64,000 nucleotides of DNA from Comamonadaceae bacterium (lineage in GTDB: Bacteria; Pseudomonadota; Gammaproteobacteria; Burkholderiales; Burkholderiaceae_C). Positions 1 to 64,000 of the stretch are shown here, in pieces; within the stretch, counting starts at the first letter, position 1, and each line of letters opens with the position of its first letter. The DNA is taken from assembly GCA_004144865.1 (NCBI GenBank), contig SEAY01000002.1:1-64000 (forward strand). The letters are read 5' to 3'. Under the pieces are notes generated by a model, which was not told the DNA's origin, made no database searches, and saw only the letters and a program-made list of their open reading frames with translations. Both the position numbers and the translations under genes were made by a program.

Positions 1-78
1 TGCACCTGCACCTGCACCTGCACCTGCACCTGCACCTGCACCTGCACCTGCACCTGCACCTGCACCTGCACCTGCACC
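1..78. repeat. TGCACC hexanucleotide tandem repeat, 13 perfect copies
   Basis: Thirteen uninterrupted TGCACC units start at the first base of the window, so the array may be longer upstream. It lies in frame and encodes alternating Ala and Pro. Because the unit is six bases, copy-number change would lengthen or shorten the linker without shifting the frame. Confidence 0.97.
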
Positions 79-376
79 GGTCGGTGCGACGATTCCGCAA
101 CGTTTCCACGGCGAATGGACCGCCAACCTGGCCGACTGCGGGCGCTCCAGCGAAACCCGCCTGCGGATCTCCGCGGAGCGCATACGCTTCCACGAGAGCA
201 GCGGGAAGGTCCTCGCGGTCACTGCCCATTCGGACGGGGAGATCACGGTCGAGTCCGAGCTCACCGGCGAAGGCACCACCTTCCGCAACCAGCGCCGCTG
301 GCGCCTGGCCCCCGATGGCAGCACGCTCCAGGACGTGACCGAAGGCGCCGGGCTGGTCCGCCGGCGCTGCCCCTGA
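1..376 (+). CDS. Hypothetical protein with Ala-Pro repeat linker (5' truncated)
   Basis: The reading frame is open from base 2 to a TGA at 374-376 and has no start inside the window, so the N-terminus is missing. The first 26 codons are an uninterrupted Ala-Pro dipeptide repeat encoded by the TGCACC hexamer tandem array. About 98 residues of compact, Trp-containing globular sequence follow, beginning FHGEWTANLADCG and ending with an Arg-rich CP terminus. The architecture is an extended flexible linker plus a C-terminal domain, as in envelope-associated proteins. I do not recognise the domain and no catalytic motif is evident. Confidence 0.7.
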   Translation, partial: APAPAPAPAPAPAPAPAPAPAPAPAPVGATIPQRFHGEWTANLADCGRSSETRLRISAERIRFHESSGKVLAVTAHSDGEITVESELTGEGTTFRNQRRWRLAPDGSTLQDVTEGAGLVRRRCP

Positions 377-413
377 TCCCCGCCCGTACGAAAGCTGTGC
401 CACCATCCGCGCC

Positions 414-923
414 ATGAAGGTGCTGCTGCATGCTTTCGCCCTGCTGCACGGATTGATGGCCGTGCTGTTCGCGGTCGCCGCCCTGCTGCTCATCGCGACG
501 GCCGTCCAGGTCGCATGGACCGGCCTGGCGGACGGTTTCGGCCGCGACGCGGCGCAGGAGATCATCGACGCCATGGGCCTGCTGGCCGCCGCGGTGGTCG
601 CCCTGCAGATCTCGCAGACCGTGGTGGAGGAGGAGGTCCAGCGCGCCGTGCACGTGAGCGGCCCCACGCGCGTGCGCCGCTTCCTCTCCCGCTTCTTCGT
701 CGTGGTCACGGTCGCCCTGGCGATCGAGGCGCTGGTCGCCACGTTCCGCGCCGTGCACGAGGATCCGGCGCAGCTCGTCTACGTGGGCGCACTGCTCGCA
801 GGGACCGCGCTGCTGGTGGGCGCCTGGGGCGCGTTCGTGTTCTGGAACCGCAGCGCCGAGGAGCTGGAGCCCGAGGCGATGCGCGAGGTGAAACGCGAGG
901 ACGAACGCCTGAAGGAGCCCTGA
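414..923 (+). CDS. Hypothetical integral membrane protein
   Basis: The 169-residue protein has four hydrophobic segments, at about residues 7-30, 50-66, 89-108 and 120-142. Its C-terminus is short, charged and Glu/Arg-rich (EELEPEAMREVKREDE) and probably cytoplasmic. The segment after the second helix is acidic (TVVEEEVQ). No enzyme motif is visible. It resembles small phosphate-starvation-inducible-like or general-stress membrane proteins of Burkholderiales only in topology, so no function is assigned. The ATG at 414 follows the preceding gene by 37 bases. Confidence 0.75.
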   Translation: MKVLLHAFALLHGLMAVLFAVAALLLIATAVQVAWTGLADGFGRDAAQEIIDAMGLLAAAVVALQISQTVVEEEVQRAVHVSGPTRVRRFLSRFFVVVTVALAIEALVATFRAVHEDPAQLVYVGALLAGTALLVGAWGAFVFWNRSAEELEPEAMREVKREDERLKEP

Positions 924-1013
924 AGCGCGCGCCAGCTCGGCTGGGGGAGCCGTCCTACAACCCGCCGCCTGCGCGCGCGCCACCATGGCGACTGGCAACG
1001 AGGAAGAACCGAG

Positions 1014-1412
1014 ATGGCCCTGCCGCATGCACGACACCTGGACGTGATCAACGTGGCCCCGCTGGGCGACCGGCTGGAAGGCACGGTGAGCACGAGCCTG
1101 ATCAAGACCGACCGCATCCAGCTGCTGCACCTGGTGCTGGCGGAGAACCAGGACCAGCCGCAGCACCACGTGGAGGACGAGTGCACCATCCACTGCCTCG
1201 AAGGCGTGGTCGAACTCGTCACCGGCAGCGGCGTGCGGCGCATGACGGCGGGCAACATCGTCGTGCTGCCCCCGCAGCAGCGGCACGCGCTGCGCGCGCG
1301 CACCGCCGCCACCGTGCTGGTCACGCTGCTGCTGCACGGCGGCGATGCCGGCGACCAGGGCGGCGCGGGCCAGCGGCGCGAGCCCGGCAAGGATTCGCCC
1401 GCCAGGCCTTGA
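1014..1412 (+). CDS. Cupin-domain protein
   Basis: The 132-residue protein has a single cupin barrel. Motif 1 is degenerate around residues 44-60 (QHHVEDECTIHCLEGVVEL), and motif 2 is near residues 75-92, where GNIVVLPPQQRHALRA supplies the Pro and His typical of the second motif. The His pair and Glu could bind a metal, but substrate and reaction cannot be read from sequence. Residues after about 110 are a Gly/Arg-rich low-complexity tail. It stands alone between small stress-type genes. The ATG at 1014 has only a weak ribosome-binding site (AAGAACCGAG). Confidence 0.7.
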   Translation: MALPHARHLDVINVAPLGDRLEGTVSTSLIKTDRIQLLHLVLAENQDQPQHHVEDECTIHCLEGVVELVTGSGVRRMTAGNIVVLPPQQRHALRARTAATVLVTLLLHGGDAGDQGGAGQRREPGKDSPARP

Positions 1413-1444
1413 TGCGATCGCGGTGCCCGCCGGCCCGCGCGCTG

Positions 1445-1461
1445 GTTCGCGATTCGCGAAC
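1445..1461. promoter_or_regulatory. Perfect dyad GTTCGCG-ATT-CGCGAAC
   Basis: Two 7-base arms are separated by three bases, about 85 bases upstream of the Ser/Lys-repeat gene at 1547. It could be an operator or simply a hairpin. Nothing else identifies the binding protein. Confidence 0.35.
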
Positions 1462-1546
1462 TGTTCCTACAAGGCGCGCTTGCATGCGCGCGTAGCTTGC
1501 GGTATCCGGGGCCGCGATGGCGGCCCGCCATCCAAGGAGACCCCCC

Positions 1547-1927
1547 ATGCCTGCAGGATCAAGCGCCAAGCGCGAACGCCAGTACGAGCACATCAAGGAA
1601 GGCTACGAGAAGCGCGGCCAGAAGGGACGCGCCGAGGAGATCGCCGCGCGCACCGTGAACAAGGAGCGCGCCGAGGCGGGCGAGACGAAGAAGTCGTCGG
1701 CCAGGAAGTCCCCCTCGTCGGCCAAGCCCGCCGCGAAGTCGTCTTCCAGCCGCTCCTCTTCGAAGCCGGCGGCGAAGTCGTCCAGCCGCTCCACGGCGAA
1801 ATCGTCTTCCAGCCGTTCGTCTTCGAAGCCCTCCGCCAAGTCGTCTTCCAGCCGGTCTTCCTCCAAGCCCGCGGCGAAGTCGTCCAGCCGGTCGTCCTCG
1901 AAGTCCTCTTCCTCGAAGTCCTCCTAG
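1547..1927 (+). CDS. Ser/Lys-repeat protein of the 'plasmid stabilization' type
   Basis: The 126-residue basic protein has an N-terminus (MPAGSSAKRERQYEHIKEGY, then AEEIAARTVNKERA near residues 31-44) that matches the family commonly annotated 'plasmid stabilization protein' in Betaproteobacteria, whose real role is unknown. From about residue 50 to the end it is a Ser/Lys/Ala low-complexity tail built from repeated AAKSSS(S)RSSSKP units, reminiscent of histone H1-like nucleoid proteins. I chose the ATG at 1547 because a good ribosome-binding site (AAGGAGA) precedes it; an in-frame ATG at 1517 lacks one. The genome context is chromosomal, not plasmid. Confidence 0.75.
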   Translation: MPAGSSAKRERQYEHIKEGYEKRGQKGRAEEIAARTVNKERAEAGETKKSSARKSPSSAKPAAKSSSSRSSSKPAAKSSSRSTAKSSSSRSSSKPSAKSSSSRSSSKPAAKSSSRSSSKSSSSKSS

Positions 1928-2041
1928 TCCGGCCGCGGCGCGCGGCAACCGGGATTCACAGTCTTCACCGCACCTTTGCAGCAGCCCGTCAGCGCGCGCA
2001 TCCGCGCGCCGTTGAAGGGAGAAGAACCGCAGGAGGTGCTC

Positions 2042-2245
2042 ATGACGGATTCGTCTTCGGTTGCCGCGTTCCGGCTGTGCTTCCGGTCCCTGTTCGGCGG
2101 GCGCGGGTTCGCCTTCCCGTGCGATGCGCGCGGCAACGTGGACCTCGATCGCCTGAGCGAGCAGGCGCGCAACAACTACTTCTACGCGCGAGCAATGGTC
2201 GGCCGCGAGCTCGCCGTGCCCGCCGTCGAGTCGGGCGCGCGCTAG
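2042..2245 (+). CDS. Small hypothetical protein (67 aa)
   Basis: This short ORF is preceded by a near-ideal Shine-Dalgarno (AGGAGGTGCTC directly before ATG), which supports translation and decides the start over an in-frame upstream ATG at 1976. The product has a central FGGRGFAFPCDARGNVDLDRL stretch containing its second Cys, and an Asn/Tyr-rich segment (RNNYFYARAM). It has no signal peptide or membrane segment. I do not recognise the family. It lies downstream of the Ser/Lys-repeat gene on the same strand. Confidence 0.65.
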   Translation: MTDSSSVAAFRLCFRSLFGGRGFAFPCDARGNVDLDRLSEQARNNYFYARAMVGRELAVPAVESGAR

Positions 2246-2428
2246 GCGCTACCGCGCTGCATGGGCTCGGGGCGGGGCATCGGCCCCCGGGGCGGCTCGG
2301 GTTGCGGGCCGAGGGGCGGCTTGGGTTCGGGTGGAGGCTGGGTGGCCATGGCCCATCCTACCCGCGCCGCCAGGCGCGCGGGGGCGCGTCCGACGCCGGC
2401 GTGGCGGCCCTTGCCCCACCATGGCCCC

Positions 2429-2737
2429 ATGAAACAGCAGGAACAAGCGGGCGGCGCCCAGCCCGCACTCGAACACAACGAGGCGCGATCGCAATACGAA
2501 CTGCACCTGGACGGGCGCGTCGCCGGCAAGGCGGTCTACCGGCGCGAGGGCGACCGCCTGCACTTCACCCACACCGAGGTCGATCCCGCCCACGAAGGCC
2601 AGGGCCTCGGCTCGCGGCTGGCGGCCTTCGCGCTCGACGACGTCAGGACGCGCGGCCTGAAGGCGGTGCCGCAGTGCCCCTTCATCGCGAAATACATCGC
2701 GAAGCACGAGAAGGAGTACGGCGGCGTCCTCGCCTGA
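2429..2737 (+). CDS. GNAT-type N-acetyltransferase (YjdJ-like)
   Basis: The roughly 102-residue protein matches the short single-domain GNAT family (Acetyltransf_CG type). The segment HTEVDPAHEGQGLGSRLA supplies the acetyl-CoA pyrophosphate-binding loop (GQGLGSRL). The C-terminal PQCPFIAKYIAKHEKEY is also characteristic, with the family Cys and His. Likely acceptors are unknown. The ATG at 2429 places the domain at the normal N-terminal position; an upstream in-frame ATG at 2261 would add a Gly-rich segment that looks like read-through of noncoding sequence. Confidence 0.8.
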   Translation: MKQQEQAGGAQPALEHNEARSQYELHLDGRVAGKAVYRREGDRLHFTHTEVDPAHEGQGLGSRLAAFALDDVRTRGLKAVPQCPFIAKYIAKHEKEYGGVLA

Positions 2738-2762
2738 CCGCGCTCGGACGCCGAGCGCGGTC
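2736..2762. terminator. Bidirectional hairpin between convergent genes
   Basis: Perfect 12-base-pair stem (GACCGCGCTCGG / CCGAGCGCGGTC) with a 3-base loop. It overlaps the stop codon of the acetyltransferase and faces the end of the minus-strand dehydrogenase. There is no T tract, so it may act as an RNA 3'-end stabiliser rather than a strong intrinsic terminator. Confidence 0.55.
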
Positions 2763-2776
2763 CAGCACCGGAGCGC

Positions 2777-4216
2777 TCAGACGTTCATGATCGCGACCGA
2801 GCGCGCGTTCAGGTACGCCTCCAGCGACTCCGGGCCGCCCTCCGAGCCGTAGCCCGAGTCCTTGATGCCGCCGAAGGGCATCTCCGCGCTGGGCATCGCG
2901 GGCATGTTGATCCACAGCATGCCCACTTCGACCCGGCGCGTGAGCAGGTCGGCGTTCTTCAGCGACTTGGTGAAGCCGTAGCCGGCCAGCCCGAAGGACA
3001 GCCGGTTCGCCTCGGCGATCGCTTCCTCCAGCTTGTTGAAGCTGCGGATGCCGGCCACCGGGCCGAAAGGCTCGTCGTTGAACATCCGGGCCTCCAGGGG
3101 CACGTCCACCAGCACGGTCGGCTCCCAGAAGTTGCCGGAGTCGCCGATGCGCTTGCCGCCGGTGAGCACGGTGGCGCCCTTCTTCACCGCGTCCTCATGG
3201 AGATCGGCCATCGCCGTGAGGCGGCGCGGATTGGCCAGCGGGCCCATCTGCGTGCCTTCGGCCAGGCCGTCGCCGACCTTGAGGCCCTGCGCGTACTTGG
3301 CCAGCGCCTGCGCGAACTCGTCCTTCACGCTTTCGTGCACCAGGAAGCGGGTGGGCGAGATGCAGACCTGTCCCGCGTTGCGGAACTTGGCCGCGCCCGC
3401 GGCCTTGACCGCCAGCCCGATGTCCGCGTCCTCGCAGACGATCACCGGCGCGTGGCCGCCCAGCTCCATCGTCACGCGCTTCATGTGCTGGCCGGCCAGG
3501 CCGGCGAGCTGCTTGCCCACCGGCGTGGAGCCGGTGAACGTGATCTTGCGGATCACCGGGTGCGGCACCAGGTAGCCCGAGATCTCCGCCGGGTTGCCGT
3601 ACACGAGGCCCAGCACGCCGGGCGGGATGCCCGCATCGGCGAACGCCTTGATGAAGGCGGCGGGGCCGGCCGGCGTTTCCTCGGCGGCCTTCACCAGCAT
3701 CGAGCAGCCCGCGGCCAGCGCCGGGCCGACCTTGCGCACCACCTGGTTGATCGGGAAGTTCCAGGGCGTGAACGCGGCGACCGGGCCCACGGGATCCTTC
3801 ACCACCATCTGGCGCAGCTCCGGCTTGCCGCGCGAAGGCACGAGGCGGCCGTAGACGCGCATGCCTTCGTCGGCGAACCACTCGATCAGGTCGGCGGCGG
3901 CCAGCGCCTCGCCCTTGGCCTCCACCAGCGGCTTGCCCTGCTCCTGCGTGAGGAGCGGGGCGATCTCGCCGGCGCGCTCACGGATCAGCGCGGCGGCCTT
4001 GCGCATGATCTTCGCGCGGTCGGCCGGCGGCATGTCGCGCCAGGTCTCGAAGCCCTTCTGCGCCGCCTCGAGCGCCCGGTCCAGGTCCGCCTTGCCGGCC
4101 TGCGCCACGCGCCCGATCTCCTTGCCCGTCGCCGGGTTGAACACGGGAAGCGAGCGGCCGTCCGCGGCGTCCTGCCACTGGCCATTGATGAAGAGCTGGG
4201 TGTTGGGGTAGGTCAT
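2777..4216 (-). CDS. NAD(P)-dependent succinate-semialdehyde dehydrogenase-like aldehyde dehydrogenase
   Basis: The 479-residue, full-length aldehyde dehydrogenase has the oxyanion Asn in PWNFP (N153), the cofactor-binding Lys near K176, the FTGS nucleotide loop (about 227-230), the general-base Glu in ELGGHAP (E251) and the catalytic Cys in GQVCISP (C285). The sequence layout is closest to class GabD/YneI succinate-semialdehyde dehydrogenases, which oxidise succinate semialdehyde to succinate in GABA or related catabolism. Other short semialdehydes are possible because no gabT or transporter neighbour is present. It is divergent from the KTSC gene and convergent with the GNAT gene. Confidence 0.85.
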
Positions 4217-4319
4217 GGGCGTCTCTCTCTCGGGTGATGCCCGGGATTATGCTTGGGCCCGCCGGGCCACCCGGGGGCCCACGGGAAGCCCCCGGACCGC
4301 GATGAGGAAAGGAACGCGC

Positions 4320-4589
4320 ATGCCCACCAGGACGTTCACCACCGGCCGGATCCGCCAGGCCGACTACGACCCCGCCTCGAGGCAGCTGGACCTGCTGTGG
4401 GACAACGGCTCCGTGCTCGCGTACAAGCACGTGCCCGACGAGGTGTTCCGGCGCCTGTGCAGCGCGCCCAACCCCGCCACCTACTGGGAAGACCGCATCG
4501 CCGAGGAGTACCCGAAGGGCACGCCGAAGGCGCGCCCGGGCGCCGGGGGCGACAGGAAATGGGGCGACCTGTTCGGCGAGCCGGAGTAG
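4320..4589 (+). CDS. KTSC-domain protein
   Basis: The 89-residue protein matches the small KTSC domain, with YDPASRQLDLLW, a DNGSVLAYKHVP strand pair and a helix with the VPDEVFRRL pattern, ending in an acidic tail after RKWGDLF. The family is widespread, often found fused to phage or lysyl-tRNA synthetase-related proteins, and has no firm function. The ATG at 4320 follows AGGAAAGGAA; the upstream in-frame ATG at 4215 overlaps the start of the divergent dehydrogenase. It is convergent with the following membrane-anchored gene, with a single base between the two stops. Confidence 0.8.
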   Translation: MPTRTFTTGRIRQADYDPASRQLDLLWDNGSVLAYKHVPDEVFRRLCSAPNPATYWEDRIAEEYPKGTPKARPGAGGDRKWGDLFGEPE

Positions 4590-4590
4590 C

Positions 4591-4896
4591 TCAGCGGAAC
4601 AGCCGCGAGAGGACGAGCCCGAGCGCCAGCGCCGCGACCACGGCGGCCCAGGGGCGGGCGCGCACCTGGTGGCGGGCGGCATCGAAGGTTGCCCGCATGT
4701 TTTCGCGTGCGCCGGCCTGCGGCTGCGGGGACACGATGCGAGCCACCCGGCGCGCCCGCGCGACGCGCGCCGGCGGCTCGAGCGCAGCGGGCGTGGCGAA
4801 GCTTTCCTCCTGCGTGTCGTCCAGGTCCAGGTCGGATTCCACCTCCGGCGGATGCACGTCGCCGGAATGCTTCACCGGGCTTCTCGAATGGGGCAT
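4591..4896 (-). CDS. DUF883/ElaB-YqjD-like membrane-anchored protein
   Basis: The 101-residue protein has an acidic N-terminal half (ESDLDLDDTQEE), a basic middle and a single C-terminal transmembrane segment. The end, VRARPWAAVVAALALGLVLS plus RLFR, mirrors the ElaB/YqjD/DUF883 tail, where Pro-Trp opens the helix and a basic residue closes it. YqjD is known to be an inner-membrane protein that binds stationary-phase ribosomes; by family resemblance this one may tether something to the membrane. The helical N-terminal repeat of typical DUF883 proteins is short here. The ATG is preceded by AGAGGAAAC, a good ribosome-binding site. Confidence 0.65.
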   Translation of the reverse strand: MPHSRSPVKHSGDVHPPEVESDLDLDDTQEESFATPAALEPPARVARARRVARIVSPQPQAGARENMRATFDAARHQVRARPWAAVVAALALGLVLSRLFR

Positions 4897-5050
4897 GGGC
4901 GTTTCCTCTCGTTTCTGTGCGTGCAAATCTAGCCGCACCCGCCGCGCGCGGCCGTAGGAAAGCGTCGCGGCCTGTGCGGGTGTCCCCTGATGACCGGCCG
5001 CGAGGCCCGCCTGTACCCTGCCGTGGAGCCATCCCAACTCAGGAGCCTGC

Positions 5051-6022
5051 ATGCGTTTGTTGAAAACCTTCGTTTCCGGCCTGGTGCTGCTCTGCAGCGC
5101 CGCTGCGCTGCCTGCCGCCGCGCAGTCGGACTTCCCCAACCGGCCCATCAAGTGGATCGTGCCGTACCCGCCGGGCGGCACGACCGACCTGCTCGCGCGG
5201 CTGATGGGCACCTGGCTCTCGCAGCGCCTGGGCCAGCAGGTGATCGTCGACAACCGCGCCGGGGGCGGCAACAACATCGGCACCGAGATGGCGGTCAAGG
5301 CACCGCCGGACGGCTACACCGTGCACCTGGTGAACCCCGCCAATGCCATCAACGCCACGCTCTACCCCAAGCTGCCCTTCAACTTCCTGGAAGACCTGGT
5401 GCCGGTGGGCGGCATCGTCCGCGTGCCCAACGTGATGACGGTCACGAAGAACTTCCCCGCGAAGACGGTGGCGGAGTTCATCGAGTACGGCAAGAAGAAC
5501 CCCGGCAAGATCAACATGGCTTCGTCGGGCTCGGGCACCTCGGTGCACCTGTCCGGCGAGCTGTTCAAGTTCATGACCGGCGTCGACATGAAGCACATCC
5601 CCTACAAGGGCGCGGGCCCGGCGATCACCGACCTGATCCCCGGCCAGGTCGACGTGCTGTTCGACAACATGCCCTCCATCATCGGCCACATCCGCAGCGG
5701 CAACCTGCGCGCGCTGGCGGTCACGAGCGCGCAGCGCTCGCCGGCCCTGCCTGACGTGCCGACGGTGGCCGAGACGGTGCCCGGCTACGAGGCCAGCGCG
5801 TGGTTCGGCATGGCGGCGCCCAAGGGCACGCCGCCGGCCGTGATCGAACGCCTCAACCGCGAGATCAACGCGGCGCTCGCCGATCCCGGCATGCGCGCGA
5901 AGCTGGCGGACCTGGGCGGCGTGCCGATCGCCGGCACGCCGGACCAGTTCTGGGCGATCCATCGCGCCGAGACGGAGAAGTGGGAGAAGATCGTCAAGTT
6001 CTCGGGCGCCAAGGTCGAATAG
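5051..6022 (+). CDS. Bug-family tripartite tricarboxylate transporter receptor
   Basis: The 323-residue periplasmic binding protein has a Sec signal peptide (about residues 1-24, cleavage at AAA-Q). The mature part begins with the family signature NRPIKWIVPYPPGGTTDLLA and continues with IVDNRAGGGNNIGTE and IPYKGAGPAITDL, all typical of the Bug (Bordetella uptake gene) family. These proteins capture organic acids such as citrate or other carboxylates for TctAB-type permeases. No tctA or tctB is nearby, as is usual for the hugely expanded Bug sets of Betaproteobacteria, so the ligand is unknown. The ribosome-binding site is AGGAG seven bases before the ATG. Confidence 0.92.
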   Translation: MRLLKTFVSGLVLLCSAAALPAAAQSDFPNRPIKWIVPYPPGGTTDLLARLMGTWLSQRLGQQVIVDNRAGGGNNIGTEMAVKAPPDGYTVHLVNPANAINATLYPKLPFNFLEDLVPVGGIVRVPNVMTVTKNFPAKTVAEFIEYGKKNPGKINMASSGSGTSVHLSGELFKFMTGVDMKHIPYKGAGPAITDLIPGQVDVLFDNMPSIIGHIRSGNLRALAVTSAQRSPALPDVPTVAETVPGYEASAWFGMAAPKGTPPAVIERLNREINAALADPGMRAKLADLGGVPIAGTPDQFWAIHRAETEKWEKIVKFSGAKVE

Positions 6023-6031
6023 CCGGGGCCC

Positions 6032-6062
6032 GGTGCGCCGGCTCCTTCAGGACCGGCGCGCC
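6032..6062. terminator. Hairpin between convergent genes
   Basis: GGTGCGCCGG pairs with CCGGCGCGCC (one G-T pair) around an 11-base loop, just after the Bug receptor stop and overlapping the 3' end of the minus-strand gene. There is no T tract, so termination is only suggested. Confidence 0.4.
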
Positions 6063-6412
6063 TCGCGCGTGCGCCCCGGTGGCCATAGCGGGCGGGCGCG
6101 GCGCAGCAGGTCGCGCCCCATCGATTCGGTCGCGCGCGGCTGCTGCTTGAGCACCAGGTCGCAGCCGTAGTCCGGCTCGCCGTGGCCCGGCAGGTGCTCG
6201 GCGAAGCCGAGGATGTGCAGCTGGTCGCGCAGGAGGGCCGCCTGCTCGAAGCCGCGCAGCACGCCACCGGCCACCATGACCCCATCCGCCGAGAGCACGC
6301 CGATGCGCAGGCGCAGGCGCTCGTGCGAGGGCAGCTGCGTGGCCATCTGGAAAGCATGCGCCACCCCGGTGTCGTCGAGCCAGGGGCGGATGGAACGGGC
6401 GGAGTTGGGCAT
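6047..6412 (-). CDS. Hypothetical protein (121 aa)
   Basis: This small soluble protein begins MPNSARSIRPWLDDTG. It contains a predicted beta-rich core with LRIGVLSADGVMVAGGVLRG and an Arg-rich C-terminus. There is no signal peptide, membrane segment or recognised motif. I chose the ATG at 6412 because the longer frame (from 6598) would run through the divergent promoter region and encodes Cys/Arg-rich sequence of random character. It is divergent from the membrane-anchored gene at 6588, across a 175-base spacer. Confidence 0.55.
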   Translation of the reverse strand: MPNSARSIRPWLDDTGVAHAFQMATQLPSHERLRLRIGVLSADGVMVAGGVLRGFEQAALLRDQLHILGFAEHLPGHGEPDYGCDLVLKQQPRATESMGRDLLRRARPLWPPGRTREARRS

Positions 6413-6587
6413 GGCGCCACACACTACCCGCACCGCCGCGCCTGGATCGCTGCAAATGGCACAGCTGCAACAGGTTACGCGGGGTTGCGACGCGCGTTCG
6501 CCTGGCGGTAGCCGCGCTCCGTTACGGTCGTTTACGACGGAAATATCCTGGTGCAGCAGCGGCGCGCGCGCGTGGCCCACTGGGTCC

Positions 6588-6950
6588 ATGACTAGCAATC
6601 AGGCCGTGCTCTGGCTGGTGGCGTGCGTGGCGGCGCTCACGCTGGCAGGCTACCTGTGGACCCTCGGGCGCGAAGCCTCGCAGCGCCGGACGCGGCGCCG
6701 GCGCTTCCATCGCGACCTGGCCGCGCATCGCCCCTCGCAGCCCGCCACGATTTCCGGCAGCATGAGCCGCGACCGCGTCGCCACCGTGCGGCGCGAAGCG
6801 GAGAACGCCGCGCGCCTGGTGGCGCTGGGGCTCGCGCCGGAGCCCCGCAATCCCTACCGCGAAGGCTCGCCCGAGTTCGTGCTGTGGGTGGCCACGTACC
6901 ACCTGACGCTGGCCGAGCTGCGCGACGACCTGCCCCTCAGCCAGCCGTGA
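6588..6950 (+). CDS. Hypothetical membrane-anchored protein (120 aa)
   Basis: The N-terminus has one transmembrane helix (about residues 5-27, AVLWLVACVAALTLAGYLW), followed by a strongly basic patch (RRTRRRRFHR) that would hold the rest in the cytoplasm. The soluble part, about residues 50-120, is helical and ends with SPEFVLWVATYHLTLAELRDDL. No known domain was recognised. The ATG at 6588 is chosen because the hydrophobic helix begins directly after it. Confidence 0.6.
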   Translation: MTSNQAVLWLVACVAALTLAGYLWTLGREASQRRTRRRRFHRDLAAHRPSQPATISGSMSRDRVATVRREAENAARLVALGLAPEPRNPYREGSPEFVLWVATYHLTLAELRDDLPLSQP

Positions 6951-6974
6951 TCGCCGCGGCCGCGATCGTGGCGC

Positions 6975-7949
6975 TCAATCCGCCTTGATCTGCGCCACGC
7001 GCACGATGCGCTCCCACTTGGCGCGCTCGTTCACGCCCAGGGCGGCGAGTTCGGCCGGCGCCATGGCCACCGCCTTGGCGCCCTGCTCCTCGGCGCGGCG
7101 GCGGAAGTCGGCGGACTCGACCACCTGGCGCACCGCGGCGGACAGCTTGTTCTGCACGTCGGCGGGCAGGGACGACGGTCCGTACACCGCGAACCAGGAA
7201 GACGCCTCGAGCGGAACGCCCATCTCGATGGCGGTCGGCACGTCGGGCAGCGACGGCAGGCGCGCCTTGCCCGTCACCATCAGGGGCTTGAGGCGACCCG
7301 CCTTGATGTGCGGCAGCAGCGGCGGCGGCGTGGTGATGGTGAGGTCCACGGTGCCCGCCAGCAGGTCGGTGAGCGCCGGGCCCGTGCCGCGGTAGGGAAT
7401 GTGCGTCATGAAGGTCTTCGTGAGGTCCTTCAGCAGCTCGGTCGTGACGTGCTGCAGCGCGCCGTTGCCGCTGGAGGCGTAGTTCACCTTGCCGGGGTTC
7501 GCTTTCACGTAGGCCAGGAACTCCCGGAAGTCCTTCGCGGGGAAGTCGGCGCGCACCACCATCACCTGCGGCGCGTCGATCAGGTGGCCGATGGGCTTGA
7601 GGTCCCGGGCCGGATCGAAGCCCTGCACCGGCTGCAGCAGCGGCGTGATGCTCTGGTAGCCGGAGTACTGCACCAGCAGCGTGTGGCCGTCGCCCGGGGC
7701 GCGCGCCACCAGCTGGCCGGCGATGTTGCCGTTGGCGCCGCTGCGGTTGTCCACCACCACCGAGGCCTGCAGCAGGCGGCCCAGCGGCTCGGCGAGCATG
7801 CGCGCGGAGATGTCCGTGGTGCCGCCGGGGGCGGCGCCCACCACCAGCGTGATGGGACGGCCCTGGGCGCGCAGCGGCAGCGCGAGCGACGCGGCGCCCG
7901 CAGTGGCGGCGGCAACGAAGGTACGGCGGGTGATCGGATGCATGGTCAT
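6975..7949 (-). CDS. Bug-family tripartite tricarboxylate transporter receptor
   Basis: The 324-residue periplasmic receptor has a twin-Arg-like signal peptide (ITRRTFVAAATAGAASLAL) that suggests Tat or Sec export. The family motifs TLVVGAAPGGTTDISAR, VVDNRSGANGNIAGQ and IPYRGTGPALTDLLAG are present. It is the last gene of a minus-strand run LysR, CaiB, HMG-CoA lyase, receptor, with 20 bases between it and the lyase gene, so its ligand is probably the acid processed by those enzymes. Starts at 7949 (MTM) and 7943 (MHP) cannot be separated; neither has a strong ribosome-binding site. Confidence 0.9.
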   Translation of the reverse strand: MTMHPITRRTFVAAATAGAASLALPLRAQGRPITLVVGAAPGGTTDISARMLAEPLGRLLQASVVVDNRSGANGNIAGQLVARAPGDGHTLLVQYSGYQSITPLLQPVQGFDPARDLKPIGHLIDAPQVMVVRADFPAKDFREFLAYVKANPGKVNYASSGNGALQHVTTELLKDLTKTFMTHIPYRGTGPALTDLLAGTVDLTITTPPPLLPHIKAGRLKPLMVTGKARLPSLPDVPTAIEMGVPLEASSWFAVYGPSSLPADVQNKLSAAVRQVVESADFRRRAEEQGAKAVAMAPAELAALGVNERAKWERIVRVAQIKAD

Positions 7950-7969
7950 GGGAGAGAGTGGAAAAGGGA

Positions 7970-8911
7970 TCAGGAAAACGCCGCGCGCAGCTCGGCGACG
8001 GCGGGCGGCGCGGGATGCAGCTGCGAGGTGGGTCCGGCCTTGGCGACCTGGCCCGGCACCTCGTGCCCGACGATGGCGGGCAGCATGCGCGCAACCTGCA
8101 GCAGGCGCGCCATGTCGATACCGGTGTCGTAGCCCATGGCTTCCAGCATGTGGATCGCGTCCTCGCTGCTGATGTTGCCGCTGGCGCCCGGCGCGTAGGG
8201 GCAGCCGCCGAGGCCGCCGAGCGAACCGTCGAAGCGGGTGATGCCGGACTGCACTGCCGCCAGCACGTTGGCCAGGCCCATGCCGCGCGTGTTGTGGAAG
8301 TGCAGCGTGAGCTGCAGCGCCGGGAAGCGCTGCTGCAGTGCCTCGCACATGCGCGCCACGTGCGCGGGATGGGCCATGCCGGTGGTGTCGCAGATCGTCA
8401 GGCCGCGCACGCCCTGGTCGGCGAAGCGCTGCCCCCAGGCGAGCACCTCCGCCTGCGGCACATCGCCCTCCATCGGGCAGCCGAAACACGTGGAGAGCGA
8501 AACGTTGACGGGCGTGCGGCCGTCCACCACGCGGATCACCTCCGACAGCGCGGCGAAGCTCTTCTCGCGCGGCATGCGCAGGTTGGCGAGGTTGTGCGTC
8601 TCGGACGTGGACATCACGAGGTTGAGCTCGTCCGCGCGCGACTCCATGGCGCGCTCGGCGCCGCGCAGGTTGGGCACCAGCACCGTGTATTCCACGCCGG
8701 GCACGCGCCGGATGCGGCCCATCACCTCCTCGGCGTCGCGCAGCATGGGGATGGCCTTGGGCGAGGTGAACGAAGTGACTTCGATCTTCGCGTAGCCGCA
8801 ATCGCCGAGCGCATCCACCAGGCGCACCTTGGCGTCGGTGGGGATGAACTCCGGCTCGATCTGGAAACCGTCGCGCGTGACGACGTCGTTGAAGTGGATG
8901 CGCTTGCTCAT
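7970..8911 (-). CDS. Hydroxymethylglutaryl-CoA lyase-like enzyme
   Basis: The 313-residue TIM-barrel lyase of the DRE-TIM family has the metal- and substrate-binding N-terminal motif, here VTRDGFQ (most relatives have RDGLQ). It also has metal-ligand His residues in LHFHNTRG (H204, H206) and the mobile-loop catalytic Cys in GGLGGCPYAPG (C237). HMG-CoA lyases cleave 3-hydroxy-3-methylglutaryl-CoA to acetyl-CoA and acetoacetate, and some relatives split citramalyl-CoA. The ATG overlaps the end of the CaiB-type gene by four bases (ATGA), indicating translational coupling. The CoA-transferase upstream would supply the CoA thioester. Confidence 0.88.
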   Translation of the reverse strand: MSKRIHFNDVVTRDGFQIEPEFIPTDAKVRLVDALGDCGYAKIEVTSFTSPKAIPMLRDAEEVMGRIRRVPGVEYTVLVPNLRGAERAMESRADELNLVMSTSETHNLANLRMPREKSFAALSEVIRVVDGRTPVNVSLSTCFGCPMEGDVPQAEVLAWGQRFADQGVRGLTICDTTGMAHPAHVARMCEALQQRFPALQLTLHFHNTRGMGLANVLAAVQSGITRFDGSLGGLGGCPYAPGASGNISSEDAIHMLEAMGYDTGIDMARLLQVARMLPAIVGHEVPGQVAKAGPTSQLHPAPPAVAELRAAFS

Positions 8912-10122
8912 GCCTCGCCCTTGATGACGCCGCGGCTCTTGAGCGCGGCGACCTGTTCTTCCGAGATGCCCAGCTCGCGCATCACGGCGTCCGTGTCCTG
9001 CCCGAGGCGCGGCGCGTTGCGCTGGTGCGCGCCGGGCGTGCGCGACAGCTTGGGCACGATGCCCGGCACCGTGAGCGCCTCGCCGTCGGCCAGGCGCACC
9101 TCGTGCAGCATGCCGCGCGCGGCGTAGTGCGGGTCCGCCGCGATGTCGGCGACGGTGTAGATGCGCCCGGCGGGGACGGCCGCGGCATCGAGCGCGCGCA
9201 GCACCTCGTCCACCGTTCGCGTCTTCGTCCAGGCGCCGATCGCCGCGTCGATCTCCGCCACCCGCTTCACGCGCCCCGCGTTGTCGGCGAGCGCCGGATC
9301 GTTGCCCAGGTCGTCGCGGGCTATGGTGGCCATCAGCCGCTTGAAGATGCTGTCGCCGTTGCCGGCGATGAGCGCGTAGCCGCCGTCGCTGCACAGGTAG
9401 GCATTGCTGGGGGCGATGCCCGGCAGCGCGCTGCCGCCGGGGCCGCGCACCGCGCCGAAGGCACTGTATTCGGGCAACAGGCTTTCCATGCAGTTGAAGA
9501 CCGCCTCGTACAAGGCCACGTCGATCACCTGGCCGCGGCCGGAGCGTTGCCGTTCGTGCAGCGCCATCAGGATGCCGATCACGCCGTGCAGCGCCGCGAG
9601 CGTGTCGCCGATGCTGACGCCCACGCGCACGGGCACGCGGCCCGGCTCCGCGGTGAGGTGGCGCAGCCCGCCCATGGCCTCGCCGACCACGCCGAAGCCG
9701 GGGCGATCGCGGTAGGGGCCGGTCTGGCCGTAGCCGCTGATGCGCAGCACCACGAGGCGCGGATTGGCTTCGACGAGCTGCTGCGGATCCAGCCCCCAGC
9801 CCTCCATCGCGCCCGGGCGGAAATTCTCGATCAGCACGTCGGCCTCGGCGGCGAGCTTGCGCACGATGTCCTGCGCATCGGGCTGGCGCAGGTCCAGCGC
9901 GACGGAGCGCTTGTTGCGCGACTGCACCTGCCACCACACCGAGGTGCCGTCCTTCAGCATGCGCCAGTTGCGCAGCGGGTCGCCCGCGCCGGGCGGCTCG
10001 ATCTTCACCACGTCGGCGCCGAAGTCGGCCAGGGTCTTCGCGGCGAAGGGGCCGGCGATGAGCTGGCCCAGCTCCACCACTTTCAGGCCCGCGAGCGGGC
10101 CGGCGGGAGGCTTGGTTTCCAT
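8908..10122 (-). CDS. CaiB/BaiF family (class III) CoA-transferase
   Basis: The 404-residue protein has family III CoA-transferase features: the N-terminal VVELGQLIAGPFAAKTLADF, the CoA-binding NKRSVALDL and FRPGAMEGWG segments, and the catalytic Asp in IGDTLAALHG (D173), which forms the acyl-enzyme anhydride. It transfers CoA between organic acids. Its tight coupling to the HMG-CoA lyase-like gene suggests that it activates a hydroxy- or methyl-branched dicarboxylate for cleavage. The acid itself cannot be read from sequence. Confidence 0.9.
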   Translation of the reverse strand: METKPPAGPLAGLKVVELGQLIAGPFAAKTLADFGADVVKIEPPGAGDPLRNWRMLKDGTSVWWQVQSRNKRSVALDLRQPDAQDIVRKLAAEADVLIENFRPGAMEGWGLDPQQLVEANPRLVVLRISGYGQTGPYRDRPGFGVVGEAMGGLRHLTAEPGRVPVRVGVSIGDTLAALHGVIGILMALHERQRSGRGQVIDVALYEAVFNCMESLLPEYSAFGAVRGPGGSALPGIAPSNAYLCSDGGYALIAGNGDSIFKRLMATIARDDLGNDPALADNAGRVKRVAEIDAAIGAWTKTRTVDEVLRALDAAAVPAGRIYTVADIAADPHYAARGMLHEVRLADGEALTVPGIVPKLSRTPGAHQRNAPRLGQDTDAVMRELGISEEQVAALKSRGVIKGEA

Positions 10123-10156
10123 GGGCGCGGAGTGTGCGGGCCCCGGCCGCGCGCGT

Positions 10157-11104
10157 CTATTGCTGATTGCGCCGCGCAGGTTTCGCCTTTTGCGAAGGCT
10201 CGGCGAGGAAGTCCACCAGGTCGCGCACGGCCGGGTCCACGGGTCCGCTGCGCGTGGCGACCAGCAGGCGGCGCGACGCCCACGGGTCCGACAGCGCGCG
10301 CCAGCGCAGCTTCATCGCCGCGAGGATGGGCAGTGCCGCCGACTTCGGCAGCACGGCGATGCCCAGGCCGGAGGCGACCAGGTGGCAGACGGCGTCGAAG
10401 CTGCGCACCTGCATGCGCAGGCGCAGCGGGCGCCCCGCCGCGTGGGCGGCCTCGTGCTGCTTCTGCAGCAGCGCGGCGCCGTCGGCGAGGCTGATCCAGT
10501 CCTCGTCCAGCGCCTCGGCGAAAGCCACGGCGCCGCGGCCGTTGAGGCGATGGCGCGGCGGCAGCACGAGCACCAGCTCGTCGCGGCGGAACAGGCGGCA
10601 ATCCAGGTCGGGCGTCTCCACGCCTTCGACGAACACCCCCAGGTCGGCGCTGCCTTCGCGCAGGGCCGTGACGACGGCGCCCGAAACCTGCTCGTCGAGG
10701 TCCACGCGCACCTGCCGCGCCTGCTTCGCGTACTGCGCCAGCAGCGGCGGCAGGAACTGGTTGATGGCCGCGGTGCTGGCGCAAAGGCGCAGGTGCGTGG
10801 CGATGCCCTGGCGCAGGTCGGCGAGTTCCGATCCCATCTGCTCCACCGACTGCAGCAGCGTGACCGCATGGCGCGCGAACACGCGCCCGGCGGCCGTGGG
10901 CCGCACCCCGCGGCCGTGGCGCTCGAACAGCGGTTCGCCCACCGCGTCCTCCAGCTCGCGGATGCGCCGGCTGGCGGCGGCCAGGGCCAGGTGCGCTTCG
11001 CGCGCGGCCGCGCTCACGCTGCCGTGCTGCACGCAATCGGCCACGAGGCGGATCGACACGAGGTCGAAGCGCGCGAGGTTGTAGCGGGGGGCCGCGGTGC
11101 TCAC
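10157..11104 (-). CDS. LysR-family transcriptional regulator
   Basis: The 315-residue protein has an N-terminal winged helix-turn-helix (VSIRLVADCVQHGSVSAAAR through LALAAASRRIRELED, about residues 14-50) and a LysR substrate-binding domain from about residue 95. I chose the GTG at 11104 because it puts the HTH at the family position. An ATG further upstream adds 74 Arg/Ser-rich residues that overlap the next gene in another frame. It is the first gene of the CaiB, lyase, receptor run, 34 bases upstream of the CoA-transferase, and is the obvious candidate regulator of that operon. Confidence 0.88.
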   Translation of the reverse strand: MSTAAPRYNLARFDLVSIRLVADCVQHGSVSAAAREAHLALAAASRRIRELEDAVGEPLFERHGRGVRPTAAGRVFARHAVTLLQSVEQMGSELADLRQGIATHLRLCASTAAINQFLPPLLAQYAKQARQVRVDLDEQVSGAVVTALREGSADLGVFVEGVETPDLDCRLFRRDELVLVLPPRHRLNGRGAVAFAEALDEDWISLADGAALLQKQHEAAHAAGRPLRLRMQVRSFDAVCHLVASGLGIAVLPKSAALPILAAMKLRWRALSDPWASRRLLVATRSGPVDPAVRDLVDFLAEPSQKAKPARRNQQ

Positions 11105-11174
11105 GGCAGCACCGTCGATGCCGCGGCTTGGGGATCGCTCATGCGACCGGATGCTGCCACAGAAGGAACGCGGC

Positions 11175-11753
11175 TCAGTCCTCGCCCATGTGCAGCCACT
11201 CCTCCTCGGCCAGCGACTGCATGAACGCGAAGACGGCTTCCAGCACGCCTTCGCGCTCGGCCCATTCGAGCTGCTCGCGAAAGCACAGGCGCTTGGTGAG
11301 CGCCGGGGTGACGCCCCACGCGGCACCGGTGGGGGGCGCGGGCGGGCGTGCCGTGCCGCGCACGGTCTTGCGCGGCGGCAGCAGTTCGCAGAAGGCCTCC
11401 CAGCGCTGCGGGCGCGGGCAGACCCGGTTGTTGCGCCGCGCGAGCAGCAGCGCCGATTCCAGGGTGAAGAGGGGCTGCGCCGCGCGGCGCGTGGACCGCA
11501 GCGGCGACGCGCCGAACGCCGGCTGCGTGCGCGCCCACGCCGCTTCCTCGGTGCCCATGCCGGGCGGCAGCGTCAGCGGCGCCGTCGGCTGGAAGCGCGC
11601 TTCGTGCTGGCGCGACACCTGCGTCCACAGCGCCCAGGCCGAATCGCCATCGCGGTGTTCCACTTCCGGGGCGGGAATCGTGTCGCCGGCTTGCCAGGGA
11701 CGATCGAGGTCGCCACTGCGGGCGGGGGACTTGTGCGTGGGAAGGCGGGCCAT
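11175..11753 (-). CDS. Conserved hypothetical protein (192 aa)
   Basis: The protein starts MARLPTHKSPARSGDLDRPW. It has a Pro/Ala-rich middle and a helical, acidic C-terminus (EQLEWAEREGVLEAVFAFMQ and onward, ending EEEWLHMGED). There is no signal peptide, membrane helix or catalytic motif. Codon use and protein-like composition make it a plausible real gene; it reads as a typical conserved Burkholderiales protein without assigned function. It is divergent from the ABC exporter and upstream of the LysR gene. Confidence 0.6.
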   Translation of the reverse strand: MARLPTHKSPARSGDLDRPWQAGDTIPAPEVEHRDGDSAWALWTQVSRQHEARFQPTAPLTLPPGMGTEEAAWARTQPAFGASPLRSTRRAAQPLFTLESALLLARRNNRVCPRPQRWEAFCELLPPRKTVRGTARPPAPPTGAAWGVTPALTKRLCFREQLEWAEREGVLEAVFAFMQSLAEEEWLHMGED

Positions 11754-11869
11754 ACGGGCCGCGAATGTAGCGGCCCTGCGCCGTCCCGCGGCGATCGGCG
11801 TCAGGGAGGTTAAGCACGCCCCGGACCGTCCGGCTGCGTCGAACGGCAGGGCTGACTACACTGCGCCGC

Positions 11870-13636
<1,767 letters not shown>

Positions 13637-13652
13637 TGCCGGCCGAGTTTGG

Positions 13653-13676
13653 GGGTGGGCAGCAAGCTGCCCACCC
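13653..13676. terminator. Hairpin downstream of the ABC exporter
   Basis: Perfect 11-base-pair stem (GGGTGGGCAGC / GCTGCCCACCC) with loop AA, 17 bases after the exporter stop codon. It is followed by TACGAGG rather than T residues. It belongs to a type of GTGGGC palindromic repeat common in many genomes and could end the transcript or stabilise its 3' end. Confidence 0.5.
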
Positions 13677-13817
13677 TACGAGGTACACGAGGCCAACACC
13701 CTTCTTCGTCGGCCGGCGGTGAGCGCCAAGCCGGACCCCGGCTTGATGGGCGTTGGCGCTCTGAAGCCGCCGAGCCACGGAGGTTCCCCGACTTGTCGAT
13801 CGAGCAGGGTGTTTCCC

Positions 13818-14104
13818 GTCGCGCCAGGCGGTGCGCGGTGCCGGCCCGCATAAAGGGGCGGTGCCTGAAAGGCTGTTCCCGGCGCCGCAGCGTGGCTACG
13901 AGAGCGTCCCAAGGGGACGCGTATCGAGCCACGCGACCGTCTCATGCTCGCGAAGCTGTTCGAGTTCGCAGTTTGGCCGCTTGCGGCCTAACTGCAGACG
14001 AGTTCTTCGCGTGCGGCGCCGGGAACAGCCTTTCAGGTTGCCGGCGCGCTTGCGCGCCGGACACCGCCCCAGCGGGCCGGCACCGCGCACCGCCTGGGGC
14101 GACG
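13818..14104. repeat. Long composite inverted repeat (two nested arm pairs)
   Basis: The outer arms span 13818-13849 and 14073-14104 (26 perfect base pairs plus an imperfect extension). The inner arms span 13864-13888 and 14013-14037 (25 perfect base pairs). The spacings between outer and inner arms differ (14 and 35 bases), and the right spacer contains its own GC-only hairpin. No transposase ORF lies between the arms. Confidence 0.9.
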
Positions 14105-14210
14105 TGGGCGCGCTGCCGGGGAACGCTGGGGTTCGGCTTCGCGCTCACCGCCAGCCTACGAAGAGCGACCCACCCCGGCAAGTCGGGGTTCGCTTCGCGC
14201 TCACCCCGAC

Positions 14211-14657
14211 CTACTGGAGAGGTCCCTTCAGGCCCTTGGGCAGCGGCAGGGGCAGCACGCTGATGCCCTCTTCCAGCAGCGATTCGGTTTCCTCGCGCGT
14301 GGCCTGGCCGCGGATGCCGCGCTCCTCGGTCTCGCCGTAATGGATCTTGCGCGCTTCCTCGGCGAACTTCGCGCCGACGTCCTCGGTGTTGGCCATCACC
14401 TGGCGAACCATCTGCATCCACGCGGCCTGCAGCTGCGCGTTCGGGGCGGACACCACTTCCTGCTTCGGCGGGGCCGCGGCCGGCTCGGACGCGCCCAGGT
14501 TCAGGCGCGGCGCGCTGGGCATCTTGGCGACCTGCGCATCGCCGCACAGCGGGCATTCGACCAGCCCGCGCGCGACTTGCCCCTGGAAATCGTCTTCGGA
14601 GGCGAACCAGCCCTCGAAAGCGTGGGCGTGGCTGCATTGCAGGTTGAGGACCTTCAT
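14211..14657 (-). CDS. DUF1178 family protein
   Basis: The 148-residue protein has the DUF1178 layout. The N-terminus MKVLNLQCSHAHAFEGWF is followed by a zinc-ribbon-like VECPLCGDAQVAKMPSAPRL at about residues 33-52. A Pro/Ala linker leads to the C-terminal helical domain ending DESLLEEGISVLPLPLP-like sequence (VRQVMANTEDVGAKFAEEAR). The first Cys-His group and the CPLC pair probably bind zinc. The function is unknown across the family. The ATG overlaps the end of the Nudix gene by four bases, so the two are translationally coupled at the tail of the nuo gene run. Confidence 0.88.
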   Translation of the reverse strand: MKVLNLQCSHAHAFEGWFASEDDFQGQVARGLVECPLCGDAQVAKMPSAPRLNLGASEPAAAPPKQEVVSAPNAQLQAAWMQMVRQVMANTEDVGAKFAEEARKIHYGETEERGIRGQATREETESLLEEGISVLPLPLPKGLKGPLQ

Positions 14658-15238
14658 GGCTGCACAGGTGGTGCCTGCCAGTCGAGTTTCCAAGCCCCCG
14701 CCACCACGTTCTGGATCCACACGGCCGCCGCCAGGGTCTTGGAGTCCCGCACCTTGCCTTCGCGGCACCAACCGAGGAACTCCTCGGGGCTCGCCGTGAA
14801 GACGTCGAGGAACTCGCCGGCATCCAGCCGCGCGCCGCGGTGCTCCAGCCCGCGGGCAAACCAGATGTGGATGGCCTCGTCCGAGTACGCGACGGTGGGA
14901 TACATGGTGAAAGCGTACGCCCATTCGCGCGCGACGTAACCCGTCTCTTCCAGCAGCTCGCGCTGGCCGCAGGCAAGCGGCTCCTCGCCGGCATCGAGCT
15001 TGCCGGCGGGAATCTCGATGTGCACCTGCCGGGTCGGGTGGCGGTACTGGCGCTCCAGCACGATGCGGCCATCGTCGAGCAGGGGCACCACGGCGACGGC
15101 GCCGGGGTGCAGCACGAACTCGCGCGTCGCGGACGCGCCGTCGGGCAGCCGCACGGTTTCGCGGACGACGTGCAGGAAGTTGCCCTTCAGCAGCTCCTCG
15201 CGGCCCGTCGTGTGCTCGGTCAGGTGCGGATCGGCCAT
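14654..15238 (-). CDS. Nudix hydrolase, ADP-ribose pyrophosphatase type
   Basis: The 194-residue protein has a perfect Nudix box: GKLDAGEE begins it and RELLEETGY ends it, matching GX5EX7REUXEEXGU at about residues 78-100. The preceding strand IVLERQYRHPTRQVHIEIPA is typical of NudF-like ADP-sugar pyrophosphatases. These split ADP-ribose to AMP and ribose-5-phosphate, which may limit protein ADP-ribosylation or recycle NAD-derived products. It lies four bases downstream of the DUF2818 gene in the post-nuo run. Confidence 0.88.
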   Translation of the reverse strand: MADPHLTEHTTGREELLKGNFLHVVRETVRLPDGASATREFVLHPGAVAVVPLLDDGRIVLERQYRHPTRQVHIEIPAGKLDAGEEPLACGQRELLEETGYVAREWAYAFTMYPTVAYSDEAIHIWFARGLEHRGARLDAGEFLDVFTASPEEFLGWCREGKVRDSKTLAAAVWIQNVVAGAWKLDWQAPPVQP

Positions 15239-15242
15239 GGAG

Positions 15243-15545
15243 TCAGTGCCTCGGCTTGTAAAGGTAGCGCCAGACGAAGCCCGGGAACGCGAAGGTGAGG
15301 AACAGCGCCCCGGTCACCGCGTAGAACTCCCAACCCTGCGGGGCGATCTGCCCGGCGCGGCGCTCGAGCAGCAGGCCGATGCCGCCGACGATGAGGTACA
15401 TCAGCACCAGCTCCGCGAGGCGCGTCGCCAGGTTCTTCCCGCGGGGCAAGCGCACCACCCCCAGCAGGCGCTGCGTGAGGAACGGCAGGTTGGCGGCGGC
15501 GAAGGCGAGCAGCAGCACCAGCCAGATGGAGGCAGCTTGGGTCAC
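15243..15545 (-). CDS. DUF2818 small membrane protein
   Basis: The 100-residue protein begins with GTG (VTQAASIWLVLLLAFAAANL) and has three transmembrane segments, at about residues 5-25, 46-62 and 74-93, ending in the basic tail RYLYKPRH. The GTG overlaps the nuoN stop codon (GTGA), so translation is coupled to the last complex I gene. DUF2818 follows nuoN in many Betaproteobacteria. By position it may help complex I assembly, but this is inference only. Confidence 0.85.
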   Translation of the reverse strand: MTQAASIWLVLLLAFAAANLPFLTQRLLGVVRLPRGKNLATRLAELVLMYLIVGGIGLLLERRAGQIAPQGWEFYAVTGALFLTFAFPGFVWRYLYKPRH

Positions 15546-17029
15546 GAACCCAGCATCTTCACGATGGCGTTGGCGCACAGCGTCATCAGGCCGCCGGGCA
15601 GGATGCCCAGGATCAGCACCAGGGCGCCGTTGATCGTGAGCACCACGCGCACGTCGGCCGGCGCCGCCACGGTGGTGGCCGTGATCGGCGCGTCGAAGTA
15701 CATGACCTTGACGACCCGGATGTAGTAGAAGGCCGCCACCAGCGACATCAGCACGGCGAACACCGCCAGGCCGATGTAGAAGGCGCTGCCCGAGACCACC
15801 AGCGCCTGCAGCACGGCCAGCTTGGCGTAGAAGCCCACCATCGGCGGGATGCCGGCCAGCGAGAACAGGCAGATCGACATGATCGCGGCGTACAGCGGGC
15901 TGCGCTGGTTGAGGCCGGCCAGGTCGGCGATCTCCTCGCTCTCGAAGCCCTCGCGCGCCAGCAGCAGGATCACGCCGAAGCTCGCCAGCGTCGTCAGCAC
16001 GTAGGTCACGATGTAGAACATCGCGGAGCTGTACGCGTTGGTGCCAAAGCTCACGTCCTGGTTCACCACGCCGGCCATCAGGCCCAGCAGCACGAAGCCC
16101 ATCTGGCCGATGGTGGAGTACGCCAGCAGCCGCTTGAGGTTGGTCTGCGCGATGGCCGCCAGGTTGCCGATGAACAGCGAGGCGATCGCCAGTACGGCCA
16201 GCATCTGCTGCCAGTCGATGGCCAGCGGCAACAGGCCTTCCACCAGCAGGCGGATGGCGATGGCGAAGGCGGCGAGCTCCGGCGCGGAACCGATCATGAT
16301 GGTCACCGCCGTCGGCGCACCCTGGTACACGTCGGGGATCCACATGTGGAAGGGCGCGGCACCCAGCTTGAACGCGAGGCCGGCGACGATGAACACCAGG
16401 CCGAACACCAGCACCTGGTGCTTGACCTGCGCGCTCGCGATCACCTTGGACACCGTGGCGATGTCCAGCGAACCGGTGGCGCCGTAGATCATCGACAGGC
16501 CGTACAGCAGGAAGCCCGAAGCCATGGCGCCGAGGACGAAATACTTCATCGCCGCTTCGGTGGAGACGGTGTGGTCGCGGCGCAGGGCGACCAGGGCGTA
16601 GCTGGAGAGCGTGAGCAGTTCCAGGCCCAGGTAGATCACCAGGAAGTTGTGGCCGCCGATCATCACGAAGATGCCCAGCAGGGCCAGCAGCGCCAGCGTG
16701 AACAGCTCGCCGCCGCGCATCATGTCGCGGTCGCCCGCGTAGGGGCGGCCGTACACCAGGCAGACCAGCATGGCGATGGAGGCGAAGCACTTGAGCCAGT
16801 TGCCCATGGGGTCGCTCACCACCATGCGGCCGAAGCCGTAGGCGGTCTGCCCTTCCGCGGCCAGGGTGCCCGTCCACCAGGCGGTGGCGGCGAGGGTGGC
16901 CATGGTGAGCCAGTAGGTGGCGGTGCGCAGGCGGCTCTTGACGCCCAGGTCCACCAGGGCGATCACGCAGGTCATCGCGAGCAGGAAGATTTCCGGCGCG
17001 GCGACGGCGAGGCTCATGTTGTCGGTCAT
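15542..17029 (-). CDS. nuoN: NADH-quinone oxidoreductase subunit N
   Basis: The 495-residue integral membrane subunit is one of the three antiporter-like proton-pumping modules of complex I. It has about 14 transmembrane helices. The conserved Lys-bearing helix region (LNQRSPLYAAIMSICLFSLA, with GIPPMVGFYAKLAV after it) and the broken-helix segment LLAYSTIGQMGFVLLG are both present. It is the last structural gene of the nuo run, 22 bases after nuoM, and its stop overlaps the GTG of the DUF2818 gene. Confidence 0.96.
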   Translation of the reverse strand: MTDNMSLAVAAPEIFLLAMTCVIALVDLGVKSRLRTATYWLTMATLAATAWWTGTLAAEGQTAYGFGRMVVSDPMGNWLKCFASIAMLVCLVYGRPYAGDRDMMRGGELFTLALLALLGIFVMIGGHNFLVIYLGLELLTLSSYALVALRRDHTVSTEAAMKYFVLGAMASGFLLYGLSMIYGATGSLDIATVSKVIASAQVKHQVLVFGLVFIVAGLAFKLGAAPFHMWIPDVYQGAPTAVTIMIGSAPELAAFAIAIRLLVEGLLPLAIDWQQMLAVLAIASLFIGNLAAIAQTNLKRLLAYSTIGQMGFVLLGLMAGVVNQDVSFGTNAYSSAMFYIVTYVLTTLASFGVILLLAREGFESEEIADLAGLNQRSPLYAAIMSICLFSLAGIPPMVGFYAKLAVLQALVVSGSAFYIGLAVFAVLMSLVAAFYYIRVVKVMYFDAPITATTVAAPADVRVVLTINGALVLILGILPGGLMTLCANAIVKMLGS

Positions 17030-17051
17030 GTCTTGGTTCTCCCGCTTCCCG

Positions 17052-18530
17052 TCAGAGCTTGGACGCCGCCACGTGCTGCAGGAAGGCGGACACCGACACG
17101 TTCATCACGTCGGTGAAGGGCTTGGGATGGATGCCCATGTAGAGGACGGCCACGGCGAGGATGCCCAGCATCAGGAACTCGCGGGCGTTGATGTCGGTGA
17201 GCGCGCGCACGTTGTCGTTGGCGGCGGCGCCGAAGTAGACGCGCTTGACCATCCACAGGTTGTACGAAGCGCCCAGGATGAGGGCGGTCGCCGCGGCGAG
17301 GCCGATCCAGAAGTTGTACTTCACCGAGGCCAGGATCACCATCCACTCACCCACGAAGCCCGCCGTGGCCGGCAGGCCGCTGTTGGCCATGGCGAACAGC
17401 ACGGCGAAGGCCGCGAAGGTCGGCATGGTGTTCACGACGCCGCCGTAGTCCGCGATCTGGCGCGAGTGCACGCGGTCGTACAGCACGCCGATGCACAGGA
17501 ACATGGCGGCCGAGACGAAGCCGTGGGCGATCATCTGCACGATGCCGCCGGTCACGCCGAGGTCGTTGAAGATGAAGAAGCCGAGCGTGACGAAGCCCAT
17601 GTGCGCCACGGACGAATAGGCCACCAGCTTCTTCATGTCCTGCTGCACCATCGCGACCAGGCCCACGTAGATCACGGCGATCAGCGACAGCGCGATGATC
17701 AGCCAGGCCCACTCGCGCGCGGCGTCCGGCGCGATCGGCATGGAGAAGCGCAGGAAGCCGTAGGCGCCCAGCTTCAGCATGATGGCCGCCAGCACGGCGG
17801 AGCCGCCCGTGGGCGCCTCCACGTGCACGTCGGGCAGCCAGGTGTGCACCGGGAACATCGGCACCTTCACGGCGAAGGCCGCGAAGAAGCCGAAGAACAG
17901 CAGCGTCTGCGCCAGAGACGACAGCGGCAGCTTGTGCCAGGCGAGGATGTCGAAGCTGCCGCCGGCCTTGCTGTACAGGTACACCAGTGCCACCAGCATC
18001 AGCAACGAGCCGAGCAGCGTGTACAGGAAAAACTTGAACGCCGCGTAGATGCGGTTCGGGCCGCCCCAGATGCCGATGATCAGGTACATCGGGATCAGCG
18101 TGGCCTCGAAGAACGTGTAGAACAGCACGCCATCGAGCGCGCAGAAGACGCCGATCATCAGGCCCGAGAGGATCAGGAACGCGCCCATGTACTGGTTCAC
18201 GCGCTCGGTGATCACCTCCCAGGCGGAGATCACCACCACCACGGTGATGAAGGCGGTGAGCAGCACGAACCACAGCGAGATGCCGTCCACACCGAGGTGG
18301 TAGTTCACGTTGAAGCGCGCTATCCACGACTGCTTCTCGACGAACTGCATCGCGGCGGTGCCGGTGTCGAAGCGGCTGTAGAGCGGCAGCGTCACGAGGA
18401 AGCTGACGACGGAGCCGATGAGGGCGATCCAGCGCACCACGCGCGCCTGGTCGTCGCGGCCGAGGGCCAGCAGGATGGCGCCGAAGACGATCGGCGTCCA
18501 GATGGCGAGGCTCAGGAGTCCCACGTTCAT
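17052..18530 (-). CDS. nuoM: NADH-quinone oxidoreductase subunit M
   Basis: The 492-residue antiporter-like membrane subunit of complex I has about 14 transmembrane helices. The signature LPDVHVEAPTGGSAVLAAIM carries the helix-7 region, KKLVAYSSVAHMGFVTLGFF the helix-8 break, and an acidic residue in the FVLLTAFITV/ISAWE segment corresponds to the conserved Glu of helix 5. It translocates protons in the membrane arm. It is 13 bases downstream of nuoL. Confidence 0.96.
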   Translation of the reverse strand: MNVGLLSLAIWTPIVFGAILLALGRDDQARVVRWIALIGSVVSFLVTLPLYSRFDTGTAAMQFVEKQSWIARFNVNYHLGVDGISLWFVLLTAFITVVVVISAWEVITERVNQYMGAFLILSGLMIGVFCALDGVLFYTFFEATLIPMYLIIGIWGGPNRIYAAFKFFLYTLLGSLLMLVALVYLYSKAGGSFDILAWHKLPLSSLAQTLLFFGFFAAFAVKVPMFPVHTWLPDVHVEAPTGGSAVLAAIMLKLGAYGFLRFSMPIAPDAAREWAWLIIALSLIAVIYVGLVAMVQQDMKKLVAYSSVAHMGFVTLGFFIFNDLGVTGGIVQMIAHGFVSAAMFLCIGVLYDRVHSRQIADYGGVVNTMPTFAAFAVLFAMANSGLPATAGFVGEWMVILASVKYNFWIGLAAATALILGASYNLWMVKRVYFGAAANDNVRALTDINAREFLMLGILAVAVLYMGIHPKPFTDVMNVSVSAFLQHVAASKL

Positions 18531-18543
18531 TGTTGTTGTTCCT

Positions 18544-20604
18544 CTACTTCCTCAGCCACTCTTCGATCATCGGCCAGCTGACGAAGTACGTCATGAGCAC
18601 GACGATGCCCACCAGCATGGCGAATGCGTAGTGGTAGATGTAGCCGGATTGCACCCAGCGGATCACCCCGGCGAACCTGCCCACCAGCTTTGCGCTGCCG
18701 TTGACGAACACGCCCTCGATCACCGCCTGGTCCCCACCCTTCCACAGGCCGCGGCCCAGGCCCCGCGCCGCGCGGGCGATGACGTTTTCGTTGAACCAGT
18801 CCATGTAGTACTTGTTGTCCAGCAGCGTGTACACGGGCCGGAAGATGCGCTGGATGGCCGCCGGCAGCGCCGGGTTCACGAGGTACATGTACCAGGCCAG
18901 CCCCACGCCGGCGATCGCGAGATACAGCACCGGCGTGCTGATGGCATGCAGCGCCATCGCGAGCGGGCCGTGCCAGATCTTCGCGAGTTCGGCCATGGCC
19001 GGGTGCTTCGCGGCATCGACGACGATCGCGTCCTTGAAGAAGTCGCCGAACAGCATCGGGCCCATGGTCATGAAGCCGATCACCACCGAGGGGATCGCCA
19101 GCAGGATCAGCGGCGCGGTGACCACCCAGGGCGATTCGTGCGGCTTCTCGTGCTCGTCGCGGTGGTGGTGCGGATCGGGCTCCTCGGCCGGGTCGTGGTC
19201 GTGGTGCACCGGGGCCTGGTCGTAGCGCTCCTTGCCGTGGAAGACCAGGAAGTACATGCGGAAGGAATAGAAGGCCGTGACGAACACGCCCGCCAGGACC
19301 GCGAAGTAGGCGAAGCCGGCGCCGGGCAGCTTGCTGAAGTGCACCGCCTCGATGATGCTGTCCTTCGAGTAGAAGCCCGAGAACAGCGGCGTGCCGATCA
19401 GCGCGAGCGAGCCCAGCAGCGAGGTGATCCAGGTGATGGGCATGTACTTGCGCAGCCCGCCCATCCAGCGGATGTCCTGGTTGTGGTGCATGCCGATGAT
19501 CACGGAGCCCGCGGCCAGGAACAGCAGCGCCTTGAAGAAGGCGTGCGTCATCAGGTGGAACACGGCGACCGAGTAGGCCGAGGCGCCCAGCGCCACGGTC
19601 ATGTACCCGAGCTGCGAGAGCGTGGAGTACGCCACCACGCGCTTGATGTCGTTCTGGATGATGCCCAGGAAGCCCATGAACAGCGCGGTGATGGCGCCGA
19701 TCACCAGGATGAAGGACAGCGCGGTGTCGGACAGCTCGAACAGCGGCGACATGCGCGCCACCATGAAGATGCCGGCCGTCACCATCGTCGCCGCGTGGAT
19801 CAGCGCGGAGATGGGCGTCGGGCCTTCCATGGAGTCCGGCAGCCACACGTGCAGCGGGAACTGCGCGCTCTTGCCCATGGCGCCGATGAACAGGCAGATG
19901 CAGATCACGGTGATCAGGCGCCAGTCGGTGCCCAGGCCGAACGGCAGGCCGCCCAGTTCGCCGCCCTTGGCGAAGGCCTCTCCGTAGTTGAGCGTGCCGG
20001 CGTAGGCGGCGATCAGGGCGATGCCGAGGATGAAGCCGAAGTCGCCCACCCGGTTGACCAGGAACGCCTTCATGTTGGCGAAGATCGCCGTCGGCTTGGT
20101 GTACCAGAAGCCGATCAGCAGGTACGACACCAGGCCCACCGCCTCCCAACCGAAGAACAGCTGCAGGAAGTTGTTGCTCATGACCAGCATGAGCATGGAG
20201 AAGGTGAACAGCGAGATGTAGGCGAAGAAGCGGTTGTAGCCCTCGTCCTCCTCCATGTAGCCGATGGTGTAGATGTGCACCATCAGCGACACGAAGGTCA
20301 CCACGCACATCATCATGGCCGTGAGGCCGTCGACCAGGAAGCCGATCTCCATCTTCAGGCCGCCGGCCACCATCCACTCGTAGATGGTGGCGTTGAAGCG
20401 GGCGCCGTCCACCGCCACGCTCTTGAGCGTCATGGCGGAGAGGATGAAGGCCACCAGCACGCCGAGGATGGTGGCGGTGTGCGACAGCCGCCGGCCGATG
20501 AGGTTGCCGCCGAAGGTGGTGCCCAGGATGCCGGCCACCAGCGAGCCCGCGAGGGGCGCGAGCGGGACTGCCAGCAGCGTCGCTGCGTTGAGGGTTGTAG
20601 CCAT
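18544..20604 (-). CDS. nuoL: NADH-quinone oxidoreductase subunit L
   Basis: The 686-residue distal antiporter-like subunit of complex I would also supply the long lateral helix at its C-terminus. Core motifs include SAQFPLHVWLPDSMEGPTPI and the helix-8 break VAYSTLSQLGYMTVALG. Unusually, the loop at about residues 463-488 is rich in His and acidic residues (VHHDHDP and DPHHHRDEHEK), which could bind metal; relatives vary here. The rest is of normal length. It starts 22 bases after nuoK. Confidence 0.96.
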   Translation of the reverse strand: MATTLNAATLLAVPLAPLAGSLVAGILGTTFGGNLIGRRLSHTATILGVLVAFILSAMTLKSVAVDGARFNATIYEWMVAGGLKMEIGFLVDGLTAMMMCVVTFVSLMVHIYTIGYMEEDEGYNRFFAYISLFTFSMLMLVMSNNFLQLFFGWEAVGLVSYLLIGFWYTKPTAIFANMKAFLVNRVGDFGFILGIALIAAYAGTLNYGEAFAKGGELGGLPFGLGTDWRLITVICICLFIGAMGKSAQFPLHVWLPDSMEGPTPISALIHAATMVTAGIFMVARMSPLFELSDTALSFILVIGAITALFMGFLGIIQNDIKRVVAYSTLSQLGYMTVALGASAYSVAVFHLMTHAFFKALLFLAAGSVIIGMHHNQDIRWMGGLRKYMPITWITSLLGSLALIGTPLFSGFYSKDSIIEAVHFSKLPGAGFAYFAVLAGVFVTAFYSFRMYFLVFHGKERYDQAPVHHDHDPAEEPDPHHHRDEHEKPHESPWVVTAPLILLAIPSVVIGFMTMGPMLFGDFFKDAIVVDAAKHPAMAELAKIWHGPLAMALHAISTPVLYLAIAGVGLAWYMYLVNPALPAAIQRIFRPVYTLLDNKYYMDWFNENVIARAARGLGRGLWKGGDQAVIEGVFVNGSAKLVGRFAGVIRWVQSGYIYHYAFAMLVGIVVLMTYFVSWPMIEEWLRK

Positions 20605-20626
20605 CGTTTCTTTTCCGCCGGGGGTC

Positions 20627-20935
20627 TCAGCCCTTGAGCTCGTTCAGTTCCTCGACGTTGATGTTCTCTTTGTTGCGGAACAGCAGCACCAGGATCGCCA
20701 GGCCGATCGCCGATTCGGCGGCGGCCACGGTGAGGATGAAGAACACGAACACCTGGCCGTGCATGTCGCCCAGGTAGTAGGAGAACGCCACGAAGTTCAT
20801 GTTGACCGCCAGCAGCATCAGCTCGATGGCCATCAGCAGCACGATCAGGTTGCGGCGGTTCAGGAAGATGCCGACGACCGACAGCGCGAACAGGATCGCG
20901 CCGAGGGTCAGGAAGTGTCCGAGCGTCAGCGTCAT
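20627..20935 (-). CDS. nuoK: NADH-quinone oxidoreductase subunit K
   Basis: The 102-residue membrane subunit has three transmembrane helices. The two conserved membrane Glu residues of the E-channel lie in [19 protein letters not shown] and [15 protein letters not shown]. It links the quinone-site end of complex I to the antiporter modules. The ATG overlaps the nuoJ stop by four bases. Confidence 0.97.
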
Positions 20936-21597
20936 GCCTTGTTCTCCGTGGCGGCGGCGGCCGCCGGCTCGGGTTGCGCGGGCCGGGACGGCGGCACCTT
21001 GATCACCTGCAGGCGGTCACGCGCACGGACGCGCACCTGCTGCGACGCGTCGGTGTGCTTGGTGTCCTTGCGCTGGCGCAGCGTGAGCGCGATGGCGGCG
21101 ATGATGGCCACCAGCAGGATGACGGCGGCGATCTCCAGCGGGTACAGGTACTCGGTGTAGAGCAGCTTGCCGAGCTCCTTGGTGTTGGAGTACTGCACGC
21201 CCGCCTGCGCCGCTGCCGCGACGCCCGGCAGCGCGCGCGGCTCCTCGGTCGGCCGGAAGCCGCCCATCAGCACGGCGGCCATTTCCAGAGCGATCAGAGC
21301 GCCGACCGTGGCGGCCACCGGGAAGTGCTTCCAGAAGCCGGCCCGCAGCGAGTCGACGTTGATGTCCAGCATCATCACGACGAACAGGAACAGCACCATC
21401 ACGGCGCCCACGTACACCAGCACCAGCGAGATCGCCAGGAACTCGGCGCGCAGCAGCAGCCACACGCCGGCGGCCTGGAAGAAGGTGAGCACCAGGAAGA
21501 GCGCCGCGTACACGGGGTTGCGGGCCGTGATCACGCGGAAGGCGGCGAACAGGAGCACCACCGAGAAGAGATAGAAGAGGCCGGTCCGGACGTCCAT
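20932..21597 (-). CDS. nuoJ: NADH-quinone oxidoreductase subunit J
   Basis: The 221-residue subunit has five transmembrane helices. The pi-bulge helix motif [20 protein letters not shown] is present, matching the conserved Tyr/Gly helix 3 that twists during coupling. The C-terminal ~45 residues form a basic then Pro/Ala-rich cytoplasmic tail that is longer than in E. coli. The ATG at 21597 follows nuoI by 25 bases; the longer open frame upstream is nuoI antisense-frame noise. Confidence 0.96.
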
Positions 21598-21622
21598 GGG
21601 GATTGTTCTTTCGTGCTCCGGT

Positions 21623-22147
21623 TCAGCGGTAGCGGGCGTCGGCCGCGCGGTTGGCCGCGATCTCGGCCTCGTAGCGGTCACCCACGGCCAGCAGCATGTC
21701 CTTGGTGAAGTACAGGTCGCCGCGCTTCTCGCCGTGGTATTCGAGGACGTGCGTCTCGACGATCGAGTCCACCGGGCAGCTCTCCTCGCAGAAGCCGCAG
21801 AAGATGCACTTGGTGAGGTCGATGTCGTAGCGCGTCGTGCGGCGGGTGCCGTCGGCGCGCTGGTCGCTCTCGATGGTGATGGCGAGCGCGGGGCACACGG
21901 CCTCGCACAGCTTGCAGGCGATGCAGCGCTCCTCGCCGTTTTCGTAGCGGCGCAGCGCGTGCAGGCCGCGGAAGCGCGGCGACAGCGGCGTCTTCTCCTC
22001 CGGGAACTGCACGGTGATCTTGCGGGCCCAGAAGTACTTGCCCGTGATGCGCAGGCCCTTGAACAGCTCCAGCAGCATGAAGCTGGAGAGGAAGTCCTTG
22101 AGCGAGAACGCGGAGGAACGCGTCGCCAATGTGTTGGAGGACAGCAT
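21623..22147 (-). CDS. nuoI: NADH-quinone oxidoreductase subunit I
   Basis: The 174-residue peripheral-arm subunit carries clusters N6a and N6b. The two ferredoxin motifs [12 protein letters not shown] and [12 protein letters not shown] are both complete (CxxCxxCxxxCP), so two [4Fe-4S] clusters are expected. It passes electrons from NuoG to NuoB. The N-terminal helix anchors it on the membrane. The preceding nuoH ends three bases upstream. Confidence 0.97.
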
Positions 22148-22150
22148 GGC

Positions 22151-23233
22151 TTACTTGAAGATGTTGTACGGGGTTTGCATCCACGCACCGACGACGATCA
22201 GCCACACCAGCGTCACCGGGATGAAGATCTTCCAGCCCAGGCGCATGATCTGGTCGTAGCGGTAGCGCGGGAACGTCGAGCGGATCCACAGGAACATGGT
22301 GACCATGACGAAGGTCTTCATGCCCAGCCAGATCCAGCCGGGGATCCAGTTCAGCAGCGGCGCGTCGATGGGCGGCAGCCAGCCGCCCAGGAACATGACC
22401 ACCGCGAGGATGGACACGAGCCACATGTTGGCGTACTCCGCCAGGAAGAACATGGCGAAGGACATGCCCGAGTACTCGATCATGTGGCCGGCCACGATCT
22501 CGGATTCGCCTTCCACCACGTCGAACGGGTGGCGGTTCGTCTCGGCCAGGCCGGAGATGAAGTAGACGAAGAAGATCGGCAGCAGCGGCAGCCAGTTCCA
22601 GGACAGGAAGTTGATGCCGCGCTCGGCCATGTAGCCGCGGTCCTGCTGCAGCACGATCTCCGTCATGTTCAGGCTGCCGGAGACCATCAGCACCACCACC
22701 AGGCAGAAGCCCATGGCGATCTCGTAGCTGACCATCTGCGCCGAGGCGCGCAGCGCGCCCAGGAAGGCGTACTTCGAGTTGGAGGCCCAGCCCGCGATGA
22801 TGACGCCGTACACCTCCAGCGAGGTCACCGCCATCAGGAACAGCAGGCCGGCGTTGATGTTGGACAGCGCGACGTCGGGCCCGAACGGGATCACCACCCA
22901 GGCGACCAGCGCCGGCATGATGGTCATGATCGGGCCGAGCAGGAACAGCCCCTTGTTGGCCACCGTCGGGAGGATGATCTCCTTGGTCAGCAGCTTGAGC
23001 GCGTCGGCGATGGGCGTCAGCAGGCCCAGCGGCCCGATGCGGTTGGGGCCCGGGCGCAGCTGCGTGAAGCCGATGCCCTTGCGTTCCCACAGCGTCAGGT
23101 AGGCGACCGCACCCATGAGGGGCAGCACCACCGCGATGATCTTGATCAGCGTCCAGACCACGGGCCAGCCCGCGCCCGTCCACCACGGGGCCGCGATCAG
23201 CCCGTTGCCGAATCCATAGATCGTGTCGATCAT
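22151..23233 (-). CDS. nuoH: NADH-quinone oxidoreductase subunit H
   Basis: The 360-residue membrane subunit forms the quinone-chamber floor, with about eight transmembrane helices. Family signatures include [20 protein letters not shown] near the N-terminus and [20 protein letters not shown], with the acidic loop that lines the quinone cavity. The ATG overlaps the nuoG stop by four bases. The longer open frame running into nuoG is not used. Confidence 0.97.
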
Positions 23234-25365
23234 GCCGTCACCTCCGGGCCGCGGACCTGCGCGGTGCGCGCGTCGGCGGTGAGTTGCAGCGAAGGCGCGC
23301 GGCGCACGATGCCATCGAGCTGGTAGATGGAAGCGGTCACCGGTCGCGCGCTGGTGTCGCCCAGCCACGCCGCCTTCGCGGTCTTGTTGGAGAGCACGCT
23401 GCCCTGCACGAGGGGCTGGCCGGCATCGGCGCCGCGCGCCTCGGCCAGCACGTCCTGCGCCGACTCCTGCTCGAAGCCCGGCAGGCCCAGCATGTTGCCC
23501 AGCACGCGCAGCACCTTCCAGGCGGGGCGCGCTTCGCCCAGCGGCTTGACCACGGCGTGGAAGCCCTGCACCCGGCCTTCGGCGTTGACGAAGGTGCCGG
23601 GCGTCTCGGTCCACGGCGCGATCGGCAGCAGCACGTCGCTGATGTCGAGGTTGGCCTGGAACGGGCTGAGCGTGATCACCATGCCCCCGCCCTGCCCCAG
23701 CGACACCGCGCGCTCGCCGGCGGCGGAGTCGTGGCGCGGCTCGTTGTTCAGGAGGACCAGTGCCTTGAGGCCGCCCGCCAGCATCTGGCCGGCGTTCAGG
23801 CCGCCTTCGCCGGGCATGGCGTTCACCAGCTGCGCGCCCACCGTGTTGGCCGCTTCGGTGAGGTAACCCACCGTCGCGCCGGTCATCTCCGCGATCCAGT
23901 TCGCCAGCGACAGCAGCGCGGTCGAAGCCGGATGGTGCGCGGCGGCGTTGCCCAGCAGGATGGCCTTGCGCTCGCCCGACAGCAGCGAAGCCGCGATCGC
24001 CTTGGCGGCGTCGGTAGCGTTGCCCTGCAGCGGCGCCTTCTCGCCCTTTTCGCTGCCGATCGCCGTGGCGATGTCGGCCAGGGCCTGCACCCACTGGCCC
24101 GCGGGGGCCGTGATGCGGCCGGCGATGCCCATCGCCCAGTCGTCCTCGCGGTCGTGCACCACGGATACCTGTGCACCCGAGCGCACCGCGGCGCGCACGC
24201 GCAGCGCGAATAGCGGGTGCTCCTTGCGCAGGTTGGAACCGACGACCAGCGCGCGCTGCAACTTGGACAGCGACGCGATGCTGGTGCCCAGCCACCGCAC
24301 GCCTTCGCTGGCCGCGAATTCGGCGTTGCGCAGGCGGTAGTCGATGTTCTGGCTGCCCAGCGCGCGCACCAGCTTCTGGGCGAGGAACAGCTCCTCCACC
24401 GTGCTGTGCGGGCTCACCAGCGCGCCGATGGCGGCGGCGCCGTGCTCACGCTTGATGTCGGACAGGCCGCGCGCGACGTACTCGAGCGCCGTCTGCCAGT
24501 CCACCGTCTTCCACTCGCCGCCCTGCTTCAGCATGGGCGCGGTGAGGCGGTCGGGGCCGTTGAGGGCTTCGTAGGAGAAGCGGTCGCGGTCGGCCAGCCA
24601 GCATTCGTTGACCTCGTCGTTCTCCAGCGGGAGGACGCGCATCACCTTGTTGTTCTTCACCTGCACCAGCAGGTTGGCGCCTTCCGAGTCGTGCGGGCTC
24701 ACCGACTTGCGGCGCGACAGCTCCCAGTTGCGGGCGCTGTAGCGGAACGGCTTGCTGGTGAGCGCGCCCACCGGGCACAGGTCGATCATGTTGCCGGAGA
24801 CTTCGGAATCGACCGTGTCGCCCAGCACCGTGGTGATCTCGCTGTGCTCGCCGCGGTGGATCATCCCCAGTTCCATCACGCCGGCGATCTCCTGGCCGAA
24901 GCGCACGCAGCGGGTGCAGTGGATGCAGCGGCTCATCTCCTCCATGGAGATCAGCGGGCCCACGTCCTTGTGCAGCACCACGCGCTTTTCTTCCTCGTAG
25001 CGCGAGGCGGAGGCGCCGTAGCCGACGGCGAGGTCCTGCAGCTGGCACTCGCCGCCCTGGTCGCAGATGGGGCAATCCAGCGGGTGGTTGATGAGGAGGA
25101 ACTCCATCACCGACTGCTGCGCCTTGATCGCCTTGTCGCTCTTCGTGCGCACGATCATGCCGTTGGTGACGGGCGTCGCGCAGGCCGGCATCGGCTTGGG
25201 CGCCTTCTCCACGTCGACCAGGCACATGCGGCAGTTGGCCGCGATGGAGAGCTTCTTGTGGTAGCAGAAGTGCGGGATGTAGGTGCCGGCCTTGTCGGCG
25301 GCATGCATGATCATGCTGCCTTCGGCGACTTCCACCTTCTGACCGTCGAGTTGGATTTCAATCAT
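23230..25365 (-). CDS. nuoG: NADH-quinone oxidoreductase subunit G
   Basis: The 711-residue peripheral subunit has an N-terminal [2Fe-2S] ferredoxin fold (C34, C45, C48, C62), the His-coordinated N5 cluster region ([18 protein letters not shown]), and the N4 cluster motif [17 protein letters not shown] molybdopterin-oxidoreductase-like domain without cofactor follows from about residue 220. The protein is shorter than E. coli NuoG (about 900 residues), as usual in Betaproteobacteria. Its ATG comes immediately after the stop of an unrelated lipoprotein gene that separates it from nuoF. Confidence 0.96.
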
Positions 25366-25977
25366 TCACTTGCCCTGCGGACCTGCAACGAAGCCCCTCT
25401 TTTCGAGCGCGCCAAGGACGTAGTTCGGGATGAACGCCTCGCACTCCCCCTCCTTGTTCCAGACGGTGCAGGTCTCGTCCGCGCTGAACTGCTCGCGATA
25501 GACCGGCACCGTCTTGCCGGCGGCCGGATCGAACGAGTGCACGTCCATGCGCCAGACCGCGCCCGTCGCGCCGCCGCGGCCGTAGATGGTCGCGCGCGTC
25601 ATGTACAGCACCATCAGGTGGTCCGCGCCGACGCGCGCGCCGTGCCGCGCCGCTTCCTGCGGCGTGCCCTCGATCTCGCTCTGGTGCACGTAAGTCTTGA
25701 CGCCCCGCTCCTGCAGGCCCTTCTCGAGCAGGCGCACGGCCTGGCCATGGCGGCGGCGGAAAGCCTGCAGCGCTGCGGTGGAGGGCTGCTCGCGCACGAC
25801 GAGCGCGTTGTTGTAGTAGACGACCAGCGTCTTCATGGGCCTCACCGGCCCGAGCGTGGTGCCTTCGGCCTCGGGCTTGGGAGGCTGCGAGCCACAGCCT
25901 GCCAGGCCGAGCGCCAGCGCGCCAGCGGCGAGCGCAGCGGCGGCACGACGGGTCCAGCGGGTGGAAGCGGGATGCAT
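25366..25977 (-). CDS. Lipoprotein inserted in the nuo operon
   Basis: The 203-residue protein has a basic N-terminus, a hydrophobic stretch and a lipobox LAGC with Cys28, so it should be a lipid-anchored periplasmic-facing protein. The mature part has an alpha/beta look (VRPMKTLVVYYNNALVV, then a helix-rich part and DHLMVLYMTRATIYG), with two Cys near the C-terminus (ADETCTVWNKEGECEAF) that could form a disulphide. No complex I subunit matches it. It starts 11 bases after nuoF and ends directly against the nuoG start codon, so it must be co-transcribed with complex I. I do not recognise its family. Confidence 0.8.
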   Translation of the reverse strand: MHPASTRWTRRAAAALAAGALALGLAGCGSQPPKPEAEGTTLGPVRPMKTLVVYYNNALVVREQPSTAALQAFRRRHGQAVRLLEKGLQERGVKTYVHQSEIEGTPQEAARHGARVGADHLMVLYMTRATIYGRGGATGAVWRMDVHSFDPAAGKTVPVYREQFSADETCTVWNKEGECEAFIPNYVLGALEKRGFVAGPQGK

Positions 25978-25988
25978 CGTGCCCTTCC

Positions 25989-27356
25989 TCAACCCCGCGC
26001 GCCCGCGGGCACCGGCTGCTTCCCGTCCGCCGCGGGCAGGTTCGGCCGCGCGATCTTCGCCTCGAACTCGTGGCGGAAATGCTTGATCATCGCGCGCACC
26101 GGCATCGCCGCGGCATCGCCGAGCGCGCAGATGGTGCGGCCCTGGATGTTGTCGGCCACCGAGTTCAGCAGGTCGATGTCGGCCGGCTTGCCGTGGCCGT
26201 TCTGGATGCGGTCCACCACGCGCCACAGCCAGCCCGTGCCTTCACGGCACGGGGTGCACTGGCCGCAGGATTCGTGCATGTAGAAGTACGACAGGCGCAG
26301 CAGGCTCTCGACCATGTCGCGCGTCTCGTCCATCACGATGACCGCGCCCGAGCCCAGCATGGAGCCGGCCTTGGCGATGGAGTCGTAGTCCATCGTGCAG
26401 TCCATCATGATGTGCGCCGGCAGCACCGGGGCGGAGGAGCCGCCGGGGATCACCGCCTTGAGCTTGCGCCCGCCCTTCACGCCGCCGCACAGCTCCAGCA
26501 GCTTGCTGAAGGGGGTGCCCATGGGCACTTCGTAGTTGCCGGGCAGTTCGACGTCGCCGCTCACCGAGAAGATCTTGGTGCCGCCGTTGTTCGGCTTGCC
26601 GCACTCGAGGTAGGCCTGGCCGCCGTTGCGGATGATCCAGGGCACCGCCGCGAAGGTCTCGGTGTTGTTGATCGTGGTGGGCTTGCCGTACAGGCCGAAG
26701 CTCGCCGGGAACGGCGGCTTGAAGCGCGGCTGGCCCTTCTTGCCTTCCAGCGATTCGAGCAGCGCGGTCTCCTCGCCGCAGATGTAGGCGCCGAAGCCGT
26801 GCGCCGCATGCAGCTGGAAGCTGAAGCTGGAACCGAGGATGTTGCTGCCCAGGAAACCGGCCGCACGCGCTTCCTCCAGCGCTTCCTCGAAGCGGTCGTA
26901 GGTCTGGAAGATCTCGCCGTGGATGTAGTTGTAGCCGACCTGGATGCCCATCGCGTAGGCCGCGATGATCATCCCCTCGATCACGATGTGCGGGTTGTAG
27001 TGCAGGATGTCGCGGTCCTTGCACGTGCCCGGTTCGCCCTCGTCCGAGTTGCACACCAGGTACTTCTGGCCGGGGAACTGGCGGGGCATGAAGCTCCACT
27101 TCAGGCCGGTGGGGAAGCCCGCGCCGCCGCGGCCGCGCAGGGCCGATTCCTTGACGGTGGCGATCACCTGGTCCTGCGTGAGGCCCTCGGAGAGGATCTT
27201 GCGCAGGGCCTTGTAGCCGTCACGCGCCTCGTAGTCCTTCAGGCGCCAGTTGGTGCCGTCCAGGCCCGCATAGATCTGCGGGGCGATGTGGCGGCCGTGG
27301 AAGCAGGTCTGGACGCCCGTGGCCTGGAACTGCGCGAGCACTTGGGAAGCGTTCAT
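25989..27356 (-). CDS. nuoF: NADH-quinone oxidoreductase subunit F
   Basis: The 455-residue NADH-binding subunit has the NADH and FMN site glycine motif [14 protein letters not shown] (about 74-87), the FMN loop [15 protein letters not shown] (about 102-116) and the N3 cluster motif [12 protein letters not shown] near the C-terminus. It takes hydride from NADH and passes electrons down the iron-sulphur chain. The ATG at 27356 overlaps the nuoE stop (ATGA). Confidence 0.97.
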
Positions 27357-27838
27357 CCTTGCGCCCCCTTCAGCCCGTCGATCAGCTGGTCGAGCTTGTC
27401 GTTGCTCATGAAGCTGCACATCGTGCGGTCGTTCACCAGCATCACCGGCGAGTCGGCGCATGCGCCCAGGCATTCGCTCTGCTGCAGGGTGAAGAGGCCG
27501 TCGGCCGTGGTCTCGCCCATGGAGATGCCCAGCTTCTTCTCCAGGTGCTGCAGCGCCTTCTGCCCGTCGCGCAGCTGGCAAGGCAGGTTGGTGCACACGT
27601 TCAGCTTGTACTTGCCCAGCCTGTGCTGGTTGTACATGTTGTAGAAGGTCGTCACTTCGTGGACGGCGATCACCGGCATGCCCAGGTAGTGGGCGATGTC
27701 CTGCTCGCTTTCCTTCGAGACGGAACCCTGCTCCTGCTGCACGATGGCCAGGCAGGCCATCACGGCGGACTGCTTCTGGTCCGGCGGGTACTTCGCGACT
27801 TCGCGGTCGAAGCGCGCGCGGGTCGAATCAGAAATCAT
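27353..27838 (-). CDS. nuoE: NADH-quinone oxidoreductase subunit E
   Basis: The 161-residue thioredoxin-like subunit has the off-pathway N1a [2Fe-2S] cluster ligands C82, C87, C123 and C127 (VCTNLPCQ and [11 protein letters not shown]). It forms the dehydrogenase head with NuoF and NuoG. Both ends overlap neighbouring genes by four bases (nuoD upstream, nuoF downstream). Confidence 0.97.
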
Positions 27839-29088
27839 CGATCGATCTCTCCGAAGACGATGTCCATGGTTCCGATGATGGCCACGGCATCGGCGATCAT
27901 GTGGCCGCGCGACATCTCGTCCATCGCCGAGAGGTGCGCGAAGCCGGGGGCGCGGATCTTCAGGCGGTAGGGCTTGTTGGCGCCGTCGCTCACGATGTAG
28001 ATGCCGAACTCGCCCTTGGGGTGTTCCACCGCGGAATACGACTCGCCCTCGGGCACGCGCATGCCTTCGGAGAAGAGCTTGAAGTGGTGGATCAGCTCCT
28101 CCATGTTGGACTTCATGCTCTCGCGGTCCGGCGGCGCCACCTTGTGGTTGTCGGTGATCACGGGGCCCGGGTTCGTGCGCAGCCAGGCCGCGCACTGCTG
28201 GATGATGCGGTTGGATTCGCGCATCTCGTGCACGCGCACGAGGTAGCGGTCGTAGGAGTCGCCGGTGCGGCCGATCGGGATGTCGAAATCCATGCGGTCG
28301 TACACCTCGTAGGGCTGCGTCTTGCGCAGGTCCCACGCGATGCCGGAGCCGCGCAGCATCGGCCCGGTGAAGCCCAGGTTGAGCGCGCGCTCGGGCGTGA
28401 CCACGCCGATGCCCACCGTGCGCTGCTTCCAGATGCGGTTCTCGGTCAGCAGCGTCTCGTACTCATCGACGTACTTGGGGAAGCGCTTGCAGAAGGCATC
28501 GATGAAGTCGAGCAGGGAGCCCTGCCGGTCCTCGTTCATGCGATCGATCTCGCGCTGGTTGCGGATCTTGCTCGCCTTGTACTGCGGCATCGCTTCGGGC
28601 AGGTCGCGGTAGACGCCGCCCGGGCGGAAGTACGCCGCGTGCATGCGCGCGCCCGACACCGCCTCGTACATGTCGAAGATGTCTTCCCGCTCGCGGAAGC
28701 AGTAGATCAGCATGTTCATCGCGCCGCAGTCCAGCCCGTGCGCGCCCAGCCACAGCAGGTGGTTCAGCAGCCGGGTGAGCTCGGAGAACATGACGCGGAT
28801 GTACTGCGCGCGGATCGGCACATCGACGCCCAGCAGCTTCTCGACGGCCAGGCAGTACGCGTGCTCGTTGGACATCATCGACACGTAGTCCAGGCGGTCC
28901 ATGTACGGCAGCGTCTGGATGTAGGTGCGGGTCTCAGCCAGCTTCTCGGTGGCGCGGTGCAGCAGGCCGATGTGCGGGTCGGCGCGCTGGATCACTTCGC
29001 CGTCGAGCTCCAGCACCAGGCGCAGCACGCCGTGCGCGGCGGGGTGCTGCGGCCCGAAGTTGAGGGTGTAGTTCTTGATCTCAGCCAT
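27835..29088 (-). CDS. nuoD: NADH-quinone oxidoreductase subunit D
   Basis: The 417-residue 49-kDa-type subunit derives from a NiFe-hydrogenase large subunit. Family motifs are [20 protein letters not shown] at the N-terminus, the quinone-site His and Tyr region ([14 protein letters not shown]) and the C-terminal [12 protein letters not shown]. With NuoB it forms the quinone-reduction site. It is a separate protein here, not fused to NuoC as in E. coli. The first eight bases overlap nuoC. Confidence 0.97.
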
Positions 29089-29707
29089 TCAGGCCACCGT
29101 AGTTCTCTTCGCGGATGATCCGCGGCGTCACCTCGCGCGGCTCGATCGTCACCGGCTGGTACACCACGCGCTTGCGCTCGGCGTCGTAGATCATCTCCAC
29201 GTGGCCCGAGACCGGGAAGTCCTTGCGGAAGGGATGGCCGATGAAGCCATAGTCGGTGAGGATGCGGCGCAGGTCCGCGTGGCCCACGAAGACGATGCCG
29301 TACAGGTCGAAGGCCTCGCGCTCGAACCAGTTGGCGCCGTTCCACACGCCGGTGACCGAGTCCACTTCGGGCAGGTCGTCGTCGGGGCAGAACACGCGCA
29401 CGCGCACGCGCTGGTTGAGGCTCACGGAGAGCAGGTGCACGACGACCGCGTAGCGCGCGCCGTCCCACTCGCCCATCTTGTATTCGGAGTAGTCGACGCC
29501 GCACAGGTCGATCAGCTGCTCGAAGCGGCACTCCGGCGACTCGCGCAGGATGCGGCAGGCTTCGAGGTAGTTCGCGGCGCTGACGGTGACCGTGACCTCG
29601 CCGAGCTTGAGGTCGATGCGCCTGGCCTTGTCGCCCAGGGCGCCGGCGACCGCGTCGCGCACACCTTCGGGCGCGGGGGAGACCGTCGCGGGGTTGCTCT
29701 GATTCAT
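29081..29707 (-). CDS. nuoC: NADH-quinone oxidoreductase subunit C
   Basis: The 208-residue 30-kDa-type subunit of the complex I peripheral arm has the family hallmarks CGVDYSEYK and [20 protein letters not shown], with [12 protein letters not shown]. It has no cofactor and stabilises the NuoB-NuoD junction. It is separated from nuoB by a 109-base spacer that holds a palindromic repeat, the only large gap within the operon. Confidence 0.97.
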
Positions 29708-29744
29708 TTTGATTCTCCGGCCTTTTCCAGTGCCACCGCGGAAC

Positions 29745-29815
29745 CGGCTTTGCCGGGCCGCGGGTGGCGCCCCCTTGAGGGGGAGGCGCCGAAGGCGCTT
29801 CGGGGGGGAGCCATT
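29745..29815. repeat. GC-rich palindromic repeat between nuoC and nuoB
   Basis: The spacer contains three adjacent small hairpins: CCGG-CTTTG-CCGG, GCGCCCCC / GGGGGAGGCGC and GGCGCC-GAA-GGCGC, followed by TTCGGGGGGG. This composite resembles a repeat scattered through many Comamonadaceae genomes (from memory). As RNA inside the nuo transcript it may slow ribosomes or RNases. Confidence 0.7.
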
Positions 29816-29816
29816 C

Positions 29817-30296
29817 CTAGGCCCTCGCGATGGTCTGGGTGCGGCGGATCTTCTGCTGCAGCTGGATGATCCCGTACAGCAGCGCCTCGGCGGTGGGCGG
29901 GCAGCCCGGCACGTACACGTCGACCGGCACGATGCGGTCGCAGCCGCGCACCACCGAGTAGCTGTAGTGGTAGTAGCCGCCGCCGTTGGCGCAGGTGCCC
30001 ATCGAGAGCACCCAGCGCGGTTCGGCCATCTGGTCGTACACCTTGCGCAGGGCCGGGGCCATCTTGTTGCACAGCGTGCCGGCCACGATCATCAGGTCCG
30101 ACTGGCGCGGGCTCGGGCGGAATAGCATGCCGAAGCGGTCGATGTCGTAGCGCGCGGCGCCGGCGTGCATCATCTCCACCGCGCAGCAGGCGAGGCCGAA
30201 GGTCATCGGCCAGAGCGAGCCGGTCTTGGCCCAGTTGATGACGGTGTCCACCGTCGTCGTCACGACGCCTTTTTCCAGGATGCCTTGGTTTGCCAT
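29817..30296 (-). CDS. nuoB: NADH-quinone oxidoreductase subunit B
   Basis: The 159-residue subunit carries the terminal cluster N2. The ligands are C37 and C38 (the unusual adjacent pair in [11 protein letters not shown]), C102 ([12 protein letters not shown]) and C132 ([14 protein letters not shown]). It hands electrons to quinone together with NuoD. It starts 31 bases downstream of nuoA. Confidence 0.97.
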
Positions 30297-30327
30297 CAGA
30301 AGCTTTCGGTTGAGCGCGCGACCCGGG

Positions 30328-30699
30328 TCACTCCCAGTCGAGCGCGCCCTTCTTCCATTCGTAGACGAAGCCGACCACGAGGATGCCCAGGAAGACCATC
30401 ATGGCCCAGAAGCCCACGGCTCCGATCTCCTTCAGCGCGACCGCCCAGGGGAAGAGGAAGGCGATCTCCAGGTCGAACAGGATGAACAGGATGGCCACGA
30501 GGTAGTAGCGCACGTCGAACTTCATGCGCGCGTCCTCGAAGGCCTCGAAGCCGCATTCGTAGGGGGAGTTCTTGGCGGCGTCGGGCTTCTGCACGCCCAT
30601 GCCCTTGGCGAAGACCCATCCGAGCACCTGGGGCGCGACGCCGACGCCGATGCCGACGAGGATGAACAGGAAGACAGGGAGGTACTGGTCGAGGTTCAT
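30328..30699 (-). CDS. nuoA: NADH-quinone oxidoreductase subunit A
   Basis: The 123-residue membrane subunit has three transmembrane helices, and the loop with the conserved Cys ([15 protein letters not shown]) that covers the quinone channel. The acidic helix-2 residues ([12 protein letters not shown]) are present. I chose ATG 30699 (MNLDQYLP); an in-frame ATG eight codons upstream would add a charged leader absent from relatives. First gene of the operon, 62 bases downstream of tRNA-Leu. Confidence 0.96.
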
Positions 30700-30728
30700 C
30701 GGGCGCAGGCGTTCGTCTGGCAAAGGAT

Positions 30729-30760
30729 GCCGGCCGGTGCAGTGCCCGGCCGGCTTTTTA
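30729..30760 (+). terminator. Hairpin with T tract between nuoA and tRNA-Leu
   Basis: GCCGGCCGG pairs with CCGGCCGGC around TGCAGTGC... and is followed on the plus strand by TTTTTA, an intrinsic-terminator shape that reads rightward, opposite to nuo and the tRNA. On the minus strand the same hairpin has no downstream T run. It could block antisense transcription into the tRNA or mark tRNA 3' processing. Confidence 0.5.
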
Positions 30761-30761
30761 T

Positions 30762-30846
30762 TGGTGCCGACGGCGAGACTCGAACTCGCACAGCTTTCGC
30801 CACTACCCCCTCAAGATAGCGTGTCTACCAATTTCACCACGTCGGC
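30762..30846 (-). tRNA. tRNA-Leu (anticodon GAG)
   Basis: An 85-base class II tRNA is encoded on the minus strand. The acceptor arms GCCGACG and CGTCGGC pair perfectly and CCA is encoded. The anticodon stem CTATC/GGTAG holds loop TTGAGGG, giving anticodon GAG, which reads CUC and CUU. A long variable arm and the T arm GCGAGTTCGAGTCTCGC are present. It lies between secG and nuoA, an arrangement common in Betaproteobacteria. Confidence 0.97.
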
Positions 30847-30973
30847 TGTTCTGGCCGTCCGGAGCGCCTGCGAGGGATGCACCTGCAAGGGGCAGATGCG
30901 CGCATCCGGACAACTACGGAGTGTACTCCGAAACAGGGCCCTTACTGCCGCGCAGCAGGGCTTTTGATCTGCG

Positions 30974-31420
30974 TCAGCGTGCCGGGATCTGCCCCGCGCC
31001 GGAGGCCGGCGTGGCGGGCGTCACGGGCACCGTCGTCGCGGGCGTCGTGGCCGGGCCCTGCTGCGCGGGGACAGGGGTGCCGCCACCGGGGATCTGGTTG
31101 GCGGGCGAAGGCGCGGTGCCGGGCACCGCAGGCGCGGCCGGTGCCGCGCGCTCCAGCACGCTGCCGGAGCCTGCGGGCTGCACGCTGTAGCCGAAGTAGG
31201 CCAGCGCCAGCGTGCATGCGAAGAACACGGCGGCCAGGACGGCCGTGGCGCGCGAGAGGAAGTTCGCGCTGCCGGTCGCGCCGAACAGGCTGCCGGATGC
31301 GCCGCTGCCGAAGGCGGCGCCCATGTCGGCACCCTTGCCGTGCTGGATGAGGATCAGGCCGATCATGGTGAGCGCGGAGAGGATCATCACCACGAGCAGG
31401 ACCGTCGAAAGCGCTTGCAT
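30974..31420 (-). CDS. secG: Preprotein translocase subunit SecG
   Basis: The 148-residue protein has the SecG fold: two transmembrane helices (about 3-22 and 55-77) joined by the conserved loop LIQHGKGADMGAAFGSGASG. It assists SecYE and SecA in protein export. The C-terminal ~65 residues form a Pro/Ala/Thr-rich tail, making it longer than the E. coli protein. Located between tpiA and tRNA-Leu on the minus strand. Confidence 0.95.
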   Translation of the reverse strand: MQALSTVLLVVMILSALTMIGLILIQHGKGADMGAAFGSGASGSLFGATGSANFLSRATAVLAAVFFACTLALAYFGYSVQPAGSGSVLERAAPAAPAVPGTAPSPANQIPGGGTPVPAQQGPATTPATTVPVTPATPASGAGQIPAR

Positions 31421-31448
31421 TCAATAACTCCGTTTTGTTCTGGGCCGC

Positions 31449-32201
31449 TCAGCGAGACGCCGCGGCAAGGATCTGCAGGAAATCGGGCGCCTTCAGCGAT
31501 GCACCGCCGATGAGGCCGCCGTCGATGTCCGGTTGGGCCAGCAGGCTGGCCGCGTTGGCGGCATTCATGCTGCCGCCGTAGAGGATGTGCACGCGCTCGG
31601 CGTGCGCAGTCGCCGCGGCCAACTGCTTGCGTAGCAGCGCATGCACCTGCTGCGCCTGTTCGGGCGTGGCGGTCCTGCCGGTGCCGATGGCCCACACCGG
31701 CTCATAGGCGACGACGATCTCGCTGATGCAGTGGCCGTTGACGTGGATGACGGCGGCGAGCTGGCGCTTGACGACTTCTTCCGTGTGGCTGGCCTCGCGC
31801 TCGGCAAGGGTCTCGCCCACGCACACGATGGGCGTGATGCCGTGCGCGAGCGCGGTCTTCGCCTTTTCGGCCACGAGTGCGTCGGTTTCGCCGTGGTACT
31901 GGCGGCGCTCCGAGTGGCCGACGATGACGTAGCGCACGCCGAACTCGCGCAGCATGGGAGCCGACACCTCGCCGGTGTACGCGCCCCCGGCGTGCTGCGA
32001 GACGTCCTGCGCGCCGAGCTCCAGCTTCGAACCGGAACGCAGCATCTGCACCTGCGCGAGATACGGCGCGGGCACGCACACGGCGGCCTCGCATTGCGCA
32101 TCCTTCATCCCCGCAACCACCGCGCGCACCAGCGCGTCGTTGGCCTCCAGGTTGCCGTTCATCTTCCAGTTGCCGGCAATCAGTTTTTTCTTCGTGGTCA
32201 T
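31449..32201 (-). CDS. tpiA: Triosephosphate isomerase
   Basis: The 250-residue TIM barrel has the catalytic set N11, K13 (GNWKMNG), H96 ([10 protein letters not shown]) and E167 ([12 protein letters not shown]), plus the phosphate loop [12 protein letters not shown] and GGLIGGASL. It interconverts dihydroxyacetone phosphate and glyceraldehyde-3-phosphate in glycolysis and gluconeogenesis. It starts four bases after the quinone oxidoreductase gene, so the two are probably co-transcribed. Confidence 0.97.
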
Positions 32202-32205
32202 CGGA

Positions 32206-33195
32206 TCACCAGGTCAGCACGATCTTGCCGACGTGCTGGTTGGATTCCATCAGCGCGTGCGCCTTCGCCGCATCGGCCGCCGGGAAGGTGCTGTGGATCA
32301 CGGGCTTGATCTTCCCGCCTTCGACCAGGGGCCACACGTTCTTCCGCAGCGCCTGCGCGATCGCGGCCTTGAAGGGCACCGGCCGCGGACGCAGCGTGGA
32401 GCCCGTGATGGTGATGCGCCTGCGCAGCACCAGGCCCGCGTTGAACTCGCTCTTGGTCCCGCCCTGCACCGCGATGATCACGATGCGGCCGTCCTCGGCG
32501 ACGCACTTCACCTCGCGGTCGATGTAGCCGCCGGCCACCATGTCGAGGATCACGTCCACGCCCTGGCCGCCAGTGAGCTTCTTCGCTTCCTCGGCGAAAT
32601 CCTGCGTCTTGTAGTTGATCGCATGGTCCGCGCCGAGGTCCAGGCAGGCCTGGCACTTGTCGTCGCTGCCCGCGGTGGCGATTACCTTGCCAGCGCCCAT
32701 GGCCTTCGCCATCTGGATCGCCGTCACGCCGATGCCGCTCGTGCCGCCCTGCACCATGAAGCTCTCGCCGGCCTGCAGGCGGCCGCGGTCGAACACGTTG
32801 CTCCACACCGTGAAGAACGTCTCCGGCAACGAGGCCGCTTCGACATCGGACAGGCCCTTGGGCACGGGCAGGCACTGGCCCACCGGCGCCACGCAGAGCT
32901 CGGCATAGCCACCGCCCGCAACCAGCGCGCAGACGCGGTCACCCGCCTTGAAGCCCGCCTGCGCCATCGCCGCGGCATCGCCGCCCACGACGGTGCCCGC
33001 GACCTCCAGGCCGGGGATGTCCGACGCGCCGGGCGGCACCGGGTAATTGCCCGTGCGCTGCAGCACGTCGGGCCGGTTCACGCCGCTGGCCGCAACGCGA
33101 ATGAGCACCTCGCCCGCGCCGGGCACGGGGTCGGGGCGCTCGCCCGCGCGCAGGACTTCGGGCGCGCCGTACTGCGTGATCTCGATCGCCTTCAT
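32206..33195 (-). CDS. NAD(P)H-quinone oxidoreductase (zinc-free MDR, PIG3 type)
   Basis: The 329-residue medium-chain dehydrogenase/reductase lacks the zinc ligands of alcohol dehydrogenases. It has the GroES-like N-terminal domain ([20 protein letters not shown]) and a Rossmann domain with [20 protein letters not shown], typical of NADPH-dependent quinone reductases of the TP53I3/PIG3 class. It probably reduces quinones or other enone substrates. It lies between pnp and tpiA, with 11 and 4 base gaps. Confidence 0.9.
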
Positions 33196-33206
33196 GGCCG
33201 CAGCGC

Positions 33207-35504
33207 TTATTGCTGGCTGCCGCCTTCCGGCGTCTGGCCGCCGGATTCCTGCTGCGGCTCCGGACGGGGCTCGCGCGGTTCACGCGACTCGCGGGCCTCG
33301 CGCGGCTCGCGGGGAGGACGGTCGCCGCGGTCGCCACGGTCGCCGCGGTACTCGCCACGCGGCGGACGATCGCCACGGGGTTCGCGCGGCTCGCGCTCGG
33401 GCATGCCTTCCGGACGCTCGGCCAGCGCCTTCATCGACAGCTTCACGCGGCCCTTGTCGTCGGTCTCGAGCACCTTCACGCGCACCACTTGGCCTTCGGA
33501 CAGGTAGTCGGTGACCTTCTCCACGCGCTCGTGCGCGATCTGGCTGATGTGCAGCAGGCCGTCCTTGCCGGGCAGCAGGTTCACCAGCGCGCCGAAGTCC
33601 AGGATCTTGGTGACCGGGCCTTCGTAGATCTTGCCGATCTCCACTTCCGCGGTGATCTGCTCGATGCGCTTCTTCGCCTCGGCGGCCTTGTCGGCGTCGG
33701 TGGAGGCGATGGTGATGGTGCCGTCTTCGCCGATGTCGATCGTCGTGCCGGTCTCCTCGGTCAGCGCGCGGATGGTGGCGCCGCCCTTGCCGATCACGTC
33801 GCGGATCTTCTCCGGGTTGATCTTCATCGTGTACAGGCGCGGCGCGAAGTCGGACACCTCCGTCTTGGCCTGGCCCAGGGCTTCCTGCATCTTGCCCAGG
33901 ATGTGCATGCGCGCTTCCTTGGCCTGCGCCAGGGCGACCTGCATGATCTCCTTGGTGATGCCCTGGATCTTGATGTCCATCTGCAGGGCGGTCACGCCGT
34001 TGACCGTGCCGGCCACCTTGAAGTCCATGTCGCCGAGGTGGTCCTCGTCGCCCAGGATGTCGGTCAGCACGGCGAAGCGGTTGCCTTCCTTGATCAGGCC
34101 CATGGCGATGCCCGCCACGTGGGCCTTCATCGGCACGCCGGCGTCCATCAGCGACAGGCAGCCGCCGCAGACGGAAGCCATGGAGGAGGAGCCATTGGAC
34201 TCGGTGATCTCGGAGACCACGCGCATCACGTAGGGGAACTCTTCCTTCGACGGCAGCAGCGGGATCAGCGCGCGCTTGGCCAGGCGGCCGTGGCCGACTT
34301 CGCGGCGCTTGGTGGAGCCCATGCGGCCCGTTTCGCCGGTGGCGAAGGGAGGCATGTTGTAGTGGAACAGGAAGCGGTCCTGGTATTCGCCGGCCAGCGC
34401 GTCGATGCGCTGCGCGTCCTGCTCGGTGCCCAAGGTGGAAACCACCAGCGCCTGCGTCTCGCCGCGCGTGAACAGCGCGGAGCCGTGGGTGCGCGGCAGC
34501 ACGCCGGTGCGGATCTCGATCGGGCGCACGGTGCGGGTGTCGCGGCCGTCGATGCGCGGCTCGCCGGACAGGATCTGGCTGCGCACGATGCGCGACTCGA
34601 TCTCGAACAGCAGGTTGTCGACCTTGATCGGGTCGAAGGCGGCACCCTCTTCCTTCAGCGCGGCCTGCACCGAAGCGGTGGCATCGCGCAGGGCGTGCGT
34701 GCGGGCCTGCTTGCTGCGGATCTGGTAGGCGGCGCGGATCTTCTCCTCGGCCAGGGCCTTGACCTTCGAGACGAAGGCTTCGTCCTCGGCAGGCGCCTGC
34801 CAGTCCCACACCGGCTTGCCGGCTTCGCGCACCAGTTCGTGGATGGCGTTGATGGCGATGTTGCCCTGCTCGTGGCCGAACACCACGCCGCCCAGCATCA
34901 CTTCCTCGGACAGCTGCTGCGCCTCGGACTCCACCATCAGCACGGCGCTTTCGGTGCCGGCGACGATCAGGTCGAGGTCGGACATCTTGCGGGCCGTGGG
35001 GCCCGGGTTCAGCACGTACTCGCCGTTGACGTAGCCCACGCGGGCGGCGCCGATCGGGCCGTTGAACGGGATGCCGGAGATCGACAGGGCGGCGGACACG
35101 CCGATCATGGCGGCGATGTCGGCGTCCACCTCGGGGTTCAGCGACACGGTGTGGATCACCACGTGCACTTCGTTGTAGAAGCCTTCGGGGAACAGCGGAC
35201 GGATCGGGCGGTCGATCAGGCGGGACGTCAGCGTCTCCAGCTCGGAGGGCTTGGCTTCACGCTTGAAGAAGCTGCCGGGGATCTTGCCGGCGGCGTACGT
35301 CTTCTCGATGTAGTCGACGGTCAGGGGGAAGAAGTCCTGGCCGGGCTTGGCCGTCTTGGAGCCGACCACGGTGGCCAGCACCACGGTGCCCTCGATGTCC
35401 ACCAGCACGGCGCCGGAGGCCTGGCGGGCGATCTCGCCGGTTTCCAGGGTGACGGTGTGGTTGCCCCACTGGAACGACTTGGTGACCTTGTTGAAGATGC
35501 TCAT
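33207..35504 (-). CDS. pnp: Polyribonucleotide nucleotidyltransferase (PNPase)
   Basis: The 765-residue exoribonuclease has two RNase PH-like domains and an alpha-helical linker. A KH domain carries the GxxG loop in [13 protein letters not shown], and an S1 domain is seen in [20 protein letters not shown]. It degrades RNA 3' to 5' phosphorolytically as part of the degradosome. After the S1 domain comes an unusual ~65-residue tail rich in Arg, Glu, Pro and Asp ([20 protein letters not shown] and similar), probably disordered and RNA- or RNase E-binding. The ATG at 35504 matches family starts; an upstream ATG lies within the leader hairpin region. Confidence 0.96.
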
Positions 35505-35558
35505 GGCATGTCCTCTTTCTTCTGGGTATGGGCCGGAGCCTGGGGCCGAACACGATGC

Positions 35559-35598
35559 CATTCCTCGGGGGTTCGGGAGCCGGAGCCCCCGAGGAATG
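35559..35598. promoter_or_regulatory. Long stem-loop in the pnp leader
   Basis: CATTCCTCGGGGG and its partner CCCCCGAGGAATG form a 13-bp stem, extended by a few more bases, around GGGAGCCG. It lies 55 bases upstream of the pnp start in the rpsO-pnp spacer. In E. coli a double-stranded leader segment is cut by RNase III and then used by PNPase to repress its own synthesis; this stem could serve the same way. Confidence 0.5.
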
Positions 35599-35633
35599 AC
35601 ACAGCGCGTATCCGGTCTTGCCGCTCCGAAGTG

Positions 35634-35670
35634 AAAAACGCCTGAGCCAGCGCTGGGACTGTCTCAGGCG
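35634..35670 (-). terminator. rpsO intrinsic terminator
   Basis: On the minus strand CGCCTGAGAC...and...GCTCAGGCG form the outer stem (8-9 bp, CGCCTGAG / CTCAGGCG), with an inner CCAGCGCTGG pairing, followed directly by TTTTTCAC. It sits 20 bases after the rpsO stop, as in the conserved rpsO-pnp arrangement where some read-through feeds pnp. Confidence 0.8.
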
Positions 35671-35689
35671 TCTCGTGGCGGGGCTGCGC

Positions 35690-35953
35690 TTACTTGCGCA
35701 GGCCCAGCTTGCCGATCAGGGCCGTGTAGCGCTCGGCGTCCTTGTCCTTCAGGTACGCGAGCAGGCTCTTGCGGCGGTTCACCATGCGCAGCAGGCCGCG
35801 GCGGCCGTGGTGGTCCTTGGCGTGCGTCTTGAAGTGCGGGGTGAGCTCGTTGATGCGGGCGGTGAGCAGTGCGACCTGCACTTCGGGGCTGCCCGTGTCG
35901 CTGGCGCCGCGCGCATTGGCGGCGACGATCTCTGCCTTGTTGATGGCGGTCAT
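35690..35953 (-). CDS. rpsO: 30S ribosomal protein S15
   Basis: The 87-residue four-helix ribosomal protein has hallmarks [36 protein letters not shown] and [11 protein letters not shown]. It binds the three-way junction of 16S rRNA helices 20-22. It is followed by a terminator and then pnp, the conserved proteobacterial order. Confidence 0.98.
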
Positions 35954-36039
35954 CGAAAATTCCTTGGAAATTGTTGACTTGCGCAGGGCTTGCCGGAATT
36001 GCGGCCCTGCGTGCGTTCCGCGAGATGCAGAACCGGGGG

Positions 36040-36045
36040 ATTATA
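36040..36045 (-). promoter_or_regulatory. Probable rpsO -10 element (TATAAT)
   Basis: A perfect TATAAT reads on the minus strand 87 bases upstream of the rpsO start. The expected -35 position (GAAGGG) is poor and abuts a palindromic repeat, so promoter identity is tentative. Confidence 0.4.
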
Positions 36046-36071
36046 GCGGAGGGGCACAAAGCCCCTTCCCC

Positions 36072-36154
36072 GTCATTCCCGCGGAGGCGGGAATCCAGGG
36101 CTTCCAGGCAGTCTGGACGCGGAAGCCCTGGGTCCCCGCCTGCGCGGGGATGAC
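36072..36154. repeat. TCATTCCCGCG palindromic repeat (copy 1)
   Basis: The repeat reads GTCATTCCCGCGGAGGCGGG at one end and CCCGCCTGCGCGGGGATGAC at the other. The two ends are inverted relative to each other and joined by the arms CCAGGGCTTCC / GGAAGCCCTGG. It lies between rpsO and the convergent-side end of the aminotransferase. The same element recurs at 39130-39188 and 42240-42315. Confidence 0.9.
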
Positions 36155-36155
36155 G

Positions 36156-37310
36156 TCATCGCGCCAGCCAGCCTGCCAGCCGGTCCACGCCCTGCCTCAG
36201 CCGCGCGACGTCCTTGCTGGCGAAGCACCACCGCAGCCAGCCCTGCGCCTCCGGCGCGAAGGCGTTGCCGGGCGCCAGCCCGATGCCCGCCTCTGCCACC
36301 AGCCGCTTGGCCAGGATCAGGGAGTCGTCGAAGCCGTCGAGATGGAAGAAGGCGTACATCCCGCCCTTGGCCGGCGCCAGCTCCACCCGCGGCAGCGCCT
36401 GCAGCAGCGGCACCAGGGTGTCGCGGCAGGTCTTCAGGTGCGCCACCACGCGCGGCGTGACGTCGGCGGTGCGGCGGATCGCCTCGACCGCCGCGCGCTG
36501 GGTGAACACGCTGGCACAGGAGGTGTTGAACTCGATCAGCTTGCCCATGTGGTGGGTCATGGCCGGCGGCAGCACCAGCCAGCCCAGCCGCCAGCCCGTC
36601 ATGAGGAAGCTCTTGGAGAAGCTGTGCGCCACGACCAGGCGGTCGTCCGGCTCGGCCACGTCCAGGAAGCTGGGGGCGCAGCCGTTGGCCGTCGGCTCGT
36701 AGTAGAGGCGCTCGTACACCTCGTCGGCCAGGATCCACGTGCCGGTCTTGCGGCAGTGCTCCAGGATGGCCTGCTGCTCGCCGCGCGAGAGCGTCCAGCC
36801 GGTCGGATTGTTCGGCGCGTTGACGATCAGCAGCCGCGTGGCGGGCGTGATGGCGTCCAGCAGCTTCTGCAGGTCCAGCGTCCAGGCACCGTCCCGCGGC
36901 GTGAGCGACACGCGCTTCAGGCGCGCGCCCATGATCAGCGCCTGCGCCGGCAGGTTGGGCCACACCGGCGTGACCGCCACCACCTCGTCGCCCGCGTCCA
37001 CGACGGCCTGGCAGGCGAGCATCAGGGCGTTGACGCCGCCGGAGGTGACCGCGATCCGTTCCGCGCCGATCGGGCCATGCAGCGACGACGCATAGCCGGC
37101 GATGGCCTCGCGCAGCTCCGGCAGCCCGAGGTTGTGCGCATAGAAGGTCTCGCCCTTCTGGAGCGAGGCGATCGCCGCCTCGCGGATGAAGTCGGGCGTG
37201 ACCTCGTCGCTCTCGCCGAACCAGAACGGCAGCACGTCGCCGCGCCCCATGCCGGCGTTGGCCACTTCACGGATCTTGGATTCCTCGAGGTTCAGGACGG
37301 TCTGGCGCAT
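36156..37310 (-). CDS. PLP-dependent aminotransferase, class I/II
   Basis: The 384-residue fold-type I aminotransferase has the PLP-phosphate-binding strand TSGGVNALMLACQAVVDAGD, the cofactor Asn and Asp/Tyr (NAPNNPTGW and ILADEVYERLYY) and the Schiff-base Lys in HSFSKSFLMTGWRLGWL. The C-terminal substrate Arg is probably in LRWCFAS-adjacent sequence. The substrate amino acid is not determined. It starts 14 bases after the periplasmic binding protein gene, so the two probably form an operon, suggesting that the imported ligand may be an amino acid. Confidence 0.88.
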   Translation of the reverse strand: MRQTVLNLEESKIREVANAGMGRGDVLPFWFGESDEVTPDFIREAAIASLQKGETFYAHNLGLPELREAIAGYASSLHGPIGAERIAVTSGGVNALMLACQAVVDAGDEVVAVTPVWPNLPAQALIMGARLKRVSLTPRDGAWTLDLQKLLDAITPATRLLIVNAPNNPTGWTLSRGEQQAILEHCRKTGTWILADEVYERLYYEPTANGCAPSFLDVAEPDDRLVVAHSFSKSFLMTGWRLGWLVLPPAMTHHMGKLIEFNTSCASVFTQRAAVEAIRRTADVTPRVVAHLKTCRDTLVPLLQALPRVELAPAKGGMYAFFHLDGFDDSLILAKRLVAEAGIGLAPGNAFAPEAQGWLRWCFASKDVARLRQGVDRLAGWLAR

Positions 37311-37324
37311 GGGCGGAGTATCGG

Positions 37325-38593
37325 TCAGGGCTTGACCATCCTGCAGGCGTGGGGCATTTCCGCCTGTTGCGGCTGGATCGTGCGCACCACCCGGAAGCCG
37401 TAGCCCGAGCCCTCGACGTCGAACTTCACGCCGGGCGCGCCCTGGCGGTCCATCAAGCCCACCACCAGCGGCTGCTGGAACTGGTGGTCGGCGGCACGCA
37501 TGCGCCCCGACTGGCCGGCGAAGCTCACGCTCACCTGCTCCAGCGCGCGCGCAAGCGGCACCGCGTCGGCCGTGCCCGCGGTCTCGATCGCCTTGGCGAG
37601 CGCCTCCACGAGCAGCTGCATGCGCATGTGCACGTAGTCGTCCGCGGGGTCGGGGTAACGGCGGCGGAATTCCTGGTAGAAGGCCTCGCTCTCGCGCGAC
37701 GGCCAGTTCGGCAGCCAGTCCGCCACCGCCACCACCTTGCCCACGCCGGCCTCGCCGATCGCCGCGGGCGCGCCCAGCGCATTGCCGTAGAAGGTGTAGA
37801 AGCGGCCTTCGAAGCCCGCCTCGCGCGCGGCCTTCACCAGCAGGGTGAGGTCGCTGCTGAAGTTGCCGGTGACCACCGCGTCGGCGCCGCTCGCCTTGAT
37901 CTTCGCGGCATAGGGCGCGAAGTCCTTGATGCGCAGCAGCGGGTGCAGCTCGTCGCCCACCACCTGCACGTCCGGGCGTTGCGCCGCGAGCTGACGGCGC
38001 GCCTCGCGCAGCACGGCCTGGCCGAAGCTGTAGTCCTGTCCCACCAGGTACACCGACTTCACGGCGCGCTCCTCGCGCAGCACGGACATGAGCGCCGTCA
38101 TGCGCATGTCGGCGTGGGCGTCGAAGCGGAAGTGCCAGAAGCTGCACTTCTCGTTGGTGAGGATGGGGTCGACCGCGGAGTAGTTGAGGAACACCACGCG
38201 GCGCTCGGGCTCGCGCTCGTTGTGCTTGTTGACCGCGTCGATCAGTGCCGCGGCGACCGCGGACGAATTGCCCTGCAGGATCACGCGCGCACCACCGTCC
38301 ACCGCGGCGCGGAAGGCCGACAGCGCCTCCTCGATCTGGCCCTTGCTGTCATGGCGCAGCAGCTGCAGCTGGCGCGCGCCCTCGCGGGTGCGCACGCCCC
38401 CGCGCTGGTTGACGCGCTCCACCGCCCACACGAGATTGCGGAAGACCGCCTCGCCGCCGTTGGCGTTGCCGCCCGAGAGGCCCTCGATCATGGCGACGCG
38501 GATGGGCGCGGGGCTGCCTTGCGCGTGCGCGAAGGCGGGAAGAAATGCCGCCGCGGCCAGCGATTTCAAGACCGCTCGACGGAGTTTTTTCAT
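37325..38593 (-). CDS. Branched-chain amino acid-type ABC transporter binding protein
   Basis: The 422-residue periplasmic-binding-fold type I (LivK-like) protein has a Sec signal peptide, MKKLRRAVLKSLAAAAFLPA, with cleavage near AHAQ (about residue 25). Motifs include IRVAMIEGLSGGNANGGEAV and VYLVGQDYSFGQAV. Relatives bind amino acids, amides or other small organics. No permease or ATPase genes are present here, so it is an orphan receptor. It begins 150 bases from the divergent Hsp20 gene. Confidence 0.88.
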   Translation of the reverse strand: MKKLRRAVLKSLAAAAFLPAFAHAQGSPAPIRVAMIEGLSGGNANGGEAVFRNLVWAVERVNQRGGVRTREGARQLQLLRHDSKGQIEEALSAFRAAVDGGARVILQGNSSAVAAALIDAVNKHNEREPERRVVFLNYSAVDPILTNEKCSFWHFRFDAHADMRMTALMSVLREERAVKSVYLVGQDYSFGQAVLREARRQLAAQRPDVQVVGDELHPLLRIKDFAPYAAKIKASGADAVVTGNFSSDLTLLVKAAREAGFEGRFYTFYGNALGAPAAIGEAGVGKVVAVADWLPNWPSRESEAFYQEFRRRYPDPADDYVHMRMQLLVEALAKAIETAGTADAVPLARALEQVSVSFAGQSGRMRAADHQFQQPLVVGLMDRQGAPGVKFDVEGSGYGFRVVRTIQPQQAEMPHACRMVKP

Positions 38594-38743
38594 GCGTGGG
38601 AATCCCTTGAAATGCGCCGCGCGATGCGCAGATGAGGTGCTGGCGGCGATCGGATGTGAGAGAAGAGAGCCGCGAAGTTTACGGGACGCGCCAGGCACCG
38701 ATCGTGCCGCGTCCCACCCCGATCCAGTCAAGGAGCCAGAGAG

Positions 38744-39118
38744 ATGATCTTCGCACCCGCCCTGCGCACCCGCGCGTATGCACCGGCCCGCGGTTTCGAC
38801 CGCGGTTTCGAGCGTTTCCTGAACGAGGCCTTCTTCACCCCGGCCACCGGCGTGAAGGTGGAGCAGACCGAGGAAGCCTGGACCCTGGGCCTGGACGTGC
38901 CCGGCGTCACCCGCGAGCAGCTTTCCATCGAAGTCGACGGCACCGTCGCCCGCGTGCGGACGACCAAGGAGGCCCCGCGCCAGTACAGCGCCGCCTACGA
39001 GCTGCCGGCCGAGATCGACGCCGAGGCCACCAGCGCGAAGCTGGAAAACGGCGTGCTGACGCTCACCCTGGCGAAGAAGAAGCCGGTGGTGACCTCGCGC
39101 CAGATCGAGGTGAAGTAA
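38744..39118 (+). CDS. Small heat shock protein (Hsp20 family)
   Basis: The 124-residue protein has an alpha-crystallin domain from about residue 33. The segment LGLDVPGVTREQLSIEVDG opens the beta sandwich, and the closing strand motif AKLENGVLTLTLAKKK matches the family A-x-x-x-n-G-v-L signature. It acts as an ATP-independent holdase oligomer. The N-terminal arm is short and the C-terminal IxI-type anchor is weak (RQIEVK). The ribosome-binding site is AAGGAG. I looked for a sigma-32 promoter in the 150-base divergent spacer and did not find a convincing one. Confidence 0.9.
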   Translation: MIFAPALRTRAYAPARGFDRGFERFLNEAFFTPATGVKVEQTEEAWTLGLDVPGVTREQLSIEVDGTVARVRTTKEAPRQYSAAYELPAEIDAEATSAKLENGVLTLTLAKKKPVVTSRQIEVK

Positions 39119-39129
39119 GAGCTTTCCGC

Positions 39130-39188
39130 GTCGTTCCCGCGCAGGCGGGAATCCAGGGCGCCCCGGGTCCCCGCCTCCGCGGGGACGA
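39130..39188. repeat. TCATTCCCGCG-type palindromic repeat (copy 2)
   Basis: A shortened, slightly diverged copy of the element at 36072-36154: TCGTTCCCGCGCAGGCGGG, then CCCCGCCTCCGCGGGGACGA. It lies between the convergent hsp20 and methyltransferase genes, where it can form a hairpin for both transcripts. Confidence 0.85.
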
Positions 39189-39197
39189 CGGCGTTTC

Positions 39198-39839
39198 CTA
39201 AGCGCGCTTGCGGGCCACCATGCCGATCAAGGCCGAGTGGCCCTTGTGGGCCGAGCCTTCCGCCAGGTCCGCCTCGTACTCGCGCAGTTCCAGGATGTCC
39301 ATCGCCTGGAACGCCTCACGCAGCAGCTCCGGCGTGTACATGTGCGAGGCGATCGGCGGCCCGCCGGTGCGGTAGTCCAGCTGCTTGGGCGTGTAGCCCT
39401 GCAGGACCAGCGTGCCGCCCGGCTTGAGGCAACGCATCATGCCTTCGAAGATGCGCAGGCGCAGCTGCGGATCGGCGAACTGGATGAAGATCGCCGCCAC
39501 GCCGTCGTAGAGGCTTTCCGGCCACGCCAGCGTCGCGATGTCCGCCACGGCGAAATTGACCTTCACGCCCGTGATGCGCGCGAAATCGCGGGCCTTGCGC
39601 ACGCCGACCTCGGCGATGTCGAAGGCGTCGACGATCAGCCCGCGCTGCGCCAGCCACACGCTGTTGCGCCCTTCCCCGTCCGCGACGCACAGCACCCGCT
39701 GCCCCGCATGCCAGAGATCGGCGTGCTCGTGCAGCCACCCGTTCGGCTCCGTGCCGAACAGGTAGCCGGGCTCGGAGAAGCGGCGGTTCCACGTGCCGGT
39801 GGGGTCGGAAAAGCCGGAAGGCTGCGGCGGGTCACTCAT
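39198..39839 (-). CDS. SAM-dependent methyltransferase (TehB/UbiE-like fold)
   Basis: The 213-residue class I methyltransferase starts SDPTGTWNRRFSEPGYLFGTEPN, typical of the DUF/TehB-like group. Motif I VLCVADGEGRNSVWLAQRG binds SAM, acidic motif II is IVDAFDIAE, and LKPGGTLVLQGYTP is motif III. The substrate is unknown; relatives include tellurite-resistance and small-molecule thiol methyltransferases. Starts at 39839 (MSDPP) and 39848 are both possible; I prefer the former by family length. It is only 25 bases from the downstream-facing tsaD end on the same strand. Confidence 0.85.
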   Translation of the reverse strand: MSDPPQPSGFSDPTGTWNRRFSEPGYLFGTEPNGWLHEHADLWHAGQRVLCVADGEGRNSVWLAQRGLIVDAFDIAEVGVRKARDFARITGVKVNFAVADIATLAWPESLYDGVAAIFIQFADPQLRLRIFEGMMRCLKPGGTLVLQGYTPKQLDYRTGGPPIASHMYTPELLREAFQAMDILELREYEADLAEGSAHKGHSALIGMVARKRA

Positions 39840-39864
39840 GGCCCCCATGTTAGGGGCGGCGGCC

Positions 39865-40899
39865 TCAGGCGGCCAGTGCGTCCAGCGGCCAGCGCGGCTT
39901 GACGTCGAAGGCGTAGGCCGTGGTGGCCTCCTGCACGCCCGCCTGCAGGCGCATGGCGGCGGCCAGGGCGATCATGGCGCCGTTGTCGGTGCACAGCGCC
40001 AGTTCGGGATAGTGCACGCGCACGCCGCGCCGCCCGCAGGCAGTGTCGAGCTGCGAGCGCAGCAGCCGGTTGGCACCCACCCCGCCGGCGACCACGATGC
40101 GCTGCAGGCCGCTGCGGTCGAGCGCGGCCAGCGACTTCTTCACGAGCACATCCACGATCGCCGCCTCGGTGGCCGCGGCGAGATCGGCCTTGCGCGCCTC
40201 CAGCCCGGCACCGAGCTTGTTGGCCTGCGTGAGCACGGCCGTCTTCAGACCGGCGAAGGAAAAATCGAGGTCGCCGCTGTGCAGCAGGGGACGCGGCAGC
40301 TTGAAGGCCGCGGGATCGCCGGACTGCGCCAGGCGCGAGAGCGCCGGCCCGCCGGGATAACCCAGGCCGAGCAGCTTGGCCGACTTGTCGAAGGCCTCGC
40401 CGGCCGCATCGTCGATCGTTTCACCCAGCAGCGTGTAGCGGCCGACGCCGTCCACCTGCATGAGCTGGGTGTGGCCGCCGGAGACCAGCAGCGCGATGAA
40501 GGGAAAGGCGGGCGGATCGCTGCTGAGGAAGGGCGACAGCAGGTGACCCTCGAGGTGGTGCACGCCCAGCACCGGCTTGCCCAGCGCCGCGCCCAGGGCG
40601 CAAGCGACACCGGCGCCCACCAGGAGTGCCCCCGCCAGGCCGGGGCCGCGCGTGTACGCCACCACGTCCACCTCGCGCAGGCTGCTGCCCGCCTCGGCCA
40701 GCACCTGGCTGGCGAGCGGCAGCACGCGGCGGATGTGGTCGCGGCTTGCGAGCTCCGGCACCACGCCGCCGTAGGCCTGGTGCATTTCCACCTGGCTGTG
40801 CAGCGCGTGCGCGCGCAGCCGCGGCACCTGCGTGCCCACGGCCTCCACCAGCGCCACGCCGGTCTCGTCGCAGGACGACTCGATGCCCAGAACGATCAT
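39865..40899 (-). CDS. tsaD: tRNA N6-adenosine threonylcarbamoyltransferase
   Basis: The 344-residue ASKHA-fold protein begins [20 protein letters not shown]. It has metal-binding His residues H115 and H119 (HHLEGH), the signature [17 protein letters not shown], and the nucleotide loop [10 protein letters not shown]. With TsaB, TsaC and TsaE it installs t6A37 on ANN-decoding tRNAs, which is essential in most bacteria. The ATG at 40899 is set by this start; the longer open frame upstream lies antisense to the nitrate regulator. It is divergent from that regulator. Confidence 0.96.
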
Positions 40900-40965
40900 G
40901 GCGCCAAGTGTATCCAGCGGTGGATGCCCGGGCGGCGCGGCATGTTTGTTGCTGTTCCTCCGGCG

Positions 40966-42189
40966 ATGAAGTCCGGATCCACCTTCCTGCTCGCGGCGCG
41001 CCAGTGCGAGATCGCCGAACTGGAGGAGCTCGCCCGCACCGCGGAACTGGTGGGGGTGATAGGCCGCGGCATCCACGCGCTGCAGCGCGAGCGCGGGCTG
41101 ACCAACGTGTTCCTCAGCTCGCACGGCGCGCGCTTCGGTCCGCAGCGCCTGCAACAGGTGGAGGAATGCCGCCGCATGGAAAGCGAAGTGCGGGCGGCCT
41201 TCGACGGGCTGGACACCGGCAGCGCGCAGGCGCGCAACGGCGCGCGGCTCTTCAGCCGCGTCGCCGTGGTCCTGCACGGCCTGGACGGCCTGCCGGCGCT
41301 GCGAGAGCGGGTCGCGCGACAAGTGCTCTCGGGACCGGAGGCCGTCGCCGCCTTCAGCCGGCTGGTGGCGGGATTGCTGAGCGTGGTGTTCGAGGCGGCC
41401 GACAGCGCGACGGACCCGCAGGTGTCGCGCGCCCTGGTCGCCCTCTTCAACTTCATGCAGGGCAAGGAACTGGCCGGCCAGGAGCGCGCGCTGGGCGCCG
41501 CGGCCTTCGCCGCCGGCAGCGTCGATGCGGCGCGCCAGCAGCAATGGCGCCACCTGGTCGACGCGCAGCAGGGCTGCTTCCAGGTGTTCGCGGACTTCAG
41601 CGACGCCGCGGTGCTGCAGTCCGAGGCCGCGAGCCGCGAGCCCGTGGTGCTGGCCGAGATCGAGAGGCTGCGCCGCATCGGCCTGGCCGCGCGCGGCGAT
41701 GCGCTGGATCCGGACCTGAGCGCCGCCTGGTACGAGGCCTGCACCCGGCGCATCGACGGCATGCGCAGGGTCGAAGACGTCCTCGCGCTGCACCTGCGCC
41801 ACCTGTGCGAAGCGCGCATCGCGCAAGCCCGCACGGAGCTGCGCGACCAGCGCGCGATGCTGGAAGCGCTGGCCAGCGCCGTGGACCCCGCCGGCGCTGG
41901 CGGCACCCCCTACGGCCCGCACCTGGAGCGCTCGGTGCTCGCGATGGTGCAGGAGCAGTCACGCCGGCTGCAGGCCATGGGTGACGAACTCGACGCGGTG
42001 CGCGCCTCCCTCAACGAACGCAAGCTGGTGGAACGCGCCAAGGGCCTGCTGATGGCGCACCGGCAAATGAGCGAGGACGACGCGTACAAGGCGCTGCGGC
42101 AGATGGCGATGAACCAGAACCGCAAGCTGGCCGACGTGGCCGAGGCGGTGCTGTCGCTCGCCGAAGTGCTGCCCGGCGCCCCACGCTGA
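40966..42189 (+). CDS. nasR: Nitrate-responsive ANTAR antiterminator (NasR type: NIT + ANTAR)
   Basis: The protein is about 407 residues. The N-terminal two-thirds is an all-helical NIT nitrate/nitrite-sensing domain, with the motif [16 protein letters not shown] (about 39-54) that carries the conserved Arg of NasR. Residues ~340-400 form an ANTAR RNA-binding domain ([20 protein letters not shown] followed by [13 protein letters not shown]). In Klebsiella, NasR with bound nitrate prevents termination in the nasF leader. Here the leader of the adjacent importer operon has matching RNA features. An ATG at 40942 is an alternative start; neither has a clear ribosome-binding site. Length is close to Klebsiella NasR (393). 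Confidence 0.88.
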
Positions 42190-42197
42190 AGGGGCGA

Positions 42198-42214
42198 TGC
42201 ACTGCTGCGGTGCA
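42198..42214. promoter_or_regulatory. NtrC-type binding site
   Basis: TGCACTGCTGCGGTGCA is a perfect dyad (TGCAC-N7-GTGCA) that fits the 17-bp NtrC consensus. It lies about 110 bases upstream of the -24 element of the sigma-54 promoter at 42323, a normal enhancer distance. Confidence 0.65.
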
Positions 42215-42239
42215 GAAATACGATGGCCCAGCCCACGCC

Positions 42240-42315
42240 GTCATTCCCGCGGAGGCGGGAATCCAGGGCATCCCGGGAGGCGAAAGCCCTGGGTCCCCGC
42301 CTGCGCGGGGACGAC
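42240..42315. repeat. TCATTCCCGCG palindromic repeat (copy 3)
   Basis: The near-intact copy reads GTCATTCCCGCGGAGGCGGG to CCCGCCTGCGCGGGGACGAC. It is wedged between the NtrC-type site and the sigma-54 promoter of the nitrate importer operon, where it sets the enhancer-promoter spacing. Confidence 0.9.
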
Positions 42316-42322
42316 GGAGAAG

Positions 42323-42340
42323 TTGGCACGGTCCCTGCAT
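42323..42340 (+). promoter_or_regulatory. Sigma-54 promoter of the nitrate importer operon
   Basis: TTGGCACGGTCCCTGCAT has the -24 GG (42325-42326) and -12 GC (42337-42338) exactly 12 bases apart, matching TGGCACG-N4-TTGCA with one mismatch in the -12 box. Transcription should start near 42350, seven bases before the first leader hairpin. Confidence 0.85.
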
Positions 42341-42349
42341 GACCTCTTC

Positions 42350-42478
42350 CGAACGGGCGCCAACGGCGGCGCGCTGACAACCCGAACATCGGACAACGGC
42401 GTCCATCCCTGCGTGCCCCGGCGCGCAGCGCGATGGCCGCCGTTTCTTTTTTCCTTTCTTCGCAACCAGGAGCCCACG
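42350..42478 (+). promoter_or_regulatory. ANTAR-type antiterminator leader with attenuator
   Basis: Hairpin 1 (42357-42372) is GCGCC-AACGGC-GGCGC. Hairpin 2 (42391-42404) is GGAC-AACGGC-GTCC. Both hexaloops have A at position 1 and G at position 4, the rule established for ANTAR targets. Downstream, CAGCGCGATGGCCGCCGTT (42426-42444) can pair with AACGGCGGCGCGCTG (42362-42376, loop and 3' arm of hairpin 1) or, over seven bases, with the loop of hairpin 2. The TTTCTTTTTTCC tract starting at 42443 follows directly. Hairpin and terminator folds therefore exclude each other. The ribosome-binding site AGGAG precedes ATG 42479. Confidence 0.8.
42362..42460 (+). terminator. Attenuator (intrinsic terminator) in the importer leader
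   Basis: The 15-base arm 42362-42376 pairs with 42426-42444, with a 4-base bulge (ATGG). The stem ends directly at a U-rich run TTTCTTTTTTCCTTTCTT (42443-42460). The large loop could itself fold. No gene ends here, so termination would be premature and regulatory. Confidence 0.7.
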
Positions 42479-43771
42479 ATGCAAAGCAAACCCCACGCGC
42501 CCACCCGCCGAACCGTGCTGCAGGGCGCCGCCGCCCTTGGCGGGGCGAGCCTCTTCCCCGGCATCGCGATGGCGCAGTCCACCGCCCTCGAAACGAAGGC
42601 CGCCAAGCTGGGCTTCATCGCGCTCACCGACGCCGCGCCGCTCTTCGTGGCCGACGAGAAGGGCTTCTTCAAGAAGCACGGCATGACCGAGGTCGAAGTC
42701 CTCAAGCAGTCCTCCTGGGGCGCAACGCGCGACAACCTGGTGCTGGGATCGAAGAGCAACGGCATCGACGGCGCGCACATCCTCACGCCGATGCCCTACC
42801 TGATCACCACTGGGGCGGTGACGGCCAACAACGTGCAGGTGCCGATCCACATCCTCGCGCGGCTGAACCTCGGCGGACAGGGCATCTCGGTCGGCAACGA
42901 GTACAAGGACCTGAAGGTCGGCCTCGATACCAAGGCGTTCCGGAAGGCGCTGCTGGACAAGCGCGTGAAGACCGGCAAGGCGGTGAATGCCGCCATGACC
43001 TTCCCCGGCGGCACGCACGACCTGTGGATCCGCTACTGGATGGCCGCGGGCGGCGTCGATCCCACGCGCGACATCAATACCATCGTGGTGCCGCCGGCGC
43101 AGATGGTGGCCAACATGAAGGTGGGCAGCATGGACACCTTTTGCGTGTGCGAGCCCTGGAACCTGCAGCTGATCCACCAGAAGATCGGCTACACGGCCAT
43201 CACCACCAGCGAAATGTGGATGAACCATCCGGAGAAGGCCTTTGCGATGCGCGCCGACTACGTGCAGGCGAACCCGAACGCCACCAAGGCGCTGCTGAAG
43301 GCGGTGATGGAAGCGCAGATGTGGTGCGAGGACCCGAAGAACCGCGCCGAAGTCGCCGAGATCTGCGCACGCCGCCGCTGGATCAACGCGCCGGTGGAGG
43401 ACATCGTCGATCGCATCAAGGGCAACTTCGACTACGGCACCGGGCGCGTGGAGAACGACAGCAAGTTCCAGATGCGCTACTGGAAAGACCAGGCCAGCTA
43501 TCCCTTCCAGTCGCACGACCTCTGGTTCCTCACCGAGAACCAGCGCTGGGGCTACCTGCCGCCCAACATCGACACCAAGGCGCTGATCGCCAAGGTGAAC
43601 CGCGAGGACATCTGGCGCACCGCCGCGAAGGAACTAGGCGTCGCAGCGAAAGACATTCCCGCCTCCACCTCGCGCGGCGTGGAGAAGTTCTTCGACGGCA
43701 AGGTGTTCGATCCGGCCAACCCGAAGAAATACCTCGACAGCCTCGAGATCAAGTACGTCAAGGCGGCGTGA
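42479..43771 (+). CDS. nrtA: Nitrate ABC transporter substrate-binding protein (NrtA/CmpA family)
   Basis: The 430-residue binding protein has a twin-arginine-type signal (RRTVLQGAAALGGASLFPG, residues 10-28, cleavage after AMA at 32), suggesting Tat or Sec export. The mature protein has NrtA features: LGFIALTDAAPLFVADEKGF at the start, GTHDLWIRYWMAAGGVDP and the substrate-pocket region VGSMDTFCVCEPWN. It captures nitrate or nitrite in the periplasm for the following permease and ATPase. A cytoplasmic NasS role is unlikely because a signal peptide is present. Translation is preceded by AGGAG. Confidence 0.92.
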   Translation: MQSKPHAPTRRTVLQGAAALGGASLFPGIAMAQSTALETKAAKLGFIALTDAAPLFVADEKGFFKKHGMTEVEVLKQSSWGATRDNLVLGSKSNGIDGAHILTPMPYLITTGAVTANNVQVPIHILARLNLGGQGISVGNEYKDLKVGLDTKAFRKALLDKRVKTGKAVNAAMTFPGGTHDLWIRYWMAAGGVDPTRDINTIVVPPAQMVANMKVGSMDTFCVCEPWNLQLIHQKIGYTAITTSEMWMNHPEKAFAMRADYVQANPNATKALLKAVMEAQMWCEDPKNRAEVAEICARRRWINAPVEDIVDRIKGNFDYGTGRVENDSKFQMRYWKDQASYPFQSHDLWFLTENQRWGYLPPNIDTKALIAKVNREDIWRTAAKELGVAAKDIPASTSRGVEKFFDGKVFDPANPKKYLDSLEIKYVKAA

Positions 43772-43781
43772 GGAAGCCAGC

Positions 43782-44645
43782 ATGCACGACAGCGAAACGA
43801 TCCATCCCATCCCGCTGGCGGTGCCCGCGGAGCCGGGGCCGCTGCGCCGCGCCTTCGCGCAGGCCACGCGGATCTTCATGGGGCACGTGCTGCCGCCGCT
43901 GGTGATCATCGGCCTGCTGGTGCTGGTGTGGGAGGTGCTGGGCTCGCGTCCGGGCGCCAGCCTGCCTGCGCCCACCAAGGTGGTGCAGGACACATGGGAG
44001 CTCATCACCCAGCCCTTCTACGACCACGGGGGCAACGACGTGGGCATCGCGTGGCAGCTGCTCGCGAGCCTGAAGCGCGTGGCCTACGGCTATTCGCTCG
44101 CGGTGCTGGCGGGCGTGAGCCTCGGCGTGCTGGTGGGCCAGTCGACCTGGGCGCTGCGCGGCCTGGACCCGCTGTTCCAGGTGCTGCGCACGGTGCCGCC
44201 GCTGGCCTGGCTGCCGATCTCGCTGGCCGGTTTCCGCGACGGGCACCCGTCGGCGATCTTCGTCATCTTCATCACGTCGATCTGGCCGATCATCATCAAC
44301 ACCTCCATCGGCGTCCGCAACATTCCGGAGGACTACCGCAACGTCGCGAAGGTGATCCGCCTCAACGGCCTGGAGTACTTCGGCAAGATCATGCTGCCGG
44401 CCGCCGCGCCCTTCATCTTCTCGGGGTTGCGCATCGGCGTCGGCCTGTCGTGGCTGGCGATCATCGCGGCGGAGATGCTGATCGGCGGGGTGGGCATCGG
44501 CTTCTTCATCTGGGACGCCTGGAACTCCTCGCGCATCAGCGACATCATCCTGGCGCTCGTGTACGTGGGCCTGGTCGGCTTCGCGCTGGACCGCATCGTC
44601 GCCTTCATCGGCCGCAAGGTGACCCGCGGCACGGCCGCCAACTAA
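43782..44645 (+). CDS. nrtB: Nitrate ABC transporter permease
   Basis: The 287-residue inner-membrane permease of the NrtB/SsuC type has six transmembrane helices. The EAA-like coupling loop IPEDYRNVAKVIRLNGLEYF contacts the ATPase, and TVPPLAWLPISLAGF is a family signature. It forms the transmembrane channel of the nitrate importer. It begins ten bases after nrtA. Confidence 0.92.
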   Translation: MHDSETIHPIPLAVPAEPGPLRRAFAQATRIFMGHVLPPLVIIGLLVLVWEVLGSRPGASLPAPTKVVQDTWELITQPFYDHGGNDVGIAWQLLASLKRVAYGYSLAVLAGVSLGVLVGQSTWALRGLDPLFQVLRTVPPLAWLPISLAGFRDGHPSAIFVIFITSIWPIIINTSIGVRNIPEDYRNVAKVIRLNGLEYFGKIMLPAAAPFIFSGLRIGVGLSWLAIIAAEMLIGGVGIGFFIWDAWNSSRISDIILALVYVGLVGFALDRIVAFIGRKVTRGTAAN

Positions 44646-44662
44646 AGACCCGGAGGACCACC

Positions 44663-45508
44663 ATGACCAAGCCCTACCTCTCGCTGTCGCAGGTCGACAT
44701 GACCTTCCCCGGGCCGAACGGCGGCAACCCGGTGCTGAAGAACATCGACCTCGACGTCCGGCGTGGCGAGTACATCTCGCTGATCGGCCACTCCGGCTGC
44801 GGGAAGTCCACGGTGCTGAACATCGTCGCCGGCCTGCTGAAGGCCACCTCGGGCGGCGTGATCGTCGACAACCGCGAGGTGAACGCGCCCGGCCCCGACC
44901 GTGCCGTGGTGTTCCAGAACCACTCGCTGCTGCCCTGGCTGACCGTCTACCAGAACGTGGAGCTGGCCGTCGGCAAGATCTTCCGCGACACGCGCAGCGC
45001 CGCGGAACGCAGGGAGTGGATCCTGCACAACCTGGCGATGGTGAACATGTCGCACGCGCTGGACCGCCTGCCCTCGCAGATCTCCGGCGGCATGAAGCAG
45101 CGCGTGGGCATCGCGCGGGCGCTCGCGATGGAGCCCAAGGTGCTGCTGCTCGACGAACCCTTCGGCGCGCTGGACGCGCTCACGCGCGCGCACCTGCAGG
45201 ACGAGGTGATCCGCATCCAGTCGGAGCTGGGCAACACGGTGATGATGATCACGCACGACGTCGACGAGGCGGTGCTGATGTCGGATCGCGTGGTGATGAT
45301 GACCAACGGGCCGGCCGCCACGATCGGGCAAGTGATGGACGTGCCGCTGGAACGCCCGCGCAACCGCATCGCGCTGGCCGAGGACGCCGTCTACAACCAC
45401 TGCCGGCAGGAGATCCTGAGCTTCCTCTACGAGAAGCAGCGGAAGGTGGAAGCGATCGGCGCGCGGACTTCGGCGGCGCGGACGGAGCGGCAGAAGGCGG
45501 TGGCGTGA
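44663..45508 (+). CDS. nrtD: Nitrate ABC transporter ATP-binding protein
   Basis: The 281-residue ATPase has Walker A GHSGCGKST (about residues 42-50), Q-loop VFQNHSLLPWLTVYQNVELA, signature ISGGMKQRVGIARALA, Walker B VLLLDEPFGALD and the switch His in ITHDVDEAV. These match the NrtD/SsuB importer group, without the C-terminal binding-protein domain of NrtC. It starts 17 bases after nrtB with AGGACC ahead of the ATG. The last ~20 residues are Arg/Ala-rich. Confidence 0.93.
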   Translation: MTKPYLSLSQVDMTFPGPNGGNPVLKNIDLDVRRGEYISLIGHSGCGKSTVLNIVAGLLKATSGGVIVDNREVNAPGPDRAVVFQNHSLLPWLTVYQNVELAVGKIFRDTRSAAERREWILHNLAMVNMSHALDRLPSQISGGMKQRVGIARALAMEPKVLLLDEPFGALDALTRAHLQDEVIRIQSELGNTVMMITHDVDEAVLMSDRVVMMTNGPAATIGQVMDVPLERPRNRIALAEDAVYNHCRQEILSFLYEKQRKVEAIGARTSAARTERQKAVA

Positions 45509-45517
45509 GCCTCGTCC

Positions 45518-45551
45518 GTCGGGGTTCGGCTTCGCGCTCACCCCGACCTAC
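45518..45551. repeat. GTCGGGGTTCG repeat, plus orientation
   Basis: GTCGGGGTTCGGCTTCGCGC through CACCCCGACCTAC forms a short hairpin (GTCGGGG / CCCCGAC). The inverted copy is at 45667-45700. Related copies occur at 14125-14160, 14182-14214, 54029-54057 and 54083-54114. Confidence 0.9.
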
Positions 45552-45584
45552 ATTCCGGATTCCGCCTGCGACGGCCACAATGTC

Positions 45585-45660
45585 GTCATTGCGGGCTTGA
45601 CCCGCAATCCACGGCGCGCCATCCAGCCCCGCATGGATCCCGGGTCGAGCCCGGGATGAC
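45585..45660. repeat. GTCATTGCGGGCTTGACCCGCAA-type palindromic repeat
   Basis: TTGCGGGCTTGACCCGCAA is itself a hairpin and is followed by ATCCACGG and a second hairpin, ATCCCGGGTCGAGCCCGGGAT. The element sits exactly between the two inverted GTCGGGG repeats. A related copy is at 62283-62366. It lies between nrtD and the convergent ANTAR gene. Confidence 0.85.
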
Positions 45661-45666
45661 AATATC

Positions 45667-45700
45667 GTAGGTCGGGGTGAGCGCGCAGCCGAACCCCGAC
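45667..45700. repeat. GTAGGTCGGGGTGAG repeat, minus orientation
   Basis: Inverted partner of 45518-45551; both could pair over about 34 bases, enclosing the repeat at 45585-45660. It lies just downstream (in its own direction) of the ANTAR-sensor gene end. Confidence 0.9.
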
Positions 45701-45719
45701 GTCCCGCCACCAGCCGCCT

Positions 45720-46967
45720 TCAGCCGATCAACACCTGGATGCTGTGCTGGTAAGCCGCCGTCAGCTCGTCGAACACTTCCAGCAGTTCCTCGCTCGCGGC
45801 GGCCACCTTCAGCCGCCCCGCTCCCTGCGCCGCCGCCGGCACCGCCGCCAGCAACTCCTGCCAGGCGGCGCGGCCGCGTTCCAGCATCCCGCGAATGTCC
45901 GGCGTCGATAACGGCGCGCTCTCCAGTTCGGCCAACCCCTCCTCGAAGGCCGCGGCGGTCTCCGCCAACGCCGCAGCATCGCCTTGCAGCAGCGCCAGCT
46001 TGGCCAGGCGCTGCGACAGCATGCGCTGGCGCCCGGACACGTTGATCACGTGCACCTGGGTGGCGAGCCCGGAAGATTCCAGCGCCGACACCAGCGCATC
46101 GGCCTGCGCCAGCACCGCCTCGGCATGCTGGTCCAGCAGCGGCAGGTCGGCCGCCCGGGGCGGCACATCGAGCAGTTCGCGCAGTTGCCGCCAGCCGATG
46201 CGCGCGGCGCCGACCAGGTCGCCGTAGGTCGCCGCCGAGAGCTCGGCGCCCAGCGCCGCCAGGTTGTCTTCCACCCGCTGCACCGACTGGCGCATCAGCA
46301 CCGCCGCCGCCGCGCCTTCCGTGCGGCTGCACGCCAGCGCGTAGAGCTTCACCAGCCGCTGCGACAGCATCCGCTGCTGGCCCGCGCGATTGATCGCGTC
46401 GCCCACCCGCGCTGCGTCGATCACCTGCCGCGACAGCTCACCCACCCGCTGGTTGCCCTGCATGGAGGCCGTGCGCAGCAGGCGGAAGGCCTCTTCCTCG
46501 CTGACATGCGAGGCGCGCATCAGGATGCCCTTGGCCTTGTCCACCCACTTGCGCTCCTCCAGCTTGCCCGCCAGTTCCTCGATGCGGGAGCGCAAATGGC
46601 GTTCGCGCTGCTCCCGCGCCTGCGCCAGGTGCACCAGCGGCCGCAGGCGCTGCGGTGCATAGCCCTGCACCACCCACGCGTGCACGCCCGCTTCAAGTGC
46701 GGCGTGCAGCGACTCGACACCGGCGTCCTGGGTGAAGAGCAGCACGGGCACCGGCTGCTGGGCCTGCAGGATGGTGACGGACTGCAACAGCTCCGGCGTG
46801 GGGCGCGGCGCCCAGCACACGAGCACGTCGGGCGACGCACGCAGGGTTTCACGCACCAGATGGGCGCAATCGCCTTCGCCGCAGACATGAAATCCCGCCG
46901 CGGCGAAGTCGGAGGCCCATGCAGGTGCACCGGGATCGGGCACGGAAAGGAGGAGAACGGAAGTCAC
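45720..46967 (-). CDS. ANTAR antiterminator fused to two PilJ/NarX-like nitrate-sensing segments
   Basis: The 415-residue soluble protein starts with GTG. Residues 1-120 resemble a degenerate response-receiver fold as in NasT, lacking an obvious phospho-Asp. An ANTAR domain spans ~128-187 (ERKWVDKAKGILMRASHVSE, EEAFRLLRTASM). Two helical segments follow, each opening with a NarX/NarQ P-box-like motif: AINRAGQQRMLSQR (191-204) and INVSGRQRMLSQR (308-320), matching the PilJ-type nitrate/nitrite sensor domain. No transmembrane helices are present. By inference it senses nitrate itself and acts on leader RNA. It is divergent from narK and convergent with nrtABD. An ATG further upstream would run through the narK promoter. 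Confidence 0.85.
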   Translation of the reverse strand: MTSVLLLSVPDPGAPAWASDFAAAGFHVCGEGDCAHLVRETLRASPDVLVCWAPRPTPELLQSVTILQAQQPVPVLLFTQDAGVESLHAALEAGVHAWVVQGYAPQRLRPLVHLAQAREQRERHLRSRIEELAGKLEERKWVDKAKGILMRASHVSEEEAFRLLRTASMQGNQRVGELSRQVIDAARVGDAINRAGQQRMLSQRLVKLYALACSRTEGAAAAVLMRQSVQRVEDNLAALGAELSAATYGDLVGAARIGWRQLRELLDVPPRAADLPLLDQHAEAVLAQADALVSALESSGLATQVHVINVSGRQRMLSQRLAKLALLQGDAAALAETAAAFEEGLAELESAPLSTPDIRGMLERGRAAWQELLAAVPAAAQGAGRLKVAAASEELLEVFDELTAAYQHSIQVLIG

Positions 46968-46996
46968 CCCGGGCCTGCAAGCACGGTGCGGGCCAG

Positions 46997-47014
46997 CCTG
47001 GCACGGTCCCTGCA
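46997..47014 (+). promoter_or_regulatory. Sigma-54 promoter of the narK-nirBD-nasA operon
   Basis: CTGGCACGGTCCCTGCAA is identical over 15 core bases to the promoter at 42323. The -24 GG (46999-47000) and -12 GC (47011-47012) are 12 bases apart. The start point should be near 47024, about 130 bases before the narK ATG. No perfect NtrC dyad was found nearby. Confidence 0.82.
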
Positions 47015-47023
47015 ATGCAGGTT

Positions 47024-47153
47024 GCATCGGGTGTGATGAAGCACCCGGGCCGGGCATCGTACCGCCGGCCGTGCGCACGACGTGGTGTGCTGACCCGTAC
47101 CCAACGCAAAGGCGTGGCCGCTCCGGCCGCGCCTGGTCCAGACACACGAACGA
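47024..47153 (+). promoter_or_regulatory. Structured leader of narK with two hexaloop hairpins
   Basis: Hairpin 1 (47027-47046) is CGGGTGT-GATGAA-GCACCCG and hairpin 2 (47072-47089) is GCGCAC-GACGTG-GTGTGC. Both loops are six bases and read GA(T/C)G, with G rather than A at position 1 and G at position 4. A third, 11-bp hairpin (47109-47133, AGGCGTGGCCG / CGGCCGCGCCT) lies 20 bases before the start codon and has no U tract. There is no clear ribosome-binding site, so control may act on translation. Confidence 0.55.
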
Positions 47154-48386
47154 ATGAGCGCCTCCAAGACCTTCCTGCAGTCCGGCCACGCGCCCACCCT
47201 CTTCGCGGCCTTCCTGTATTTCGCGTTCTCCTGCGCCATCTGGGTCCTCAACGGGGCCATGGCGCCCTTCATCAAGGAGGCGTACCAGCTCAGCGCGGCG
47301 CAGATGGGCCTGATGCTGTCCATCCCCATCGTCGCGGGCGCGCTGATGCGGTTCCCGCTCGGGCTGCTGGCGCAGTACATCGGCCGCAAGGCGGCCACGC
47401 TGGTGGAGATGGGCCTGATCGCCATTGCGCTGGTGTTCGGCCTGCTGTTCGTGGACAGCTTCGACGACCTGCTCGCGATGGGCGTTCTGCTGGGCATCGC
47501 CGGTGCCAGCTTCGGCGTGGCGCTCTCGCTGGGCTCGGGCTCCTTCCCCGCGAAGCACAAGGGCCTGGCCATGGGCATCGTGGGCGCGGGCAACGTGGGT
47601 ACCGCGGTGTCCGTGTTGCTGGCGCCGCCGCTGGCCCAGTGGCTCGGCTGGCAGGCCGTGTACGGCGTGGCCGCGGTCGGCATCCTCATCCCCGTCGCGG
47701 TGATGATCGCCTGGGGCCGCGAACCCGGCGACGTCAACCGCCACGGCACGTTGCGCGAGCACGCTGCCTGCCTGTTCGAGCACGACGGCTGGGTGTTCAG
47801 CATCATCTACTGCGTGAGCTTCGGCGGCTTCATCGGCCTCACCAGCTTCCTGCCCTCCTATTACTTCGACCAGTTCGGCGTGAGCAAGGTGGAGGCGGGC
47901 CAGCTCACGATGCTGGCGGCTTTCATGGGCGCGGCCATGCGCATCGTGGGCGGCTGGATCTCGGACCGCTGGGGCGGCCTCAACACGCTGACGGTGGTGC
48001 TGCTGGTCGTCACCGCCTCGCTCGTGCTGGTCGGCTTCAGCACGCACTCGCTGGCGCTCACCACCGCGCTGCTCGTCCTGTGCTTCGCCGCGCTCGGTGC
48101 CGGCAACGGCGCGCTGTTCCAGCTGGTGCCGCTGCGCTGGCCGACGACGACCGCCGTGGCCGGTTCCATGATCGGCGAGGTCGGCGCGCTCGGCGGCGGC
48201 CTCGTGCCCGCCGCCATGGGCCTCTCCAGGCAATACCTCGGCAGCTACGGCTGGGGCTTCTTCCTCTTCGCCGTCCTGGCCTTCCTCGTGCTCGTCGTCA
48301 TGCGCCTCATGCAGTCCCGCTGGACGCGCACCTGGGCCGAGCGCGGCGGCCGCGCCCGCGTGCAGCCGGCCCTGGCCGCCACCTGA
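47154..48386 (+). CDS. narK: Nitrate/nitrite MFS transporter (NarK/NasA family)
   Basis: The 410-residue transporter has 12 transmembrane helices. The two nitrate-signature Gly-rich motifs are present: GIVGAGNVGTAVSVLLAPPL in helix 5 and IGEVGALGGGLVPAAMG in helix 11. Nitrate-binding Arg residues are expected near MRFPLG and MRIVGG. It probably imports nitrate for assimilation, a second route besides the ABC importer. It is the first gene of the narK, nirB, nirD, nasA run. Confidence 0.92.
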   Translation: MSASKTFLQSGHAPTLFAAFLYFAFSCAIWVLNGAMAPFIKEAYQLSAAQMGLMLSIPIVAGALMRFPLGLLAQYIGRKAATLVEMGLIAIALVFGLLFVDSFDDLLAMGVLLGIAGASFGVALSLGSGSFPAKHKGLAMGIVGAGNVGTAVSVLLAPPLAQWLGWQAVYGVAAVGILIPVAVMIAWGREPGDVNRHGTLREHAACLFEHDGWVFSIIYCVSFGGFIGLTSFLPSYYFDQFGVSKVEAGQLTMLAAFMGAAMRIVGGWISDRWGGLNTLTVVLLVVTASLVLVGFSTHSLALTTALLVLCFAALGAGNGALFQLVPLRWPTTTAVAGSMIGEVGALGGGLVPAAMGLSRQYLGSYGWGFFLFAVLAFLVLVVMRLMQSRWTRTWAERGGRARVQPALAAT

Positions 48387-48414
48387 ATCGTTTTCCCAGC
48401 ATCAAGGAGTCACC

Positions 48415-50862
48415 ATGAAGAAATCCAGGCTCGTCATGATCGGCAACGGCATGGCCGGCGTGCGCACGCTCGAGGAACTCCTCAAGATCGCGCCCGACCT
48501 CTACGACATCACCGTGTTCGGCGCGGAGCCCCACCCGAACTACAACCGCATCCTGCTGTCGCCGGTTCTGGCCGGGGAACAGACGCTGGACGAGATCGTG
48601 CTGAACTCCTGGGAGTGGTACGAGCAGAACCACATCCGCCTGCATGCGGGCAAGAAGGTGGTGGAGATCGACCGTGTGCACCGCATCGTGCGCGCGGAGG
48701 ACGGCACCGAGGAGGAGTACGACCGGCTGCTGCTGTGCACCGGCTCCAATCCCTTCATCCTGCCGGTGCCCGGCAAGGAGCTCGATGGCGTGATCGCGTA
48801 CCGCGACATCGCCGACACCAACGCGATGATCGAAGCGGCGCAGAAGTACCGCAAGGCGGTGGTCATCGGCGGCGGCCTGCTGGGACTGGAAGCGGCCAAC
48901 GGCCTCATGAAGCGCGGCATGGACGTGACCGTCGTGCACGTCATGCCCTGGCTGATGGAGCGCCAGCTCGACGACGTCGCTGGCAAGCTGCTGCAGAAAT
49001 CGCTGGAGGAACGCGGCCTGAAGTTCCTGATCGGCGCGCAGACGCAGGAATTGGTGGGCGGTTCCACGGGCCGCGTAGCTGCCGTGAAGTTCAAGGATGG
49101 CACGCAGGTCGAGGCCGACCTCGTCGTGATGGCCGTCGGCATCCGCCCCAACACGCAGCTCGCCGAGCAGGCCGGCCTGCACTGCAACCGCGGAATCGTG
49201 GTGCACGACACCATGCAGACGGTCACCGACGCCCGCGTCTACTCCGTGGGCGAGTGCGCGGCCCACCGCGGCGTCGCCTACGGCCTGGTGGCGCCGCTGT
49301 TCGAACAGGCCAAGGTGGCGGCCAACCACCTGGCGCAGTTCGGCATCGGCCGCTACACCGGCTCGCTCACCTCCACCAAGCTGAAGGTGACGGGCATCGA
49401 CCTGTTCTCGGCCGGCGAGTTCATGGGGGGCGAAGGCACGGAGGAGATCGTGATGAGCGATCCCTTCGGCGGCGTCTACAAGAAGCTGGTGATCAAGGAC
49501 GACAAGCTGGTCGGCGCCTGCCTTTACGGCGACACGGTGGACGGCAGCTACTACTTCAAGCTGCTGCGCGAAGGCCGCAAGATCGGCGACATCCGCGACA
49601 AGCTGATGTTCGGCGAATCCAACCTCGGCGACGCCGGCCACCAGGGCCAGAGCAAGGCCGCGGCCATGGGCGACGCCGACGAGGTGTGCGGCTGCAACGG
49701 CGTGAGCAAGGGCGCGATCTGCAAGGCCATCAAGGAGAAGGGCCTGTTCACGCTGGACGAGGTGCGCAAGCACACCAAGGCGAGCGCTTCCTGCGGCTCC
49801 TGCACCGGGCTGGTGGAACAGATCATCATGTTCACCGCCGGCGGCGACTATTCGGCGGCGCCGAAGAAGAAGGCCATGTGCGGCTGCACGGACCACTCGC
49901 ACCAGGAAGTGCGCGATGCGATCCGCGCCAACAAGCTGGTGACGATCGCCGGCACCATGCAATTCATGGAATGGCGCACGCCCAACGGCTGCGCCTCGTG
50001 CCGCCCTGCCCTCAACTACTACCTGATCTCCACCTGGCCCAAGGAGGCGAAGGACGATCCGCAGTCGCGCTACATCAACGAGCGCAGCCACGCCAACATC
50101 CAGAAGGACGGCACCTATTCGGTGATCCCGCGCATGTGGGGCGGCGAGACGACGGCGGCAGAACTGCGGCGCATCGCCGACGTCGTGGACAAGTACCGGA
50201 TCCCGACCGTCAAGGTCACCGGCGGCCAGCGCATCGACCTGCTGGGCGTGAAGAAGGAGGACCTCTCCAATGTGTGGAAAGACATCGGCATGCCTTCGGG
50301 CCATGCGTATGCCAAGGCGCTGCGCACGGTCAAGACCTGCGTGGGAAGCGAGTGGTGCCGCTTCGGCACGCAGGACTCCACGCAGATGGGCAAGGACCTG
50401 GAGCGGGCGCTGTGGCGCATGTACGCGCCGCACAAGGTGAAGCTGGCCGTGTCGGGCTGCCCCCGCAACTGCGCGGAGTCCGGCATCAAGGACGTGGGCG
50501 TGATCGGCGTGGATTCCGGCTGGGAGATCTACGTGGGCGGCAACGGGGGCATCAAGACCGAGGCCGGCCAGTTCTTCTGCAAGGTGAGCACAGCCGAAGA
50601 GGTGCTGGAGTACAGCGGCGCCTTCCTGGAGCTCTACCGCCAGGAAGGCTGGTACCTGGAACGGACCGTGCACTACATCCACCGCGTCGGCCTGGACTAC
50701 GTGAAGAAGAAGATCCTCGAGGACCACGAGGGCCGCAAGGCGCTGTGGGAGCGGTTGCAGTTCGCGCTGGACGGCGAGCCGGATCCCTGGTTCGAACACG
50801 ACAAGGCGGCGGTGGACACCCGCCAGTTCACCAAGCTGCAGGCGGAAGGGCAGGAAGCATGA
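48415..50862 (+). CDS. nirB: Assimilatory nitrite reductase large subunit
   Basis: The 815-residue NAD(P)H-dependent nitrite reductase begins with an FAD domain (MIGNGMAGVRTLEELL). The NAD-binding VVIGGGLLGLEAANGLMKRG follows. A BFD-like [2Fe-2S] domain at ~420-470 contains CGCNGV and ASCGSCTGLVEQ. The ferredoxin-like repeat and siroheme/[4Fe-4S] domain have TCVGSEWCRFGTQDST (near 641) and SGCPRNCAESG (near 680). It reduces nitrite to ammonium with six electrons. It starts 28 bases after narK and overlaps nirD. Confidence 0.97.
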   Translation: MKKSRLVMIGNGMAGVRTLEELLKIAPDLYDITVFGAEPHPNYNRILLSPVLAGEQTLDEIVLNSWEWYEQNHIRLHAGKKVVEIDRVHRIVRAEDGTEEEYDRLLLCTGSNPFILPVPGKELDGVIAYRDIADTNAMIEAAQKYRKAVVIGGGLLGLEAANGLMKRGMDVTVVHVMPWLMERQLDDVAGKLLQKSLEERGLKFLIGAQTQELVGGSTGRVAAVKFKDGTQVEADLVVMAVGIRPNTQLAEQAGLHCNRGIVVHDTMQTVTDARVYSVGECAAHRGVAYGLVAPLFEQAKVAANHLAQFGIGRYTGSLTSTKLKVTGIDLFSAGEFMGGEGTEEIVMSDPFGGVYKKLVIKDDKLVGACLYGDTVDGSYYFKLLREGRKIGDIRDKLMFGESNLGDAGHQGQSKAAAMGDADEVCGCNGVSKGAICKAIKEKGLFTLDEVRKHTKASASCGSCTGLVEQIIMFTAGGDYSAAPKKKAMCGCTDHSHQEVRDAIRANKLVTIAGTMQFMEWRTPNGCASCRPALNYYLISTWPKEAKDDPQSRYINERSHANIQKDGTYSVIPRMWGGETTAAELRRIADVVDKYRIPTVKVTGGQRIDLLGVKKEDLSNVWKDIGMPSGHAYAKALRTVKTCVGSEWCRFGTQDSTQMGKDLERALWRMYAPHKVKLAVSGCPRNCAESGIKDVGVIGVDSGWEIYVGGNGGIKTEAGQFFCKVSTAEEVLEYSGAFLELYRQEGWYLERTVHYIHRVGLDYVKKKILEDHEGRKALWERLQFALDGEPDPWFEHDKAAVDTRQFTKLQAEGQEA

Positions 50863-51233
50863 AGATGAACGACTGGAAGGTGATCTGCCGCGTGGAGGAC
50901 ATCCCCGTGCTCGGTTCGCGCCGGGTGGCGCGGCCGCGCGGCGTGGACGTCGCGGTCTTCCGCAACGCCGAGGACCAGGTCTTCGCCCTGCTCGATCGCT
51001 GCCCCCACAAGGGTGGGCCGCTGTCGCAGGGCATCGTGTTCGGCACCAGCGTGGCCTGCCCGCTGCACAACTGGACGATAGCCCTGGACGACGGCTGCGC
51101 CCGCGCACCGGACGAAGGCTGCACCCAGCGCTTCTCCTGCAAGGTCGAAGGCGGCCAGGTGCTGCTGGACCCGGTGGAACTCGCGACCCTGGCGCTGGAC
51201 CTGGAGGCGCCCCAGGCAGGGCCTTGCCGATGA
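50859..51233 (+). CDS. nirD: Nitrite reductase small subunit
   Basis: The 124-residue Rieske-fold protein has the [2Fe-2S] ligands C48 and H50 (CPHKGGPLSQG) and C67 and H70 (CPLHNW), all present, whereas many NirD proteins lack the cluster ligands. It partners NirB. The ATG at 50859 overlaps the nirB stop by four bases, so translation is coupled. Confidence 0.95.
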   Translation: MKMNDWKVICRVEDIPVLGSRRVARPRGVDVAVFRNAEDQVFALLDRCPHKGGPLSQGIVFGTSVACPLHNWTIALDDGCARAPDEGCTQRFSCKVEGGQVLLDPVELATLALDLEAPQAGPCR

Positions 51234-54019
51234 AGGAAACGAGGTCCACCTGCCCTTACTGCGGCGTCGGGTGTGGCGTGATCATCCGGTCCGAGGGCGA
51301 CCGCATCACCGGCGTGCGGGGCGACCCGGACCATCCGGCGAACTTCGGCCGCCTGTGCACCAAGGGCTCGACGCTGCACCTCACGGCGGCGCCCGAGGTC
51401 ACGCGCCAGGTGCGGCTGCTGCATCCCATGCTGCGCGAGCAGCGCCGCGACAAGCCGGTGCGGGTGGACTGGCACGTGGCGCTGGAACTCGCCGCCGACC
51501 GCTTCGCGCAGACGATCCGCGCCCATGGGCCGGACGCGGTGGGCTTCTACATCTCGGGCCAGCTTCTCACGGAGGACTACTACGTCTTCAACAAGCTGGC
51601 CAAGGGCCTGGTCGGCACCAACAACATCGACACCAACTCGCGCCTTTGCATGAGCAGCGCGGTGGCGGGCTACAAGATGACGCTGGGCGCCGACGCGCCG
51701 CCGCCCTGCTACGACGACGTGAACCACGCGGACTGCATCTTCATCGTCGGCAGCAACACGGCCTTCGCGCACCCGGTCCTGTTCCGGCGCATCGAGGAGG
51801 CGAAGGCGGTGCGGCCGGGCATGAAGGTCGTCTTCTGCGACCCGCGCCGCACCGACACGGCGGAACTCGCCGACCTGTACCTGCCCCTCCTGCCCGGCAC
51901 CGACGTGATGCTGTTCCACGGCATGCTGCACGTGATGCTGTGGGAGGGCTGGACGAAGCCCGACTACATCGCTGCGCACACCAACGGATTCGAGGCGCTC
52001 AAGGCCGTGGTGCGCGAGTGCACGCCGGACGTGGTCGCGCAGACCTGCGGCATCCGCAAGGAAGACCTGTTCACCGCGGCGCGATGGTTCGCGGCCTCGC
52101 CGGCGACGTTGAGCCTCTACTGCCAGGGCCTGAACCAGTCCTCCAGCGGCACGGCCAAGAATGCCGCCCTCATCAACCTGCATCTCGCCAGCGCGCAGAT
52201 CGGCCGGCCTGGCGCGGGCCCGTTCTCGCTGACGGGGCAGCCGAACGCGATGGGTGGCCGCGAGGTGGGTGGGCTCGCGAACCTGCTGTCGGCGCATCGG
52301 GATCTCGCCAACCCGCAGCATCGCGCGGAAGTGGCCGCGTTGTGGGGCGTGTCGTCGGTGCCGGAGAAGCCCGGCAAGACGGCCGTCGAAATGTTCCAGG
52401 CCGCCGCCGACGGCGAGATCCGCGCGCTGTGGATCGCCTGCACGAATCCGGCGCAGTCGATGCCGGACCAGAAGACGGTGCGGCGCGCGCTCGAACGCGC
52501 GGAGTTCGTGGTGGTGCAGGAATCCTTCGCCACGACGGCAACCTGCGAGTACGCGGACCTGCTGCTGCCCGCCACCACCTGGGGCGAGAAGGAAGGGACG
52601 GTGACCAACAGCGAGCGGCGGATCAGCCGCGTGCGGGCGGCGGTGCCGGCGCCGGGGAATGCGCGGCACGACTGGCAGATCGTGGTGGATTTCGCGCGAA
52701 AGCTGGAGGCGCGGCTGCGCTCCCCCGGCCTGTTCCCCTACGAAACACCCGAGGCGATCTGGCTGGAACATCGCGAGTCCACGCGCGGGCGGGATCTCGA
52801 CATCACCGGACTGAGCTACGGCTTGCTGGAGGAGGCGCCTCGCCAGTGGCCGTTCCCCGCAGGCGCCACGCAGGGCCGCGAGCGGCTGTACGCCGACGGC
52901 GTGTTCCCGACGTCCGACGGCAAGGCGCGCTTCGCCGCGGTCACCTACCAGCCCCTGGCCGAGCCGCGCGACTCCCGCTATCCCTTCTCGCTCACGACGG
53001 GCCGCTTGCGCGACCAGTGGCATGGCATGAGCCGCACCGGAACGCTCGGGCGCCTGTTCGGCCACGTGCCCGAACCCGTGGTGCAGATGCACCCGCAGGA
53101 CATGCAAAGGCGCGGACTCGCCGAGGGCGAGCTCGCGCACGTGACTTCCAAGCGCGGCTCCATCCTGCTGCCGGTGCAGGCGAGCGCGGAGCTGGCCCTG
53201 AGCCAGGCTTTCATCGCCATGCACTGGGGCAGCGAGTTCGTGAGCGGCCTCTCCAGCACGGGCGACCCGCTTGCCGGCGTGAACGCGATCACCACGTCGG
53301 CCTATTGCCCCATCTCCAGACAACCCGAGCTGAAGCACGCCGCCGTGAAGATCCTCAAGGCGGAAATGCCGTGGACGCTGCTGGCGGCGGCGTGGCTGCC
53401 CGATGGCGAGGCATTGGCCGCCCGCGAGCAGTTGCAGGCGCTGATGGCGCGCTTTCCCTTCGCGGCCTGCGTGCCCTTCGCCGCGCAGCGGCCCCTGGAG
53501 GCGGGCGGCGACGCGCGCACGGGCATGCTGTTTCGCGCGGCCGGCTACGAGGCACCCGGGGATGAAGCCCTGCAGCGTCTCGAGCAGTTGCTCGGGCTCA
53601 CGGGTGCGGAGATCCTGCGCTATGCCGACAAGCGCAAGGGCCAGCGCCGCACCATCCGCGTCCGGCGCGAAGCCGGCGCACTGCGCCTCGAAGGCCTGCT
53701 GCTGGCCGGCGACACGAGCGCGGAGCCCTGGCTGAAGGCGCTGCTGCTGCAGGAACTGGACGCGCAGGCTTATGGCCGGCTGCTGCTCTCGCCGGGCGCG
53801 AAAGCACCGGTGGCCCTGCGGCAGAAAGGACGGCAGGTGTGCAGTTGCTTCGGCGTGGACGAAACGGCGATCCAGTCGTGTCTCGGCGCCGCGGAAGGGT
53901 CGGCAGAGGACCGGCTGGCCTCGCTGCAGGCGGCACTGCGTTGCGGGACGAATTGCGGCTCGTGCGTGCCGGAGCTCAAGCGGATGGTGCGGGCGTTTCC
54001 GGCGGCACAGCTGGCCTGA
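51230..54019 (+). CDS. nasA: Assimilatory nitrate reductase catalytic subunit
   Basis: The 929-residue molybdopterin enzyme has an N-terminal [4Fe-4S] site (C8, C11, C15, C43 in STCPYCGVGC and LCTKG). The Mo-ligand Cys lies near residue 141 (NSRLCMSSAVAGY), and the MGD-binding domains and C-terminal molybdopterin dinucleotide-binding domain (PFSLTTGRLRDQWHGMSRTG) follow. A final BFD-like [2Fe-2S] domain has CSCFGV and CGTNCGSC (about 870-911), as in Klebsiella NasA. It reduces nitrate to nitrite in the cytoplasm. The ATG at 51230 overlaps the nirD stop. Confidence 0.96.
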   Translation: MKETRSTCPYCGVGCGVIIRSEGDRITGVRGDPDHPANFGRLCTKGSTLHLTAAPEVTRQVRLLHPMLREQRRDKPVRVDWHVALELAADRFAQTIRAHGPDAVGFYISGQLLTEDYYVFNKLAKGLVGTNNIDTNSRLCMSSAVAGYKMTLGADAPPPCYDDVNHADCIFIVGSNTAFAHPVLFRRIEEAKAVRPGMKVVFCDPRRTDTAELADLYLPLLPGTDVMLFHGMLHVMLWEGWTKPDYIAAHTNGFEALKAVVRECTPDVVAQTCGIRKEDLFTAARWFAASPATLSLYCQGLNQSSSGTAKNAALINLHLASAQIGRPGAGPFSLTGQPNAMGGREVGGLANLLSAHRDLANPQHRAEVAALWGVSSVPEKPGKTAVEMFQAAADGEIRALWIACTNPAQSMPDQKTVRRALERAEFVVVQESFATTATCEYADLLLPATTWGEKEGTVTNSERRISRVRAAVPAPGNARHDWQIVVDFARKLEARLRSPGLFPYETPEAIWLEHRESTRGRDLDITGLSYGLLEEAPRQWPFPAGATQGRERLYADGVFPTSDGKARFAAVTYQPLAEPRDSRYPFSLTTGRLRDQWHGMSRTGTLGRLFGHVPEPVVQMHPQDMQRRGLAEGELAHVTSKRGSILLPVQASAELALSQAFIAMHWGSEFVSGLSSTGDPLAGVNAITTSAYCPISRQPELKHAAVKILKAEMPWTLLAAAWLPDGEALAAREQLQALMARFPFAACVPFAAQRPLEAGGDARTGMLFRAAGYEAPGDEALQRLEQLLGLTGAEILRYADKRKGQRRTIRVRREAGALRLEGLLLAGDTSAEPWLKALLLQELDAQAYGRLLLSPGAKAPVALRQKGRQVCSCFGVDETAIQSCLGAAEGSAEDRLASLQAALRCGTNCGSCVPELKRMVRAFPAAQLA

Positions 54020-54028
54020 GGCCGCGCG

Positions 54029-54114
54029 TGCTGGGTTCCTGCGTCACCCCAGCCTACGGAAGTCCAGGTTCAGCGGGCGCATGTAGGCTGGGGTGAGCCA
54101 AGGCGAACCCCAGC
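54029..54114. repeat. Pair of inverted GCTGGG-GT repeats after nasA
   Basis: 54029-54057 (GCTGGGTTCCTGCGTCACCC...AGCCTAC) and 54083-54114 (GTAGGCTGGGGTGAGCCAAG...CCCAGC) are inverted copies of the GTCGGGG repeat family with a C-to-G and A-to-G drift. They lie 10 to 95 bases after the nasA stop and could end the operon transcript. Confidence 0.8.
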
Positions 54115-54171
54115 ATTCGCCGCCGAATGAGCTCATAGCCGAAAGTCATCAAGCCTCTGGGACAATTGCGC

Positions 54172-55077
54172 GTGGGCATCAGCCAGTACCTCAAGGAAAT
54201 CGGCCGCGGCAAGCAGGGCGCGCGGCCGCTCGCGCGCGAGCAGGCGGCCGACCTGTTCGGCCAGGTGCTGGACGGCGCCGTCACCGATCTCGAGGTGGGC
54301 GCCTTCTGCATCGCCATGCGCGTGAAGGGCGAGACGCCCGAGGAGATGTGCGGCTTCCTCGATGCCACGCAGGCACGGCTCGCGCGCGTCGCCTCCGCCA
54401 GCGGCCGGACCATCGTCGTGCTGCCGAGCTACAACGGCGCGCGCCGCCTCCCGGTGCTCACTCCCCTGCTCGCCGCGCTGGTGGCGAAGCGCGGGCTTCC
54501 AGTCCTGATCCACGGCACGGCTACCGAAGCGAGCCGCGTCGTCGTGCGCGAGGTCCTGGAACTGCTGGACGTGCAGGCTTCTGACCAGTTGCCGGTGCTG
54601 CGCGATGGCCAGGTCGCTTTCGTGCCCACCGAACTGCTGTGCCCCGGCCTGAAGCGCCTGCTCGACGTGCGCAAGGTGGTCGGCGTGCGCAACAGCGCGC
54701 ACAGCCTGGTGAAGCTGATGGATCCTTGCGCGGGCCCGTCCGTGATCGTCAGCAGCTACACGCATCCGGAATACGCCGTGTCCATGGGTGCCGTATTCGA
54801 GAAGATGGGCAGCACCGCGCTGCTGCTGCGCGGCACCGAGGGCGAGGTGGTCGCCGACGCGCGCCGCTTGCCGCAGATGGAGGGCTTCGTGCGCGGACAG
54901 CGCGTCACGCTCGAGGAAGGCCGCAAGGGCACCCTGACGGACCTGCCCCACCTGCCGAAGGAAACGGATCCGCACACCACGGCCGCGTACATCCGCGACG
55001 TGCTCGCCGCGCGCAAGCCCATCCCCGATTCGATGGCGCTGCAGGTGGAACACATCTTGCGATTGGCATCGGCATGA
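54172..55077 (+). CDS. ybiB: YbiB/TrpD2-family nucleic-acid-binding protein
   Basis: The 301-residue protein has the fold of anthranilate phosphoribosyltransferase (GISQYLKEIGRGKQGARPL, then EVGAFCIAMRVKGETPEEM, LPSYNGARRLPVLTPLLAAL and GVRNSAHSLVKLMDP). It lacks the phosphoribosyl-binding GTGGD motif of TrpD. E. coli YbiB is a LexA-controlled nucleic-acid-binding protein. The GTG at 54172 matches the usual MGISxYLKEIGRG start; a TTG at 54166 is possible. It overlaps cobA by four bases, tying it to the nitrate cluster. Confidence 0.88.
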   Translation: MGISQYLKEIGRGKQGARPLAREQAADLFGQVLDGAVTDLEVGAFCIAMRVKGETPEEMCGFLDATQARLARVASASGRTIVVLPSYNGARRLPVLTPLLAALVAKRGLPVLIHGTATEASRVVVREVLELLDVQASDQLPVLRDGQVAFVPTELLCPGLKRLLDVRKVVGVRNSAHSLVKLMDPCAGPSVIVSSYTHPEYAVSMGAVFEKMGSTALLLRGTEGEVVADARRLPQMEGFVRGQRVTLEEGRKGTLTDLPHLPKETDPHTTAAYIRDVLAARKPIPDSMALQVEHILRLASA

Positions 55078-55838
55078 ACACAGGCAAGGTCACCCTCGTC
55101 GGCGCCGGCCCCGGCGATCCGGAAATGCTGACGCTCAAGGCGCTGAAGGCCATCCACCAGGCGACGGTGCTGCTGGTGGACGACCTCGTCAGCGACGAGG
55201 TGGTCGCGCATGCGCCCAAGGGTGCGCGCGTCGTGTATGTCGGCAAGCGCGGCGGCTGCCGCAGCACGCCGCAAGCCTTCATCGAGAAGCTGATGATCCT
55301 CGCGGCGCGCGAAGGCGAGAACGTCGTGCGCCTGAAGGGCGGCGATCCGTTCATCTTCGGCCGCGGCGGCGAGGAGCTCGAGCACCTGCGGGCTGCAGGC
55401 ATCGAAGTGGAGGTCGTCAACGGCATCACCTCCGGGCTCGCCGCCGTGACTTCGCTGGGCGTTCCTCTCACGCACCGTGAACATGCGCAGGGCGTCATCT
55501 TCCTCACCGGCCACGCCCAGAAGGGTGCGGAGCCGCCCGACTGGAAGGCCATCGCCGCCATTGCGCGCGACGCGCGGCTCACGCTGGTCATCTACATGGG
55601 CGTGAGCAGTGCCGAGCGCATCCAGCGCGACCTGCTGAGCGGCCTGCCCGCCGCCACGCCAGTGGCCGTGGTGCAGAAGGCCTCGCTGCCGCAGCAGCGG
55701 CATGCGGTGACGACGCTGGGCGAACTCGCGGCGACGATCGCCCGCGACGGTCTCGCCTCCCCGTCCGTCATCGTGGTGGGCGACGTGGTGCGCGGCGTGG
55801 CCGCCGCGGCTGCGCAGGGAAAGCTGCGCGCAGCCTGA
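55074..55838 (+). CDS. cobA: Uroporphyrinogen-III C-methyltransferase (siroheme pathway)
   Basis: The 254-residue SUMT has TLVGAGPGDPEMLTLKALKA at the N-terminus, VRLKGGDPFIFGRGGEELEH, and the C-terminal VIYMGVSSAERIQ region. It makes precorrin-2 from uroporphyrinogen III with two SAM, the first committed step to siroheme, the cofactor of NirB. It is the single-domain CobA type, not the CysG fusion, so oxidation and iron insertion must come from elsewhere. Coupled to ybiB by ATGA overlap. Confidence 0.95.
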   Translation: MNTGKVTLVGAGPGDPEMLTLKALKAIHQATVLLVDDLVSDEVVAHAPKGARVVYVGKRGGCRSTPQAFIEKLMILAAREGENVVRLKGGDPFIFGRGGEELEHLRAAGIEVEVVNGITSGLAAVTSLGVPLTHREHAQGVIFLTGHAQKGAEPPDWKAIAAIARDARLTLVIYMGVSSAERIQRDLLSGLPAATPVAVVQKASLPQQRHAVTTLGELAATIARDGLASPSVIVVGDVVRGVAAAAAQGKLRAA

Positions 55839-55964
55839 CGCCTTCCTGTCGGCAGCAGCGCGCGATTGCCCCGATCTGCCGCCGAAACGCCCCTCTGTTC
55901 GGCCATTTGGCGCCGGCGCCTGCCCCGCAGAATCGGCCGTCACCAACACAGAGGAGTGAGAGAA

Positions 55965-56441
55965 ATGAGGATTGCTGGACTGAAGCTGGCCTTCGTGCTG
56001 TCGGCCGCGCTGGCCGCAGCGGGCAGCGCCTGGGCCGCCAACGAGCAGGCCGCCGCCGCCAACGCGAAGGAAGCCGAGGCGATGGTGAAGAAGGGCGTGG
56101 CCTACATCAAGGCCAACGGCAAGGACAAGGGCTTCGCCGAGATCACCCGCCGCGACAGCAAGGAATTCCACGACCGCGACCTGTACCTGGCGGTGCACCG
56201 CATGGACGGCACCGCAGTGGCGCACGGCACCAACGACAAGATGGTCGGCAAGAACTTCATCGACATCAAGGACATCGACGGCAAGGAATACATCAAGGAG
56301 CGCGTCGATTTCGCCAAGTCCAAGCAGACCTTCTGGACGGACTACAAGTTCGTGAACCCGGTCAGCAAGAAGATCGAGCCGAAGACGGCGTACTGCGAGC
56401 GCCTGGACGACTACATCGTCTGCGGCGGCATCTACAAGTAA
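55965..56441 (+). CDS. Secreted single-Cache-domain protein
   Basis: The 158-residue protein has a Sec signal peptide (cleavage after AWA, residue 24). The rest is a single Cache (sCache_2-like) sensor domain: EAEAMVKKGVAYIKANGKDK, DRDLYLAVHRMDGTAVAHG, NDKMVGKNFIDIKDIDGK and WTDYKFVNPVSKKIEPKTAY. The C-terminal two Cys (CERLDDYIVCGGIYK) may bridge. Cache domains bind small ligands, often amino acids or carboxylates. As a stand-alone periplasmic protein just ahead of a chemoreceptor, it may present its ligand to that receptor. The ribosome-binding site is GAGGAG. Confidence 0.85.
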   Translation: MRIAGLKLAFVLSAALAAAGSAWAANEQAAAANAKEAEAMVKKGVAYIKANGKDKGFAEITRRDSKEFHDRDLYLAVHRMDGTAVAHGTNDKMVGKNFIDIKDIDGKEYIKERVDFAKSKQTFWTDYKFVNPVSKKIEPKTAYCERLDDYIVCGGIYK

Positions 56442-56519
56442 TCCCCCTTCCGCGCGGCACCGTCCGCGCCCACCGCCGCGCCGGGCCACCGCCCGGCGCC
56501 GGCCGTTGCAGGTCCCCTC

Positions 56520-58169
56520 ATGAAGCTCTGGCAGAAAATCGCGCTGGCCCCCACGCTGGCCATGTTGTTCCTCGTCCTCGTGGGCAGCCTCTCCTATGTG
56601 GTGCTGGCCCGGCAGTCGGCCGCCATGGAGCAGCTGTACAAGGAGCGGTTCGCCGACTACCGCCATGCCGCGGAAGCCGCGCAGGCACTGACCGAAGTGC
56701 ACTCGAGCGTGTACCGCCTGTTCACCTGGATCCAGAACCTGGGCGCCGAACAGGTGGAGCGCACGACCCAGGAACAGAAGAAGAAGATTGCCGCGGTGGC
56801 CGCGTTCGTCGAGGCGCACGCCGGCAAGGACCTGCCGGAGGAAGAACGCGCCCTGGCGCGCGACATCGCCGCCCGGCTCGCGAAATACCAGGACACCATG
56901 GTCAAGGCCATCGACCTGAGCACGGTGGACGTGAGCATCGGGGCCATGCAGATGCAGAACGCGGACGCGGCTTTCCACGACGCGATCAAGGGCCTGACCA
57001 CGCTGGTGGAGAAATCCGGCGCGAGTGCCGAAGCCAGCTATCTCTCGGCGGAGGCGGCCTTCCGCACCCTGGTGACCGCGCTGCTGGTGCTGGGAGTGCT
57101 GGCGCTGGCCGTCTGCGCCGCCGTCACGGTGGGCATGAGCCGGGCGATCGTGCGGCCGCTGCGCAATGCCATCGCCCACGCCGGGCGCATCGCCGGCGGC
57201 GACCTCACGGCCGACATCCGCGCCGGCTCCCGGGACGAGACGGGCGACCTGCTGCGCGCCTTGGCCGACATGAACCGCGGCCTCGTCAACATCGTCGGCC
57301 AGGTGCGGGCCGGCACCGAAACGATCTCGGCGGCCTCGACCCAGATCTCCACCGGGAACCTGGACCTGTCCGCGCGGACCGAGGAGCAGGCGAGCTCGCT
57401 GGAGGAAACCGCCGCGTCGATGGAGGAGCTGACCAGCACGGTGCGGCAGAACGCCGACCATGCGATCCAGGCCGACCAGCTGGCCGCCCGCGCGGCGCAG
57501 ACCGCGGTGGAAGGCGGGAGCGTGGTGTCCGACGTCGTGGCGACGATGGGCCGGATCGACGCCTCGTCGCGCAAGATCGCCGACATCATCGGCGTGATCG
57601 ACGGCATCGCCTTCCAGACCAACATCCTGGCGCTGAATGCCGCCGTCGAGGCGGCGCGCGCCGGCGACCAGGGCCGCGGCTTCGCCGTGGTGGCCGCCGA
57701 GGTGCGCAACCTCGCCAAGCGTTCCGCCGATGCGGCGCGCGAGATCAAGGGCCTGATCGCCGAGTCCACCGGCAACGTGGAAGCCGGCGCGGCCCTGGTC
57801 GACAAGGCCGGCCGCACCATGGAAGACGTCGTGTCCAGCATCCAGCGCGTGAGCGGCATCGTGCGCGAGATCTCCGCCGCCACGCAGGAGCAGACGCGCG
57901 GCATCGAGCAGGTGAACCAGGCCATCAGCGACATGGAGCGCGTGACGCAGCAGAACGCCACGCTGGTGGAGGAAGCCTCCGCGGCCGCGGGCGCCATGCA
58001 GCAGCAGGCGGGCGAGCTGCTGCAATCCGTGAGTGCCTTCCAGCTGGTGGAGAACACGCGCCCGGACGGCGGCACCACGCCGCCGCCGGCCGCCCCCGGG
58101 CTCTTCCAGGGCTGGAGTGCGGCGGTGGAATTCCAGCCGGCCCCTGCCCTGGCCCGGCTCCAGGCCTGA
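56520..58169 (+). CDS. Methyl-accepting chemotaxis protein
   Basis: The 549-residue receptor has TM1 at ~6-28, a periplasmic four-helix-like ligand domain at ~30-183, TM2 at ~184-208, a HAMP domain at ~210-262 and a cytoplasmic coiled-coil signalling domain. The hairpin tip [20 protein letters not shown] is conserved. The C-terminus lacks the NWETF-type CheR pentapeptide and ends in Pro/Ala-rich sequence. It signals to CheA/CheW. It lies 78 bases after the Cache protein and just before a FliT-like gene. Confidence 0.93.
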
Positions 58170-58177
58170 CCCCGCCC

Positions 58178-58486
58178 ATGGTCCGCCCCAGCGAAGTCCT
58201 GGCGCGCTACGAGCTGCTGGCCGGCACCGTGGCGCACATGGTGGCGCTGGCGGCGGACCGTCAGTGGGAGCACCTGCCGGCGCTCGACGCCCGCTGCGCG
58301 GCGCTGTTCGGCGAGCTCCAGGCCGTGCCGGCCGAAGGTTTGTTCCCCCGCGAACTGGAACGGATGGTCCATCTCACGAGCCGCATCCGCGGGCACCAGG
58401 AAACCCTGCGGCAACTCGTTCAGCCCCAGTTCCTGCAACTCGCCGCGACGCTGCGCTCGGTCGTGCGGGATCGCCCGCCCGCCTGA
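58178..58486 (+). CDS. FliT-like flagellar chaperone candidate
   Basis: The 102-residue all-helical protein has the FliT look: VLARYELLAGTVAHMVALAA, then WEHLPALDARCAALFGELQA and a C-terminal helix RIRGHQETLRQLVQ. In enterics, FliT is the export chaperone for FliD and binds FlhDC to damp class II transcription. Here it precedes flhC directly (82 bases), which supports the call, but the sequence similarity is general. The ATG at 58178 follows the MCP stop by eight bases. Confidence 0.6.
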   Translation: MVRPSEVLARYELLAGTVAHMVALAADRQWEHLPALDARCAALFGELQAVPAEGLFPRELERMVHLTSRIRGHQETLRQLVQPQFLQLAATLRSVVRDRPPA

Positions 58487-58568
58487 GGCCCGCGCACAAC
58501 GCCGCCGCCCGCGGCACTTGCTCCTCCGCTTGCGTTCCATAAGAATCCACGCCCGGAAGGGAGGGGCC

Positions 58569-59102
58569 ATGGCCCAAAAGAGCGTGCTCGAAGAAGCACG
58601 GCAGGTGCAGCTGGCCGTGACGCTCATCGAACTGGGCGCGCGCCTGCAGTTCCTGGAAGCGGAAGTGGACCTGAGCCGCGAGCGGCTCGTCCGCCTGTAC
58701 AAGGAGATCAAGGGCAGTTCGCCCCCCAAGGGCCTGTTGCCGTTTTCCGTGGACTGGTACCTGACGTGGATCGCGAATATCCACGCCTCGCTGTTCTACA
58801 ACATCTACCGGTGCATGCTGCCCGAGGCCGCACGGCCGCTCGAGGCGCTCATCAAGGCTTTCCGCCTCTACCAGGAGCAGGTCGAAGCCCAGGGCGAAGA
58901 GGCCGTCCTGGATTTCACGCGGGCGTGGACCCTGGTGCGCTTCTTCGACAGCGGGATGATGGAACTCGCCGCTTGCACGCGCTGCGGCGGGCAGTTCGTG
59001 GGACATGCCCACGAGAACCGCAGCGGCTACGTGTGCGTGCTGTGCCGACCGCCGTCGCGCGCCGGCAAGAAGCGCCGCGCCCCGGACGTGCTTGGGGCCT
59101 GA
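58569..59102 (+). CDS. flhC: Flagellar transcriptional activator FlhC
   Basis: The 177-residue protein matches E. coli FlhC along its whole length: ARQVQLAVTLIELGARLQFL, YKEIKGSSPPKGLLPFSVDW, and the zinc site C136, C139, C156, C159 (ACTRCGGQF, YVCVLC), with basic tail RAGKKRR. It forms FlhD4C2 and drives class II flagellar promoters with sigma-70. It comes before flhD here, the reverse of the usual flhD-flhC order. The weak ribosome-binding site is GGAGGGG. Confidence 0.94.
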   Translation: MAQKSVLEEARQVQLAVTLIELGARLQFLEAEVDLSRERLVRLYKEIKGSSPPKGLLPFSVDWYLTWIANIHASLFYNIYRCMLPEAARPLEALIKAFRLYQEQVEAQGEEAVLDFTRAWTLVRFFDSGMMELAACTRCGGQFVGHAHENRSGYVCVLCRPPSRAGKKRRAPDVLGA

Positions 59103-59167
59103 CCGCGCATTTCTCCACACTTCAGGCGCCCGCGAGCCGCCTGTCGGCGAGTAGCGGCTTGTTGCTG

Positions 59168-59188
59168 TGAGTAACTGAATGTCACAAT
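59168..59188 (+). promoter_or_regulatory. TGTGA/TCACA dyad in the flhC-flhD spacer
   Basis: TGTGAGTAACTGAATGTCACA has TGTGA and TCACA arms separated by 11 bases (CRP sites have six). It lies 40 bases ahead of flhD. TTGCTG upstream and CACAAT form a poor promoter-like pair. Could be an operator or chance. Confidence 0.3.
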
Positions 59189-59227
59189 CCAGGAAGTGAT
59201 GCCGCAAGGCGGCAGAGGAGCACCTGG

Positions 59228-59551
59228 ATGGATGCGGGCAACGCCAGCAAGGAAATCGCGGACCTGAATCTCACGTACATGCTGCTGGCCCAGAAGCTGC
59301 TGCGCCAGGATCGCGCCGCGGCGATGCTGCGTCTGGGCATCAGTGGCGAGATGGCGGAGATGCTCACGGGCATGTCACTGGCCGAGCTCGTGAAGCTGGC
59401 CACCAGCAACTTCGTGCTCTGCGCCTTCCGTCTCGACGAACTGCCCGGTGTGCGCAGCATGATCCAGCCGGGGCGCGAGAGCGCGCTGCAGCAGGCGCAC
59501 CTGTCGATCCTGCTGGCCGGTGCGCACCAGGCGGCGAACGCCGCCCGCTGA
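59228..59551 (+). CDS. flhD: Flagellar transcriptional activator FlhD
   Basis: The 107-residue protein matches FlhD: EIADLNLTYMLLAQKLLRQD, ATAMLRLGIS-like AAAMLRLGISGEMAEMLTGM, and the conserved C65 in SNFVLCAFRLDE. It is the DNA-binding partner of FlhC. It is separated from flhC by 125 bases with a good ribosome-binding site (GAGGAG) of its own, so it may be transcribed both with flhC and independently. Confidence 0.94.
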   Translation: MDAGNASKEIADLNLTYMLLAQKLLRQDRAAAMLRLGISGEMAEMLTGMSLAELVKLATSNFVLCAFRLDELPGVRSMIQPGRESALQQAHLSILLAGAHQAANAAR

Positions 59552-59557
59552 CTTTCC

Positions 59558-59941
59558 TCAGGGTTCCTGGCGAACCAGGTCGCGCACCGTGAAGCGCACC
59601 TGGCGCAGCAGCGCGTTGCTGCCGGCCGCGCTGCCGTAGGCCGTCAGGTCGGCCACCGGCGCCCAGCGCAGCTGCTCGCCGTCGGCGACCTGCTTCTCGA
59701 TCGACGCCCGGAACGAATACAGGAAGCGCTTGCCGTCGGCGGTGCAGAGCAGTTCCGTGCGCAACACCATGGTCTTGGGCAGGTCGAGGCCCGTGGCCTT
59801 GCCGGCCTGCTGCACCGCTTCGGCCAGCTGGCCGGAAGTGACGAGGGGACACTCCACGCCCTGGCGCACGTTGTAGCTGCCCGCCTGCGCGGTGCCCGCG
59901 AAGGCGGCGGCAGCCAGTACGAGCATGGTGATCTTCTTCAT
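59558..59941 (-). CDS. Small secreted hypothetical protein (127 aa)
   Basis: There is a Sec signal peptide with cleavage after AQA (residue 20). The mature protein is ~107 residues with two Cys that could pair (VECPLVTSGQ and ELLCTADGKR) and a beta-rich pattern. The family is not recognised. It is convergent with flhD, only six bases apart. Confidence 0.65.
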   Translation of the reverse strand: MKKITMLVLAAAAFAGTAQAGSYNVRQGVECPLVTSGQLAEAVQQAGKATGLDLPKTMVLRTELLCTADGKRFLYSFRASIEKQVADGEQLRWAPVADLTAYGSAAGSNALLRQVRFTVRDLVRQEP

Positions 59942-60052
59942 GGACTCTCCTCCGAAGTAATGGCCAATCGTAGGAGTGCGGCCGCCGAAGCGATTGGTGG
60001 AACAGGCATGGCTTTCCGCCCTTCCTCCGCGCCGACGGGATAATCCGCGCCC

Positions 60053-61285
60053 ATGCCCGACACCTCGCCCTCATCGTTCGACGCCATCGTGATCGGGGCG
60101 GGCGCCGCGGGCCTCTTCTGTGCAGGCATCGCCGGCCAGCTGGGCCTGAAGGTGCTGCTGGTCGACCACGCGGAGAAGGTCGCCGAGAAGATCCGCATCT
60201 CCGGCGGCGGGCGGTGCAACTTCACCAACCGCGAGCTCGATCCGCGCCAGCCGCACCGGCATTTCCTGGGCGAGAACCCGCACTTCTGCCGCTCGGCGCT
60301 GGCACGCTACACGCCGCAGGACTTCATCGCGCTGGTGCAGCGGCACGGCATCCCCTTCCACGAGAAGCACAAGGGCCAGCTCTTCGGCGACCGCTCCTCG
60401 GAAGACTTCATCCGCATGCTGCTGGCCGAGTGCGGCGCGGGCGGAGTGACGCACTGGCAGCCCTGCACGGTGCAATCGGTGCGGCATGGCAGCAGCGGCT
60501 ACGAGCTGCAGACCAGCCGCGGTGCGGTGCGCGCGCCTGCGGTGGTGATAGCCACCGGCGGGCTCTCGATCCCGAAGATCGGTGCCACCGACTTCGGCCA
60601 CCGCATCGCGCAGCAGTTCGGCCTGCGCGTCGTGCAGCCGCGCCCCGCCCTCGTTCCGCTCACCTTCGACGGCGAAGCCTGGGCGCCCTTCGCGCAGCTG
60701 GCCGGCCTGGCCTTGCCCGTGCGGATAGCGACCGGGCAGAAGAAGGAGCGCATCGCCTTCGACGAGGACCTGCTCTTCACGCACCGGGGCCTGAGCGGCC
60801 CGGCGGTGCTGCAGATCTCCAGCTACTGGCGCGAAGGCACGCCGCTCCTCGTGGACCTCGCGCCGGGCGCCGACCTGGCGCACGAGCTCCTGCAGGCCAA
60901 GGCGCGTTCGCGCAAGCTGCTGGCCAACGAACTCGCGCAATGGGTGCCCTCCCGGCTGGCCGACGCGTGGACCGGCCAGGACCCGGCATGGCAGCGGCCG
61001 GTGAACGAAGCGGGCGACAAGGCGCTGCAACAGCTCGCGCAGCGTTTCTCGGCCTGGGAGCTGGTGCCCACCGGGACGGAGGGCTATCGCAAGGCGGAGG
61101 TCACCGCCGGCGGGGTGGACACCAAGGCGCTCTCCTCCCAGACCCTCGAATCGCGCCAGCCGGGCTTGTATTTCATCGGCGAAGTGGTCGATGTGACGGG
61201 CTGGCTCGGCGGCTACAACTTCCAGTGGGCCTGGGCGAGCGCGCACGCCTGCGCGCAGGGTCTGGCGGCGACCCTACGGTCCTGA
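60053..61285 (+). CDS. NAD(P)/FAD-dependent oxidoreductase (HI0933/BaiN family)
   Basis: The 410-residue flavoprotein has an FAD-binding N-terminus, GAGAAGLFCAGIAGQLGLKV. The family signature KIRISGGGRCNFTNREL and the ATGGLSIPKIGATDFGH loop follow, with a C-terminal VTGWLGGYNFQWAWASAHA. Relatives include BaiN of bile acid metabolism and many of unknown role. Substrate cannot be told. It is the only gene on the plus strand before the rpsU promoter. Confidence 0.9.
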   Translation: MPDTSPSSFDAIVIGAGAAGLFCAGIAGQLGLKVLLVDHAEKVAEKIRISGGGRCNFTNRELDPRQPHRHFLGENPHFCRSALARYTPQDFIALVQRHGIPFHEKHKGQLFGDRSSEDFIRMLLAECGAGGVTHWQPCTVQSVRHGSSGYELQTSRGAVRAPAVVIATGGLSIPKIGATDFGHRIAQQFGLRVVQPRPALVPLTFDGEAWAPFAQLAGLALPVRIATGQKKERIAFDEDLLFTHRGLSGPAVLQISSYWREGTPLLVDLAPGADLAHELLQAKARSRKLLANELAQWVPSRLADAWTGQDPAWQRPVNEAGDKALQQLAQRFSAWELVPTGTEGYRKAEVTAGGVDTKALSSQTLESRQPGLYFIGEVVDVTGWLGGYNFQWAWASAHACAQGLAATLRS

Positions 61286-61398
61286 TCCACCGCCTGGCGC
61301 CTGGTCGTCGGGGCCGTGCGGTACCGTCCAAACCCGACAGTGGGGAGGAAAGCACATCGAGCTGCCGGGGCTGGTGCAGGGCCGCTGAACCCAGCGGC

Positions 61399-61426
61399 TT
61401 GCCGGGTTTCCCCACACGGCTATAAT
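61399..61426 (+). promoter_or_regulatory. rpsU promoter
   Basis: -35 TTGCCG (61399-61404), 16-base spacer, -10 TATAAT (61421-61426), about 106 bases upstream of the rpsU ATG. The -35 and spacer overlap the left arm of a 15-base perfect inverted repeat (61401-61415 with 61473-61487). Confidence 0.7.
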
Positions 61427-61433
61427 CTCGGGC

Positions 61434-61531
61434 TTTGCTGGCAAACCCCCACCGGCCTGATCGAACCTGTAGGTGGGGAAACCCGGCGGATGTCCTCGAT
61501 CTTCATCCGCCACCTGAATATTCTGGAAGTC
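61434..61531 (+). promoter_or_regulatory. Structured rpsU leader
   Basis: Hairpin A pairs CCCCACC (61447-61453) with GGTGGGG (61472-61478). Hairpin B pairs GGCGGATG (61485-61492) with CATCCGCC (61504-61511) perfectly. The leader then has a GGAAG ribosome-binding site 6 bases before the ATG. Ribosomal protein leaders often bind their own product; here this is only a possibility. Confidence 0.5.
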
Positions 61532-61744
61532 ATGACGACCATTCGTGTCAAGGAAAACGAGCCGTTTGACGTGGCGCTGCGCCGCTTCAAGCGCACCATC
61601 GAGAAGCTGGGCCTGCTGACCGAGCTGCGCGCCCGCGAGTTCTACGAGAAGCCCACTGCCGAGCGCAAGCGCAAGAAGGCTGCTGCCGTGAAGCGCCACT
61701 TCAAGCGCGTGCGCAGCATGCAGCTGCCGAAGAAGCTCTACTGA
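61532..61744 (+). CDS. rpsU: 30S ribosomal protein S21
   Basis: The 70-residue basic protein matches S21: [40 protein letters not shown]. It binds near the 16S rRNA anti-Shine-Dalgarno region and helps initiation. The ATG at 61532 follows GGAAGTC. It is followed by an intrinsic terminator and then yqeY, the usual order in Proteobacteria. Confidence 0.97.
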
Positions 61745-61765
61745 GCCCCGGCCAGCGCATCGCGA

Positions 61766-61799
61766 AAGCCCGCCTGGGGACGCCCAGCCGGGCTTTTTT
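61766..61799 (+). terminator. rpsU intrinsic terminator
   Basis: AGCCCG (61767-61772) pairs with CGGGCT (61789-61794), with an inner CTGGG / CCCAG stem, and is followed by TTTTTT (61794-61799). A textbook terminator 22 bases after the stop codon; yqeY therefore needs read-through or its own start. Confidence 0.9.
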
Positions 61800-61823
61800 C
61801 ATTCTGTAGCCTGAGGAAACGCC

Positions 61824-62270
61824 ATGACGCTCAAGGAACGCATCACCGAGGACATGAAGGCCGCCATGCGCGCCAAGGAAGCCGAGCGCCTGGGCGCCAT
61901 CCGCATGCTCACCGCCGCCATCAAGCAGAAGGAAGTGGACGAGCGCGTGGAGCTGGACGACGCCGGGGTGGTGGCCATCGTCGACAAGCTGCTCAAGCAG
62001 CGCAAGGACAGCATCGAGGCCTTCCAGAAGGCCGGCCGCCAGGACCTGGTCGACAAGGAGCAGGCCGAACTGGTCGTGCTGCAGGCCTACCTGCCGGCGC
62101 GCATGTCGGCCGATGAAGTCGCCGCGGAGGTGAAGAAGATCGTCGGGGAAACCGGCGCAAGCGGCCCCGGCGACATGGGCAAGGTGATGGGCGCCGCCAA
62201 GCAGCGCCTCGCCGGCAAGGCCGACATGGGACAGGTGAGCGCGGCGGTGAAGGCGGCGCTGGCGGGCTGA
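61824..62270 (+). CDS. yqeY: GatB/YqeY domain-containing protein
   Basis: The 148-residue helical protein matches the YqeY family: LKERITEDMKAAMRAKEAER, IRMLTAAIKQKEVDERVELD, RKDSIEAFQKAGRQDL and the C-terminal domain ending VSAAVKAALAG. The domain resembles the tail of GatB that contacts tRNA; YqeY itself has no proven activity. The usual neighbour of rpsU. Confidence 0.94.
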   Translation: MTLKERITEDMKAAMRAKEAERLGAIRMLTAAIKQKEVDERVELDDAGVVAIVDKLLKQRKDSIEAFQKAGRQDLVDKEQAELVVLQAYLPARMSADEVAAEVKKIVGETGASGPGDMGKVMGAAKQRLAGKADMGQVSAAVKAALAG

Positions 62271-62282
62271 GGCAAGGCCGCT

Positions 62283-62366
62283 GTCATTGCGGGCTTGACC
62301 CGCAATCCATGCGTCCTTCATCGACGCCCTGCGTTCCCGGCGAGATCCCAGCCTGCGCCGGGATGG
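62283..62366. repeat. GTCATTGCGGGCTTGACCCGCAA-type palindromic repeat (second copy)
   Basis: TTGCGGGCTTGACCCGCAA hairpin followed by a diverged second half (TTCCCGGCGAGATCCC...CGCCGGGATG). It lies between convergent yqeY and pmbA. The first copy is at 45585-45660. Confidence 0.8.
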
Positions 62367-62390
62367 CCGGTTCCGCGGCGCGCAACGCCG

Positions 62391-63767
62391 CTACGAACCG
62401 GCCACCTTCATCCGGCTGACCAGGATCGACCCGACGGTCTTCGCACCGTAGTTGTAGACGTCCGCCCCCACCGCCTCGATCCCCATCAGCATTTCGCGCA
62501 GGTTGCCTGCGATGGTGATCTCCTGCACCGGGAACGCGATCTCGCCGTTCTCGACCCAGAAGCCGCTCGCGCCGCGCGAGTAGTCGCCGGTCACGTAGTT
62601 CACGCCCTGTCCCATCAGCTCGATGACGAACAGGCCCGTGCCCAGCTTTCGCAGCATCTCCGGCAGGTCGTCGCCCGCCTGCGTGCGGCGGGACAGCAGC
62701 GACAGGTTGTGCGAGCCCCCGGCATTGCCGGTGGTCTTCATGCCCAGCTTGCGCGCGGAGTAGCTGCTCAGGAAATAGCCCTCGACGCGCCCGGCGTCAA
62801 CGACCTTGCGCGGGCTGGTGCGCACGCCTTCCTCGTCGAAGGGCGCGCTGCCCTTGCCGCGGCGCATGAACGGGTCTTCGACGATGTCCACGTGGTCCGG
62901 GAAGACCTGCTTGCCCAGCGAGTCGATCAGGAAGGTGCTCTTGCGGTACAGCGAGCCGCCGCTCGTGGCCTGCACGTAGGCGCCCAGCAGGCCCGCGGAA
63001 AGGGGCGACTCGAACAGCACCGGGCACTCGCGCGTGGGGATCTTGCGCGACTTCAGGCGCGCGAGCGCCCGCTCGGCGGCGTAGCGGCCCACGGCTTCCG
63101 GCGATGCGAGTTCCTGCGCGGAACGCATGGAGCTGTACCAGGCGTCGCGCTGCATGTCCTCGCCACGGCCCGCGATCGGCGCCACCGACACGGAATGCCG
63201 CGAGCTCGCATAGCCGCCGCGGAACCCGTGCGTGTGGGCGCTGAAGAAGTGGCTCTGCTGCGCGGAGACGCCCGCGCCTTCGCTGTTGGTGATGCGTCGG
63301 TCGGTGTCGAAGGCGGCGCGCTCGCAGCGCAGCGCGATTTCCGCGGCCTGCTCGCTGGTGACGTCCCAGGGATGGAACAGGTCCAGGTCGCGCTGCTCCT
63401 CGGGCCGCGCCACGTCGTCCGCCTCGGGCAGCCCGGCCACGGGATCCTGCGCGGTGAAGCGGGCGATGTCATACGCGGCCTGCACCGTGCGCTCGATCGC
63501 GGACCGGGAGAAATCCGAGGTGCTCGCGTTGCCGCGCTGGCTGCCCATGTACACCGTGATGCCCAGCGACTTGTCGCGGTTGCGCTCCACCGTCTCGAGT
63601 TCGCCCTTGCGCACCGAGACGCTCAGGCCGCAGCCCTCGGACGCTTCGGCGCCCGCATCGGTCGCTCCGAGCTTGCGGGCATGGCCCAGGGCGAAATCCA
63701 CCAGTTCTTCGAATTCGGCGCGGCTGTAGGCGAAGCCGGAGGCCGCCTGCGCGGGAGCTTTGTTCAT
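62391..63767 (-). CDS. pmbA: Metalloprotease PmbA/TldE
   Basis: The 458-residue member of the TldD/PmbA family (U62). It has the N-terminal domain (AEFEELVDFALGHARKLGAT), the SERRxNG-like segment and the C-terminal GASGFWVENGEIAFPVQEIT typical of the family. PmbA (TldE) pairs with TldD; the heterodimer degrades peptides and matures ribosomally made peptides, with the metal site in TldD. It is divergent from darP. Confidence 0.94.
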   Translation of the reverse strand: MNKAPAQAASGFAYSRAEFEELVDFALGHARKLGATDAGAEASEGCGLSVSVRKGELETVERNRDKSLGITVYMGSQRGNASTSDFSRSAIERTVQAAYDIARFTAQDPVAGLPEADDVARPEEQRDLDLFHPWDVTSEQAAEIALRCERAAFDTDRRITNSEGAGVSAQQSHFFSAHTHGFRGGYASSRHSVSVAPIAGRGEDMQRDAWYSSMRSAQELASPEAVGRYAAERALARLKSRKIPTRECPVLFESPLSAGLLGAYVQATSGGSLYRKSTFLIDSLGKQVFPDHVDIVEDPFMRRGKGSAPFDEEGVRTSPRKVVDAGRVEGYFLSSYSARKLGMKTTGNAGGSHNLSLLSRRTQAGDDLPEMLRKLGTGLFVIELMGQGVNYVTGDYSRGASGFWVENGEIAFPVQEITIAGNLREMLMGIEAVGADVYNYGAKTVGSILVSRMKVAGS

Positions 63768-63829
63768 GGCGGGCTATGATACTTGTGCAACACGGCGCAC
63801 CACGGTCGCGCACATCCTCCTTCCCCCGC

Positions 63830-64000
63830 ATGTCCCGCAAACCCAAAAAAGGCTACTTCGTCAAAGGCCACTTCGTGGCCGAAGGCAGCGAACTCGATCT
63901 CGAACTCCGGGCCGAACAGACCGGTGGCGAGCCGAGCCGCACCGAACTCAAGAAGGAAAGCACCGAGCTGCAGAAGTTGGGCGAGGCGCTGCTCACGCTG
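63830..64000 (+). CDS. darP: Ribosome-associated protein DarP/YjgA (3' truncated by the window)
   Basis: The first 57 residues are visible: MSRKPKKGYFVKGHFVAEGS, then an acidic stretch and SRTELKKESTELQKLGEAL, the signature of YjgA/DarP (DUF615). The family acts late in 50S subunit assembly. The gene runs off the right edge. The divergent pmbA-darP pair is conserved across Beta- and Gammaproteobacteria. Confidence 0.93.
   Translation, partial: MSRKPKKGYFVKGHFVAEGSELDLELRAEQTGGEPSRTELKKESTELQKLGEALLTL

Follow-up and report, generated by a model that had tools for sequence, protein, structure and literature searches.

A NasR-type ANTAR attenuator proposed for a nitrate importer operon of Ramlibacter, and a possible second ANTAR switch before narK-nirB

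In the 64,000 nucleotides of soil-bacterium DNA analysed here (the window), a gene for a NIT-ANTAR protein lies just upstream of a nitrate importer operon, nrtABC, and the locus thereby raises the question of whether the leader that precedes the operon (42350-42478; leader 1) is the RNA through which the one controls the other. The original prediction had read this leader as a complete ANTAR antitermination switch, with two identical hexaloop hairpins, a terminator behind them and nitrate-bound NasR as the protein that keeps transcription going. We consider it very likely that leader 1 is a NasR-type ANTAR transcription attenuator of nrtABC, with a different account of how the terminator forms. 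Beyond that prediction, the analysis brought up a sigma54-type promoter and, in the same cluster, a second ANTAR gene and a second leader (Table 1).

Table 1. Features of the nitrate gene cluster, in positions of the window
Feature	Position	Strand	Remarks
nasR, NIT-ANTAR nitrate-responsive antiterminator	40966..42189	+	Pfam NIT E 2.6e-51, ANTAR E 1e-20
NtrC-like dyad TGCAC-N7-GTGCA	42199..42215	.	possible enhancer
sigma54-type promoter TGGCACGGTCCCTGC	42324..42338	+	predicted start near 42350
hairpin P1	42357..42372	+	hexaloop AACGGC, A1 and G4; covariation over 20 leaders
hairpin P2 (antiterminator)	42391..42404	+	hexaloop AACGGC, A1 and G4; kept in relatives
intrinsic terminator	42395..42452	+	5' arm is P2 loop and 3' arm, pairing 42395-42444; U-tract 42443-42452
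nrtA/nasF-like nitrate-binding protein (NMT1_2)	42479..43771	+	Pfam E 1.6e-101
nrtB nitrate ABC permease	43782..44645	+	TIGR01183 above cut-off
nrtC/D nitrate ABC ATPase	44642..45508	+	TIGR01184 above cut-off
receiver-like + ANTAR + PilJ fusion	45720..46967	-	GTG start inferred
second sigma54-type promoter	46999..47013	+	sigma54-type site of leader 2
leader 2 hairpin H1	47028..47047	+	hexaloop GAUGAA
leader 2 middle hairpin	47048..47070	+	conserved loop; double change at one pair (GC 8/12, AU 4/12)
leader 2 hairpin H2	47073..47090	+	hexaloop GACGUG
alternative pairing of H2 3' arm and following bases with narK start-codon region	47085..47156	+	16/17 leaders
narK-type MFS nitrate/nitrite transporter	47154..48386	+	Pfam MFS_1; TIGR00886 E 1e-65, below cut-off; first gene of second operon

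Architecture of leader 1

The product of nasR, rightly called a NIT-ANTAR protein from the outset, matches the Klebsiella NasR structure 4akk over residues 10-399 (E 6e-52), and two arginines aligned between them are presumably nitrate ligands, an assumption of ours that an excerpt of PMC8199190 helps. The NIT and ANTAR domains and the presumptive ligand arginines by which a NasR-type regulator is recognised are all present. Leader 1 carries tandem hairpins of the kind that ANTAR proteins bind: the letters read GCGCC-AACGGC-GGCGC (P1) and GGAC-AACGGC-GUCC (P2) at exactly the positions first proposed, with A at position 1 and G at position 4 of both hexaloops and a C-G pair closing each loop. 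The long stem and U-rich tract that were said to follow are likewise there, the U-tract preceding the nrtA-like start codon at 42479. On its own the terminator has a predicted energy of -34.3 kcal/mol, and it shares the loop and 3' arm of P2, so that the two are mutually exclusive. A small hairpin, CCGA-ACA-UCGG (42382-42392), would in predicted folds hide the first bases of the 5' arm of P2.

At a G+C content of 69%, and with a folding energy that is unremarkable by itself (z-score -1.94 for 42340-42480), one might suspect a terminator that works constitutively, or hairpins that a GC-rich leader forms by chance, with no protein partner in either case. A scan for two C-A..G..-G hexaloop hairpins (stems of at least 4, within 60 nt) with a U-tract behind them nevertheless returned leader 1 and nothing else from both strands of the window, and no match in 100 dinucleotide shuffles of one strand. 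Together with the conserved A1/G4 loops, the covariation and the ANTAR linkage described below, this makes either of these readings extremely unlikely.

The promoter-like site TGGCACGGTCCCTGC fits the sigma54 boxes TGGCAC and TGC, with 5-7 bases between them, as quoted in an excerpt of PMC12316311, and the usual -12 spacing would place the transcription start near 42350. Such a site is present for 94 of the 104 leaders assembled below, a count that is not independent because the model used to find most of them includes promoter columns. Further upstream stands a dyad whose pattern we take to be NtrC-like; one of three related dyad patterns occurs within 250 nt upstream in 33 of the 94 leaders, nine of them with the stricter TGCAC-N7-GTGCA form, and in none of 279 downstream control stretches, which are mostly coding. 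Between the dyad and the promoter (42235-42320) lies a REP-like inverted repeat, the 27-base core of which recurs 170 times in the genome (81 forward, 89 reverse) at up to two mismatches.

From these parts a mechanism can be proposed. Transcription would probably begin near 42350 from the sigma54-type promoter, presumably under nitrogen limitation. With no nitrate, the loop and 3' arm of P2 would pair with GAUGGCCGCCGUU to give the intrinsic terminator; with nitrate, NasR from the adjoining upstream gene would bind the A1/G4 hexaloops of P1 and P2, and P2, held by NasR, would stay shut while the polymerase reads on. The binding of NasR, its dependence on nitrate and the read-through are what we infer from the arrangement.

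Relatives of leader 1 and the partner of its terminator

A search for the leader in related genomes, proposed with the original prediction, found relatives in which the hairpins covary and ANTAR genes co-occur. Among 20 aligned leaders, 7 of the 12 pairs of P1 and P2 change on both sides (six in P1 and one in P2, with 18 such cells), and none of 500 shuffles reaches any of five measures of covariation; P2 covaries little because it hardly varies. Within the order, a model built from these 20 leaders, promoter columns included, gave matches in 75 of 250 genomes, and an ANTAR gene is found in 67 of the 75 compared with 60 of the 175 others (E <=0.01, p 1.8e-16), or in 61 of the 64 order genomes whose leader match has E <=0.001. 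The eight leader genomes of the order in which no ANTAR gene was found have weak leader matches (22-33 bits). Across the class, the figures are 28 of 28 leader genomes and 63 of 248 others (E <=0.001, p 1.3e-15), in a sample to which the window's own genome belongs. At least 41 of 88 leader matches lie downstream of an ANTAR domain in the same orientation, with a gap of under 500 nt. It is linkage and co-occurrence, then, that point to an ANTAR protein as the partner of leader 1. The protein encoded upstream has both NIT and ANTAR domains in the window's genus (presumably Ramlibacter) and in some other genera, and elsewhere it is an ANTAR protein with no NIT match, while the design of the leader is much alike. 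Conservation, covariation, gene neighbourhood and co-occurrence thus agree with an antitermination switch of ANTAR type that NasR likely reads.

For the survey of relatives we used 104 loci, namely 86 order-level matches (two of the original 88 were dropped as adjacent hits to a leader already counted) and 18 loci picked because the leader was visible in them, and the set is accordingly not a random sample; several further matches from the search that gave the 18 showed no leader by eye. The first recognised gene downstream is NrtA-like, NarK-like or NirB in 91 of the 104 (68, 12 and 11), where the NrtA-like matches may include NasS. Twenty-six loci failed the filters (10 with no sigma54-like site, 13 with no P2 by rule, 3 with no U-tract), among them the same-genus leader L014, which lacks a U-tract, and some weak loci that may not be leaders. 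In every one of the remaining 78, with P2 of L031 misplaced by the rule, the terminator is built on P2, so that homologous leaders do have the hairpins and the terminator whose absence would have spoken against the switch.

The part of the original prediction that did not survive is the role given to hairpin 1, which it had named as the main 5' partner of the terminator. The likely transcript, 42350-42456, has a minimum-energy fold of -51.2 kcal/mol in which P1 stays a hairpin and the terminator forms from P2 (42395-42444), compared with -38.5 kcal/mol when P1 and P2 are both held. Folding therefore bore out the hairpins and the terminator but put the latter on P2 in this transcript, even though the minimum-energy fold of 42340-42480, with promoter and coding bases included, uses P1 and its centroid uses P2. 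Of the 68 filtered leaders in which the two hairpins could be compared, 65 have a terminator arm that favours P2 by pairing strength, and P1 as a conserved terminator partner was rejected on that count. The exceptions are the window (-23.6 kcal/mol with P1, -18.9 with P2), the sister-species leader L029 of genome G011 (-23.1 and -18.9) and, marginally, L043 (-15.2 and -14.7). In the arm motif GAUGG-x-CGCCGUU, x is C in the window and L029, and A or G in the relatives inspected; this C mismatches P2, giving a U-C opposition, and matches P1, for which reason we regard pairing with P1 as a local option and not a shared design. The same mismatch and the better pairing with P1 make the efficiency and partner of the terminator less certain here than in relatives. 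An attenuator of the same core, in which the terminator forms mainly with P1 and P1 becomes the decisive antiterminator in the window's species, would draw on the duplex energies of the window and L029 and on the longer fold; the fold of the likely transcript, the preference of the relatives, the marginal third exception and the expectation, which is ours, that local hairpins form first leave it very unlikely. Our preferred reading keeps P2 in that role. In keeping with it, the P2 loop and arm pair better with their own terminator arm than with the mean of the arms of other-loop leaders in 72 of 81 comparisons (means -14.3 and -11.3 kcal/mol); here the rule put P2 of L048 and L110 in the wrong place.

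Some relatives carry a third hairpin. Two A1/G4 hexaloop hairpins with stems of at least 5 stand before P2 in 15 of the 85 leaders (of 104) in which P2 was assigned for this and the downstream survey (L048 and L031 by hand, L110 probably wrongly), where shuffles would give 0.0; they are L072, L076, L077, L080, L081, L083, L084, L085, L089, L090, L092, L099, L110, L112 and L031. The form occurs in none of the 19 leaders with a NIT-ANTAR gene upstream, and a literature search for ANTAR targets with three hairpins returned nothing on target.

A second ANTAR protein and a second leader

Besides nasR, a single ANTAR gene was found in the genome, which is 93% complete, and it encodes a fusion of a receiver-like part, an ANTAR domain and a PilJ tail. 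The receiver-like part matches 6wsh and CheY chains and has no Pfam receiver match; the tail matches the chemotaxis transducer chain 6gcv (E 1.3e-5), presumably the nitrate receptor McpN, and both of its repeats contain G-x-x-R, given as a nitrate-box motif in an excerpt of PMC8199190. Full-length orthologues occur in 11 of 61 genomes, all of the window's genus and the window's own among them. In some relatives, NasT-like and PilJ-like matches stand at separate places, about 6 kb apart in G004. A protein of this kind in the same cluster could also bind leader 1 and be its main reader in place of NasR. Seven same-genus genomes (G001, G003, G009, G016, G017, G021 and G031) nonetheless carry a NIT-ANTAR gene and leader 1 with no fusion match at E <=1e-10, although G001, G003 and G017 are less than 95% complete, and the fusion gene faces another leader instead; we hold it highly unlikely that the fusion is the main reader, and take NasR to be so.

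What the fusion gene faces is the operon of narK, nirB and a nitrate-reductase-like molybdopterin gene, with leader 2 (46999-47156) before it. This leader comprises a separate sigma54-type site and, conserved in relatives, the three hairpins H1, middle and H2. In 12 leaders of this type, position 4 of the H1 and H2 hexaloops is always G, and position 1 is G in 10 (H1) and 5 (H2) and otherwise A; the window has G at position 1 in both loops, while both loops of L163, whose upstream gene encodes a NIT-ANTAR protein, show A1 and G4 (AACGCU, AACGUG). Inspection by eye of the stretch from H2 to the start codon, in the window and in its relatives, showed no U-tract, and so no terminator. Leader 2 thus misses two defining features and is not filed as a classical ANTAR target; nor has it an Rfam match at E <=3.

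Pairing of the start-codon region, by contrast, recurs. In the minimum-energy folds of all but one of 17 leaders, the partner of that region is the 3' arm of H2 together with the bases that follow (in the window the start-region stretch involved is CAGACACAC), compared with 33% of folds when the stretch from H2 to the start is shuffled. When H2 is held, the start region becomes more open in 14 of the 17, slightly more closed in two (L132, L133) and no different in L134. The mean number of pairs is 11.2 as against 3.4 after shuffling, and none of 100 shuffle sets reaches the observed total, although kinship among the 17 sequences means that they do not count as independent. Taken leader by leader, 0-14 of 100 shuffles reach the observed value, and all 100 do so for L134, which lacks the pairing. 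Other measures discriminate less. Swapping the H2 arm and start region between species changes the mean from -14.9 to -14.2 kcal/mol, almost no difference, as the sequences are too alike; duplex shuffles reach the observed H2-start energy in 1 to 300 of 300 cases per leader; and covariation is thin, with 1 of 18 pairs changing on both sides, a result reached by 428 of 500 shuffles (500 of 500 for further pair types). The 17 sequences comprise the window, 11 of the 15 loci of a first search and 5 of 14 further loci (L126-L135, L137, L154, L160-L163). From the first search, L136, L138 and L140 showed no leader by eye and L139 gave no such stretch; of the further loci, L142 and L164 look like relatives and were left out of the pairing, swap and shuffle tests, and the other seven were judged chance by eye.

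A model of leader 2 finds matches in 20 of 59 same-genus genomes, with E <1e-10 in 17 of these, and in 7 of 399 genomes of the order, where only the window and G282 reach E <0.001; it is not fully specific, 2 of 22 genus matches being leader 1 of G025 and G021 (E 1e-4 and 2e-4). The fusion gene adjoins leader 2 in 15 of the 17 genomes. In the remaining two, G021 and G026, the fusion has no match and a NIT-ANTAR gene is present, which in G026 stands directly before L163. NasR may for that reason read leader 2 as well.

We put forward as a tentative proposal, possible more than probable, that leader 2 is a translational, activating ANTAR switch before narK-nirB and hence a second kind of switch in the same cluster. 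Unbound, the 3' arm of H2 would pair with the start-codon region and block ribosomes; bound by NasR, by the fusion or by both, H2 would be held and the start codon freed, with the fusion, by virtue of a NarX/McpN-like domain, serving as a nitrate sensor in the cytoplasm. If this is true, two sensors would read one nitrate signal, which would act on the transcription of the import genes and on the translation of the reduction genes.

Comparison with known systems

Rfam contains a family, RF03032 (narK RNA), that matches 42325-42405 at 32.8 bits (E 3e-4), below its gathering score of 43.2, and leader 1 is accordingly no member by that score. Model positions 1-72 of 72 align all the same, through GGCAC...TTGC, the AACGGC hairpin and a GAC-N6-GUC stretch; the model draws only P1 as paired and covers P2 as unpaired. 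Its first ~16 positions look like a sigma54 promoter, and this part would then be DNA that is not transcribed, so that the narK RNA looks like a sigma54 promoter joined to an ANTAR site. The family matches 31 of the 250 order genomes at E <=0.001, three of them above the gathering cut-off, and all 31 have an ANTAR gene, compared with 96 of the 219 others. No paper was found in a literature search under the names narK RNA, narK motif or RF03032.

For leader 2, the nearest likeness is with the translational ANTAR RNAs of actinobacteria and mycobacteria, in which ANTAR-type hairpins also lie near the start codon; according to an excerpt of PMC8164766, binding there represses, possibly by covering the ribosome site, whereas in leader 2 it would free that site. 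In the excerpted parts of PMC7496416, PMC3369931, PMC8164766 and PMC3369936, ANTAR proteins that switch translation on were not found described, and leader 2 with the ANTAR-PilJ fusion would allow a direct test of whether they do.

Leader 1 has closer counterparts. The eut leaders read by EutV share the two hexaloop hairpins and a P2 that is mutually exclusive with the terminator (PMC3369931, in excerpt); they differ in that sensing here falls to a NIT domain within the ANTAR protein itself and not to a kinase, and in the sigma54-type promoter of the present leader. In Klebsiella oxytoca, NasR and the nasF leader combine a NIT-ANTAR protein, two A1/G4 hexaloop hairpins, a P2 that overlaps the terminator and nitrate assimilation genes downstream (PMC7496416 and PMC3369936, in excerpt). 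Competition of the terminator through the hairpin loops, which had been thought unusual, therefore already belongs to the published ANTAR model, as far as the excerpts of these three papers go. Unlike the Klebsiella system, the one described here comes from Burkholderiales, has its importer operon apart from a narK-nirB operon with a leader of its own, and differs by one base in the window that makes P1 an alternative terminator partner. Leader 1 is very probably the form that the known NasR/nasF ANTAR attenuator takes in Ramlibacter, a genus to which it extends NasR control on comparative evidence.
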